In this document: positions 1 to 64,000 of the stretch, one piece after another | How the letters are laid out: every line of letters begins with the position of its first letter | Numbering within the stretch: the stretch's first letter is position 1 | Assembly: GCA_033182465.1 (NCBI GenBank) | Contig: CP137319.1 | Span: 1,426,001 to 1,490,000, forward strand | Origin: Sanghuangporus weigelae | Lineage: Eukaryota > Basidiomycota > Agaricomycetes > Hymenochaetales > Hymenochaetaceae | Length of the DNA stretch: 64,000 nt | Direction of reading: 5' to 3' | The notes under the pieces: generated by a model | What the model was told of the DNA's origin: nothing | What the model saw: the letters and a program-made list of their open reading frames with translations, nothing else | The model's database searches: none | Position numbers and translations under genes: made by a program

Positions 1-1267
1 AGAGGTGTCAGGTTTCATTATGTCGTGAGTTCTTGCTTGACTAATGCTCGAGTTGTGGAAGTAGCCTGACTTCGATGTTCAGTCAAACAGTCCCTTCGAG
101 CTTCTGCCCGTTATCAACGAGTTTATTAAAGTTTCTAATTTACCCGGAGGTAAGGAACCTCCATGCTTCTTCTCTTACGACTTGTCACTAAATGACTTTA
201 AAGGCTCGATAAAACTGAGATCATATGCCGGTCGATCGTTATTCAACGGACTGCTTTCCGCCCCGGCGATGCGTAAGCGGTCTGGCGTAGTCGATATCTT
301 GAATGCCTTCAGTAATTCTCGTTTCATTCTTGTGGGAGACACGGGAGAGCAGGATCTTGAGCTCTACGCTCAACTAGCGGCCGAGCGACATAACCAGATC
401 CTCGCAGTGTTCATTCGAGACGCAAGGGACCCTGACGCGGTACCGATTTCGGACCCGACGGGCGAAGAGATCAAGAGGTGTCCGCCTCCCTCTCGGACAG
501 CGTCGTATGCTTCTGGCATGTCTACGTCTGCTACTGCGACGTCGGCGTTAGGAGGATGGAGGTCAAATACGATGCCACCACCGCCGACTTTGAACCTCGA
601 AGCTACGCCGACGCAGAAATCATTTACGCGTTTTGAGGTGTTGAACGGGAGTAGAACCTCGTTGCCTTCTCATATCGATAAGACAACACAGGATTATATC
701 TCGGTTCGACCTGGATCAGCTGCTTCAAACGCATCGCGTAGCTCGGCGCAGCAGACGCAATTGCAGAAACAGCAGCAGAAACAACAGCAACAGCAACAGC
801 AACACCGACCGATCAGACCAGCTCGTTCGTCCTCCGCTCCTCTAACTCCAACGCCGAGACCAAGCAACCTAGGTCTACCTTCCACATTCTTCGACTCAGG
901 ATTAACCGTCGACACAAATATGTCGACAACTTCCTCTCCCGCTTCTTCACGTCCCCCCTCTCCCTCCTCCGCCTCATCAAGTCTCGGCAGTGCCAGTCTC
1001 TTACAGTACCCTGGGAGTCTCACCGAGGCTGAGATCGCTGCTCTTCCGCCTTCGGAGAAGAAACGGTACAAGCTGCAAGAGAGAGTGTACCGCGCCAGGT
1101 TGCTGATGCCGAGTCATATACCGTTGCGTGTGTTTGTGGACCCGGAGGAGTGTGTTGAGGCGGATCGAGTTTTGGATGATATGTCGAAAGCTGGGTGGGC
1201 AATAGGGACAGCAATGGGACATCAAACGTTGCGACAAGCGGTAATGAACGATACGAAAGCGCGATGA
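1..1267 (+). CDS. APP1: App1-like phosphatidate phosphatase, C-terminal part (5' end outside window)
   Basis: This is the 3' portion of a gene that begins upstream. Three exons fit one frame: 1-24, 83-149 and 204-1267, with introns 25-82 (gtgagt..ttcag) and 150-203 (gtaagg..aaag). The joined product runs through GVRFHYVSNSPFELL, then ends its catalytic part with FILVGDTGEQDLELYAQL, the conserved tail of the DUF2183/App1 haloacid-dehalogenase-like domain. Known App1 dephosphorylates phosphatidate to diacylglycerol, and in yeast it works with actin-patch and endocytic proteins. The remaining ~250 residues are low complexity, with Ser/Thr/Pro-rich stretches and a Gln tract near 760-810, then a short conserved-looking C-terminal segment. 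The catalytic DxDxT motif must lie upstream and is not seen. The family call is firm; the regulatory role of the tail is unknown. Confidence 0.88.
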
Positions 1268-1546
1268 AGATTGGTTGATTGTTCCCAAACTGTTTTTGAT
1301 ACATACATAGAACATTGTGTGTTTGTACACTTGGCTGTGATTCTACTCTGCATAGTACTAGTACTTGAAATTGGCGTAATGGATAGAACACTCTGGCTTG
1401 AGACGAATTCCGGGCTTGTACACATTGTATGGTCTATGAATCTGGAACCTCAGAGGGAAAGTAGTAATATAGGTCGTGTGTTTTGGACGCTAGCGAAGCT
1501 TCTGATATTCCGAGCCAAACGTCACCTCTGAGCCAATTCATATCCT

Positions 1547-3551
1547 TTAGATGGCTAGTTCGCGATGTATGGTCCTGCTTGCAAACCACACTTCATCCTC
1601 TTCCGCGGTATGCGTTTGCTCCAGTATGCCGCGGTTTTGTCCATTCGCCAACCATGCCCGCGGCGGAGATTCAAGATCGCCTCCGATACCAAGCTCCACA
1701 TCTTCATCATCGGTTAAGGTAAAGGTGATGTCCTCGGGACCCTGAGCGGGATCCAGAGTTTGGAGCCTAGCTTCTAGCTCGTCCCTAAAGCTGGTTAATG
1801 GCAAAAGCAGGGTCGAAATGACGTCGGGAGTCTCGGGTTCAGGAACAGCGTCACGCTCCTGCTCAAGGTCGAGGAAGTTGGCGAGACCGAGCTCTTCTTC
1901 TTCTTCACTCGGTTTATTGGAAATGTGCGGCGCGATGTTGTTGTTTTCGTGGAGATTGGAGGGAATCCGTGCGATCGTGATGCTCACTTCCTCTTCGTTC
2001 CGCGTATCTGCCTCACTGCACTCCGAATCAGAGAGTCCAGCTTCGAGTTCGTACAACCAGGATGGATTGGGATCGATATCCGGCTGTTGTTGCCCGCCAA
2101 AGGTCTTGCACCAGATGGACATGACCGCTTCCTCAAACTCCGTTTGCGCTTCCTGCCCTTCAATTGGCATACCGTAAATCTCATATTCCTCGTCCGACCC
2201 GATCTCGTCATCAGGATTGTTTGGTACCACAGCAGCGGCAGATGGAGCAACAGCAAATGTTTCTTCCTCGGAATCTTTCGCGTCCGAGTCGGCTAAATCC
2301 AGGCCAGGCTCACTTCCTGCACTTGAGAAATTAGAACAATACGGCTCCGGTTGGACCTGTGGCGTAATGTCTGGAGACTGCTGGAAACGATTCCTGTGAG
2401 CGATTTGGAATCCCTTCAAGGCCGCACGACGGGCCACCAAGGCGTATTGCTCCCTGAAAGATTGTTCTCCAAAGGTGGCAAACCGAACGGACTTCTTTGT
2501 ATTCGCAGCAGTAGTGGCACAGATACTTTTCACATCTTTTGCTTGCAAATAACGTCCGCCTGTACCATCTCGGGCCAGTACATCTTCGGATGCTCCATTT
2601 GAAGGATTTTCTTCGGTTGAAGGTATCAGCAAATACGTCGATTTCATCCGTGCCCTGCTCATCGAAGCATCGAGGGTTATCAAGTCTGGCTCGACCAAGG
2701 ATCCGTTATCTGAACTCGCTTCGGAGCGCAATCTTCCACATTTTCCACATTGCCGGACTACGGACCTAGAGTTCTCCAGTACTGTAGGCTAGATATACGG
2801 AGATTAAGAGAACTGATAGTGGACGGAGTGAATAGCCGGAGCTCACCTGGGATGATAGTCGGCGTTTTGATACTACTTTACGGTATTTCTTGTGTACGCT
2901 TAGGATGCCTATCAAGAAACCGAGGAACACTATCGAGAATGACATGATTGTTGGGTCTAACGGAATGACCTCGTCCAAGGCCGTCGGGACAGCGTAGAGC
3001 GTTTTGAGAGGCAAACCGGCCGCAGCAATGGGCAATCCTAGATGTATTTTCCAGAAGTCTTGTCCAGGCGATTGTTGCGCGAACCGTATCAATCGAGAAA
3101 AACCAAGAACGCAAAGACCTTCAAACAATAATTGAGGCGAGGCAAGTAGCCAGAGTGTCGTCAACGAGATCGCATTGGAAAGGAATTGACCGAAAACCGA
3201 GTATGACGGCAGGACAGCCTGAACAAGTTCCGCGGCAACAGAACTGAGAACGAGGATGACCACGAGCCTCGTATCCAGGCCCTCGTTTGAACGGGCTGGG
3301 ACCTGAAGCAAGATGTTTTCTTGGCGTCGAAAACGCAAGATCCAGTTCACAAGTGCATGGGCGATGATGTACTTAGCAAGGAGCAAGATGTCATCCGCGT
3401 GCATTGAACGATTCAGGTGCTGTGTGAGAATGATTGCCGCAGCTGGAAGTAGACGTGGCAAGACCTTTCCAAAGCCAACGATAGTTTCATAAGCTAGGAA
3501 ACCCTTGGCACAATAGAGGCTAGACATATGTTGTCGGAACACTGGGATCAT
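1547..3551 (-). CDS. Unrecognised membrane protein with acidic C-terminal half (probable single gene)
   Basis: Two open stretches on the minus strand, 3551 to about 2846 and about 2770 to 1547, probably form one gene. The N-terminal half has about five hydrophobic segments, for example around GKVLPRLLPAAAIILTQ, LVVILVLSSVAAELVQAVL and MSFSIVFLGFLIGIL, so it should be membrane-embedded. The C-terminal half is hydrophilic and very acidic, with runs such as SEEEEELG and DDEIGSDEEYEIYG. The join is the weak point. A consensus donor (CAG/gtgagc) ends the first part, and the phase-compatible acceptor is a GAG/AAC site about 72 nt on rather than the nearer ctacag. An upstream 5' exon is possible, because ttttcag precedes the ATG. 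I do not recognise the family. It ends convergently with the App1 gene. It could also be two genes. Confidence 0.55.
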
Positions 3552-4656
3552 TTTGCTGAAAATACTGCCAGGAAGCGGTCAGCCTTGGTAGTAGTTCTTG
3601 ATCGCTCAAATTTGCCACCGTGACTCTCGTTTGTGACGATCACCGGATCACCGGACTCGCAGTATTTCTGTTCCCTAGGGATAACGAGGACTGTAGAGAA
3701 AGAATGCGACTTAGCCTTGATCCGTCGTGTAACGATACCCAGAGGTCGATGTGGTGGAAGGTAATTGTAGACTTGTGTCGAGGTCTGGCGAAGTGGAGAC
3801 TAGACTGGCGGAGTCTGAGATGGTTGTGATGTGATATCGTTTGGTGCACGTGATCGTGTCTGAGGGAGTCGGACCGTATCCCGCTATATACACGGGTTGA
3901 ACTTGAACCAGCATGTTCGTTGTCGGGGCAGAAATCGTAACGATGCTATTCGTTGAGGAGTGCAAACGGACGAACACTATGAATGACTCATGGTCTGCAG
4001 CGCGATGGAAGGGTGGCTTAAAAGAGGATTTTACCCTGTGTGTAATCGTCTCTCCTCCACGTCACTCGGAATGATAACTACGTTAGGCGGGATATGTGCT
4101 TCCACCTTCCTCTCGTTTTAACGTTCCGAAATATCAAGCTATTGCCTGTCCTTTCAGATAGCCCCTTTGTTCTGCAGAGTGGCTTTGGGGTTCAGTTTAC
4201 GGACGACATTCTTCGGAAACATTTTCCTCACTACCTGTGGTTCGCGTCAATAACATGCACTCCCTCAGACGATCGAACCATGTGTCCCCGCCGTTACAAT
4301 GTTAATGTATATTCCCTATTTACGAGATTCTCTGATGTATCTTGTTGATTTTCAATATCTCCATGGAGATTTTTTGTTGGCCAGTCAGATCCTCGCTTGT
4401 GGCCCATTCTTCTCGATACGAATTGCAAAGATGAGATGACTTCTCATTTTGAGAGTCGTAACAAGTTCTCTGTCTCCGTTCCGCTATATCCCTGTAAATC
4501 GGGAAGGCGACGAAACTGCGCTGGCAGTTTTACTGTGTAAGCACTGACGTGATTTGATTACAAGTTTACTGACACGTCGTTGCCTCAAGGAGCCCGTGCG
4601 CTATACCTGTCTCCGATGAACGAATAATCTCAGTTCTCGGTCCTCTTTGAAAGAGG
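3552..4656. other. Intergenic, nothing assigned
   Basis: Only short open frames without family resemblance are seen on either strand. The stretch carries one CACGTG hexamer (3847-3852) and no tRNA-like or repeat structure that I could recognise. Confidence 0.5.
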
Positions 4657-4666
4657 CATATAAAAG
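4657..4666 (+). promoter_or_regulatory. TATA-like box before the chimeric fragment
   Basis: The motif catataaaag lies about 68 nt upstream of the ATG at 4728, an ordinary spacing for a TATA element. It suggests the short fused reading frame that follows could be, or once was, transcribed. Judged by motif only. Confidence 0.4.
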
Positions 4667-4727
4667 CAAGAAATTCTGTCAGCTTCGGAGACCAAGCCAA
4701 CCATATTTTCTCCAGTTGTCTGAAGCC

Positions 4728-5270
4728 ATGTTGCCGGTGTCTTGTTTGTTCCTCGCCCGGGCTTTGTCCTTAGCGGCTGGAGTTATGTGCGAATGCGCGT
4801 GTCCTATAATTTTCGAGGGACGGATTCCGACTTTTTTTGACCATGCAGTGCTGTGCCATCATTGGAAGACGCGAGGAAAAGAGAGAATTACAGGTCCGCT
4901 CAATCACACATTGGTGAGATATTGATCATTGGAAATACTGGAGATGTGAGCCTTTCTTACACCATCCACGAAGGAACGTAATTGATGTCGAATGGCCATA
5001 GCCCGTAACATTTGTCATGAATGCACGTACATTAGATGAGATGATGCCACATTCATCACGCCTGATAATACAGGACGGGCCCGGGGTACGACTTTTATAA
5101 CACTTATGTGCATCAGGTTACGCGGTTTATTTACTGGCGCTGCGAATTGGCGATGACCTCGCTCTGGATCACAAAGTTGCTTCGTTCATATTTCTTCAAC
5201 GACACATAGCCCCAAAATGGTATTGTCTGTCCTACGGACGAGGTGCTTTTACCCCAAAAAAGGGAGGGCG
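4728..5270 (+). pseudogene. Truncated, degraded copy of the TAP-like hydrolase C-terminus, fused to a signal-peptide-like start
   Basis: From about 4845 the sequence matches the C-terminal end of the intact-looking hydrolase at 6434-8933. CHHWKTRGKERITGPLNHTL parallels CHHWKARETERFTGPFNQTL. Then come PVTFVMNARTLDEMMPHSSR, LIIQDGPG, MTSLWITKLLRSYFFNDT and NGIVCPTDEVLLP. Equivalents of the two introns are still present (donors near 4947 and 5080), so this is a DNA-level duplicate and not a retrocopy. A small deletion after NHTL shifts the frame, and an in-frame TAG follows FFNDT. The first ~65 codons form an open frame that starts MLPVSCLFLARALSLAAG, a plausible secretion signal absent from the parent, so the fragment looks chimeric. 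The N-terminal domain and nucleophile Ser are missing, so no hydrolase activity is expected. Confidence 0.72.
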
Positions 5271-6433
5271 GTATTGCAGAGTTCACCAACCTCAGGTCCA
5301 AAAGCAAAGATGACGTTGATGTCCTGCGGAAGATCTACGCTCGTTGAAACATGCACACCCTGGGTTGCGCAGCCGAGGAGTTTGTCTGATCGTTTAAGAC
5401 ATCACGAACTTTTTTCTGATATTTAGTCTGGATATCTGAACAACTTTGCATTTCAACACACCAACTCGGACAGGTTTGGACAGTATATATATGCATATGG
5501 TGTCTGAAGGTTGAGTTTGATGGTACCTTCATAATAGACATTTGATGACTTGTCCGATCATTATCTTGACAATCTTGCTAATGAAAATATGCAGCGGCAC
5601 AGAAGCAGGTCAAAGCCATTTATGTAACGTAAGAATACCGGACAACATGAGAGAGCAGACGTTTCCTGTGACTCAGGTCCGAGGTGTTTCTGACAGATGA
5701 ACATCCGTCGCCGGACTAGTACCCGTTTGGAAAATACCACCGCTTGGAGACAGTTCGCCAATGGTTCGCCAATGGTCATGGCCTTCAGCTTTTTGGTGCG
5801 AGAACCCATGTGAAAACGTCCGGCTAATGCGTTGTCGCATTGATACTAACTTCGCGTTCGTCGTGTTGACGTTGTGAGCGTATCAATTATACGTGATCAG
5901 CCAGACTCACCAAATAAAAGCCAAGAAAGAGAGGTACATTCATTTTTGCGGCAGTAGAACTCATCGAGTACTGTCTTTGAGAGCATATACATTTGGCAGA
6001 TATTGAACTTGGTCTGGGAGTAATGCAATGTATTGATATTTTGCCTCAGCTAATGGAAACTGAGAATATCAGAGCTGCGTAAAGTGAGCTCAATGTAGTA
6101 TATCCAAGCTTTTTTGTCGAGACGTCTAAACCTTTGCTAGTCAAAGAAGCCGAGGTGAATTGCATAAATATATTTTCCGGCAGAGGAAAGGAGGGTTATC
6201 CTGAGACATAAAAGAAAACATATACGTCGAAACAGACCCACATAGTTCGTGAAGAACAGTGTGTATGTTGACGCAGTTCACTTTGAGGTAAGTTAGAGGC
6301 ACGTCGATCATGATTGGCGTCTTCCTTCGCCCATCGGAACGCGGTGCACGTGACCGCTGAACTAACTTCGATTCAACGGTGAGAACTTGAACAGACTCTC
6401 GGGCTTGTCTCCCTCCCATCATCTGCTTCCGCA
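5271..6433. other. Intergenic, upstream of hydrolase
   Basis: No supported gene. There is a short tandem of ggttcgccaat near 5758-5780 and a CACGTG at 6347-6352, about 80 nt before the hydrolase ATG. Short frames on both strands show no family signature. Confidence 0.45.
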
Positions 6434-8933
6434 ATGGATGATAGAGAAAAGCAGCATCTCGAGTTGATTTTGACTTCTTCTAAGGATACCAAGTCTCGTT
6501 TTCGTGTTTTTGTCATCTCATTCTTCTGCCTACTTTCCCTGCAATGGTCGATGATACATATTGGACCTCTGTTGCAAACGAGGGTAAGTATATATTATCT
6601 TAACAGACATTCCAGCGTATACACTGTCGCACCTCTAGGAGAAATCTTATAGGCAAGGCTCTGTTGTATGGACACCATGCGGAGAAAATATCGATTGTGG
6701 TCGCCTGGAGTGAGTGTTTTGTTTCCTCGCGCATACCTGATTATTTATTCTTTCCTAAGGGTTCCGCTTGACTATTTCAATGCATCCCTTGGTACTGCAT
6801 CATTGGCCCTCGCTTGATACCGTGCGACCAACAAAACGTCTCGGCTCGGTACTCTCTTGACGAATCCTGGTGGACCTGGTGGTTCTGGGGTCAATTATAT
6901 CTATAGAGCAGGAAAGCGGATTAGTGATGTTCTGGAAGATAGATACGACGTTGTAAGTTTTGTAGAGCTCACTATGTCGATGGTGTAGATTCTAACGCGC
7001 TCTTTAGGTCAGTTGGGATCCTCGTGGAATAAACGGGACAAGGTGAGTTGATGGAAAAGTTGATGTTAAGTACCGTTCACGCAAGATCGTATGCTAGCCC
7101 TCGAGTGGAATGCTTCGCCTCACAAACAGAACAAGATATTTTCTTTGCAAATACTCATCAAGAAATCCTGCCGGATGCACGAAATCTGTCCGATCCCATT
7201 GATCGCGCTGCCTTTGCCGCCGGACTCCGCATAGCGGATGCACGAAATGCTGTTCTCGCTCGTTTATGTCAGGAGCGCTCTGGGGAGGCATTGAAGCATG
7301 TTGGTACTGCTACCGTCGTTCGTGACCTAGTGCGCTTGTATGATGAGCTTGAAGGCGAGGATGCCCCAATTAATTTCTGGGGATATTCGTATGGGACAGT
7401 CGTAGGAAGTTATCTTGTGAATATGTGGGCCAAATTTCACTACTGTGATCTCACGAGTTATAAAGCACAGATATTCTTAGGTTCCCAGACCGTGTAGGGA
7501 AGGTCACCATCGATGGCGTTGTGGTATACTTTATCTTTCTTTCCCATATTCCAACAGCATTCTGAGGATAATCCAGAACCCTGATCTATGGGCTAATACT
7601 CCATCTTACAGATGGCCTCAATGTATGGTCCAGTTCTTTGTCCGGTAGGCTTCCGAATTGAGCAGAATATCTGTTTTCTAGGGGACCTGGTTGACACCGA
7701 GAAGGATTTGCAGAACTTCTATTCTGCTTGTGCTGAAGTAAGCTCATTAATTAATTCGCTAACATAATCGAAATAAATCTCAGTTCAGGCGGGACCGGAT
7801 CGATGTGCGCTTGCTGTGCATGGTACAACAGCCAAAGAGCTCTCGCACGTGGTGGACAGTCTGCTTGAGAAGCTTTACGAGCAACCGGTCGCCGTATGGA
7901 ATGCGTCCCGTCCGGGCCCCTTGACTGCGAGCATGGTCTCTGGTTCGAATTTTTTAAGGCGTCCCATGGAACATAGCCAATGGTATTGACTCTTTTCTGC
8001 AGTGATGATGTTTAGCTATCTCTACCGTCCAAGAGAATGGTCCGACCTGGCTTCCAAACTCGCAGCTGCGCTCGAAGGAAACGGCGTCCCCATTGTCGAG
8101 TATTCGCTTTCAAAGATCGAACTCAACACGACGATACAAGCACGCACCTCATCAGCAATCGACGCAGTAACGTGTGTCGACACTCCGGACGTATACAACG
8201 CGCAGACGTTGGATGATATTATCGACGAAATGGCCGTCGCGCAGACAGTCGCAAGTTGGCACTTTGGTGCGCAGGATCTGGATACGTGTCATCACTGGAA
8301 GGCCCGAGAGACGGAGAGGTTTACTGGACCATTCAATCAGACTCTCGCTCACGAAATGCTCATCATTGGGAACACTGCAGATGTAAGTTTTTTCTTGTCT
8401 GTGACGAGCCGGCTGATTACTTACCTCGATTGACTCTTCCTCATATCCGACTTGGTAGCCAATCACACCTGTTGTGAATGCTCGTGCAGTGAACGAAATG
8501 ATGCCACATTCATCTCGTCTGATTATTCAAGACGGAAGCGGGGTATATCCTTACGCAGTTTACATATAATCCCATCTAACTCTAGGTCTGCTCCGTTTAG
8601 CACTGCTCTTCAGCAATGACCTCCCTCTGCACCACGAAAGCAGTCCGAGCTTACTTCTTTGACGACAAGCTGCCTGACAACGGCCTCGTCTGTCCGACGG
8701 ACGAGGTACTCTTCCCGCCAAAGGGTGAGAATGGAAGTATACCAGCTACAAGCCTTTGGATGTCTAAGGACGAAAATGGAATACCAGCTACAAGCCTTTG
8801 GGTGTCTAAGGACGAAAATGGAATTAGGACTTATACGGCTGAGGACCTGCGCTTGTTGGATAATATGCGCGCTCTAGGTCGTGAACTGGAGAATTACGTA
8901 GGATCATTCAAGAGATCAAATACAATTGTTTGA
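6434..8933 (+). CDS. TAP-like alpha/beta hydrolase (S33 peptidase-type) with one in-frame TGA
   Basis: Twelve exons fit a serine hydrolase of the tripeptidyl-aminopeptidase-like family. They are 6434-6583, 6639-6709, 6760-6952, 7008-7042, 7086-7424, 7481-7523, 7577-7622, 7682-7737, 7789-7942, 8003-8382, 8459-8542 and 8601-8933. A membrane anchor or signal (FRVFVISFFCLLSLQW) leads. Conserved blocks follow: CGRLEVPLDY, LLTNPGGPGGSG (oxyanion region), VSWDPRG, the nucleophile elbow GYSYG (Ser codon 7387-7389), the acid in GNTADPITP (Asp 8380-8382) and the catalytic His in GSGHCS (8601-8603). All three catalytic residues and every splice site look usable. However, codon 6815-6817 in exon 3 reads TGA inside ..LALA(stop)YRATN.., where a sense codon such as CGA would fit. 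The gene is therefore a recent pseudogene, a read-through case or a sequencing error. Exon 12 carries a 42-bp tandem duplication. Confidence 0.82.
8739..8822 (+). repeat. 42-bp in-frame tandem duplication in hydrolase last exon
   Basis: Units 8739-8780 and 8781-8822 differ at one base (tttggatgt versus tttgggtgt). Each encodes IPATSLW(M/V)SKDENG, so the protein tail carries the 14-residue block twice without a change of frame. Confidence 0.95.
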
Positions 8934-8998
8934 TTGTACGGTAATCCCAGACTTAAGTTAGAGGAAGGAAGAAAAACAAAAATATTACAAATATGTCA

Positions 8999-9082
8999 TG
9001 TCCCCAGTGTGAATCGAACACACGGCGCCACGGGCCAAGGAATAGCCACAACGTGGCGATTTAACCACTAATCGACAGGGAC
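8999..9082 (-). tRNA. tRNA-His (GTG) with a 12-nt intron
   Basis: On the minus strand a full cloverleaf can be drawn. The acceptor is GTCCCTG with TGGGGAC (two G-T wobbles at its base), the D stem is GATT/AATC, the anticodon stem is CCACG/CGTGG with loop TTGTGGC, and the T stem GTGTG/CACAC carries loop TTCGATT. The anticodon is GTG. The loop is interrupted after position 37 by about 12 nt (CTATTCCTTGGC), the standard place for a nuclear tRNA intron. The discriminator base is A73, as usual in eukaryotic tRNA-His, and no CCA is encoded. Such tRNAs need G-1 addition by Thg1, plus splicing by endonuclease, ligase and Tpt1. Confidence 0.9.
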
Positions 9083-9598
9083 CATTTATGCAGTAGGTGG
9101 AGGTACAATGATGTTGTGATTCAATCAATTCTGCTGTACACTTCGACGGCGATCTCAACGACAATGCCAGGCCAAGGTACATGCAAGTCTTGAAGCATAA
9201 GTGGGCCCAGTTTCTCTAACTGTAATACTGAAGCTGAAGAGAACCTTATATCTGAGAAATGGACTGCGACTGTGTGAAGACCGAGGACCGCGAACCAGTA
9301 ACTCGCAGCAAACTAGTCAGGGCTTGAGAAAGTGCATGTTGCCTTTTCATCCTTTTTTCCAATGATTGAACAACAAAGAAATGATATCTACATGAATTTT
9401 TTCTCGATATTCATTCAGACCAGACATTCGTTAGCACGCGATTATCGCTAGCCGACGACGATCAACTTGTGGTATGATCATAGTGAGCGCACTATCTCAG
9501 TCTCTAACCACGAACAATAACCATGCGACGTAGCGACTTCTCTTCCTTTATTCCGCATGGTTCTCGCCTCTTCTTTTCTCGCACTAATGGAACCGCAG

Positions 9599-9608
9599 CT
9601 ATATAAAT
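9599..9608 (+). promoter_or_regulatory. TATA box of the sedolisin gene
   Basis: ctatataaat lies about 115 nt upstream of the sedolisin ATG at 9724. Spacing and a near-consensus sequence make it the likely core promoter element. The rest of 9083-9723 holds no gene that I can support. Confidence 0.55.
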
Positions 9609-9723
9609 GTGCCAGCCACTTCGTCAGAATAAAGGCGTTGCCAGCTCTCGAGCTCTCCCTTGTCGTCTGCCTGGGTTTGCCCTGCTGCTCCGCTTATCTT
9701 TTTTTTTCGGTTTGCTCTGAATT

Positions 9724-12037
9724 ATGCTATCTTTTCGTTGGGAGATTTGGGTGTTTCTTCCTCTTGCGGTTTTCGCGTCTCCGCTCGACAAGCGCTGGGA
9801 TGACTTTCAGGTCAAGCATGCGTGGGTCGACGTCCCGAGCGGCTGGGTCGTCCATTCTGCCGATGCTCCTCCGGACCATATCCTAGATATGCGTATTGGA
9901 TTAAAGCAAGATAAGCTTGAGCAGCTTGTGGACCAGTTGTATCAAGTTAGCGATCCCAGGCATGAACGGTGCGCATATAGCCAATTTTTTCCCGTGAGAA
10001 TGTGCTTGGAATTAATTGTCGAGATGTCAGTTATGGCGCACATTTGTCGAAGGAGGATGTGGAAAGACTTGTTGCGCCTCATGAGGATACCGGTAAGCAT
10101 ATGGTCCTCCAGAGAAACACGGTTCACTATGGACCGACTATCTCCCTGTATGTGCCCAATACGTGAACTCGTTATTGACGATCAGATATGATTTTACAGT
10201 GAATACTGTCGAAGCATGGCTTACTCACCATGGCATTGATCTCTCCTCGATTCAGCGCTCTCCGGCGGGCGACTGGCTCTCCCTGACTATCCCCGTCTCA
10301 CAAGCCGAACGCATACTCTCCGCAAAGTACAGTGTCTTCCGCAATCCGTCATCAGAAGCGTATCTCGTACGAACGACGTCGTATTCTCTTCCCTCGGAGC
10401 TTCACCGGCTCGTCTCGGTTGTCGTGCCGACGACATATTTTGGACAAATGCGTCGAATGAAGGCGACGAGCTTCGTGCAGGATGATGTTCCGTCGATCAG
10501 CGATGCGGAGGCCGCTGCGCAGCGCGAAGCAGTTGGCACACTGAGCATCGGACAGTTGGTGACAGTACCCACGAGTTGCAATAATCAGATTACTCCTTCA
10601 TGTCTGAAAGCCTTGTACAATGCGACAGGCTATACTCCACAGGCGACGGACACCAATAAGCTTGGTGTTGCAGGATATCTTGACGAGTTTGCCAACGACG
10701 CGGATCTGCAGGTGTGTATGGGCGTCTATATCCATCTTCTGTCTGATAGGCGCCCAAAAGGATTAACCTAGATTGCATTTGTCGACATTAGACTTTCTTC
10801 CAGCGCTTCTTGCCTGACGCAGTCGGCACAACATTCACTCATGTTCAGGCGAATGACGGAGGGAACGACCAGAACGATCCAGGAGTCGAAGCCAACCTCG
10901 ACATCCAATACACCGAGGGTATCAGTTTCCCGACGCCGAATATTTACTACAGCACTGGTGGCTCGCCGCCGTTCATTCCGGACTCGACAACACCGACAAA
11001 CACGAATGAACCATATCTTGACTGGCTTAACTTCATTTTGGCTCAGGATGATGCAGACTTACCGCAGACGTTCACGACAAGTTATGGCGAAAATGAGCAG
11101 ACGGTTCCAGAAGATTTTGCCACGACTGTATGCTCTCTTTTCGCCCAGCTTGGTGCGCGAGGGGCCAGCATCATGTTCAGCAGTGGAGACAGTGGTGTAG
11201 GTGGCGGTGATTGCAGGACAAATGACGGGACGAATACAACACAATTCCAGCCCGCTTTTCCGGCAAGCTGTGAGCATCCCTTTCTTCTTTGGACTTGGTC
11301 TTTATGCTGATCAGTGATTTGGAAGGCCCGTTCGTGACGGCTGTTGGTGGCACAATCCGCGTCAACCCAGAAGTCGCAGTTAGCTTCAGTGGAGGTGGCT
11401 TCTCGAACTACTTCGCCCAGCCTAGCTACCAGACGTCGGCCGTTTCTACCTTCCTCAACCAACTTGGCTCGACGAATGCCGGTTTATTCAAGTTCGTCTG
11501 TTTTTATCCCGCATGCCGTTTTGCCTTGATGTTTTGTATCTAATCAATCTTCTCTTCAAAATCAGCACTAGCGGAAGAGCGTATCCTGATGTCGCCGCAC
11601 AAGGCCAAAACGTAAGGACCTGAGACAGTCTTGCACAGAGCATTCGTGTTTGGCTGATTCTTGATCAGTTCCAGGTCATCATCGGCGGACGCACGATTTC
11701 CGTCGGTGGTACCAGTGCCAGTTCTCCTGTAAGAATTCATCCCACTTTTGGATTCTCTTATTGTAGTCGCTTTACGCTGATACTCGAACTCTGTCAGACC
11801 TTCGCAGGAGTGGTCAGCCTCTTGAACGACTTCCGGATCGCTTCTGGCAAGGCCCCACTTGGTTTCCTCAATCCGCTGCTTTATTCCACTGGCGCCGCTG
11901 GACTGAATGACATTACCTCCGGCAGCAATCCAGGCTGTGATACGAATGGCTTCTCCGCTGCGACCGGATGGGATCCTGTAACTGGACTGGGGACGCCGGA
12001 CTTCGGCAAACTGCAGGCGATAGTTGCAGATGCATAG
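9724..12037 (+). CDS. Secreted sedolisin (tripeptidyl-peptidase I-like, peptidase family S53)
   Basis: Eight exons (9724-9968, 10031-10092, 10200-10711, 10804-11269, 11326-11491, 11566-11611, 11669-11728, 11798-12037) give about 600 residues. A signal peptide (WVFLPLAVFASPLDKR) leads into a pro-kumamolisin activation domain (GWVVHSADAPPDH..LHRLVSVVVPTTYFG). The catalytic domain follows. The Glu and Asp of the S53 triad sit in DPGVEANLDIQY, the oxyanion Asp in FSSGDSGVGGGDC, and the nucleophile in GGTSASSP. The C-terminal calcium site is present as NDITSGSNPGCDTNGF with GWDPVTGLGTPDF. Length and motif order match fungal secreted TPP1-like enzymes, which remove N-terminal tripeptides from proteins at acidic pH. 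All motifs are intact. It follows a second secretory-type hydrolase gene, perhaps only by chance. Confidence 0.95.
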
Positions 12038-12798
12038 TCGCTATTCGGTTGGTGGGGTAGCATAAAGATTAGCTGCTTGATTATTTTTTGGGGGTTAGGA
12101 ACTATGAGAAGCACTGGATGGTGATTGCACTGCAGATGCATGGAAATTTGAATTGTTGTAGAGTCGGGTCAACGGCACTTTTAGGAATAACGCTTCCGGC
12201 ATGTTAGCCTATCCAAATTGTTACCACTGAAACTAAGAATGCCCGATGTTCTCCGTCTGCAAGCGGGCGAAGATAGGCACATTAAACTTCAGTCGCTTGC
12301 TGAGGTGTGATATCTTCAATCTCCAACCATATCTTTTCCTTGCATCAGCATCAAGAGCCTAAATCTCGAAAAAAGGAAATGGAAAGCCAAGTATGGTCGC
12401 TAGCTCGGCGGGAATTAGCCATGATTTCAAGGGAGCCGTGATCTGTTGTGATGCGCTCGAGGTTGCTTCCGCGCATCGCCTCGTCATTCATTAAAAAAAT
12501 ATCAGCTGAAGAACTAGGCAAGTCCCGAGGAACCAAGATATCGCCTCTTCAGCATCCGTCGGCTACTTCCAGTGTAGATAGATCCTTGCCTCGCCTTGAA
12601 TAACCCAATAGGCAGTTTAATCTTGATCTCGGACCTGTTCGTGAATTAAATGACAACACCGCAATCGGAACCGGAGAGCTTCAATTACGTTTAAGCGGGT
12701 TGTAATGGATAAGGTAGCCAATTCACACAGAAAGCGGTGTTAGATGATTGATGGTCAAATCGGGGGACCAAACGTAAAAAACAAGGGAAAGTGAATGC
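12038..12798. other. Intergenic between convergent genes
   Basis: No open frame here resembles a protein family, and no tRNA or repeat was recognised. It should mostly be the 3' flanks of the sedolisin and TFIIIC-type genes. Confidence 0.5.
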
Positions 12799-15700
12799 TT
12801 AGAGGATGCGCACAAATCGGTTGCCACAATAAAGACAGAACCGCGCGGCTTCCAAAAGCTCGTCGACGATCCAACTACGGCCTGCGTCCGGGATCCAGAG
12901 ACTGCTCGTGGGCAGAAGTCCGGCATTAGCAGAGGGGTCTACAGTATTACTCCCGGGTGAGCCCTGAGTGCGCGAGGATGGCGCAAGAAATGCCTTGCGA
13001 GTACATCCAGTGCATGTACGAACCATGGGCGTAGCAAGTACAAACGACGTAATTGAGCATCGTGCTAGTTGTTCCGTTGAAGCAAGGAAGGTAGGTCAAT
13101 GTAAGAGAGAGGAAGAAATTAATAATCAGAGCTCACCCCAAGCATGGCCATTAGGACAAATTGCCGTTAGTAAATTTTCCAGTGGAATTGGAGAACGACA
13201 TGCAGGGCACATTTCTGTGAGACCGAATGCGTCTGGATCGACATCGGAAAACTTGACTTTTGTGGCTTCGCTGAGTGCATGAGCCTCAGTCGTAAGATCT
13301 TCTGGCGAGCCTGCCAGAAGGCTCTGTACAATGACACGCATAAGGAATGGTAATTCTTGTTCTAGTGAAATCACATGAGAACAAGACTTTCGATTTCCCA
13401 AATTGTATCGATGACTGTGACCCACCTGTCAGAGACTCGATTACAGCGGCCAGATGTCGTACAAGGATTCGCATGAAGCGGTGGGAGATACTGCTCAGAA
13501 GTGTCTGGGCGGCTCTGCCGAATTGCTCTCGTATCTCTTCGCTGGGAGCCATTTTCTACTTGCCCAGTAATTCAATGAACTCAAATTCAGACAGGGACTG
13601 AAACCAACCAACCCAGCAACAGTCTGCAATAGCCAGGCGCAAGCGAAGCGAATGGAAGGCATCCCAACCATACAATTCAATGGCCAGGTTTCGTCTGATT
13701 GCCCGTTTGATCTCTTCGTCTATCCCCCTTGACCAACGCGGCAGTCCATTGGCGTAGTTTGCGCCATCCAGGCCAGGAGATAATAGTGGCAGCACACGGG
13801 TCCATACGACATCGAATGTCTTGCGCTGACACAAGTGCAAGAGTATAGGTCTCAAAACGGACGAAGGAGCATGTCCTAAGACTTTGCAGGTTGCGCAGTG
13901 AGCAACATTCAAATCAGCCGATCTCTCAGATGCCCGATTAAGGGAAGGTCATACTTGAACGTGGTCTTTCAAATGTGCGAGACATATAAGACAGCAAGAA
14001 GTCATGCTCTTTGGGATTCTGCCACAGCCGTGCTACGACAAGCATAGAATTATGCTTGGCTTCATGTTTGTACGAGAAATCGGTAGGTCGACATGTTCTT
14101 GATTTTCGCGGCAATGAACGGGGGGGGGGGGAGCAAGAATGAGGCTACAGTCTAGATCGAGTGACAAGAACTTAGACTCACTCGTGTAACCAGAGGACGG
14201 TACCGAGTCCGTCAAAATCGACCGCTCCACTTATCCTACCCACATCAATGTATCGTAAGGAACCTCCCTCAGCTTGCACGATAGCTCTTCGGGTTGTGTG
14301 TGAAAGCTGTGTCGAATTAATCCCGTTCGTGCTCACTTCCGAATCGAAAACTCCAATATTCTGCGCTTGCTCAGTTGCATCCAGACTCGGCGAGGTACAA
14401 GCGTCGCGAACAACATGAATCGAACCATCAAAAAGTGCCACGATCAGAATGTCGTTCTCCGTGTCGGCCAACCGCGCCAGTCCAGAGACAAGATAGAATG
14501 GTGACGAATCCACAGACGTCACTTGTCTTTGGACGTGCAGAATGCCCAATACCTCACCTTTTGGCGATAATGTAATACCTTCCGTTATCGTGTCGCTTAT
14601 CCGGTAAAAATGAAATAATCCGGGTTTTGCATAGAATAAGGTGGGCTTGATCAAGGGAGCGGAGGCGAAAAGACAATCAGTAATAATACGTGTGTATCGA
14701 AGTAAATATCGATAAATTACTTTCTCTTGAGGTACTTCCGGGCGGTCAATCCAAGCCAATGCGGTAATACCTCTACCATCCGGATCCGAGGGATGAGCAT
14801 CCAGCACGCTGAACTCGACATGCACCGTAAAAGTTGGAGAAAAAGAACCGGAAAATGACGAAGCTTCGAGGTGCTGACGGACGTGTATTAAGATGATTGC
14901 ACCGCTTGCCAAGCCGCAAGCAAGAAACGATTCACCTAAAAAAGACCATCAGAAATACCCATTTCATTTGATGTATACGCGATGGACAATGGAAGCATCT
15001 GCGTGATGCATCTACTGACTGTAATAAGGTTCGTACGACTTCCAAGCTCCCCAAGCCAGACGAACGACCCATTCATCTCCAACTTGAAGGACACGTATGG
15101 GCATCAAATTTCGCTCGCCATCATACCTAACCAAAAGAATAGTAAATACACAGACTTGAAAATGATGAAAACTAAGATGAGTGATAGGGTGATTAATTTC
15201 TTGGCTAAGTGCGATAGCACAACGCCCGCAACAAAAGGGAGAATTCGCATGTACTTCATGAATATGATTGATCCGGCGCGGTTTCCCAGCGCTAAAATGG
15301 AGCCGTCAACAAGGATACTTGGACGAACCCCGAAATCTGATTGTTGAGACCAGGCCATGCCTAAATCTCGCGAGTTCAGTTCGAAGCTCCACGAACTGTA
15401 ATGCCTAGAAGCAGGAAACATACAATTTACTTGAGCCTGAAGCACTTTTAGGAGCAAATGCCGATCTTGCGGACTTCTCTCTTGAGGGGGTGGAAGTTCT
15501 TTCAGGGTAGATGTGATGTCTTGTACCTAACCGTCGCATAGGCCGGAAATAAGTGAATGCTCGTTTGATCGGACAAAACGGTTGTAATTCCAGACGAACC
15601 TTCGTCCATGCTTCCTTGAGGTGATTTTTGGCCGCGAACCAGAGTGTGAGCTCCAAATTTGTGTTCATGACTACAACCAAGGAGCTAATCATGTATATAC

Positions 15701-16356
15701 GACACATCCGCAGTCAAGATTGATGGATCACCGTTAGGCAAAGTTCAGATTAAGCTCCAAATCATTAAACTGAAACATCACAGACACCCACCCGGAGCCA
15801 GTTGAAACATTGCTAAGATTACCCGGAGAGACGGCAACCGAGCGCCACGAAATGTCCAGAGATCCGAGGTTTATTCCACCACATTCTGGGTGTGCCGATA
15901 AATTAGTATACATGGCACACTGCACATTGTAGCAGGAAAGGCGGATCTGCAACCACATCATAGCAGGGTATGACATACCTTGAGTATCTGATGCCCAGGA
16001 ATGGGCAATGTTTCTGTCCAGCTCGATCAGATTCCTGTGCCAGCCCAAATCCAAACCGGGGTCTTTGCTTCCGTGCTCCTGCAGGTTTCGTCTATCGGTT
16101 TTCAGGAGCGAGGGATTCTCAAAGTTGATGCCCAGGTCCGGAGTCTGTTGATCAGAATGACGCGGAAAGTTTTGAGTTGATTCTCAAGTCAGAGGTGATC
16201 TGTGTGGAGATGATTATACCAGAATGAAGACAGCACTTTTTGTGCACACTACAAGTTGACCGTCGCCTGACCACTGTACACAGGAGATAGAAGGGTGAGG
16301 ACCTGGTGCGGACAAGTTGAGCGCGGTGAAGATCTCCACATCGGTCGTGCCGGTCA
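12799..16356 (-). CDS. TFIIIC delta/90-kDa-type subunit (N-terminal WD-like domain plus zinc finger)
   Basis: A multi-exon minus-strand gene with start MTGTTDVEIFTAL (ATG 16356-16354) and stop 12799-12801. The N-terminal exons include ISCVQWSGDGQLVVCTKSAV, a first beta-propeller blade typical of the TFIIIC delta N-terminal domain, followed by further hydrophobic beta-rich blocks (FFWKIHLG-like strands are absent; ILIVALFDGSIHVV is clear). The C-terminus carries two Cys/His clusters, EMCPACRSPIPL with ICPNGHAWG and then CTGCTRKAFL with FCLYCGNRF, matching the putative TFIIIC zinc-finger. The family binds B-box promoters and recruits RNA polymerase III to tRNA genes. Exon borders between about 13.9 and 16.2 kb were not all settled. 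One intron holds a 12-nt poly-G run. It is divergent from the small acidic gene at 16791. Confidence 0.82.
14120..14131. repeat. Poly-G run (12 G on plus strand) in an intron
   Basis: Twelve consecutive G on the plus strand (C on the transcribed sense strand) lie in the intron between the exons around 14.18 kb and 13.91 kb of the TFIIIC-type gene. Such mononucleotide tracts are length-unstable. Confidence 0.9.
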
Positions 16357-16790
16357 TTGGTTGATTGCAAGATTTTTTCCCGATAGATTGATCTCTAGTA
16401 TAGGAAACGTAAGCTTTATGCAAGACTTTCGGTCCCTGGTTGCGATTCCAGATTGACACGAGCCTTGGATCCGTGACTAGTGGAGATTAGCTCCTCAAGT
16501 AACTTGTCGTAATGCACGTACCGAGCGATGACGGGGGCACCAGAAGATCGCAGTTATCCGAGTCGGAGTTCAAGACACGTTGACGCGTCGCGACGCGACT
16601 CCTGTCACTGTTTCCGTCATTCTCACGCTCAGCCTGGTTTCTTTTCCCTTCTCAGTGGCTCAGCAATAGTGACTGTGCAATCACTCTTTGTGTGTAGCAA
16701 AAGTTCTGAAAATGACAGTAAGAAAGCAAGCCCGAGGACTTTGAGTAACGCTGAAACGTTAGTTCAGGATCTAACATTTTGCCATCTGCA

Positions 16791-17491
16791 TATGACAAAC
16801 CAAGATATGCTCATATTCGAAACCTTCGAGAATCCAGCAACCTATCTCAGCGGTGACCTTTCAGATGAAGGTGAGAAGAGCCATTGGTTCCGAAAGTATA
16901 ATGTTTTGTTGCGGGCGCTCAATGGGTGAAAGAGCTGGAGATACCCGTTCATGAAGTTCCTCCAAATCCAGACGATTCCGACAGTACGTAGAAACATCTT
17001 TATCGAGAGATTAATATTACTAAGAATTGCTGCCTTATCATATCGTTGTAGTCTTACCCTCGCAAGTCCACCCATCTTATCCATATGGGAATCCGACAAG
17101 TGTAAAACACCCTGCGAATCGCCCGCGGAAACCAACAGATCCGTCGTCGCGAGCGCTTTTCACAGACCTGGCTTATGCGGGCGGGGGGACCAACGGTGCT
17201 TTGCGTTGGAATGACCTTGCACTCGAACGACTGCTTCCCGTTGATCGAGCGCGTGAGGAGGCTGCCCGCGCAGCACTTGCGCGAAAAATGGCCAGTGGCG
17301 CAACCCAGGGGAATGGATCCGCTGCTGCCGGTCAGCCACAACAACAACCCGCTGAACCCGGGCAGCAAACCGAAGGGAGTGAGAGTGATGAAGATGAGGA
17401 CGATGAAGAAAGTGTTTCTGGCAGCGGGAGCGCAAACGATGAAGACGAAGATGAAAATGAAAATATAGAAGCCAGTTACGAGGATGAATGA
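16791..17491 (+). CDS. Conserved-looking small protein with acidic tail, function unknown
   Basis: Three exons splice in phase: 16791-16870, 16933-16983 and 17052-17491, using gtgagaag and gtacgtag donors. The product starts MTNQDMLIFETFENPATYLS, continues LEIPVHEVPPNPDDSDILPS and SYPYGNPTSVKHPANRPRK, then a helix-prone block (DLALERLLPVDRAREEAARA). It ends in a Gln/Pro stretch and a strongly acidic tail (SDEDEDDEESVSGS, DEDEDENENIE). The ordered N-terminal two-thirds reads like a conserved protein and the tail like a nuclear chaperone or scaffold tail, but I do not recognise a family. It shares a ~430-bp divergent promoter region with the TFIIIC-type gene. Start choice is by phase and exon continuity; an ATG further upstream cannot be excluded. 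Confidence 0.65.
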
Positions 17492-17559
17492 ACTTGTTGC
17501 ATTCCGCTATTTGATGTAATACAATACTATACATATTGGAATGTACTAATACTACTATT

Positions 17560-18972
17560 TTATCCTGCAGTTCTGGCCGTCGCAGCCAAAATCATTGCTT
17601 CAGCATTTTCCTCTCGCAACAGATCTTTGACCCCACACTCGGGATCTTGCTCGAGAGTCCATTCATAAGCATCTGCAAGAATTGTATCCGTAACCGGAAC
17701 GAAGTAAGTAGCTAATACTCGCAGGATGTTGGACACCCGTGCAATAGCAAGTCGAGTCGCATAATCGATTTCCTATAATTTGCGGCAGTTGAGATACGAA
17801 GCAGTATCTATCAAATGAATCTCAGGCCCACATCGTTTCTGCTGGAGTACACCGCCTCAGCGTTGAAACCTTCTTCCCCCTCGCGTTCCCTCTCTGTGAC
17901 ATGCTTGCTTACCCACACATAACCATTGAGACCAAGAATCAAGTCCACGCCGCACGGTAAGGAGATAAAGTGGCTTTTCAAGCGGCGGATGAGTTTCGGA
18001 GGAACAGCAATGAGCTGGCCGTTACGAAGCTGCATTCGGAAGCTCATCAGTCGCTTTTCGTCAACATGTCATCTGTGATGTACCTTGCCGTACTTTAGAG
18101 ATCGAGTATGTAACGACATGGCCCCATCAGCGAAAAAAGCTTGGACTTCTGCGACAAGGAGATCCCCTTCCTCAAAGAAGTTCCGCATCTGGAGCTCATC
18201 GCTTTCGAGTTTCCGACGCTATCCCATGACATACCAAACGATACCAAAAGGGAAATGTTATACATTTTTGCAGCCTACTGCGAAGGGACCGGAAGATTAC
18301 CTGAATACCTCCTGGCAAATTGACAGAGGAGAGCATCAAAACCGCGTCTTGCCGTGCATTCGCATCAACCTTCCAACGCCGAGCAGCTACCTAGGTTTGA
18401 AATCCGCATGTAAAATTGAAAACTATAAGCCCTCTCTAAGTATGTAGGAGATGCGATGTGGCAGACCTCAGTTATTCTTCCAACGACAAGATCTCCGACT
18501 TCCGGATTATATCTGTTTGTTTGGACAGCGGAGAAGGTTTCAGTCAAGCGAGTCAGGACCATTGCGAAGTCAATAGGAACGATCGAGTCATCCCGTATGG
18601 TTAGTTTAGTTACGGGAGAAACAATCTTTCACCTGCCTCGAACGAAGTGCCCGAACAGTCACGAGCTTGTTGACACGCTCTATTGTTCCTGTAACAGATG
18701 CTATGACTTCATCTCCGTCAACATAGGTTCCGTGACCACTGAAAGGAGAAGAAGTTGTCTTGTGCGCATATCCCCTCGAATGCGTGGACATACCGCATAA
18801 ATGCATGTGAAGACGTTAATGGAACACCTGGAGATGTGAGCCTCGCGTCCAAGCTATCTTCATCATCGAATTCATCCATAAGAACATCCTCTTCCACGTC
18901 CGGATGATGACACGTCCGTTCGTAAGTATCATTATCTCTGGATTCAGCAGGAAAGGAGGTTATTGTGATCAT
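17560..18972 (-). CDS. RRP4: Exosome complex subunit Rrp4
   Basis: Minus-strand gene, ATG 18972-18970 ([12 protein letters not shown]), stop 17560-17562. Exons read in order: an acidic N-terminus ([16 protein letters not shown]), then [20 protein letters not shown], the exosome N-terminal domain. [17 protein letters not shown] and [16 protein letters not shown] follow, the S1-like RNA-binding domain. Then [16 protein letters not shown] and LKYGKLRNGQLI, and a KH-like C-terminus containing [17 protein letters not shown]. Rrp4 is one of three cap proteins that sit on the RNase PH ring and guide RNA into the 3'-5' exosome, used in rRNA, snoRNA and tRNA turnover. Length is as expected and no break was seen. 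A CACGTG at 19043-19048 lies in its promoter. The giant inverted repeat starts only about 280 bp upstream of the ATG. Confidence 0.92.
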
Positions 18973-19251
18973 GTTCCTGATGCAGATAGTGAACAAAAAG
19001 ATGGGGGACAACTGATTCCATTGAAATTTCGATAACAGTAGTCACGTGTTTTCGCACTTTGTTTTTTTGTACCAAAAAACAAACATACTGTAGCCTGTGT
19101 AGGTCATTCATTATCACCTCATTTTCTGCTTAAGCGAGTAAATCCACGGCGACTCCAAATTTTTTTTATGTGTGCAATAAATCGCATGAGATAAGAGCAC
19201 TAGTGGTCCGTTCCATGTCCATTCCTGTTGTCTTCCTTTGGAGAAGTTGGA
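18973..19251. promoter_or_regulatory. Rrp4 upstream region, bounded by the palindrome
   Basis: AT-rich 5' flank with a T7 run near 19063 and a CACGTG at 19043-19048. No gene. The inverted repeat limits the native promoter to this length unless the element now contributes to it. Confidence 0.4.
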
Positions 19252-20335
19252 GTTACAGCAAAGCAATGAGAATCACGTGATTTCACCACTTTTCTCGCCA
19301 TGAGAGCCTCAAAACACAGATAAAATCATATCTCACCCAAATCTCAACGGTTTCACATCATCTAAGTTGCTAAATTCATATTTTCGAAAGGGCTTTCGCT
19401 TAAAGAAAACTGTAGAGAAAATAGAGCGAAAAATGACCCTAAAATGGCGAAAATATCGGTTTTTGCCTCTTCCTTGCATGTGCAATTTTTTCTGTGATCC
19501 CTGCTGGTCCAGCACCTCCCCAAAGCTATCCAGAATGATAATATGATTATAAAATGAATTTACAGACTGAGTTTGAGTTGAATTGTGTACCAGAATGTGC
19601 TGCTTTGAGGCATGCCTGAATCACTCAAAACTCATCATTTCCCCCTAGCCTCCCAGGCTCTAGGAAAAATTCTTACAGGCCAGATTCATGCATGTAAATT
19701 CATTTTGGATATAATAGACTAGGTTTGTGTACTAGCTAAGGCCTCAGCATCCACTGGTGAGCTGGGCTGAACAAGTGATTCTGGTTGTATGCATCATTTT
19801 AGACAGCATCTTCCCAGCTCACCAGTGGATGCTGAGGCCTTAGCTAGTACACAAACCTAGTCTATTATATCCAAAATGAATTTACATGCATGAATCTGGC
19901 CTGTAAGAATTTTTCCTAGAGCCCGGGAGGCTAGGGGGAAATGATGAGTTTTGAGTGATTCAGGCATGCCTCAAAGCAGCACATTCTGGTACACAATTCA
20001 ACTCAAACTCAGTCTGTAAATTCATTTTATAATCATATTATCATTCTGGATAGCTTCGGGGAGGTGCTGGACCAGCAGGGATCACAGAAAAAATTGCACA
20101 TGCAAGGAAGAGGCAAAAACCGATATTTTCGCCATTTTAGGGTCATTTTTCGCTCTATTTTCTCTACAGTTTTCTTTAAGCGAAAGCCCTTTCGAAAATA
20201 TGAATTTAGCAACTTAGATGATGTGAAACCGTTGAGATTTGGGTGAGATATGATTTTATCTGTGTTTTGAGGCTCTCATGGCGAGAAAAGTGGTGAAATC
20301 ACGTGATTCTCATTACTTTTGCAAACGGCTGTAAC
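19252..20335. repeat. Giant inverted repeat (fold-back), 502-bp arms around a 46-nt loop
   Basis: The left arm 19265-19766 is the reverse complement of the right arm 19813-20314. I see two mismatches (near 19525/20059 and near 19653) and no net indel, so the arms are over 99% identical. The unique loop is 19767-19812. Outside the arms both ends carry GTTACAG/CTGTAAC (19252-19258 and 20329-20335), separated from the arm by a small indel. Each arm contains the same 60-codon frame (MLDQQGSQKK..), which resembles no family that I know and is likely fortuitous. No transposase is present, and no clear target duplication could be fixed. It may be a fold-back or MITE-type non-autonomous DNA transposon, or a head-to-head duplication. 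Transcribed, it would form a ~500-bp dsRNA hairpin. Confidence 0.95.
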
Positions 20336-22936
20336 GTCCTGGTAGCATTCTCAGCTTTCAAGTTCGTCCGAAACTCCGAGTCGTTGGACAAGTAGTTAGT
20401 AAGACGCGACAACGAAAGATACTTTCTTGCCAAAGTGACTATTATTACACCGTGTCATATGCCTGCTACTCATTCCACGTATAGCAGTCATGCCATATTG
20501 CTAAGCTGCAAGTGTTTTCTCGCGCTCACGAAACTTCTCCATTATCAGCGACAGTGTCGCTGCGCTGATTGCAGCTCGATCGTCGCCTGTCATCGCGACG
20601 ATCAAGACCAGTCAAATATTCGTTTACGTCGGATGTGTTTCATTCTATGTTGGACACGCATTAAGTAGTCCCAAATATGTAGCCCACTGCCGAAAACATA
20701 CAAGCCGAATATAAATGGATATTCTGGTACGTCGCCCGTATTTTTTTTTTCTTGAGCGGGGAAGTGCTTTCTCAGAACTGCACGCCAGCGAACAGGAGCG
20801 ATAATAGATAGTAACATTGATATGTCGCTCCACTTTTCGGTATGAAATGTGATATGATCTGTTGACGAATGATCCGACGTCAAACGAAGTGGAAAACACG
20901 CGGACTACGAGCTTCATGCTCAGGTATGTAATGGAAGGCTCCCATTCTGTCTTCATCTCCATTTGGAGGTCGACAGCTTAAGCGCAGTTCGTAAACTCGA
21001 GATCAAGGTGACGATTATGTTTCAAGGATCGATTCATATGCTTGAAGCCACTTCTCACGACGCTGGAAAGTGCGCGAATTTGAACGGAGATTGTCCAGAA
21101 TTCTCTCTGTATCGTGCCGATTTCGATGACAATGGTCTCAAGTCTACCCGAGTCAGTGTTTCATGTCAGATTGCAATGACTATGCACTCCCACCAGCCTG
21201 TACGCCACATGTGTGAGCTCTCGGAGCGGGAATAAGGTGCACAGAGATGACAATTCACTTTGTACCTTTTCGCCCGTTACGTATCAGGTCCGGATCAAAT
21301 TTCTTAGCCTCGAAACTGGTAACTATATTTGCCTGCAGGCCGCCGCGAACGGCTACAGAGGATTCAGTACTACTTAAGTACAATTCAAAAAAGGAGAATC
21401 GAAGGCCGGGAAATTTGACGGATCACAGCCCGAACCTTTCCGGAGGTTCCGAAGCCTTGAAAATTATTTTTGTATAATGATGGTGCTTGTGGCTTCTTTT
21501 CTTCTTGTCGATCCGATATCACTGTACATATCCAACAGCCCTATCTTGTTGCTCACACCGTACTTTTTGCTCTTCGTCCCTCTTTTCATTTGCCATTTCC
21601 TTGCTCGTCTCTCCTTTGCCTTTAGGGAAGCCTACTCGTTATTAAATAATGGCGGACACTTTCTTGTATCATGCGAGGAAAAAATCCGGTCCTTTGATCT
21701 GCCTACATTGACGGATATCCTGTCAGGTCAGGAGACCAACAACTCAAATCGGCCATTGGTACTTGCAAAAGACGCCCTATCGCTGTTGCCCTGCTTCAGC
21801 TGTCAGCGTCTGCAATTGTCTGCCCTTGTTGCAGTGCTTCGCAGGAACTCTCGTGATTGCGGAAGCAGACAACTGGTCCATATTCCGGGTTAGCCCATGT
21901 CCATCTTTAGATAACGGGACTACTTTTTTGTCACTGGCTGGTCAAACCGCTAGTACGCCTTAACTTACATAACTAAATCCCTGTTTACGTTGTCACTGCG
22001 CGGCAGGAATAGAGGTTACTGACATGATCGTGCCTTGATGGAGGAGCAGTATATCAGGTACGGATGATGAAGAAAGTCACTACGCTCTATCCCCACTACA
22101 TGTCCAACGAAGCCATGACACGTCTTCCTGATCGGCCTTCCTAGCGGGAAGCTTCTTTGCTCACTAAACCTGATGCGCGCTATCAAAACCTTCGTACTGT
22201 CCCCGAACTGTGTTGTTGATGGACCACAGAGCACTTCACACACACTACGTCTTGACCGGCTAGGCAGGGAAGAAAACGAGCACCAATGACAGAGTCGATT
22301 TTGCTGTTATTTGTTACAATTCGTCCGGCTTCAATGTAGAGGCAAGATCGGACAGGTTAATCTAAGTAGATTATTCGAGATAGGAGTATGTAATTACAAT
22401 TATATAACATAATAATTCAGACAACAAGTAAACAGTGATGTGAATAACAATACGGAATCTATGCAGACATGCAATCGGAACGTGAGCGGCGATAATAAGT
22501 TAATTATTCCGATGTCCAAGCAAGAATAATGTTGTGCGAGGGTATTAGATAAAAGAATCAGAGAGCGCGTTATTTGAGATACAGTTTGGAAGCGAAAACG
22601 CAGAAGTTGTATCCATGGAAATGAATGATGATAGCGATAAATGTGATGCGACGAGATGCAAGATGCGGGATGTGGAAAAACTGCAAGATGGGCCGGATCT
22701 TTAGAATGATGAACCTCTGCTTATCATCAAGACAGAATAATATGTATTGTACTTACGGAGCATGTGAGACAAGCCCCTCCCCTCCATGTGCAATAATTTT
22801 TGTTTTGCATAGAAATTCTGTTTCTGACCTGACCAAACCCCAAGCTCGAGTCAGAAGGTTATTGCGAACTCAAGACTGCACCCGACGTTCACAACCGATT
22901 TGGCCGAGGCGGCAGGCACTGCTTCTGATCTTCTTG
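20336..22936. other. Gene-poor stretch, nothing assigned
   Basis: Short frames occur on both strands, the longest at 21477-21893 (138 codons, hydrophobic start, Cys in its second half). None shows a recognisable domain or a convincing intron-linked neighbour. Poly-A/T runs and scattered stops suggest decayed or non-coding DNA. Confidence 0.5.
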
Positions 22937-23717
22937 TCACTTGAATGCGAGGAAATATGCGGAAAGTGCGGGCAGATCATTCGTGCTCGCGTCGGAGTAG
23001 CTCTGACGACGGGACCCGTTGAATTTCAGCACAACGACAGGTCCGGGCCATTGACGCGCAGCAGCACCGGAGGTAATACGATATATCGCTCGATTTACGG
23101 GGGTACCGCGCTGGAGAGCGATAGGGCAATAGAAGATATGCAATGGGAATCGTAACGGCTCGCCATTCAGGCCTTGAGTGAGTACGAGGGACTGTGGTTG
23201 AGCTTCTTGGAAATAGTCGTTAACGAGTGGTGTTGGGCATGAGTTTGAGTGGGGCTTGCGAGTGAGCTGGCAGTTGACATTGATTATTTGCGGGCGCTCT
23301 GCGGTGAAAGCCTGCATGAGCACTGCAAGGTCAGCATTGGAAGAATGGTGATGAACTTACCTTGATTCGGCACGAAGAGAATGGCAGAGACGGTCATAAC
23401 TTCCGGTGCAGCTGGTGGCGTCTGAATGACAAGCTGCGAGGGCGACTGGACCGAAGTAGCTACACACTCCCTGCGATGTCGGGGCCAGTCCTGAAGAAAT
23501 TACGCAAATTATGACACATCCGCGTAAGTTGTCAGCCACAAAGAAACGACCCTTAGACCCTGGACAGGGCTGAGCAGTAACATACACTGGATAGATGTTC
23601 TGGGCTGCAATACCAGGCAAACTGACATCGACTACACCACATCGTAGTGGGTCGGCAGCAGACAGTACAGGGATGATGAATGAGGGCTGCCTGGCCATTG
23701 CCGTTCATTCCGTTCAT
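22937..23717 (-). CDS. MYND-type zinc finger protein
   Basis: Three exons, 23717-23586, 23490-23361 and 23322-22937. Translation starts MNGMNGNGQAALIHHPC. The finger reads HPCTVCCRPTTMWCSRCQFAWYC, then SPEHLSS/DWPRHRRECV across the first intron, giving the C-x2-C / C-x2-C / C / H-x3-C zinc ligands of MYND. The second half (INVNCQLTRKPHSNSCPTP, GPVVVLKFNGSRRQSYSD, DLPALSAYFLAF) matches a C-terminal pattern I associate with Agaricomycete MYND proteins of unknown function. MYND fingers usually mediate protein-protein contacts. The family call rests on the ligand spacing, which appears only in this frame; a longer overlapping open frame in another phase is a shadow. It is the only clear gene in the 19-26 kb tract. 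Confidence 0.85.
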
Positions 23718-25222
23718 GTTGAAGGGTCCTTAGGGTCGATATAGAAGGACGGGGTCGGAAGACAAGATTGGATGGAGAGTTGTGGAGGGCTGAGTTTCCA
23801 TGGACTCGGATTTATATGTCCGGTGAAAGACTTAAGACAATGAAAAGGAGAAAGATCAATACGACGTAATGGAGGAGATGCGACTGGGACAATCTTGGTC
23901 GCTAAACTGTAATTCTACCACGGTCAGACGTGGTGAAATCGCCTAACCGAAGGGGAAACAAGATGATCTAGATAATACGCGTAAGCTGTGCCGACAGCCA
24001 GGAACGGCTCTCGTTCTTTCATTGGTAACGCATCAACGGAGAGTCGAGAGCGTAAATTATACTTAACGGATGAGGCTAGCGCGAAAATACGAAGAGTGGG
24101 GTCTCTTGACCAGAATCAGAGATCACGACATTTTCCATCATCATTTCTTTCTGACCTTGCACGCGACCACAATGGATAGAAAACGGGCCGAATCAGTCCC
24201 GATTTGCACTTACTAGGATTGCAAACGCAGCACAAGGATGTTTGAATCATTCGAAATCGCAACGTGAATAGATTTGCTGTGACCGGAATAGCGAAATCGC
24301 CTCTCAAATAGGTGGACCCAAACGCGTAGTAAGGACCTGTTGATGTGAGTCGTCAAGTGTCACCGCCCTATTTGGTGCCTCCGACGGCAACTCCTATTAT
24401 TCTATTGCACGAAAACGGCACATTAATATTGGCCTATTTTCGAGTCACTTTCCGGCTGGTGTGTGTCAAGGTACCGACACCGAACTGGAATAGCCGACCG
24501 CGATCCCGTGGGCGCCCGGCTAATAGGAAGGCGCCACCGGCCAGTCAACCCGCTCATCGAGTCGGAGGGTGAAGACGTGACGCGCGTTTCTTCTCTTCCC
24601 ATCAGGGTCGTGATCCGGTAGATCGCACCCAAGAACAGAATTATGATTATTCGGAAGACGGGCGCAAAAGAATGTTTGTGACGACAAGTGTAACATTCGC
24701 AGATTATTTCGACTTCTGTTTGGGATTTAGGCCCACTTATCAGACCACCCTTTAACAATATACCACTTTAACCCTGGAGACCGGACTGGATGTCAGTTCT
24801 TCTAAAGTGTATATTTGTAAAGGCGAGTTTTGTTTACATAGAGTTTTGTGTTTATATGGTTGTAAGATGTGTGAGAAAGCGGGGGAAAATGCTCCATGTC
24901 AGTTCTTCGAGCGAAGGCGCTGACGGAGATCAACGCTAAGTATTATCGGCGCACAATGATCGAGTTTCTCAGCTTGCCCCTTCAATCAGTTCGATTGCGG
25001 TGCAGTAAGCGCTTCGAGAAGTCCATTTAGAACGCGGCGATCCCATGGGATTGATAAACAATTGCTAGGATGGCTTCTCTCAAGAGCCACTCGACAGAAT
25101 GGACTTTACTTATCCAAGTTCGTCCGTAACGACGGTGTTTTTGTGATTCATTCGATTCGGGATTGTTTTTGTCCGTGCATAGCTGTTATTCTCGTGCGTG
25201 AAATTCTAAGCTACCGAGAATA
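23718..25222. other. Gene-poor stretch, nothing assigned
   Basis: Upstream flank of the MYND gene followed by sequence with only short, unsupported frames. A GC-rich patch lies near 24490-24560. No RNA gene or repeat was recognised. Confidence 0.5.
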
Positions 25223-25783
25223 GTGCTAATTTCTGGCGTTCAAAGGTACAGACTTAGGTGGCGCTTTATTGACATTCGCCTGGCCGCCACTGCATCCGCC
25301 ACATGTACTGTCTGTTATGACCGGATTTACGCAACATTGGGGAAATTGCTAGCTCTGTTACAGAATCGATTTGAACGGATCCTTATGAAATCTCAGCGCT
25401 CACCAGTGAAGACTGTTCACTCATATCGTAATGTAAACAAACATTACATCTCAGGGAATATATTGTCTAGAATAATATCTTTCTCGAAATTAACTCTTGG
25501 CAAAGGTACAGAGCCTAATGCACAGTGTATTTGCGCTTGTCAACAGTTTCCACATGTAGTAGCTTTGCCGTATGATAGCCGGGTTGGATGCTGTGTCCCG
25601 CCTTTTATTCTCGGGTCTGTCTTTTCCTTAGGCTCGTTTCTGAATGTTCCGAGCACGGAATGTGGGAGTGAGAAATGTCAATATGAAAGTCTCGCATACT
25701 ACGCAGAAATCAGGATCAGAAATAAAATAGTTTCTACAGTACTTGACAACGAGAACATATTTGAATTACCACGAGATCCATAA
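25223..25783 (+). CDS. Unassigned open frame with a Cys-rich block (doubtful gene)
   Basis: An uninterrupted 186-codon frame, long for this AT-rich intergenic tract. It contains a helical stretch (YATLGKLLALLQNRFERIL) and a Cys-rich block (NAQCICACQQFPHVVALPYD then VGCCVPPFILGS). I do not recognise the family. It could be a relic exon of a decayed gene or mobile element, or chance. There is no obvious start context, promoter or linked exon. Confidence 0.25.
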   Translation: MLISGVQRYRLRWRFIDIRLAATASATCTVCYDRIYATLGKLLALLQNRFERILMKSQRSPVKTVHSYRNVNKHYISGNILSRIISFSKLTLGKGTEPNAQCICACQQFPHVVALPYDSRVGCCVPPFILGSVFSLGSFLNVPSTECGSEKCQYESLAYYAEIRIRNKIVSTVLDNENIFELPRDP

Positions 25784-25945
25784 TCCACCGGCAACGTAAC
25801 TAACTTGTGTAGTAGAATATGAAGTTTATAGTCACGTGATGTGCATCGTCAGCGGTGATGCTTACGTAGTCAGTCGAACAATCATGTAGCTGTCCTCGTT
25901 ATAACTTCCAAGTACTACGTGTTTCAAGCTTAGCGGCTAGCAACG

Positions 25946-27042
25946 ATGTCCGACGACGAGATGAGCATGAACATCGATGATGGTATGGCCTAAACTTGCA
26001 GTGTCATATTGTACCTCTAACCTGTGTCTGATACCCAGCGGGCGGTGTCGTCCGTCGAAAAGGCCGTGGGTTCCAAAAGTCTCGCGGTACGTCGTTCCAG
26101 GCATCAGTGCGAGGTACAGGCCTTTATACTAACCGGGTTTCATCTCTTGGAAACGATTTCGACACCGCAATGACTGGGATGTCTTCATGCTATCACTTTG
26201 CTCTGTGAAAACCTTGGCTCTCTAAATTTAAAACCCTTTATTCGGGACAACGACTGGGTGTACTTGTGCTTTGATCGCCAATCTTTCCGTTGGCAATTTG
26301 CTTGTTTGTTTTGACGTGTAGGAGATGATGCTGCGGTAACCACCGAGCCGACGTATGATCGAGTCGACTCAGGTGTTGCAGGTAGTGTTGCAGAGACAAA
26401 AGCTGCGCGGTGTGAGTAATCTCGACTAAGATATTCTTGATCCAACGAACTGACGTCGTTTGAACTGATGACATACTTACCATCCTGCCGGCTTGGCTCG
26501 TTTATTCTCTTATCTGCCGTTCAATGTTATTTCACTCCTGCTCAACATGTTGAACCTCCTGTTTCGCTTTTGTCATACGTTCGGTTCGCCCCACGTGTTT
26601 CGTTTTCGCGCCCTGTGGCCATGCTGTTCGGTAACTAATTGCAGCCGTGGAGGGCTGGATAGTATTCGTGACTAATGTGCACGAGGAAGCGACGGATGAG
26701 GATCTCATGGACAAGTTTGGAGAGTACGGAGAGATCAAAAATTTACATCTCAACCTTGATAGGCGGACCGGTTACGTGAAGGTTGTTTCATTCCTCTGTT
26801 TGGATTGGATCCATGATTAACGATGTTTCTCACTTGCTCATCTCCAGGGATATGCTCTAGTTGAGTATGAGACACTCGCGGAGGCGCAAGCGGCTATCGC
26901 AAACGCCAACGGTTCCACGTTGCTCGAGCAAGTGATTGAATGTGATTTCGCATTCGTTCGCCCGCCGCCTTCCGGTCCGAAGCAAGGCGGACGAGGTCGA
27001 GGTGGACGAGGCCGTAGCGTTAGTCCTGGAAGAAGGCGATGA
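25946..27042 (+). CDS. Y14/RBM8A, exon-junction complex RNA-binding protein
   Basis: Five exons: 25946-25982, 26039-26086, 26322-26411, 26645-26781 and 26848-27042. The protein starts [12 protein letters not shown] and carries a basic stretch ([13 protein letters not shown]). A single RRM follows: [18 protein letters not shown] supplies RNP2-like IVFVTNVH, and [17 protein letters not shown] supplies the RNP1-like GYALVEY. It ends in an RGG/RS tail ([18 protein letters not shown]). Order, length (~168 residues) and the family-typical GYALVEYE match Y14, the partner of Mago nashi. It marks spliced exon junctions and links splicing to export and decay. Introns 2 and 3 are over 230 nt, far longer than the local norm. 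A CACGTG lies at 25833-25838 in the promoter. Confidence 0.92.
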
Positions 27043-27282
27043 GTAAAATCTTAAACTGTAGCACGTTGCTGTATCTATCTCGCCCGAGCAGTGTTTTCGC
27101 GATGCCAGTGATGTTTTGCCGCAATGACCATGACCAACAGTGTTAATTTGGTCATAAGTATAGGTTGTATTTAATTAACTTTTAACTATGTGACAAAGTG
27201 TGACGTGACGCCTTTACTTCATGCGTTACTCACCGGCTTGTTGTCAACCGTAATCTTCTGAGGTTATTCACCAGGTTCTCCT

Positions 27283-28468
27283 ATGGCACAGGTGGAAGAA
27301 CTAGACGATGCGGATATCCTTGCTGATGAAGTTAACAAACCAAGGTCTCAGACCTCCATATGTGAACAAGTAGTAACGGAAAAAGTGGACGATGAAGGTG
27401 AAGAAGGCAAGGAACAGGATGACAATGGCGACGAGGAGGAAGAAGAGGAAGAATACGAGATTGAAGCAATATTAGACTATAAAAGGAGTTATTTTAAAAA
27501 GGTGTGTCCGAAACGATGACATGCCCGTGCAGCGACGCGTCTTGATACGTGTTTTCGCGAGTGAACCATCCTGACAAATGACATGCCTTTACTCACATGA
27601 GACATTGCTAGGGCGAAAATGCCTATCTGGTGAAGTGGAAAGGATATAGCGAAGAACACAACAGTTGGGTCGCGGAAGATGATGCAGAGTCAGTCCTCGT
27701 GTCTTTGAACATGTCGTTATTTGCTTCCGGGCGATCACTAATCTTTCTGTCTAGGAATGCGAGGGAACTCATTACCGAATTCTTGAAGAAAAGGGCAAAA
27801 AACAAGGAACAGAGTGCAAAACAAGCGATTCGTGGGCGAAAACCTAATTCGGCAAAGATATCAAAGAGTGGAAGAGATGGGACGCCTGATACCGAAAGCG
27901 TCAGCGTCTCTACGACCAAGCGAGGTCGTGGCAAAGCGGCTTCGCCGTCCGATTCTGAGGAAGAAGAGCAACGAACAGCGAAGAAGTCGCACGTTAATGT
28001 GAATATCAATGCGTCGGCATCAGCAAAGCACGGGGCACTTGCCGCTCTAGACAAAACAGATGACGAGGACTTCGCGATGGTAGATGCTAGTGGAATGATT
28101 CATGACGGACGTGTGTATACGTCGATGAAAGCCTTAAAGTTGGCTGCTCGGAGAAGCTGGGAGGAACTTGTAAAACGCGTCCTGACAGTTGAATGCAGCG
28201 GGAAGGACCTTATGGTCTATTTCGAAACGTACTCATATTTTGCTGCCGTGCTCAGTAGATAAATCTGATCCATTGCACCTTCAGGACCGACGGGCATTAT
28301 GTACGCGAATCTTCATCGACATGCAAAGACAAATTGCCGAGGAAGGTGCGTGGGATTACTCATTTTTCTTGCGGTGTATATATAAACGCAACATTTTTGA
28401 CGTAGCTCTTTGACTTTTACGAGTCTCACCTGAGATGGAAAGTGACAGAGGAAGATGCTTCTGATTAG
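27283..28468 (+). CDS. HP1-like heterochromatin protein (chromodomain plus chromoshadow domain)
   Basis: Five exons: 27283-27501, 27612-27688, 27755-28228, 28285-28345 and 28406-28468. An acidic N-terminus (GDEEEEEEEYEIEAILDYKR) runs into the chromodomain. The aromatic cage is visible as Y in YEIEAIL, W in YLVKWKGYSEEHNSW and the following W/E residues. A basic hinge follows (RGRKPNSAKISK, TTKRGRGKA). The C-terminal chromoshadow-type domain runs through SWEELVKRVLTVE, DLMVYFE and, across two small introns, LFDFYESHLRWKV. HP1 proteins bind methylated H3K9 and dimerise through the shadow domain to compact chromatin. Length and order fit Swi6/HP1. The end of the protein is in a different frame from the longest open stretch, and the splice sites resolve this. 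Confidence 0.9.
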
Positions 28469-28948
28469 GAGGGAGCTCACGTTTTTGTTGTTCTACGGTC
28501 CTGACATTTCTTCCACCAACTCGTCATGTTGGCGTGTGGGTGATATTCGTGCTATCCTTTATTCTGGTCCAGCATGCCATATGCCCCATCTTTCACATCA
28601 AACGTATTTCGTCTGTAGTTTTCATTAGGTCTATTTTTTTTTTTTGAACTTCCTGTTGATTGTGGGAGATGTGTTGACGATAAAGATGATTTAGTTGTCT
28701 TGTGTTGTGCATTGTGCAAAACAAGCCCATTTCTGATTGTGTGTGAGAAAGAGGTCACGGAAGTAGATCACGCTGAGTCAACTTTAAAGTGCGTATCGAC
28801 TCATCCTCTTAGCTATATGATAGCTACTAGATACGCTATATCATCTACACTCAGGGCATCCCGCAGAATACCTACTGCTTGCCTGCACTTAGCTGCATCT
28901 ACATCTTTGACGGAAGATAGTAGCTTCTTGAGACGCAAGCTACTTAGA
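28469..28948. other. Intergenic between HP1 and TPT1
   Basis: A T-rich stretch (T10 near 28631) and no domain-bearing frame. The TPT1 reading frame stays open upstream to about 28700, so a longer N-terminus for that gene is possible. Confidence 0.4.
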
Positions 28949-30087
28949 ATGGAAAGGATCGAAGAGAGGAAACAACAGCAACGTGAACAACGGCAAGCTG
29001 CTGAAAAGCCCTCGAGACAAGCGTACAAAAAGAGTCCTCGGTTAAGGGGTAAACCAAGAGATGAGGAGGATGTGCGTATTTCGAAGACTCTTTCGTGGGT
29101 GTTGCGCCACGGCGCCAAAACAGAGGGTCTAGTCGTACGACCAGATGGGTATGCGAGAGTACGAGACCTAGTGCGTGCACCCATTGACCAATCGTCCATT
29201 ACATTCTGAGTACTGCGGCAGTTGGCATTACAGCGTTTTCGCGATGTAAACTTTCAGACACTGGAGCGGATCGTGCAGCATGATGCTAAAGAGCGATATC
29301 ATCTGTTGTTCGAACCTGGCTCATCCGAAAATAGTGCTCCTGATGATTGTTGGTGGATACGAGCAAACCAAGGCCACACTATGAAAGTACGGCCCCTTAA
29401 TAAACTCCGTTTGGACACGTTTTAATTATCGTGTACAGGACATTGATCTCAATTTCGCTGAAATCACGGACGCAGGACAGGTTCCGATGGCCGTTCACGG
29501 AACAAACTTTCAAGCTTGGCAGAAAATCAGTGAGTAATTTATGTCACCAGGAGACACTCTTGTTTCTTGTTATCTTTCGCTGTAGAGCAAGAAGGGTTAT
29601 CACCGATGAAGCGCACGCACGTACACCTTGCGCAACATATCTCTCATATAAAGGGCATGAAAGCTACCCCAGGTCCGAAGTCCCTTAGACACTTATTCTC
29701 AACATGAACTGAATATCTTCTGTAGGACTACGGAACAAATCCCAAGTACTTATCTATGTAGATCTTGACAAAGCAATCCGTGCCGGAATCCGCTTTTATC
29801 TGTCTGCAAATGGCGTCGTACTTACAAAGGGCGACGAGACCGGTTTCTTACGGCCAGAGTACTTCCAACGAGTTACAGATGCATTGGGCTCTCCACTTTC
29901 CGGCTGGAGTGGTGTTTTCGCGGAAGAGAAGCGCAAGTCAAGATCTCGTAGCAAGGAACGACAAGCTAAGAAGCGAAGTAAATCGATGGAGAAGGTATCC
30001 AGTGCGTCAAAAGACACAGAGCTCGACACGACGTTAATTCCGACGACGGAAGCACTATCCGATCTGAATTTGAACGAAACACAGTAA
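28949..30087 (+). CDS. TPT1: tRNA 2'-phosphotransferase Tpt1/KptA
   Basis: Five exons: 28949-29170, 29222-29386, 29439-29529, 29586-29672 and 29726-30087. Core motifs of the family are in place: ISKTLSWVLRHGA, LVVRPDGYARVRDL, WWIRANQGHTM, VPMAVHGTNFQAWQ, GLSPMKRTHVHLAQ and AGIRFYLSANGVVLT. Together they form the RNA-binding winged helix and the NAD+-binding ADP-ribosyltransferase-like fold, with the catalytic Arg-His-Arg-Arg residues expected in LRH, the R of WIRANQGH and the HLA block. The enzyme removes the splice-junction 2'-phosphate left by fungal tRNA ligase, transferring it to NAD+. A basic SR/KR-rich extension (KRKSRSRSKERQAKKRSK) follows the domain and may be a nuclear signal. The start ATG is chosen before the basic N-terminus; the frame is open further upstream. 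Confidence 0.93.
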
Positions 30088-30449
30088 ATGGGTATATCAT
30101 TGTCCGATCTTAGTGTAACTCCAAATAATGCATTTCTATATGTTAGTCTACGATGGATGTGCTACCTGAAACTTGATGCAGACGACAAATGCAGAGTAAA
30201 ATTAGCGTTGGGGCGTGGAATTAGGTGAACTGTTTTCGCTCAAGAGCCAAGAATGCGATTCTGTCTTAGCCGAGACGGTGGTCCGCCTTCTGCAGGAAAT
30301 ATCTGATTCAGAGTGGCTTGGCGAATTGTCACTGTTGTCGATGTCGCTCTCGTCGTCATTCTCCCACATAGTCCATTTGAACACTGCTTTGCTGAAAACA
30401 ATATCTCATGTGAGCCCTACACGAACATGCGACGACAAAAAGGGTCATC

Positions 30450-33367
30450 TTACTTTCCAGTATTCCGAGCTTTGGCTGCCTGCAGAGGCTGGAAAGAGCC
30501 ACTTAGTTTAGAACGCGCCTTCGATGACTCAGTGTTCTTCTGCATACGCTGTACATATCGATTATCTTCCTCCGGAAGCACGATACCAGAATCTGATTCG
30601 TACGGGTTGTAGGTGCGTGCAGGAGGCTTGGGGGTCTTCTCATCCAGTTCACTTTCGAAAGATTCTGTATCCGAAAAGACGGTACTTGCTTTGGTGCGAT
30701 TAGTGGAATTCGGACGAGGGTTCACAGTCGACGGTGCGGCCATCTGGTGAAACTGTTTTGTGGGCTTCCCTGATGTTTTCGTCGAGATGACGATATCAGA
30801 TGCATCTGAGGTCTTCCCACCCTTCGCTTTTGGTCGACGATTATTTGTGGAAGCATCTGTCTGAACCGAAGCACTGTTACTGAGCTCGATGATACGTCCA
30901 GTATCATTATTCCTTGCTGGATGAGCTGTTGCTTTCGTTTTCGCCTTCGCCTTGTTCGTAATATCTTTCCGTCCGGTAGTCTCGGCGTTAGCTATGCCCG
31001 TATCTTTGGTTTCTTTTTCCTCTTCAGAAATCTCGGCACGTCTTGCTCGGACTCGTTCCTTCATGATTGCTTCGCCAACTTGTTGACCCATTCCAAGGTC
31101 CTCTCCAACGCTCATGGCATCTCGATTGTCTAAGTCCGGAAACATGGCGGTACCGTACTTGCTACTCTTACGCAGAGTTCGAATTGCATATTCGGTACTC
31201 GTGCCCGATCCGAGGTCCTCTTGTATCAGTGCTACGGCGCATTCGGGCACTAGAACACATCGGGTGAATTCCGTAGGTGTTAGAGGTGCAACGCGATCGG
31301 GATCGATGCTATCTGGTGGGAAAAGGTGGCTCAGCGTTTGGGTGATAATCACCGCACCCTGCTCTCCATAGCTAAGTATACTCATGTAAGAATAGCGCTA
31401 ACGATATTGATCAGGAAAGATGAACTGACTATCCAGGTTGACTTTTTTCGAAAGAATCAAACTGATTTGTAACACCCATCGTTTTCCTTGCGCCGTATTT
31501 ATCTATATCTTTCTTCAGTTCGCGCCAGAATATACTCTTCCCTTTGTCACGTAACAGCACTGTCATGTGCTTGCGGAGAGCATGAATACGCCCGGGAAGA
31601 GTCGTGAAGTCTATGCACGTTGGCCACCCGGCTGCTCGAGCCTTTGGAAGAAGCTGCATTTCAAATTGATGGCGCTGGCACATGGTGACATATGAGAGAA
31701 GCGGTGCTTTGAGTCCCAACGGATTTGTTGGTCGCGCATCTGGATATTTCGGTATGCGTTTCAGCATATCAATCAGTAGGGGTGTCGGATTTGGAGGAAA
31801 AGGCATGTCACAATATGGGCAGAGTGTTTTCGGATCGGCTGTCGATCAGATGATAAGATCTAAGCTATAATATTCAGAAGAGAGATGACAGGATACTCAC
31901 GTTGGACGTCCGTCTGCGTGAAGAGCCGGTCAACGGTATCTGCAACGTAGCGTACGCTTGAACACGAAAGATTCATATCAGAAAGAAGTTTGTTTCACGA
32001 GAAGACGACATCTCACCCGTTTGATTCTCGTTTGTTTTGTCCGAGCGTGTGGTAGCCAGATCCATCAGCAGATGAATTGGACACTTTCGCAAAGTCCGAG
32101 TCGCTAGGCTGCGGGCGGTCTTCTAATAACATAGGAAACGGAGCTAATCCGCCGCGGTTAACGATCTCGTCATTTCGATTCATGAGTAATGGATCCTCAT
32201 CACTCCCGCTTTCCTCGTTGCCATCGTGAACATTAACGGAGTCATCATAAGCAGATTCCATCAACATGGGGAACGGAGCTAGACGGGATCTCTGGATTTC
32301 TGTGTTGACAGTAGGTTATTGCTCTGAATGAGCGGCTTAGAAGGCGACTCACTTCTTGTCACAGATTTAGCGCCGCCCTCTGTAGCCAACTTCGCCATTG
32401 GGAACGGCGCTGGCCTCTTCTTAAGTGTGTTCTTGCTCGATCGCGGAGTCTCTTCCTCATCCATGACCTCAACGCCTGATTGGTAAGAATTGGTACTTCG
32501 AGACGGTCCCAAGAGCGGTTTGCTTCTTTTCTCGTTCCTTAAGGAGCTCGTGGATACACCGTTCAGCAGTGGGCGATAATTATTTCCGTACGCAGCACGC
32601 GGCTTGATTTTTGGTTTCTTCTTCTCCGGGGTTTCGTCGGAAAAGCTGTTTTCGTCATTCCTTGGTCTCCATTTCGATGAACACGGCCTTGATTTTCTAA
32701 CTGACGATGATGAAGGAGTGATTTTGGAGTCCAGAAGCGAAGATAGACTCTGTTGGATGCCATAATCATCCGAATCGGATTCGGGCGGTGCTGTTCCTGC
32801 GTCAGAGAACGGAATGTGAGGCCTCTTGGGACTTCGAATAGGTTGACTCGATGATGTTAGATTCAGCTCATCGGAGGAGTCTCCTGAATCAAGTGAGATC
32901 GCTCCATTTCGACTCTGAATGGTGGCTTCGGATTTCGTTTTAGCAACCTTCCCTCTTTGTGTTCCACCTGACTTCTCCGACGTTTTCGATGCTTTGGCAC
33001 GTTCTGGGACCTTTCTTCTGGACTCTTCCCCACCAGTGGATGTTTCGGAAGAAGTGGAAGCGCCAGTTTGAGAATTTCTCTTGTACGATACACCAATCCT
33101 GTACGATGTCCCGCCAAGATGTTCGAATTTCGCGCCCGTGCCCGATTTAACTTTATTCTCGGACGACGTTTCACGGATTTCTGGGCGTCTGAAAGACGTT
33201 CGCGCGACAGCGTCCTGCGTCTTCCTGAGACCATCAAGATATTCCTGGGAGCCTAATTGCGTACTGGATTGCCTATATCGTCTGGCGCCAAATAGCGAGC
33301 TTTCGTTACACGCTGCGTCGTCTAGAGTGTTTCCAGTTTGACTCAGACCAGCATAAATCTCTTCCAT
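30450..33367 (-). CDS. Rtc4-like domain protein (restriction of telomere capping 4-like)
   Basis: A minus-strand gene from MEEIYAGLSQTGN (33367) to stop 30450-30452. The N-terminal ~450 residues are disordered and Ser/Lys-rich. After small introns near 32.3, 32.0, 31.9 and 31.4 kb comes a CPYC pair (TLCPYCDMPFPPNP) and the Rtc4-like globular domain. Its recognisable blocks are AGWPTCIDFTTLPGRI, GKSIFWRELKKDI, YYGEQGAVIITQTLSHLF, LVPECAVALIQED and YAIRTLRKSSKYGTAMFP. A Lys-rich disordered tail closes the protein. In yeast Rtc4 is linked to telomere-capping genetics; its biochemistry is unclear. The short motif APFPM occurs three times in the N-terminal half. It is convergent with TPT1. The domain call is good, and the intron borders in the middle are approximate. 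Confidence 0.8.
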
Positions 33368-33650
33368 CGAGCTCTAAGGCTTGTAGTGTGACGGCGCCTA
33401 AGAAGCACTTGTACGCTCTGTCAGTAGAGAAATGAAATAGGATAGCAAAAGGCGCCTTTGGAACCGTGACTACACGCGTCTCCGTCGTGTCTGTCACAAT
33501 ATCGTGTGACGAGTTCTTTAATTTACTTACAACATAGTATTAGTAACATTCGAAATTGCTCAATAATTAATAGCGGTCATTAATCCAGTTTAAGTCGCGT
33601 TGAGACCAACGTGCACGCATCAGATGCAAAATAGAAAAAGAGTTGTACAT

Positions 33651-34983
33651 CTATTCGTCAGGCGGCTCGGACAATTCACTAGATTCGTCACTGGCTTCTC
33701 CTTCCTCTCGATCATCCACATTCTTCTTCCCCTTAAATCCAATCTTAACTTCCGATACTTCCCCCATTTCAATGTCTTCAGCTTCCTCTCCCTCTTCGCG
33801 GTTGTCTTCGCCGACAGGCGACGATGGATCAGCTGGAGACAATGGGCTGCTATCCGGACCAGCAACTGGTGTGAAGACAGGACTTGCGTCGCGAGATACA
33901 GACGTGAGTCCCGAGAGACTTAATGCAGATACCGTTTTTTGTAAGTGAGAATTCTGTATCGCTGTCGGCAATAGCGGAGGGGATAAACGTGGCGAAAAAG
34001 GCTTCGCTGCGGCATTGAGCATCGAGCTCGTTTTTCCACTTCCTTCGATACGCCCCTCATCGCCTCCGTCCATAGAGCCACCAGATGCCGTGCCCTCTGC
34101 AACGTCAATGTCCATCTGGGACCCGGATGCTACTGGTTCAGCATCCGTCTCTGGTGGTTCGGAGGGTGCGCGCGAGGTGGTGATATCAATTTTTGGAACA
34201 TCTTTGCCCAGCATCGTTAGATTTCCGATCTCCGACACTAGGGAACCTAAGGCTGTTTTCCGGGCAAGGATAGATCGGTTCAAAGTTTCATGCTCCTCTC
34301 TGATGACTTGGATATCATTTTCCAGCGCAGATATTGCCCTGAAGAATGTTAATTGGAACGGGCTCCTAGAGACAACGAACGACTTTTACGCACAAATCTA
34401 CTTCCTCCCTTGTGGGCAATGCATTTATTCTCTCAGAAATCTGATCGTATTCGATTTTCCGGCGACGCTCGAGCTGGGCCTGCTCCAACGCGAGTTTTAA
34501 CTCTTCGATCTCATTCCTCAGAGCCACACGTTCATCGGCTACGACGAAGAATCAGACTATGACGTTTCGAGCAGTGATACAGCCTACTCACCTATACGTT
34601 GACTTTCTTGTTTGTAGACACGAACCTGTCGACGTTCCGAATCACATACCATTCGGTTCTTTCGAAGGAGCAGTTGGAAGCTTGCCAGCTCGATTAAGAA
34701 CGATTCGCGAGCTTCCTCCAGCGAAGTGACAGCATTTGCAGGATGTCCGACTATCGGAGGATAGGCCACTGAGGAATAGGTATGAAACTTTCTTGCTAAT
34801 CGACGTAAGGGTCGCTCGTCGTTTGTAATTCGTGCATGAATGAGCGTGTCTGCAAGAAAAAAAAACCAATCAGAGAAATGTATTCTACTTCAAGAAAACA
34901 AAACACTGGTACGAACCCTCCTCATCTGGATTGAGATGGGGTATGTTGACAGATTCTTTGAAAGCTTGAGATCTCGTCGCCAT
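33651..34983 (-). CDS. THO complex subunit 7 (Tho7/THOC7)
   Basis: A minus-strand gene, ATG 34983-34981 (MATRSQAFKESVNIPHLNPD), stop 33651-33653. After short introns come the family block HARITNDERPLRRLARKFH, then long coiled coil: EEARESFLIELASFQLLLR, RNEIEELKLALEQAQLERR, YDQISERINALPTREE and NDIQVIREEHETLNRS. This matches the Tho7/Mft1 family, the coiled-coil partner of Tho2-Hpr1 in the THO/TREX complex that packages nascent mRNA for export and limits R-loops. The ~190-residue C-terminal extension is disordered, with Ser/Pro and Asp/Glu-rich runs (REEGEEAEDIEMGEVSE). Family assignment is good; that extension is probably clade-specific. Confidence 0.82.
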
Positions 34984-35164
34984 AAAAGACACTGTTGAAG
35001 TTGACGGTCGATGTCTGACAAGTCACTGAATTTGGGAACCGAATTATGTAAGCATCTATATTCCTTCTCATCGTGCTCTTACATGCATTACATACAAAAC
35101 GAAAATACTTCAGGGATGCGAAATATTCAGGTTTACAAGTAGAACGGCAAATCACATCAGTCTT

Positions 35165-37031
35165 TCAGTCGGTATCTTCGTCTGAATCTTCGTCTGAGTC
35201 GCCATCCTCGCTCTCTGACCCAGATTTGTCCTCGCTCGCTGGGGTTAACAACTCGTTTCTACGCCAACGATTTACCAAACGTCTGAAGACAGGATGGCCA
35301 TCATTTTCCTCGCGCAACCAACGTTCCGGTTCTTCGTGAATGTTCTTTTCTACCCATTCCATAAATCTGCGACCGTCGGGAGAATCATAATCCGAGAGGA
35401 GGATGTTCCAGCCTAAGTAGATCTCAGCGCCCTCGTCCGTCCATGCAACAATTCCTTCATCAGGTTCATAACGCATATTATAACGCAATATCATTGGGTA
35501 CGTTGCACCACGTTGAATGAGCCGTAAATTGTTCGCAGAGATACCCGAGTATACGTCGCGGGTCATTTGGGCACGAAAGCGCGCTGGCGCCCATGTGGGA
35601 GTTCGCATCTCGTTAAAGTAGCCACTAGCAAGACTTGAGCTCTCCGTTTCCTCATCTGAATCATCATTTTCGCTACCCGTGATGACAATGATGGATTGCT
35701 CGTCGGTGCTTGAGAAAGAGTCCTCATCGGTTTCCGAGTCAAAATCGTCTGTCTCGGAGAGATCAGTCCCATCTTGGTCTCCAAAATTCGCAGGAAATAT
35801 GCCTTCCCAAGGATCGGATGGAACACTATCATCGTCGACGTGTTCGTTTGTGGCGAAAATAGAAAGGGTATTCTTGAGGACAAACAAGGGAACAGGCCTA
35901 TGGTGGATCCTCGAGCGGCAGCAAGGACAAGTCTTTATCCGCCAGAGCGTGGGCAGTATTTCGACATCGCCTTCATCTTGACGAGGCGCACTTCGGAACC
36001 AGTTTTGCAAGCATCTCTGGCAAAATACATGACCACAGGGAACGAGTCTGAGCATATCAAAACGTCAAGTGGGACGCAACTGGTTGATAACAACGAACTT
36101 ACGCGTGTGGCATATACAGTAACTCCAAGCAAATCTGGCACTGCAAATTTTCCTGGATCATATTTAATTGCTTTCAAAACGGTATGAGCATCGGGAACGG
36201 GAATACGCGATCTAGAGACATACATGTTCGGATTTCTTATTCATGGCCTTCAGCTTGTCAATACGATTGTTCTGTTTGCGTTTCATCTATGGATATCGTT
36301 AGGCTGATTACACAATATCAGAAGAGGCAAGACCAGACACTCAAGTGTACCGAAAATTCTTTCCTTAGATCTTCTATGGTCTGAGGATATCTAAGCGCTA
36401 TCATACCAACACAAAATACTATTGAATTACCTTCCGTTGTTCTTCATTAGCCTTCTGTGTGCGATCAATTTCCTAGTTTATGAGTAATTAATCAATAAAA
36501 GATCAGGAAGCTGCGAATGGTGAATGCTATTGGCACCTTCTGAAGTCCGATCAATTTCTGTTCCAAGTCCTTTACATCCGGATCCTCATTCAAACGGCTC
36601 CGGTCTTCGTGGTTTTCTTTCTTTGCCGAATGAATGCGCTCCGAAAGACCACGTTTTGCCGCCCTGCTAGCAAAAACCACACCAGGTCGACTCCTCTCCA
36701 AATTTAGAGACTTCGGTTTTCTAGCCATCGTGGCTGTACCGCTGCTTGAACCTGTTAACGAACTAGTGGTCATGCGTTTCGGTGCCTTGCGCTGTCGTGG
36801 TCCTGTTTTCGATGAGCATGTCGTTGAAGACTCTGATTCATATTCCAACACGGATATCTTCCTCTTCCTCTCACCAGCTCTGGATGCGGCGTCGTTCTCT
36901 GAAATCCCTGAACGCGCTCTGTTCTTACTCGTGGATGCTCGTGGCAGCAGGTCTAGGGTAATCCTCGAATGGGGGGCTGCGGAAGGACCGCGATGCTTCC
37001 GTTGTCTGACGATAGCACGCGCGGGAAGCAT
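35165..37031 (-). CDS. RING-type E3 ubiquitin ligase-like protein with acidic tail
   Basis: A minus-strand gene whose N-terminal exon (about 37031-36510) is basic and Ser-rich (RQRKHRGPSAAPHSRI, RKRKISVLEYESE), ending in a coiled coil (DVKDLEQKLIGLQK). The RING is split by introns: LQCQICLELLYMPH supplies the first C-x2-C, LVPCGHVFCQRCLQNWF supplies C-x-H-x2-C-x2-C, and IKTCPCCRSRI supplies the last pair, giving C3HC4 spacing. A downstream region is rich in Asp/Glu/Ser (SETDDFDSETDEDSFSS). A conserved-looking segment follows (YPMILRYNMRYEPDEG, EIYLGWNILLSDYDSPDG), then an acidic C-terminus. The start is uncertain: the frame also has an ATG at 37085. It is divergent from the Doa10 gene. Substrates are unknown. 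Confidence 0.75.
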
Positions 37032-37157
37032 ACCCAGTGACGAGAAAGACAAAAGTGCGATAAAAGTGCTCCTGCTGTAAGACAAAGTCGAAGGGTCTGA
37101 CCATTGACCTCAGGCTGGAGCGTCGCGTCTCGTCGACGTCTGGGCAGTGGCACGAAT

Positions 37158-37163
37158 CACGTG
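37158..37163. promoter_or_regulatory. CACGTG hexamer in the RING/Doa10 divergent promoter
   Basis: An E-box/bHLH-type palindrome lies between the two divergently transcribed ubiquitin-ligase genes, about 140 nt before the Doa10 ATG. It is a motif match only; the hexamer is common by chance at this scale. Confidence 0.3.
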
Positions 37164-37303
37164 CCTACTGGTCATGTGTCATGTAAATAATGCCCCCAAC
37201 TCTTCTTCCAACCAACATTATTGTCAGCGTTCTTTCCCTACTTCGCTTGTAACTCGTATCCATTTCATTATAATCGTAGGAGATCTGTGTCGAGGCTGCG
37301 AAG

Positions 37304-40300
37304 ATGACGCAGGAAGAGCCCGGTGAGAACATCGTATTCACTGTCTTGCGCCATACTTGCTGATGCCTTCCATGTAAGATACATGTCGCATTTGCAGCGC
37401 TCCGGCAGAGCCTGAAGCACCTCTATTCCATCCTTGCAAGTGCTCAGGTACCATTCGATACATACATCAAGACTGGTGAGCTTGCAACTCATATGCATAG
37501 TTGAAGCCGTTTCTCAACAAACTCCTTTCAAGTCTGACAACTTGGCTGGCGCATAGCAAGAAGAAATCTTGCGATGTGTGCAAGTATCAGTATGCCTTTA
37601 CAAAAGGTACGCAATCCTCTAGTAAGGCTTTTGGAATTGTCTCTCAAAAGCCCTTTATAGTTTATTCGGAGAACATGCCGAAACAAATTCCCTTTATACT
37701 GTTTCTTCGCAAGTTCGCACAAAAGGCTTTTTGGGGATTGATTCTGGGAATAAGAGGAATCATGGTGGCAACCATATGGCTAGCTTTCTTGCCGTACGTA
37801 ACTGTCTGGACATGGAGATTTTACTTCATCATGGGGGAGAATATGTATGTGACACCACCAATCTCTCGTGTATACTCAAGCTCATCGAACTATAGTGCAT
37901 GGTGGATATTTGACCATCCGCGCCCTAACTCCACACCCGTCTTTCACTCGTACTTCAACAATCTAACTCTGGATGATGACCGCAATCGGACGAATTCCTC
38001 GGCCGGGTCCTCGGAAAGGTCCGTTATGGATTTCGTGACGAGCTACCCAATTTGGCGCGCGCTTTCGGCGGATATCTTCACGGGACAGATCATTGCGTCG
38101 CTCATTGTCCTTGTCTTTCTGGGTATCTTTCTGCTACGAGAATGGATCATACAAAATGCTAGACCGGGAGTATTTGAAGATGAGCATATACCTGACGCAG
38201 AATTACGCGACGGTTTAGAAGCGGGTGCAGAGCCTGATCCCGAAGGGGAGGCTCGAGCACCACCAATGCCCGATCGGCATATAGGGACTAATCACGAAGA
38301 AGCCGCTATCCAACTTCCGGCAGATACCACCCTTGCTCCTGTACATACCTCTCTCGTCGACGGATTGGAGGCACAAGTGAATGTGATGGAAGGTCAAGGC
38401 CGATCTCGGCGCAAGCGTCGTTTCGATCCACTCGAACACGATGCCAACGACGAAGTGCATGAATTCGATGCTCCTCGCGTACGTGCTCGGAGAAATGAGT
38501 TCTCCCTAGCAGACGGCGAGGAAGACTCGGAACGCCTCTTGGGTACTGAAGCACAGCGTGATGGCAATTCTGTCCAACAGGTTGAAGGAAATCCTTCTGG
38601 ATTCAAATTCACTTTCACTGTTGAACGACCTGCCTCCTCCAATACTCCCCCCTCACCGCAACGATTCTCTTTCAATCCGCCCGCCGATAGTGCAGATCTA
38701 TTCGGACACCAACCCTCAACTCTTCCTTATCCTTTCCCTCTAGAAGAACCCACTTCAACTGAGACAGAATCTCCTGAGACCCAACGTCCTCCCATATCTA
38801 ACATTGGCGTTACTGTCTCGGAGATGCCAGAATTCATCGAGGGCTCTGCACGTTCCTCCTCTCTTGACACCTCTTCGACTGATTACACTTCTTCACCCAA
38901 AGGACCTCTCTCTCCGCCGAATCTTACGAGCTACAAAGCGCCGGAGCAGCTTGACATTGACTCGCTTTCTTCATCTTCGGAGTCAAAGTCAGACGCTTTT
39001 GATGATGACGATTCTGACGGCTCTCAAAGGGAATCTATCTCGTCATCGATGGCAACTGTGGCTGATTCTGCATTTCGAGAAGACCTGGATGAATACTTTC
39101 CTGAAATTAATAGGGCCATGGAGGAGAGACAAGACCCTATAAGAGTAGAAGAGCTTTTGGATGATGAACGTGTGCCTAGAAATGAACCGGATCCGGCTGT
39201 CAATGAGGAAGAGCGAGACCCTGAGGACGCAGCCGAAGATCAAGATGATATTAATGATGACGATGTTGACAATGCTCTTGAAGGTTAGTGAAGGCAACTG
39301 GTCATCTTATCATGAAATATTAAACTTACACTCAGAAGCTATCGGAATGAGAGGACCTTTGACGAGCGTCTTTCAGAATGTGAGCCCGCGCCCTCCTCGC
39401 CGTTGTATTGCGCTAACGTCATCCTTTCAGGCGGCGCTGATGATATTTGTATTGGATACAACGATAGGGCTTGCGGTATGGCTTCCGTTCACGATCGGAA
39501 AAACAATCGCGCTTCTTTTGGTATGATCTATAACACAAGTTTCCTTTGGCTTCACTGAAGTTCCGGTAGTTGGAACCTATTCGGATCGTCTATCTGCTCC
39601 ACTGGCCCATTCGCGTCATCCGATATGCCACCGATCCTTTGGTTGATCTGTTCACATTCACCCTATACCGCAGCGTGTGGCCCATCATGAGAGAACTAAC
39701 AAGCTCCTTTTTTGACTACTCGACATCCAACGGCGGCGTGGGATCTTCTCCGCTGGCCGTATTGAATTCCACAAACTCACCAAAGGTATCTGGGAACGGT
39801 TTCCTCACTGTTTTAGTACTGAAGGAAATTTGATATTCTAGCCTCCACCAGAGATCAGCTTTCTACGCACCCTCCTTTTTGGAGGCGAAGGGCGAGCTAT
39901 TGTCTTAATGCGGGGTACGGAACATGCTGCGAGCTCAACGATCGGTCAAATTCTTGAACCATACTTTGCTCAATTGGGAAGGAAAGTTCGTCTGAACGCC
40001 GCATGGGTCAAAGCCAGTTGGATAGAATTAGCGAACGGAGACGCCACTGCAAATCGATTTTTCGCTATAGCTCTAGGTTATTTGGTTGCAAGTTTTCTTC
40101 TTGCGATTTATTTGAATGTCCTGAACGTGGGCAACGTTCAAAGCGCTGGCAGGGCCATGAGGAATGCGATAAAGCAGCAGCTTATTGTACTGAAGGTATG
40201 CCCATAACACCCAGTGCAGCCTATGTACTGACTTTGGATAAAGGTCGCCGTTTTCATTTTGACTGAATTGGTGGTATTCCCTCTGGGGTGTGGCATTATG

Positions 40301-42351
40301 TTTGACTTCTGCACACTTCGGCTGTTCCCAGACGCAAGTGTGCAATCCCGATTCTCCTTTTCCACGTACGCACCGGTCACCGCCGCCTTCTACCACTGGA
40401 TGATAGGCACTATGTTTATGTATGAGCTTTCTCCCTTCTTTGAATCCGATTATTGACCATCTTTCCAGGTATCAGTTTGCTATTTTGCTTGGTATGCCAT
40501 CGTTTCTATATATACTATGACCAGCATGTCTGAGACATCTTTGCAGGGGGGTGCAGGAAGATCATGCGACCAGGGGGCTTATGGTTCATAAAGGATCCAC
40601 GAGATCAGAATTTCCACCCTATCCGCGACATACTAGATCGACCAACCTTAGTCCAAGTCAGGAAGCTGGCTATAAGTGCCGTAATGTATTCCTTCGTCGT
40701 TGCGTTAGGGATGGGGGGCTTAGTGACCTGTTTGCGATTTTGGGGACCGTTTTTACTGCCCCTGCGCTGGAAGCTACGGTGAGCTTTGCTTGAGCAAGTC
40801 CCATCATCTCTCAGATTAATTTAAGCGCGTTTAGGGAGCCGTTGTCGAGCATACCAATTGACCTGCTTTTCCTTCATATCGTGATGCCTGCCACGCTGAA
40901 ATACTTCCGTCCTCATAAGGCCGTCCATGCGGTAGCCACCAGGTATTGGAAGTGGGCATCAAAACAGCTGAGGATCTCATCATACATGTTTGGTAGTATG
41001 TATGAGGACGAAATGCGACCTTCTAAAGGTATTTGGTTGTGGCTTACGGATATGAAAGCGGCCCGTATGCACAGCGAGGATGAGGACGAGGCATTTGATG
41101 GTAACTATCGGCGAGTCCCTGCGCAAGACAACATATCTCTTCCTCGTGAGGTCAGGGCCACCGTCGCTGTTGATAGGAATGGAAACCCACTCAATGAAGC
41201 GGGAAGGCGACTGATGGAAATCCAAAATGTTGAAGCCGAGAAGGCGAAGCGACGTGGCGATGTTGATTACGCCGTGGTATACCTCCCTCCACTGTTCAGG
41301 GAACGAATATTCGTCTTTATCATATCCTTATGGGTTGTCGGATCGTTGGTGCTCGTTGGTTCCCTGGCAATTCCCACTTTGCTAGGTCGAGCCGTTTTTG
41401 GAATCGTCCTCCGTCGAGAAGTCCACGACGGTTACTCGATCGTTGTTGGCTTTTACCTACTTTGGGGTTGCTATCACATTGGTATGCTGCTTGATAGACT
41501 GGACAAGAGGAGGCAACGATCCGGTAGCAGAGGCCGAGGGAGTCACGCAGTATACGTCTTTAAGCGGTCAATGTTATGGACAGGAAATGTGGTCTGGGTG
41601 GTCTTCTGGTTTGGTGTCGTTATACCGACACTGCTGGCGCTGGTCATAGAAGTCTACCTTGTCCATCCCCTTCGACTCGTCTTCAATCCCACTATGACAC
41701 TGCGAATTCGTATAGTCGACTCCTGGGCTGTTGGATTGGTTTACACCAAGATAGCATTGATCACTATGCGACTTCGACCAGAAACGCGTATAGACACTGC
41801 TATTAAGGAGGTGGGTATCCTGAACAAAGCTTAGAAGCTGTTATGCTCACGTTTGGTGAAAGCAGATGAAAGAGAATGGGTGGAGACGTGTGAATGCCGT
41901 TGCAATAACCCTGAACATCATCGCGCCCGTTGCAGCTGGCCTTCTTGGCATGCTCTTGCTTCCCATTCTCGTTGTGATCGGTCTTCAGCGGGTTTTACCC
42001 ACCAACATCAGCTCAAACACCCTCTGTCAGTCTCTCCTCCTTTCCTTACCCAATCTGTCTGTATTTCCCCCGACGGAACGGTACTCACGCCATCTATCTT
42101 GTCCGTCGATCACAGTTCTTTATGTGTATCCGGGTATATTCATCGTTGCTGGCTGCGCGCGCTTGTATACTACGATGCAGACTGTCTTCGCTTCCTGGGC
42201 GCAGCAGATTCGCGATTCTGAATTCCTTGTCGAGATGAGACTGCGGAATCTCGACGCTCCGAGTTCAAGTCCTACTCCAAAAGAGCCCGAGGCTGGTGCC
42301 GATTCAGTAGTGGTAGCGCAGTTGGAGGTGGAACCTCCCCAAGTGGAATGA
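37304..42351 (+). CDS. SSM4: Doa10/Ssm4 (MARCH6-type) RING-CH ER membrane E3 ubiquitin ligase
   Basis: The start exon 37304-37322 (MTQEEP) splices to 37379-37475, 37533-37606 and 37661 onward. The RING-CH finger is complete: DTCRICSAPAEPE, FHPCKCSGTIRYIHQDCL and SCDVCKYQYAF give the C4HC3 ligands. Membrane segments follow (GIMVATIWLAFLPYVTVW; IIASLIVLVFLGIFLL), then a ~350-residue acidic, Ser-rich loop (38180-39288). A long multi-span C-terminal part includes AALMIFVLDTTIGLAVWLP, LEPIRIVYLLHWPIRVI, FAIALGYLVASFLLAIYL, FVFIISLWVVGSLVLVG and IVVGFYLLWGCYHIGMLL. Order and size fit the ER-associated degradation ligase Doa10. Many short introns lie in 39.3-42.2 kb; I placed those near 39.3-39.6 kb and the rest are approximate. 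The stop is at 42349-42351. Confidence 0.92.
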
Positions 42352-42539
42352 TTCGTGTGTTTTTCCTATTTACATACCAAACTTATCACACCTATTTAGT
42401 ACTTACATCCCTCAGCATATATCATACTTGCACGATGTATCCTATACAAGTCTATTATCATAACGTCCCAAATTACAATCAGAGTCGTCTGAACCGGGGA
42501 CTTTTATTGGTAACACAGAAGTTACTAGTCTTCACTATA

Positions 42540-44175
42540 TTACGCCCGACTCCCGTACACGTCTCGTGGTGCAGTACCAGCCTGGCCCTTACTGATGTTA
42601 GCCTGAGCCCATTTTTTAATCCGGATAGACTCAATCTGAATGAAGCCGGTCGTGTCGGTTGGCTCGAATCCTCCAAGCTCATCCATGGATGACTCGTGCT
42701 CATCATAAAGACCTTCGTCCGAAAATCGACCCTCCACGACGACGTTACCCTTGTATAACTTGAGACGGACTACACCATTTACGGTGCGCTGACTCGTTGG
42801 GATGCAAGAGGTGATGAATTCACGCTCGGGAGTGAAGAAGTGACCGTTGTAGAGGATTTGGCTGAGTGCGGGTGTCACGAAGGTGTCTCGGAGACGACGA
42901 ACATTGCGGTCGAGTGTAAGGCCTTCAATGTCCATATGCGCTACGCGAAGGATAGTCGCTCCAGGACTCTCGTAGCATCCACGGCTCTTTACGCCAATGA
43001 AGCGATTCTCGACAATGTCGATTCGTCCGATACCGTGCTTGCGCGCAAGAGCATTGAGCTCAAGGAAGATCTCAACAGGATCCGTTACGGTCTTGGAATC
43101 TGTTGTTACTTTGCTCGGAAGTCCCCGGGTGAACTCAATGCTCAGACGCTCTGGCTGCGAAGGAGCGTCTTCAGGAGCGGCGGTGAGCTTCCACATGTCC
43201 ACAGGCGGTGTTGTATTAGGGTCCTCGAGGATCCCAGCTTCGTAAGAGATGTGGTAAAGGTTTTCATCCGTCGACCATGGCTTCGCCGCAGTCTGCTGGA
43301 CAGGGATGCCTTTCTCCGCGGCATACTGCAGGAGCGCAGCTCGGCCTGCGAATCGGCTATAGAATTCTAGGAACGTAGTGCAAATGAGAAATATGTAATA
43401 TGCGTTTTTATAGGTAAAATTTACCTGGAAGACGCCACGGTGCGATGACCTTAATGTCAGGCTTTAGGCCGTAGAAAGCAAGCTCAAATCGAACTTGATC
43501 ATTACCCTTGCCTGTGCAACCATGCGAAACATAGCTAAATATATGAAATCGGTAAAAAGAGCATCGATTAAGAGAAGGATGTAAATTTACGTACTCGCAT
43601 TGTTCCTTTTCCGCAACAGACATCATGCCTCGTGCAATTACCGGGCGAGCAAGAGAGGTGCCGAGGAGGTACACATTCTATGGAAATTACGGAGCAAGAC
43701 AACTGACTCCATCGCGAGCTCAAAAGACAAAAGAATCAATACTGCGGACCTCATAGATGGCGTTTGCCTGGAGAGCGGGGTAGATGAGTTCCGTAACAAA
43801 TTCGCGTTTCAGATCCTACACCGCAGTCTTCATTACTAGTAAATTAGAGCCATTTCTGCGCACCACATACCTCGAGAACAAATTTCTTAGCGCCAACTTT
43901 GAGCGCTTTAGCACGAGCAGCTTCGAAATCCTACAAACATGACTCAGGAACCAGTATCTCAGAAGCACTAGGAGTGATAGGGGTACCTCTTCCTGCCCAA
44001 CATCAGCCATGAAAGCTACGACCTCATAGCCTTGCTCGATCAGCCAGGCGAGAATACAGGAGGTATCTAGAGATGAAAAGCGAGTCAGAGTATGTGCATA
44101 TATCGAGTAAATGAGGCAAAACAAACCCAGGCCTCCAGAATAAGCAAGCAAGACGCGCCCTTTTGATGAAGGCAT
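42540..44175 (-). CDS. ARG1: Argininosuccinate synthase
   Basis: A minus-strand gene, ATG 44175-44173 ([16 protein letters not shown]), with the ATP-pyrophosphatase P-loop SGGLDTS split by an intron. Then come [84 protein letters not shown] and the C-terminal region ([19 protein letters not shown]). These are the citrulline/aspartate and ATP sites of the enzyme that joins citrulline and aspartate in arginine synthesis and the urea cycle. At least six short introns interrupt it. Length (~415 residues) is normal and no break was seen. It shares a ~400-bp divergent promoter with the She10-like gene; a perfect 14-bp palindrome lies in that promoter. Confidence 0.96.
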
Positions 44176-44313
44176 TGTGGATAGATACGCAGCAAAATAA
44201 GGCGAGAGTGGATGGAGAGGAAAGAAAAAGACGAAGAGACGCTGAAGATAATCGGCCGAGTCAGTGCTAAATCAGTAAATGTAAACTTTTTTCGACCCTG
44301 AGTCTGGTTCTGA

Positions 44314-44327
44314 AAGTCACGTGACTT
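44314..44327. promoter_or_regulatory. 14-bp perfect palindrome with CACGTG core in the ARG1 promoter
   Basis: AAGTCACGTGACTT lies about 140 nt upstream of the ARG1 ATG and 250 nt upstream of the divergent membrane-protein gene. TCACGTGA is the classical site of Cbf1/USF-type bHLH factors. The wider symmetry makes a real operator more likely than a bare hexamer does. Confidence 0.5.
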
Positions 44328-44573
44328 CTAGCTTGGAGGTGACGTGTGAATTATGATGGTCATCACGCGTATTTCTGTTGAAGTCTGTGTCTAAAAGCTC
44401 CCACTCTCTGCCAGTGGTTGACTCTCCTCTCCTACCATCATCAACGTCTGTTGATCGTTACAATTTGCCACGTCGACAACGACGACGTTGAACTCAACTC
44501 TGAACCTTTCTAAGCTGTGACATTTGCATTCTTCTTCGTCTCAGTTGATCTGAGCCTCAAACAACCAACCAAC

Positions 44574-47335
44574 ATGGTTGTCACTCGCAGAACATCGGTG
44601 CCAATGCCTCCCGCTTCGCGGACGAGCTCGACCACTGCTACGCCGAAAATTGATAAAGGAAAAATGGCTCATTCTCCGCTAGTTGTACGTGATGTCGAGG
44701 AGACTCTTCTTAACGGAGCTGCCTCAACGGAGGGTAACCATTTTGGCCCCCAGTTCTCCGACGACGCCCTCTTCTCTGTAAGTTTAGCTTACCAGGTCTT
44801 CTTAAGCAATCCTACTGAGCTTTTGTAGGACGGATCTCCCCCAAGGAAGATCGTGAGGGATAGAACAAAAGCAAAAACAAAGAGAAGAGAGGTGCGTCCA
44901 AGTCCTAACTCAGAATGTAGCTAGAAGCTCATGTCACTCCAGAGTAAGGCGTTGCTCAGACGCAAGAAACGACCTTCGAGTTGGTTGGATCTCTTCTCTC
45001 GGATGTTCATCCTCGCGTTCCTCATTTACTCTTTGTCTGTTTGCCCAACTGCCGACAAACAGAAATCGCCAGTCTGTCGCGCTTTGTCGGAATATCGCCG
45101 CCTCGTACTGGAACCCTACGTGATCACTCCCGTTCAAAATCTGCTCCACCATCCCTCGGTCTCTCCGTATACAGCTCCTGTTATTGTGAAAGCTCAGCCT
45201 ATACTTATCCGGTCGAAACAAGAATGGAACTCGCGCGTCGTCCCTAAGTGGAAGGCACACGTCGTTCCACAATGGGAGAAGCATATTGTTCCTACGTGGA
45301 ATGCGCACATTTCCCCACAATTAGCGCAACTTGACGCAAAAGTTGCCCCATACGTCCAGCGTGCTTCTAACTTCTACGAGAACCACGCGACTCCATATAT
45401 TAAGCAGGTGCAGAGTGCAGTATACAAGGCACGGCCTTACGTACTTCTCGCTGGCGCAAAGACGTTTGATGCGTACCAAGTCTCTAAACCCTATCTTGCC
45501 TGTTTGTACAAGGAGCTCGAGCGCGTTCCCCCGCTCGTCGTAGAATACGTGATCAATCCACTCGTCTCTGCTCGCCGCCAGTATGCCGACCCCCACGTCG
45601 AACTACTCCTAGAAAAGATCCGGGAACTGAGCTCCGGGGCGAGGTCAAGCTCTGGTGACGATGATTCGCCAATCATTACCTCCAGACAGGTCGACGGAGT
45701 GGGCAAGTCTACCGAAGTAGAACTGCCAGTTGCCTCGGAGCCAATTGCCGGCAGTGAGACGCTTTCTTCGGCTGCATCGGTTGTATCTGCTTCTTTATCA
45801 CTTGCAACGGGCTCCTCAGAGCCTTGGCCGACGGTCATGTCATCACAGAGTCCTGAAGCAAGCGAGAGTGCAACTTTGGCGTCAGCTTCGTCAATAATAT
45901 CCGCCTCTTTGATTCTTGGCGATGAAACCTCGGAATCTATTCCAGGAGCAACCTACTCTCCTGCGCCGGGGCCCGATCTATTGTCGGGACAGAAGGCGCA
46001 ATCAGAACCAGAACCAAAAGTTAATCTGCGATCCGACAAAGTCGAAGAGAACCCCAAGGCTTCTGATACGGAAACATCAACTGCGTCTGCAGTAGCATCG
46101 TCCAGCATCCTTGAATTGAGCGTCGATTCGACCAGTTCTGGTTTTAACGACGTACCTAAGGCTGACAAGTCATCTGTCTCGCCAACTTACTCCTCAAAGG
46201 ACGACGAACTCGACGATTTGCTTGCAGAGCTCGGACTAGATCTGGAAGAAACCATCTCCAGTGATGCTCCACCTCCAGAGCCGTCTGTAGTGGAAGAATC
46301 TGAAGAGGAGAAAGCTGCCCGAGAAGCAAAGCGTTTAGCTGAAGTGGCAGCAAAACGTCGCGAACTGGAGGGACGACACGCGAGATGGGAAGAGAAGTTG
46401 ACTGATACGATTGAGGCGCAGAAGCTGGTATTGAAGGAAGCATTAGCTGCCATCCGGCGAACAGGAGCCGCAGAACTCAAGATAAATTTGTCGATACGTG
46501 CTGGCATTGAGACGCTGAACTCCGAAGCCGAGAAGGCCCTGCGTGGTACCGATGCCTATTTCACAAAGTTGAGGACGGGAGGAAAGCCCGTTGCAGAGCA
46601 AGCTCGACTGTGGGATCGCGTTCTTGAGAAAGTCCAAGCGAAATTCGATGAGCGCGTGCAAGATGTTGAGGAGCTTGTCAATAAGTGGTACGAAGAAGAA
46701 GTTCTATCGAAGGAGCGGGAAGAAGTTCGTAAACTTTTGCGTCTTTCCATTGCGTCTATTGACTCTGGTGGCATTTCAGATCGAGAAGGCGTCGAACGCA
46801 GTCAGAGCCGTTGCTGAAGATGCACAGGCCGACATTGGACTTGATTATGCATGGCTCGACGACGTGACTTACATGGATTGGAAGCGTTACCACGCTCTTA
46901 TAGATAGTAAGTCTGTCATAGTCATACCCGCTATGGCATCCGCTGACAAAGTTTTTAGAGCACGGGGAATTCCTTCATGAACAACTGGCTCTCGCCAATG
47001 GCTCCCACACAGATCCATATCCTAACCCCGTTTATGACGCATTTGAGGACCTCCGTTCCGAAGTGCAAGATATTACTCTCGGATTTGAGACTCGTATACG
47101 TCGCATCAAGCGAGAAGGCGAGCGTGCCTTTGCCGAAGAACGTGCTGAACCCGAACAATCTGCGTCCGAGCCCGAAGTGTCGATACTTCCCGTGACTGAT
47201 GGTGGCAAGAAGGAGGACAAGGCATTCCAAGAGGTTGCAGATGCGATACTTGGCCGCAGTGAAGAAGAAGTCGGAGCTGCGATGAGTCGTGCGGAGGAGC
47301 AACAACCACAGGCCGCTGCTCATGAAGAACTTTGA
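44574..47335 (+). CDS. She10/Osw7-like single-pass membrane protein with coiled coil
   Basis: Exons 44574-44777, 44829-44891, 44943 to about 46732, then about 46788 onward and a last exon from about 46960 to 47335. A disordered, Ser/Thr-rich N-terminus and a basic stretch (RTKAKTKRRESKALLRRKKR) precede one membrane segment (RMFILAFLIYSLSVC). A distinctive region of Pro-anchored units follows (VVPKWKAH, VVPQWEKH, IVPTWNAH), and similar Pro-Tyr segments (YENHATPYIKQV, YVLLAGAKTFDAY). This is a pattern I associate with fungal She10/Osw7 proteins. A long Ser/acidic linker leads to a coiled coil (EEKAAREAKRLAEVAAKRRE, LWDRVLEKVQAKFDERVQ). The family link is an inference from layout. Function in this clade is unknown. 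Confidence 0.6.
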
Positions 47336-47640
47336 TCATGGTTATTCGATGTTGATGTTCATCAGTTTACCTTTACCTGGCACGTTCCCTTGAAGTGCAA
47401 CTGAATTTCACCCTTTTTCCAGCACCAATCGAACTCCCGCTCGTTTTTCCGCTCCGTTTTTGTCTTTATTCTGACTACTCAACGATTTACGATTGATTAT
47501 TCATTGTCTTTATGCTTGTGATTCCGCTTTAGCCCTTTCCTCATGCTGTCTTACGGTATACTGTGTAACATACAATACATATACACAGACTTAGTTTTCT
47601 GCTCTACTTTTTCTTACCTACCACCTTGCTGGCTTTCTCT

Positions 47641-47895
47641 CGAGTCTAAAAGAAAGTACGTTTTTCTTGGTTACAATTCTAGAATAATTGTACAACCGAA
47701 TGATACTGGAGCTTGAAGAGACTTGTCGAGTCTCAAAGAAAGTGCGCTTTTCTTGGTTACATTTCAAAAGACTTTGCCCTATCAAATGATATTGTTGCTT
47801 GAAAGGAGCGTCTCGTCTCAAGGAAGTTATGTTTTTCTTAATTACAGTTCCAAGAAAAGAATGGCCCAACCAAATGATGTCGGAGCTAACATAAA
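47641..47895. repeat. Three degenerate tandem units of about 86 bp
   Basis: Units begin near 47641, 47727 and 47814. Each has a cGAGTCTcAAaGAAAGT-like head, then TTTTTCTTGGTTACA, a short variable part, AACCAAATGATA-like sequence and a GCTTGAAGAG-like tail. The units have drifted from one another, so the array is not recent. It lies about 300 bp past the stop of the She10-like gene. Confidence 0.75.
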
Positions 47896-48810
47896 TATTA
47901 TATTATTATTCCATTCCCACTCGTCAGAACACGTGGTCTGAACTACCAAGTCCGAGTCTGTCTGCGTCTTCGTCTTCGACAGCTGCTGTGGCGACTGCAA
48001 CTGCTACTGGACATGAATCGATGTTATTCTAGCATATCGTGCATGGTCCTCAAACATCGTAGATCCCCTCTACGCAATTCTCGTAGCACCTGGTGACTAG
48101 TGCGTTTATCCGAGGACTCGGCAACTCGGTCCTTTCTTCTCCTCTCCGCTCAAAATCACTGTAAACCTTCAAACTCAGCATTTTAATTCCGTCATCCATA
48201 TCATATCATAGGTATCCACTCTCCTTTCTGCGCTATTCTTAGGTCATTTATTGAAGACTCATCTTTGAAACCTTGACTCACCTTACACTACATCCCCTGC
48301 AAGATCGCGCCGGCCAAACGCTTTCATTTCTGTGGTACTATAGCTTTCCGAGTTCGGAAGTTTGCTCATTGGTGCACACTTAGTTCTTAGGCCAGGATTC
48401 GAAGATCCTGCACTGCTTATCCGCCCCACTTTTTGTTTCTTGTTCCTCAATTGGGGGGCGCCGGCGGGGAGGACTACTTATTCCTGACCGACAGATTCCA
48501 GTGACTGTCACTTATTTACGGCGTCAATCTTCTCATCAGAAATAGATCACACTGATTTGATGCATATCTCGTAATTCACTCTGTGTCTATCTGGTTGCTC
48601 TCGGGAACAAACCTCCGTTGAAGAACCTCGCGTATTATCGTATCGTGTAGCATGATGGACAGTATCATTCAACTGCATTCTGCACGAGTGGAAACGAACA
48701 GGTTGGGGAGCGCTCACGCAATTTTCGTCTATAAGATGGCTCCGGCCAAGCGATAATCGATATCCCGTGCAGTCTCTCATCTTACCTGCCTCACCACGAG
48801 TGCTGGTTCC
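47896..48810. other. Intergenic before the first P450
   Basis: No supported gene. There is a GC-rich patch near 48452-48472 (ggggggcgccggcgggg), and a short hairpin (caggattcgaagatcctg) near 48393 that resembles a T arm but has no matching D or anticodon arm. Confidence 0.45.
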
Positions 48811-50961
48811 ATGATGTTTGCTTCCAACTGGTTGCCGCTTAACCTAAAGCCAATACTCTCAGAGCTTAGCTTCGGCGATGGTGAACCGCACAGCAAGATT
48901 TCTTCTTTCGCAGTTGCCGGAATATGCGTTCTCCTTGCATCACTCGTCCGGTATGTGAGGACGAAGCAGCCCACGGTACGATCTAGTTCTGTGATGCACT
49001 ACATTCTCACTAACAGGCATGCAGGTTGATGTACCGGTGGAGGGCTCTTCCGGAGGCGTCTCTGCATATCTATACGCGTACGAGTTCATCGGGAATGCGA
49101 AATCCATTCTGGGAGATGCATATTACAAGGTCAGTCTTTCTGACGACTCGCTAAGGATTGCCGTTGTTAACTTCGCTATGCATAGTACGGTCGAGGCACG
49201 TTCAAGATTCCCGGGGTGGAGCGGTACACGGTGGTACTGAACAGACGTGATCTCATCGAAGAAGTAACGAAAGCCTCCGATGAGAAAGTCTCATTTAACG
49301 AGGCATCTGCCGACGTCCGTCCTTCTATGTTTCAATTTGTTTGTTTACTCTTTCTTAGTTTTCTTTCCGTTTCAGTTGTTTATATCCAAATGGACGTTTG
49401 GAGAAAACATAATAAAGAGCCATTATCATATACCCATCATTCGTAATCGGTTGACTCGCCTCTTGCCAACCGTATTCGATGATGTTATGGACGAGATCGA
49501 ACATGCATTTAATGACCTTATTCCCGCCGCGGTCGAGAAAGGTGAGCAACTTTTATAACTTCAGATTCTTCTCGTCATGCTCATTATTGTCAAGAATGGG
49601 TCGCTATACCCACTCTGGATATTGCGAGAAATGTTGTTTGCAGAACCAGTAATAGGATTTTCGTGGGCCTTCCTCTCTGTCAGTGATACTCTCTTATACT
49701 TTCGTTCTCATCACGACTTGAGCTAACCTTTGGTATTATAGGCAGGGACCCCGATTACATTGATCTGAACATCAACCATACGATCGATATCATGAAGACG
49801 GTGTTTACACTCATCAGAGTACCAGAAATTCTGCGTCCGTAAGTATATTTAAACCTTGATGTAACGAATATCGGTGCTTAATTCACCTTAGCATCGTCAG
49901 CCCTTTTGTGAGCACCGCACCGCGAAATATACGCCGAGGGATGAGGCTTCTTGGCCCGGTACTGGAGGAGAGATTTCGCCTGTACGAGGAGAATGGAGAT
50001 GATTGGCCTGGAAAGCCTGTAAGTCGGTATCGCATTTCGCACCTAACAAGATCTAAGACTTTACAAAAAGGTTGACATGATTTCGTGGCTTCTTGATGAT
50101 GCTCCTGAAGACGAGAGACGGAGCGTGCGCGAACTGACGAAGAGGATGCTCGCCATTAACTGGGCAGCTATCCATACTTCATCAAATGTGAGGACCATGC
50201 TATTGGCAAACTTTTGGTATTCTGAATTCTATCGTTGATTCCAGAGCTTTACCCACGCCTTGTTCCACTTAGTAGCGGAACCCGAATACATTGAACCCAT
50301 TCGCGAGGAGGTCGAGCGCGTGATAAAGGAAAATGGCTGGTCGAAGGTTGCGATGACCAAGATGTGGAAGCTCGACAGCTTCATGAAAGAAAGTCAGCGA
50401 ATGAACGGTATTAATCTGGGTGAGCGACTTCATTCACCGCACGAACGTTTGGTTTGTACTTACGAGCCATTAAGTGTCATTGAATCGCAAGGTCATGTCG
50501 GACTATACGTTGTCAGATGGAACTTTCCTACCGAAAGGCACTTTCCTGAATGCAAACCTCAGAGGTCTTCATTTCGATGAATCCAATTATCCGAATCCAG
50601 ATAAGTTTGATGGCTTCCGATTCTCAAGGATGCGCGGTGAGAGCCTGGAAGAGAGCGCAAAGCACCAAATGGCGAACACCGCCGCCGATTATTTGGCCTT
50701 TGGACATGGTCGCCATGCTTGGTACGTTGAATAATCTTATAGTGAAGACATTACCTGTTTACTCACTTACCTGGATTTTATTTCAGCCCCGGCCGTTTCT
50801 TTGCGGTGAACGAGCTGAAGGCCATGATGGCGTATTTACTCATGAACTATGACATAAAGGCAGAAGTTGAGGGCGTGAGGCCGGAGAACGTCTATCATGC
50901 CACGCGACTGAACCCGAATCCGACGGCTAAGGTGCTGCTGAGAAAGCGAGCACGAGCTTAA
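48811..50961 (+). CDS. Cytochrome P450 monooxygenase (copy 1)
   Basis: A membrane-anchored P450 spread over about ten exons. It starts MMFASNWLPLNL with a hydrophobic anchor (FAVAGICVLLASLVRYV). Recognisable parts are VERYTVVLNRRDLIEEV, WTFGENIIKSHYHIPIIRN, CRTSNRIFVGLPLCRDPDY, the I-helix AAIHTSSNSFTHALFH, the K-helix E-x-x-R in KLDSFMKESQRMNG, LNRKVMSDYTLSDGTFLP and the heme loop AFGHGRHACPGRFF with the thiolate Cys (created across the last intron at about 50722). It uses NADPH-P450 reductase electrons to hydroxylate small molecules. The substrate cannot be told; related basidiomycete P450s are often annotated as ent-kaurene-oxidase-like. No defect was seen. A close paralogue follows 1.3 kb downstream in the same direction. 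Confidence 0.93.
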
Positions 50962-52234
50962 GTGAGGAAGGCCTTTGCACTTCTCCAAGAACATTGGTTT
51001 ATGCAAACATCGGCTGGTCCGCTTTAGTGTACATGATGAAAAAATCCGTATTTATTACGAAAGAATGACAAACACTTTTGTATTCGGCTTTCAGAAAAGA
51101 CGATACTCCACGATCACATGAATTCGACCGTGACCTGAGTAGTAGAGTACGAGTCTCATCTTCTTTTTGTTTCTTCCAGACGACATCGGGCCGTGTGAGC
51201 AAACAGGTGCCTTCCTCGAGAGGCAATTTCACTGTGATGATCGATTATACATCATGCCATGGGCGACTCGGATAAGGCGGTATCCAATGGTGTCTGGGTA
51301 CCAACTCAAGCTTTTCCCTGTAGTATTGTTAACCGACCACAGATTGCGAGGCCATTCAGACGTTCCTGTGATTCACTTATGATGCAGTCGGAATCTATTG
51401 AAACTGACCTCGTACGTAGAGCGTCGTGGAGCATCAGCAGAAGTAACAACCAATAACCAAAGTTTGCGGAGTAGGTGGTCTTATGTTGCATCCAGGCAAT
51501 CCTGCTCTTTACGATACGTTTAACAGCTTTTAAAAGAGATAAACAAGGACATTGCTGAAACTTATCTGCAAGTAATCGATACTGCATGAATGCGTAACAT
51601 CATCAGGGATAGTCGAACATTGTTACTGGCACGGTTGATTGGTCGCGCAAACTGATTGAGAGTCAAGGATGATAAGAGCTACGCCAATATTGTACAGTAC
51701 CTGTATTGCAACCTTTGCTCTATCGGCGCTCTGCATATAGCGCCGATGGGATACCTCCAGGTTGCCGCTCTCCGAAAATGGTTTTCGATGCACGCCATAT
51801 ATTTTCGTCAACTTCGATCCAATAGCAGTGGCCTTGGTAGAACGTAGCAACTGTCCGGAGATGCTTCTCTTGTTCATCAGGTGGCCTCACTCCGATACCC
51901 GCGATGCCTACCTATCCCGTTTTACATTCTTCAAGTTAGCATTGTCGTTTCCCTATGGCAAGCTTTCTCCAACTCGTAATCTATCTGACACTGACTCTCA
52001 TGCTATTAATGTAGCAAGTACTTCTCTTCTACTTCCATACCTTCCTTTACATCGGACAGAGTTCGGCAGTTCTTTGCATTGTTTGGGTGTGAAGCGGATG
52101 CAGCGTCCAGCTCCGCTAGAGTCTCTCACGGAGTCTGTCTGATAAACAAGATCCGACTGGGAATAAACGTTGCTCCCACTGATCTTCAACACCCATCTTG
52201 TCCCTTGGCTGGCGTTACCTGTAGAGCGTGGAAA
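50962..52234. other. Spacer between the tandem P450 genes
   Basis: No supported gene. The P450-2 frame is open upstream to about 52079, so a longer N-terminus is possible. Other frames lack any family signature. Confidence 0.45.
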
Positions 52235-54394
52235 ATGCAAAACTCTTCAAGCCGGAGCTCTGTCTTGATAGAGACGTTTCTAGCTGCAGCAAGCGGTGAA
52301 GGAGAACGTGGCCCTTATTTCTCCCTCGCTCTTGCTGGTATATGTATCGCGCTTGTTTCAATTGCTCGGCATATCGCTATCGCCAGGAAACTCTCCGTAT
52401 GTATATGAATATTAATGGGATGTTTAAATTGAGAGCCCTCTAGTTTCATGTACCTCTCGAAGCACCTTCCGGAACAATCCTCTTCTACATCGGCGCTTAC
52501 GAGTTTCTCAAAAATACGAAGTCCATCCTGAGGCAGGCTTACAAAAAGGCATGTATAGGGTCTCCCCTTCTACATTTCCCACCTTTTCTGACTAGAAAGT
52601 ACGCATAGTACGGACAAGCAACATTCAGGGTTCCGGAACTGGACCATTATACTGTGGTCATCAACAAACCAGAACTTGTTGATGAAGTCAAAAAGGCTTC
52701 TGACGATATATTCTCCATCGCAGAAGCAACTGTCGAGGTTCGAGCTGATCTCACACGCTGCTAATATGCTCTACCTGTCTGATCGTCTTTCAAGACTCTT
52801 GCTGCTCGCTGGACATCCGGGGAGAACCTCCTAAGGGACCCGTATCATGTGCATATAATTCAAAACCAGTTGACGCGCTCCCTCAATGCCTCTTTCGAGA
52901 ACATTAGAGATGAGATAGCGGAGGCATTTAATGATCTTATTCCCGCAACAACTGATGGTGAGTCCTGTACCAAGACTGGCGGAAAGACTGCTGATTGAAT
53001 GAAAACCTGTAATACCGCAGGGTGGGTCGCCTTTCCTGCTTTGCAGACCATGAGGAATATCGTTTGCAGGACGAGTAACAGAATCTTCGTTGGGCTTCCC
53101 CTTTGTGAGTCTAGACTCCTTGGCGGTAAATCTTTGTAGAATGACTACATTATGAAACAGGCAGAGACCCAGATTATATCGATCTGAATATTAATTTCAC
53201 AATTGATCTCATCTACAACCTATATATGATCCGCAAGTTTCCAACCATCCTGCGTCCGTAAGTATCTTCTTACTTTTTCTATCCAGCTGATCATTTACTA
53301 TTCCACAAATATAGGATAGTCGGAAACGTTGTTTCCTCTTTGCCGAAAAACTTACGAAGAGGTATGAAACACCTGCGGCCTCTTTTCGAGGAGAGATTGC
53401 GTCTGTATGAGGAGAATGGAGACGATTGGCCAGACAAGCCAGTAAGATGTTATCCTTCCCCTTTGCCTTTTCATCATCTAGAGATCGACCATTATCAGAA
53501 TGACATGATCTCTTGGATTATCGATGGGGCATCCGAACAAGAGAGGACAAGTATCAAAGAACTTACGAGGAGGATGCTGTTCATAAATTTCGCGGCCATT
53601 CATACTTCGTCTAACGTGAGTTATCTTTGCTCCAAAGTCATCACCTTGTTGATATGCGTGCATAACCAACATGATTTATAGAGCTTCACGCATGCTCTCT
53701 TCCATTTGGCCACGGAACCACATTATATTGCCCCCTTGCGCGAAGAGGTCGAGGCCGTCATTAAAGAGGAAGGCTGGACAAAGATAGCGATGACGAAAAT
53801 GTGGAAGCTTGACAGTTTCTTGAAAGAAAGCATACGTATCAACGGGATATTTACGCGTACGTACTCTTAATCTGCCTTGCTCCATTCACCGAGCGCCTAT
53901 TGAAAATTTCTCTAGTCACTCTGAATCGAAAGGTCATGAGGGACTATACAATGTCAGATGGAACATTCCTGCCTGCAGGTACATTCGTTGCAGCGAACAT
54001 AGCAGCACAACATAGTGACGATGTGCATTATCCTGACGCGGACAAATTTGACGGCTTCCGGTTCTCGAAAATGCGTGAGCAGAGTGTGGAAGAGAGCTTG
54101 AAGCACCAAACGGTCAACACTGCTTCGGACTATCTCGCGTTTGGACACGGTCGTCATGCATGGTATGTTGCAATTTACTTTGATGATATGTCGTGATTGT
54201 TATTTGATTCTGCATGTAGCCCGGGTCGTTTCTTTGCAGTTAACGAGCTGAAGGCTATGATGGCATACCTACTTATGAATTACGACGTAAAGTCAGAAGT
54301 CGAGGGAGTGAGACCAGAGAATGTATACATGGGAACTCGTCTCATACCGAACCCGACGGCGAAAGTACTGATTAAGAAGCGAGCTAACATCTAA
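52235..54394 (+). CDS. Cytochrome P450 monooxygenase (copy 2, tandem paralogue)
   Basis: The same exon layout and motifs as the upstream P450. MQNSSSRSSVLIETFL precedes the anchor (FSLALAGICIALVSIARHI). Then come LDHYTVVINKPELVDEV, TRSLNASFENIRDEIAEAF, CRTSNRIFVGLPLCRDPDY (identical to copy 1), AAIHTSSNSFTHALFHLA, KLDSFLKESIRINGI (E-x-x-R), LNRKVMRDYTMSDGTFLP and AFGHGRHACPGRFFAVNELK. The C-terminal KAMMAYLLMNYD is shared too. The two clearly arose by tandem duplication, with divergence concentrated in the N-terminal third and in substrate-recognition stretches. No break was seen. Position 52235 is taken as start because the signal-anchor follows; upstream in-frame ATGs exist. Confidence 0.92.
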
Positions 54395-54941
54395 GAGTAA
54401 GCTCTTCCATTTATTGGAATCATCAGCTCCAAGGCAGTCTTTTAACTGACATTATATGTTAGAGAACTACATAACCAGAACTCTCAAAATACTCTTATGA
54501 TATTCTCTTCTTTACTCATTTTTAAGCTTTGTGAGTGGAAATCAACGTAAGCGAAGAGTTCGATTTGGTTGTAATACTATTATAAAAGCTTGAGTGTTTT
54601 GAAGAAGCTGCAATCAAAAGTGCACTAGAAAGACACATAGAGAGTACGATATGAAAACTCAAATCAGAACTAATTAAGCCTTTATTGTGGTTTCCTCTAT
54701 GCTCATATCATAAACAAATGAAATGTAAACAGTTGACTCCAGCTTCCAATGAAGCGGAGTCTCAATTGGGACGCGCTATAGTCATGTGTTGGTCACGTGC
54801 TTGAACCAACCTCTGTAATTATAATTTATATAATAAAATTGCCTGCCCTGCTATCAACGTCCTCCATCATCCTCAGATTCCAGCTCTTCGCGGACGGTCT
54901 TCTTGAAACTCCAAAATAACAGAAATCTCGGAGGTAAACCG
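54395..54941. other. Intergenic, P450-2 3' flank and CTU1 promoter
   Basis: AT-rich, no gene. A CACGTG (54794-54799) lies about 145 nt before the CTU1 ATG. Confidence 0.4.
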
Positions 54942-56384
54942 ATGCCACCGAGATCTTGTGCTCTCTGCCACAAGGCGAAGGCAATTCTGAAGCGTCCGAA
55001 AACCGGACAACAAATTTGCAAAGAATGCTTCTTCTACGTGTTTGAAACCGAAATTCATAACACAATCACGGATGCAAAGCTATTCAATCCCGGAGACCGG
55101 GTAGCGATTGGTGCATCCGGAGGAAAAGGTACGCGTCGATTCTCAGTGAGTCAAACGCTACTTTGTCATGGCCTGATTGACGAACATCAGTTCAGATTCG
55201 ACGGTTCTCGCGTATGTCATGAAGACGCTAAACGAGCGATACAACTACGAGATCGACTTGTTTCTCCTCTCTATCGACGAAGGCATTACCGGATACCGAG
55301 ATGATTCGCTTGAGGTGCTCCTTTCCTTTCAGACGACGTAGATCATATTTTTAATTTAAGTGTTTCAGACTGTCAAGCGAAACCAGGAGCAATATTCCAT
55401 GCCACTCAAGATCTTATCTTACGATGAGTTATATGGGTGGACGATGGACTCAATCGTTTCAAAAGTTGGGAGAAAGAATAATTGCACATTTTGTGGCGTC
55501 TTCCGGCGACAGGCTCTTGATCGCGGTGCTGCTATGCTTCAGGTCGACCATATTGTCACTGGGCATAATGCTGATGATATTGCGGAGACAGTATTGATGA
55601 ATAGTGAGTATCTTCTTTCTTTGATATGATTCTTTCGTTTACCAATTTTTTGTCAGTCATGCGTGGAGATATCGCACGTCTTGGCCGGTGTACACTGATC
55701 TGCACGCAAGGCGAAGACACGATCAGAAGGTCAAAGCCCTTCAAATATACATACGAGAAGGAGATCGTGATGTGCGTTCCACATAGTCACGTTGCATCTT
55801 TTACCTCACCCTAAATTTTGTCTTGTAGGTACGCTTACTTCAAGCGACTTGATTACTTCTCCACTGAGTGCATATATTCTCCGGATGCGTACCGAGGTCA
55901 CGCTCGGGCCTTTCTGAAAGATCTTGAAGCTGCACGTCCGAGTGCCATCATTGATATCATTCATTCCGGAGAAGCGTTTGAGGTTCGGGAGGAAGTACGA
56001 AAGGGTCAGAAGATTCAACGTGGGTGGATTCTTCATTTTCTCGCTTTGAACATGTTTGAGCTCATGCATTACTGGTCTTTAGGGACCTGTCAGAGGTGTG
56101 GATACATGTCCTCGAATACGTTGTGTAAGGCATGCACACTCTTGGAGGGACTGGAACGTGGAATTGCAGAGGCTGGCCTTGTGAGTTGCTTCTTGATGAC
56201 TTGACTGAAACGCTTGCTCATGTACCCATGTTTCCAGACTGACAAAGGGAAGCGAAGACTTGATGAGGCAGGTCCTGCTCCTTCGGATATTCGCAAGATT
56301 CCGTTCTTTGAGATATCCCAGGCTGCAGGGCCAGGAAGACCGGCTGTGGATGTCGACTCTGAACGTTCAGGGGCACGTAGATAG
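54942..56384 (+). CDS. NCS6: Cytoplasmic tRNA 2-thiolation protein 1 (Ctu1/Ncs6)
   Basis: The ATG at 54942 starts [19 protein letters not shown]; the N-terminal zinc pairs are CALC and CKEC. The PP-loop SGGKDST is split by an intron (GGAAAAG/ATTCGACG). Then come [34 protein letters not shown] (catalytic CxxC), [56 protein letters not shown] and a C-terminal CxxC pair ([23 protein letters not shown]). With Ctu2/Ncs2 it thiolates the wobble uridine of tRNA-Lys, -Glu and -Gln using sulfur relayed by Urm1. Seven or so exons; length (~370) fits. All key cysteines are present. Confidence 0.95.
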
Positions 56385-56638
56385 AGAGAAGAATAAAAGA
56401 TCGGAGGTTGAATGATCCAATTAAAAGTAAAAGAGCGAGTTATTTGACAATATACGTCTATGTACGTACATACAGTTTTTACAGTCATTAAGTTTCGTTA
56501 AGGTGTCACGTTGAACGGATTAAGCAAGGAAGATTGAAAGCTGTTCAATCTAGAGTAACGAAAGCAAGGTAGAGCAAACAACAAAGCACGGAAGAGAGCA
56601 TTTGTCCTAATGCTACATCACGAGTATATCCATGAATT

Positions 56639-58586
56639 TTAAAACACCATCATCCATCTGAGATAAATGAAATCTGATTCAGTTACTGTCTCTCCGGGCG
56701 GGGAATGAGCTATGAAGCCACCTACCACGATCCCTATGATACGTTCATCGTCGAGAGCCGCGGTATCCCAGTCTAACGTGAACTCTGATTGTGTCAGACG
56801 GTACGGTAACGTTGTAATGAACCGGCGATTAAATAGAATGTTGTTCTGGACAATCTTCCTGTCCGAGGCGATTCGACTGGGTCGGACGGGCCATCGCGAT
56901 GCCTGAGCCTCCGATTCTATCTCCTGGCTAAGCCGGGTGCCATTACATTTCTCGACATGCTCAATAGAAGTCCTGATATTAGGCTCGAGCATCATGACTC
57001 CGCGTCGTTCGTTGCGAAGGTTGAAGTCGTATAGCGTAATGTCCGAGAAAGGAAGTTCGCGGTGTTCGAGGACGCTCGTCATTCCTAGGAAACGAGATCC
57101 ACAGACGCAGTTCAACATGAAGTCAGGTGGAGCCCGTTCTATAACCCATCGCGAGAAGTGTATCCAACTCTCGCTGTGGCAATGCGGATGACGCTTCGAG
57201 CGCGGGTTATTCAAGAAGCGATCGTTGATGCTCCAGCATTTTGGTGGAGGAGACGGTTCTGGAAGGGGTAGATGTAAAGCTTGAGCGAAGAATCTTCTCG
57301 GAATGGCGAAGCTTTGCCGAACGGTCCACGCTTCGTCTTCGTCGGGAGCTTCCTCTTTCCCTGGAGGCGGGGAAAAATAATCCAGTCGAACGACGACGAT
57401 CGCATCGTCCGGATCTACGGGGAACGGGGGCTCAATGTGCTCCTTCAAGTTTGTGCATTGTCCAGGAGAGGAGGGAGATGGTTCAGAACACATGTCGATA
57501 TGCCGCAAACCTGGATTGCGTCTCGCTTCCGGAAGGACAAAGGTATAAACATGCGTTAAGGAGTCCGGATTATCGCTGAATCGGAATAGATTTAGATGAC
57601 CGTGGAACGTGGATGAAATGAGCACGGAATCGAGAGTGATAAAGCAAAAACTCTCCCAATATTCTTCAACTTCGAACGAATTCATATGCTGTACAATATA
57701 AAATGGATTAATGATAGTACGCCGTTGCATCGGAGCTCTTACCACTTTACATGCACCTGTAGTCCAATCCCAAAGGTAAAACACGTCGAATGTCTTTCTT
57801 CGACAGAAATGGTCGAGGTCTCGTCTAAGCAACACACCGACATGATTGCCACAAACGTGTACTATCGTTGAAAACCCAATCTCCAGCTGTGTGAAGAAGC
57901 GTGAGGATATGACGCTTTTGAAAGCATCAGGGTGCTTCTCGGCCGTCGTGATCGAGATAGGGTGAAGTTGACACTCAATCGTATAACCTCCGTTCGCCCT
58001 GTGAGGATAATAATCCGTTAATATTCCATCTGGTTGAAGGAGAATAATGAATAACACACTTGAAGCAATATAGCACAATGCCTATGAAGAGGTCGCATGC
58101 GGAAATGATAGCCATATCATGGATTTCGTGCTCAAAAACTAACAGGTTTGTCGCATCTGGTCGGAGATTCTGACGAGATGGTAATTCTATCCATACAACC
58201 TTCGTAAATGACCCTTCTTTTGTCTCTTCGTCCGAATCGTAGGGATCATCATCCAAGACACAGAATACGACCCCGCCCGAGAACTTTGCAAACCTAACGT
58301 TTTCAGGGAATTCCATATGAATTCTATGTTTCCAGTGCAAATTCGCCCATGCGATGTTGATCTCCTGGAGCTCTTGAAGCTTCTGGATTGATGTCCCAGG
58401 ATACGCAGGGTTTATCCTTCGAGCTGAAACGCCAAGGTCGATGATAAGCTTCAAAGCCGGACTGGAGTCTATAACTCTGAGAAGATGTTTGCAAACGCAT
58501 CGGCACCGAGCGACATCTCGAAAATGAGCACGAGATAAAACTATTAGTTGGACTTCGGCAGGTAGGTTAAGGAATGCTACTGGCAT
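56639..58586 (-). CDS. F-box protein
   Basis: A minus-strand gene, ATG 58586-58584. The N-terminal F-box reads MPVAFLNLPAEVQLIVLSRA, then FRDVARCRCVCKHLLRVI, with the usual LP..V..I/L pattern and a basic RCVCK. The rest (~550 residues) looks like an Agaricomycete F-box substrate domain with WD/kelch-like strand patterns (FYLWDWTTGACKV, FCFITLDSVLISS, HLNLFRFSDNPDSLTHVY) but no clean repeat. Two introns are evident: one near 58010-58060 (TTCAA/gtgtgt..cacag) and a 54-nt in-frame one near 57690-57745. F-box proteins dock substrates onto SCF ubiquitin ligases; the target is unknown. It is intact. Confidence 0.85.
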
Positions 58587-58877
58587 CCTCGAGCTTGAGT
58601 CGAGGATGCTCAGTTGTCGAGAAGACGAGCAGAGATGGTGGTGGGGAGCAAGTTTATCAAGGTCGTTGCATATTTCGCTTGGATTGTAAATATTAATGGA
58701 AGGAAGTTGAAATGAATTTTAAAGGCATCGCGAGAAGCCTATTGTTGCCTAGATAAGGAACAATCTGTTTCCCAGACACCCAGAAAAGAAACTCCGCTAA
58801 TTGTGCGTCTCTAAGAATATATTAGAATTAGTTACGAGTCTGTCTGTATACTGTATATCATGCACTTTTGCAGAAGT

Positions 58878-60345
58878 CTATCGAGTATGCTGAACAGAAA
58901 TAGTCATAAAATCGCGTGCACAGACTACCTCGCCTCCAAACTCTTTTTCCGCAAACCCGCGAATCGCATCCATGACCGCCTTCGACTCCCCGTTGACGTC
59001 GTCATCACCCTTGTATCGCGCACTAAAGTGATTCAGCACCAGCCTTCGAACACCAGCTGCACGAGCGAAACGACCAGCCATTTGAGGCGTCGAATGACCC
59101 CGACTGCGAGTGCGTTCTTCAACATCCTCTTCCGTATCCTCATCTCGTGTAAATGGATCGACTCCGGGAAGATAGGCATTCGTTGCTTCGTGAATGAGAA
59201 GATCTGCTCCAGTTGCGAGAGGAAGAATCGGTGATGGGTCATGAGTATCGCCTAATATGACGAGCTTTCGACCTGGCCGGCGAGAAACTCCCTCCAGAAC
59301 AGTCCCGTCTTCCAGAGTAATGGTCTCTCCACGTTGTAGTCGGGACAAATATGCCATCGGCGCCTTATTGCGTTTTATGTGCGGGACGTATTTTGTGGGA
59401 TCCATCTTCTCGGGTAATGGCGCTTCTTCCATGACATATCCAACACAAGGAATAGAGTGTTCGATGGGTGCAGCAGACACGGATACCAGGTCATCAGCGT
59501 AAATGTCATGCCAGACACCTTTCCCCCGTTCTACACCTTCTTCTTGAGTTTGCAGTAGGTTCTTCCCTGGTAATTCACAGTGATGTAGCCTGAGGTTTGT
59601 GTGGTCTCCATCCTCTCGCTGGTACGGGAACCGTAGTTCGTGTACGACGTATCGACCTTGAAGTGTTGTACGAGTGTAGTATAGGACACTTCGAATATAC
59701 GCGCGGGTCCCAAGAGGCCCATATATCTCAAGAGGCTAGAGTGGAGTCTAAGCTAAGCATTGATGTGGTAGCACGTAGCAATCTGTATTTACGCACTTCT
59801 GAATCCGGAGGTTGTAGTCTTGGGTCCGCAATGCCCTCAATCATCCCTCCGCCACCATTCATACAACCTGCCATTAGAGGAGCAATACCGAATATGTGGT
59901 CACCTTCACGAATAAACAGACTTTTAGCAAGATTCGTAAAGGTCATACGTGAATAATTACCATGGGTATGAGTAATGAATATCTTCTTAATCTTGCCCAT
60001 CCTCAATGTGCTCTCCTGTAACCGCCTCTGCGTCGACTCTCCGCAATCAAACAACCACAAGTCGCCACGGCCTCCAAGATGTACGGCCAATGCTGATTGA
60101 TTGCGTGTCGAAGACGGCACGGCTGAAGCTGTCCCAAGAAAAGTGACGTCAATAGACGAAAAAGTTGCGGACTGAGCTGCGGTTTTGGTTCGTGTAGGAG
60201 GCATGGTACGACGAGGGAGGAAACTATGTACAAGAAAGGGCGGGCGAGTATTATTGGTCAGGCCAGTATGGGGATGGTGGATGCGACTGAAGAGACGCGT
60301 GAGTTTAGGTGAGTGCTGCAAGGAGAAACGAGTCAAGGCGAACAT
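58878..60345 (-). CDS. tRNase Z (ribonuclease Z, ELAC-type)
   Basis: Minus strand, stop 58878-58880. The metallo-beta-lactamase core is visible: VTFLGTASAVPSSTRNQSA, LWLFDCGESTQRRL and the zinc motif HTHGDH, created across an intron (FITHTHG/DHIFGIAPLM). Then come GPLGTRAYIRSVLYYT, HSIPCVGYVMEE, GRKLVILGDTHDPSPIL, LLIHEATNAYLPG, STPQMAGRFARAAGVRRLVL and NHFSARYKGDD. The enzyme cuts the 3' trailer from pre-tRNA before CCA addition. The size is that of the short (ELAC1-like) form. There are two in-frame starts: the far one (60345) adds a basic, Ser-rich leader (MFALTRFSLQHSPKLTRLF) that looks mitochondrial, the near one (MPPTRTK, about 60204) lacks it. The pair could give mitochondrial and nuclear forms. 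Confidence 0.93.
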
Positions 60346-60635
60346 GCAAAATTCGGCAGTCTGTTTGAGTCACAAGACTCAACGATAGAGATAAATGAAG
60401 GTGATCAAAAAAAATATAGATCTGAAAATGATGCAAAGAACCAGTCAACGAAATGGTCAAAACATAGATCCTGAAGGAAGCCTTCAAGAGTTACACAGTG
60501 TGCTCTCCAGAGTCCAAGCGGTCGGTAGAAAAAAAATCGGTCATGTGATCACAACACTTCCGAGCGGGAATGCACTGCACTGGCTTATAAAAAAGGTTTG
60601 ACAAACAATACAATAAGGAACATTATGCAGTGCGT

Positions 60636-62212
60636 CTATACATCGCCGAATGCATGCTCATCACCTGCATCTACGATACCCACCTTACTATCGTGTTGCA
60701 CGTCAGCGTCATGAGTATCATCAACTTCACCGTCTGCATCGACATCACGACTGAACATGTAGTTCGGGTCGACAACCTCTGTACGTGCTTCATCGCGTTC
60801 TTCCAGCTCTTCAGAAGTGAACGGTGCCAGAGAGAGATTGATTGCATCCCATTTGTCCGAATATGTATCCCATTGCTGCGAGAGAAAGAACTCGTTAACA
60901 ACTCCCCACAACTGGGAAAGAGTAGACGTACGACAGCTCGTCGTTTCTTGAGCATTATTTTTCGTTCGACGTTCTTGTAGTATGCTCCTTTCTTCCTTTG
61001 ACTCTTCACATCTTCCTCGGGCTTGACGCCTTCGCCATCGTCAAGGACAAGCAAGAACTCATTCGAAATGTCTTCCTCGATCTTTACGGTCTCATAATCT
61101 CGTATGAATGAGAATACAGTTTCCTACAGGTGTTTTAGCCTCGACTGAGGATGTAAATCAGATGCAGGCAGATTACCTCGGCAATTTCTCCACTGCGTCG
61201 CATCTCGACAAAATTCTCTGCTGCCTCGTCTTCCCTAGGCAGGAAGTAAGCTAGGAAATGATCCCCGTCCGCCTCCATAGGTCGTAATATGCCACACTCC
61301 AGTCTTGGATCAGGAACCTGCTCGAAAGTCAATGAAGCACGGACACATGTACGTGAAGGATGCCGACGTACATCTGGTGCACGGTCTCCCGGTCGTTCAG
61401 AAAATCTGAACAAATCGTATGCATTCGCCCAGATCTCAGCGTCAGGAAGCAGCTCATATGATTCGACAGCTGCAACGCCTGGTTTGTTCGGGTGCTTGAG
61501 TTTTGATAAGTCAAGGTCTTCTCCGGAGGACTTGAAGGACTTCTCGATATCTCGTAACTGAGCGTCTCGAGAGATGTCGACTGCTGCCAAGTCATCGGCC
61601 GTGGTGCGGCGCCTACAGAGAGGTTAGAGAGGCAAATGGATTGGAGTAGATGGAAGTATACGTTTCGTAAGTCGCTGTAGGAGTTCTATTTACGGAGCTG
61701 CTGATGTATTCCGTCTTTCGAAGCCAAGAAACCTGAGGAGTTGTAGGCGTGCCTGAGGAATAAGTACCATTTGTTGAAGACATAGGCGCATCCACAAGCA
61801 TTAAGGCATCTTTTGGGTCTATTGGTGGGAGCATTTCAGGATCCGGATTGATTTCTGATCATCGTGGAGATACGTGAGGAAAGCTCAAAGAAGCAAGAGT
61901 GACCCGGACGTACGTGAGTCATCTGCGCCCTCCTCCCACAAGCATTCATAGTAGCTCAGATCCAGCGGCATACCAAGCTCTGCATCCACTACCATAGGTA
62001 GTGGCGTCTCGCTCGCCAATGAAGCGGTGAAATCTGGTGCTGCATAGCGCGACGGGTTTGTCGGAATATTGACAAGCTTGGGCGGGATTGGCGGAGGAGG
62101 AAGCGGGTTTTGGAACCGAACTTTGAAGAGAAGGTCAAGTTTGCTATGAAAATAGCAAGGTCAGTACAGGACGAGAAGAAGTGTAAAGCAATTACCTTTT
62201 TTTTACGGACAT
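60636..62212 (-). CDS. PAF1: RNA polymerase II-associated factor Paf1
   Basis: A minus-strand gene, ATG 62212-62210 (MSVKK, then an intron), stop 60636-60638. Blocks read: SKLDLLFKVRFQNPLPPPP, GMPLDLSYYECLWE, PIDPKDALMLVDAP, VSWLRKTEYISSSVNRTPT (the conserved WLRKTEYIS motif), YELLPDAEIWANAYDLFRF, ECGILRPMEADGDHFLAYFL and YYKNVERKIMLKKRRA. An acidic C-terminal tail ends the protein. Paf1 is the scaffold of the PAF1 complex, which rides with elongating Pol II and promotes H2B ubiquitylation and 3' processing. The last exon is read in the frame ending DAGDEHAFGDV. Divergent from the Sec14-type gene with 208 bp between starts; a CACGTG sits at 62266-62271. Confidence 0.93.
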
Positions 62213-62420
62213 GGTTGTTTGTTTATAAGTAACGAGTGTGTGATTTTGAAGTTAGACGCGAAATCCACGTGATCCTTATATTTTATCTGATAAAGAAGGT
62301 CTATAAGTAAATTCTAAATGGAATCTAGACTTGAACCGCAGTTAGCGCGCGAAATGGCAACTGTTTCAAGTTCATTTCTTTCCATCACTTTCTCACATCC
62401 ATAGACCTACCATCACGGCC

Positions 62421-63726
62421 ATGACTGAGCCAGTAATCACTGAGGCGCCGTCTACTATCACTGAGGACGTGCCTGCTGCAACGAAGACGGCTGAACCAGC
62501 GGAGTCGACGACGCCGGCGCCCGAGGTTGAAGAGCCGCAGAACGCGCTCACGAAGAAGTTCACTGACGCTGAGTGGAAGGCGCTCAAGGAGTTCAGAGTA
62601 CGTATCTATGTTCCTTCAGGCTCATTGCACGTCTAACATCTCTTTGCGTACTGTAGGCGACACTTCCTAGCGTTGTAGAGGAAGTCTATAAGTTCGAGAA
62701 GCCAGAGACTGTTAAACTTTGGGGTGTCACAATCGATCCTAAGGGCACGCCAGATGCACGCGCCAGTATCGTTCTCATGAAGTTCTTACGAGCAAGGTAA
62801 GAGCCAAGACAATGTCATTAATATCGGTTTCTTCATCTGCAAGCCACTCCAGAGACTTGAATATCGAGGAAGCCAAGACCATGCTCGTCAAAACTCTGAA
62901 GTGGCGTCTTGAATTCAAGACGGATGAGATCATCAAGGAAAAGTTCCCTCAGGATGTATTCGGAAACATTGGTCATATTTACGGGAAGGACAAGGACGGT
63001 CGGCCTATTACGTGCGTAGTAATCCTTTCTTACCTCTTGTCTTCCGTCTCTAACAGTCAACGTCCATTGTAGCTACAACCTGTATGGCGGCAATCAGGAC
63101 TTGAAGGCAGTATTCGGAGATGTAGATCGCTTCATTAGGTGTGTTCTTTATCTCTTTCCGCGTTCGTTAGTATCAATGCTTTCGTAGATGGCGCATTGCT
63201 TTGATGGAGAAGGGAATTGCGCTTATGGACTTTGAGAACATTGACCAGATGATCCAGGTTCACGGTTTGTCATTGTCTGTGTTGTCCGAAGGAACCTTTG
63301 TAGCTTGATGTTACATTAGATTACGAGGGTGTCACCTTGAGCAGCCGCGATGCTAATTCGAAGAAAGCTGCGTCTACTGCTTCGACCATGTTCCAAGATT
63401 ACTATCCGGAATTCCTGGTAGGTTCCGCGATCATTCTGTTTCAAGTCCAAGTTCTCAACGGAGATGTTATAGTATAAGAAGTTCTTCGTCAATGTTCCTG
63501 CGATCTTCACTTGGATATTCTGGTATGTCTCATCCCGAGTGGCATCCTCAGATTGTTTCGCTAAAGTTGGCTTCTCAGGCTTTTCAGACCGATAATCTCA
63601 GCACAGACGCTAGCGAAGATGAGCGTGGTCGGCACCGGTGCGAATACAATTGGGAAGGAACTTCTCGCGGTCATAGATGCCAAGGAGCTTCCTAAGCGAT
63701 ATGGAGGAGAGGCAGAGGCTTTCTGA
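62421..63726 (+). CDS. SFH5: Sec14/CRAL-TRIO phosphatidylinositol-transfer protein (Sfh5-like)
   Basis: Eight exons: 62421-62597, 62657-62796, 62853-63011, 63073-63138, 63188-63264, 63320-63417, 63473-63522 and 63579-63726. An Ala/Pro/Glu-rich N-terminus (MTEPVITEAPSTITEDV) precedes the Sec14 region: KLWGVTIDPKGTPDARA, LMKFLRARDLNIEEAKTML, FGNIGHIYGKDKDGRPITYN, GIALMDFENIDQMIQVHDYE, MFQDYYPEFLYKKFFVNVP and IFTWIFWLFRPIISAQTLAK. The end is LLAVIDAKELPKRYGGEAEA. Family and order match fungal Sfh5, a non-classical Sec14 homologue at ER-plasma membrane contacts; yeast Sfh5 is also reported to bind heme. All exons are in phase and no break was seen. Confidence 0.92.
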
Positions 63727-64000
63727 GGTGCCTCCCGCGCTACGTCTACTATGTTCTGACCTTATTTCACTCACGCTCTGTATGATGTATGAAGCGACGA
63801 CTTGAGATTGATCTGTGTTTCTCTTCAGCTTGATTCTTTCTTTATCATCCCCTTGCATTTTATTCTTGTATGCTAGATTTTACTTTATGCTTTCTGTTGT
63901 TTGGAGCTGATCAAGTTGAATTCCGTCCAAGAATTTCTGAGTCATGATGATAATTATAAACGGCTGAACAACGCTTTTGAAACGGAAACAGATACACTTC
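63727..64000. other. 3' flank of the Sec14-type gene
   Basis: No gene is supported before the window ends. A short run of AT-rich sequence near 63845-63900 fits a polyadenylation region. Confidence 0.35.

Follow-up and report, generated by a model that had tools for sequence, protein, structure and literature searches.

In a stretch of 64,000 nucleotides of the Sanghuangporus weigelae genome (contig CP137319.1, positions 1,426,001 to 1,490,000), hereafter referred to as the window, a nearly perfect palindrome of about 1.08 kb raises the question of what kind of DNA it represents and why its two arms are so similar. A preliminary description of the window had considered a fold-back or MITE-type DNA element, an inverted-repeat locus that feeds siRNAs, and an assembly artefact. 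Positions without a prefix refer to the window; all others are given as contig and position.

Structure and ends of the palindrome

The left arm (19260–19766, forward strand) and the right arm (19813–20319, reverse strand) were located by an inverted-repeat search; they comprise 507 nt each, are 99% complementary and lie 46 nt apart. This is the same palindrome for which arms of 502 bp (19265–19766 and 19813–20314) had been given before, now found to reach 5 bases further at the outer ends, and the separation of 46 nt noted at that time was recovered as a spacer at 19767–19812 (forward strand). The spacer gives the palindrome its direction and was recognisable in all 40 two-ended copies described below; within the 56 nt that surround the spacer, these copies showed 0–1 mismatches in one orientation and 29–31 in the opposite one. 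The predicted RNA fold is one single hairpin (−971.6 kcal/mol, calculated without a shuffled control). Inside the palindrome no open reading frame of at least 150 amino acids was found, in agreement with the earlier remark that no transposase is visible in this copy.

The ends of the element were set by comparison with other copies, which placed CAGC at 19256 and GCTG at 20331, with a TA outside of each. The left TA, the target-site dinucleotide, occupies 19254–19255 (within TTACAGC at 19253), and the right TA 20332–20333 (within GCTGTAA at 20328–20334). By analogy with the CAGC...GCTG limits of a nested element discussed below, the palindromic element in the window most probably spans 19256–20331 (1076 bp, forward strand) and belongs to the end type designated T1. 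Its right terminus, including TTA (20307–20334, reverse strand), shares 28 identical nucleotides with L091, a terminus from the group of large, transposase-bearing T1 elements. Its left terminus (19256–19274, forward strand) reads TTACAGCAAAGCAATGAG as compared to TTACAGCCGTTTGCAAAAGTAATGAG and, measured against other T1 ends, lacks 8 nt; the symmetric arms end before the termini of the element because these 8 nt are absent from the left end. The same deletion occurs in the copy L029 (C5:463907), and no rare variants linking the two copies were detected in the 40-copy arm alignment.

The palindrome is located 280 bp upstream of a start codon (ATG at 18972, reverse strand; counted from 19253), as had been described before. 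Judged from its peptides, the corresponding gene is probably RRP4.

A dispersed family of palindromic elements

A search of the window's own genome, which had been proposed as a check, revealed copies in at least 42 places, including the window copy, on all 13 contigs of the assembly (33,870,148 bases). Most of these copies have unrelated flanks; the exceptions were L039, a tandem array, and a small number of stretches in common. The 42 places were obtained by collapsing 88 genome matches by hand and represent a lower bound, with 40 of 217 first-look candidates scored. In comparison to the window copy, the other copies showed 95–99% identity in the better orientation and 92–97% in the other.

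When the 42 places were compared, the copies were found to end with either TTACAGCCGTTTGCAAAAGTAATGAG (type T1) or TTACAGCTAGTTGCAAAATTGTTGGC (type T2); damaged or interrupted ends occurred at L020 and L032, and the arm alignment therefore comprised the 40 remaining copies. Nearly the entire length of about 1 kb is palindromic in at least 40 copies with two ends, and the length from TA to TA was 1088 bp in 25 of 41 rows of the end comparison. The terminus motif TTACAGCNNNTTGCAAAA, with at most one mismatch, gave 394 matches in the genome (198 + 196), in comparison to 1 + 2 for the reversed control. Among the 100 termini listed of these 394, all of which were free of mismatches, 27 pairs at a distance of 1.07–1.10 kb were counted by hand. 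If the remaining termini behave like those listed, the genome would contain about 100 complete small copies. The family resembles MITEs in being multicopy, in its inverted termini and homogeneous length, and in the lack of a long open reading frame; with 1.08 kb it exceeds their size, since MITEs are usually shorter than about 600–800 bp.

Several loci showed particular arrangements. L039 (C4:2612497–2615979) is a small tandem array, in which three palindromic copies follow each other at intervals of about 1.2 kb and have flanking stretches in common. At L083 (C3:3041000–3047800), an insert of about 386 bp (3535–3920) splits the palindrome, and the coordinates of the element overlap by 9 bp (145–153); the insert is probably a different transposon, which duplicated 9 bp of its target. 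At L037 (C13:1456491–1458938) and L044 (C6:25717–28160), an end piece of 154–155 bp from a T2-ended element lies directly before a full element with one T1-like end, a layout that would fit a nested insertion at TTAA and a later recombination between the right arms. An end pair 14.7 kb apart (C12:1240571–1255314) was considered as an autonomous element and rejected, as it proved to be a palindrome interrupted by Ty3- and Ty1-type retrotransposons, whose open reading frames were recognised by eye. Short exact TTACAGC...GCTGTAA footprints were not found in the 86 fetched loci, and the sole near-match in the window was the left end of the element itself.

Large T1-ended elements and their transposase

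L091 (C1:1586100–1588600) begins with the T1 terminus, is identical to the palindrome over 28 nt and then diverges. The palindrome and the large T1 elements are alike over these 28 bp only, whereas the remaining parts of their inverted repeats differ, which counts against the explanation preferred below. A search with the L091 end detected large elements whose inverted repeats reach about 1.43 kb. Pairing by hand of 19 left and 18 right ends yielded 17 pairs and left C5:28365, C9:188908 and C2:2714808 unpaired; the pairs with distances of 49.0 kb and 24.8 kb are probably composites.

The genome-wide search for helper families comprised DDE_3 (PF13358) and KDZ (PF18758) transposases. For DDE_3, 134 pieces were obtained and merged to 79 loci. 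A DDE_3 locus was present in 15 of the 17 large T1-ended elements, in comparison to 0.53 on average and at most 4 in 2000 random sets of 17 intervals. The two elements without such a locus (C1:1586185–1594245 and C8:11095–20090) are presumably defective. The former is the source of L091, so that the terminus shared with DDE_3-bearing Tc1/IS630 elements was traced via the end of an element that itself lacks DDE_3. KDZ was rejected as a helper: three pieces were found in the genome and none of them inside the 17 large elements.

In L093 (from C11:24771–37026), DDE_3 was matched with E-values of 6.2e-14 and 3.3e-9. The transposase core of this T1 element showed 58% identity over 125 amino acids to a protein of S. 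vaninii, with one gap of 16 residues that is probably due to an intron. In the relatives P0012 and P0013, the second D is separated from the E by 34 residues, as counted by eye, and relatives of the putative helper thus show the DD34E spacing; L093 and L088, a T3-ended locus, would likewise read D-34-E if the intron is removed as guessed. A sequence search of the PDB with the 125-aa core retrieved no transposase.

The element C11:24771–37026 also contains an AT-hook protein with a weakly SAM-like C-terminus (L092, C11:28200–30500). Its relatives are P0003 of S. baumii (88%) and at least seven proteins of Schizopora paradoxa (37–46%). L091 carries another open reading frame with two relatives, both from Sanghuangporus. 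Pfam scans of these accessory reading frames (L091 and the C11 element) gave nothing above the cut-off.

A second transposase family and a possible exchange of ends

The T2 end of the palindromes resembles the ends of a further group of elements, designated T3 (29 nt, one mismatch). T3-ended elements also encode DDE_3 transposases (L088, matches of 1.3e-9 and 3e-8). They are 12–18 kb long, and their DDE_3 core lies inside inverted repeats of 2.1–2.7 kb and hence occurs twice per element. All four paired T3 elements contain two oppositely oriented DDE_3 loci; in three of them these are nearly equidistant from the ends (e.g. 1731 and 1730 bases at C12:44772–60748), and in the fourth the distances are 4730 and 1746 bases.

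The element C12:44772–60748, whose left 2.7 kb are contained in L088, was the only T3 element seen in which the arms match at about 100% for 2.7 kb or more. In other T3 elements (e.g. C2:3225395 and C1:3791088), one arm matches only up to position 2092, which according to our own reading of L088 is about ten residues past the catalytic E. The open frames of the last DDE_3 piece in opposite arms comprise 44 versus 83 amino acids. Together with the end of arm homology at position 2092, this indicates that the core is doubled and that one of the two transposase copies is probably cut short in several T3 elements. Inverted pairs are the rule in this genome, because 19 of 27 cases of adjacent DDE_3 loci within 25 kb show the order +− (−+ 4, ++ 4). 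More inverted pairs about 5 kb apart (C10:102491–107935, C2:2903301–2908848 and C2:2702775–2707981) are perhaps other families of the same layout.

The T1 and T2 ends of the small palindromes thus match the ends of two different transposase-bearing families. At the same time the bodies are similar: elements differed on average by 4.1% between T1 and T2, by 2.2% among T1 and by 4.9% among T2 (loop columns included), and 7 of the 40 two-ended copies possess one end of each type. Most simply, one gene-free body would have been served by two transposase families, with recombination between copies; judged from these sequences, the palindromic body appears to be able to use two helpers.

Target site

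In all 41 rows of the end comparison TA borders both ends, which is partly by construction, as the rows were chosen by the TACAGC.. end (at most 3 mismatches in 25). This comparison left out L009, L020, L029 and L032, counted L037 and L044 twice and included L085 in addition; L081 and L084 were also offered and gave no row. Directly outside the TA, 77 of the 82 ends have a T, four a C and one a G, and no marked preference was observed beyond this base. The outer T may belong to the element, since 77 of 82 exceeds a usual target preference.

The decisive evidence for the group was obtained from a nested insertion on contig 12, where a T3-ended element interrupts a T1 palindrome at its right end. 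Its left junction has the sequence CTCAT-TA-CAGCTAATTGC (L088 position 4273, corresponding to C12:44772), and the predicted right junction, GCTG-TA-CTTTTGCAAACGGCTGTA, has a single match in the genome, 16 kb away at C12:60743. The unbroken T1 end reads CTCAT-TA-CTTTTG and contains a single TA; consequently the TA was duplicated in the nest and the T3 element spans from CAGC to GCTG. The TA target-site duplication typical of Tc1/mariner elements was therefore found at both junctions of a large T3-ended relative. For the small palindromes, the corresponding evidence consists of the TA at the flanks and one junction at L035, where a T2 end lies within a T1 end.

In 41 of 43 rows no direct repeats above 8 bp were detected in the 40-bp flanks, and target duplications of 8–11 bp, as known from Foldback- and Mutator-like elements, are thus not a feature of the family. 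Repeats of at least 8 bp occurred in three rows and of at least 9 bp in two of these (shuffles about 1.0 and 0.2, respectively). The two exceptions are the repeats near the ends of L015 (10 bp) and L085 (9 bp), which count against the explanation preferred below because a mechanism using only TA leaves them unexplained.

Homogenisation of the arms

For the 21 copies that carry T1 at either end, arm divergence was 0.34% within a copy and 1.43% between copies, and the minimum of 300 random pairings was 1.21%. Among these copies, 31 private variants were shared by the two arms of a copy, and 27 were restricted to one arm. When compared to all 80 arms, 17 variants, distributed over 11 of the 21 copies, occurred in the two arms of a single copy and were absent from the remaining 78 arms, and 16 were confined to one arm; about 0.03 both-arm variants would be expected from independent identical hits. 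The arms of the T1/T1 group have therefore been made alike copy by copy. The window copy itself has two arm differences and no private variant on both arms (columns counted).

Values for the other groups were less distinct, with 3.66% within and 4.49% between the 12 T2/T2 copies (random pairings down to 3.54%) and 2.47% within and 3.13% between the 7 mixed-end copies (down to 2.10%). This argues against a steady conversion, or for old copies being mosaics. The preliminary description had proposed that the palindrome is young or kept alike by gene conversion; both apply to the T1-ended group, and for the T2-ended copies homogenisation is not clear. It could be argued that arms are alike merely due to the youth of the copies, without any conversion, as 24 young copies deviate by a mean of only 0.7% from their own consensus and the older T2 copies lack clear homogenisation. 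Youth as the only cause is nevertheless unlikely, because T1 arms are about four times more alike within a copy than across copies and because private variants recur on both arms of one copy.

Classification and alternative explanations

The same terminus on DDE_3-bearing elements, the TA duplication and the dispersed copies identify the palindrome, with high probability, as a non-autonomous Tc1/mariner (IS630) element, which would be mobilised by the transposase of the large T1 elements through cut-and-paste at TA and whose arms are homogenised. The terminal inverted repeats fill nearly the whole element and thereby produce one palindrome with a loop of 46 nt. The transposase of the large elements of about 12 kb would recognise the common 28-bp terminus, excise the palindrome and insert it at TA, i.e. 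act in trans. After or during the repair linked to transposition, the arms may then be equalised by gene conversion from arm to arm or by template switching. A more far-reaching proposal is a Tc1/mariner lineage that lives as palindromes: the arms would be recopied in every young copy, arm-borne transposase cores (two per T3 element) would be repaired from their twin, and gene-free palindromes would shift between two helpers via alternative ends. We regard this as a tentative and rather doubtful extension.

Concerning the classes considered at the outset, the assignment to a DNA element is supported by the copies, the common termini and the TA nest, whereas a Foldback or Mutator type is contradicted by DDE_3 and TA. 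Elements of that type have long inverted repeats and 8–11-bp target duplications, and the palindromic form as well as the repeats of 9–10 bp at L085 and L015 would fit; as nearly all flanks lack such repeats and the common ends lead to DDE_3 transposases, it is very improbable that the family belongs there. Even less can be said for a local duplication in inverted orientation or an artefact of assembly, as the perfection of the palindrome is the only argument in favour. The 42 places with mostly unrelated flanks exclude an artefact in practice and leave a negligible probability for a local duplication; furthermore, according to the parts of the genome report considered here, the S. weigelae assembly is based on HiFi reads with short-read polishing (PMC10803629). 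Such polishing might, in theory, smooth out differences between arms.

A role as hairpin siRNA source is compatible with a transposon. A transcript would fold into a duplex of 500 bp and be diced, and the products would silence the family and perhaps the nearby gene. The stability of the predicted fold and the position of the copy upstream of the putative RRP4 are in accordance with this, and the genome contains 34 matches to the Argonaute-like PF02171 and 7 to RNase III (PF00636), which are a precondition only. However, no Rfam match was obtained for 18000–22000 of the window at the gathering threshold, and the spread and ends of the family are explained without such a role, which we therefore consider rather unlikely. 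Argonaute pieces at C8:256739, C5:2744322, C9:1460395 and C13:1519847 each scored 39.8 bits and share the same two stops, with neighbouring pieces at 57.5–58.6 bits, a pattern that would fit a dispersed repeat carrying an Argonaute gene.

Comparison with known systems and implications

The Tc1/mariner family proposed here shares the DDE_3 transposase of its large members with the same ends, the D-34-E spacing in relatives and the TA duplication with the DD34E type of Tc1/mariner (IS630) elements of Basidiomycota. Usual Tc1/mariner elements are 1–3 kb long with shorter repeats, whereas the large elements described here are mostly 8–17 kb, have inverted repeats of 1.4–2.7 kb and further open reading frames, and their small members are almost wholly palindromic. 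Closest in kind among the systems considered is the relation of mimp and impala in Fusarium oxysporum: as far as the consulted parts of that report describe them, mimps are non-autonomous, have terminal repeats like those of the element encoding the Tc1/mariner transposase, use TA as target and comprise 200–220 bp with repeats of about 27 bp around a non-coding centre (PMC3599309). The present palindrome differs in its 1.08 kb, its arms of about 500 bp with a 46-nt loop, and its two end types with two helper families. Galileo (PMC3688188) and the Mutator/Foldback element Tm1 (PMC3169594) share the very long inverted repeats and the foldback form; in the sections considered they are P-element and Mutator-type, respectively, unlike the combination of DDE_3 and TA found here. 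Arms kept alike by conversion are also described for palindromes of sex chromosomes in the parts consulted (PMC7023750), which are large chromosomal structures and not dispersed mobile elements of 1 kb.

In the portions of the genome report considered, bulk repeat counts are given for S. weigelae (1215 MITEs, 45 TcMar and 74 TcMar-Ant1), and the palindrome family is not described beside them (PMC10803629). Other fungal DNA transposons are treated in PMC12730594, where the word "mariner" is absent from the main text. Within the literature on Sanghuangporus and mariner elements that was accessible in part, no such family was named, which is not proof of its absence in print.

The family represents an established type of mobile DNA, the form of which is unusually palindromic here. 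For annotation, an odd palindrome and bulk counts of MITEs are replaced by a defined family with candidate helpers. It is furthermore a candidate source of double-stranded RNA, and Argonaute-like pieces are numerous in the same genome. Although long perfect palindromes are generally regarded as unstable, nearly 400 such ends are present here, together with at least 40 palindromic copies of about 1 kb and large relatives whose arms of 2 kb contain a transposase core. These constitute a natural series of copies of differing age, in which conversion from arm to arm, the decay of palindromes and the switching of helpers are measurable.
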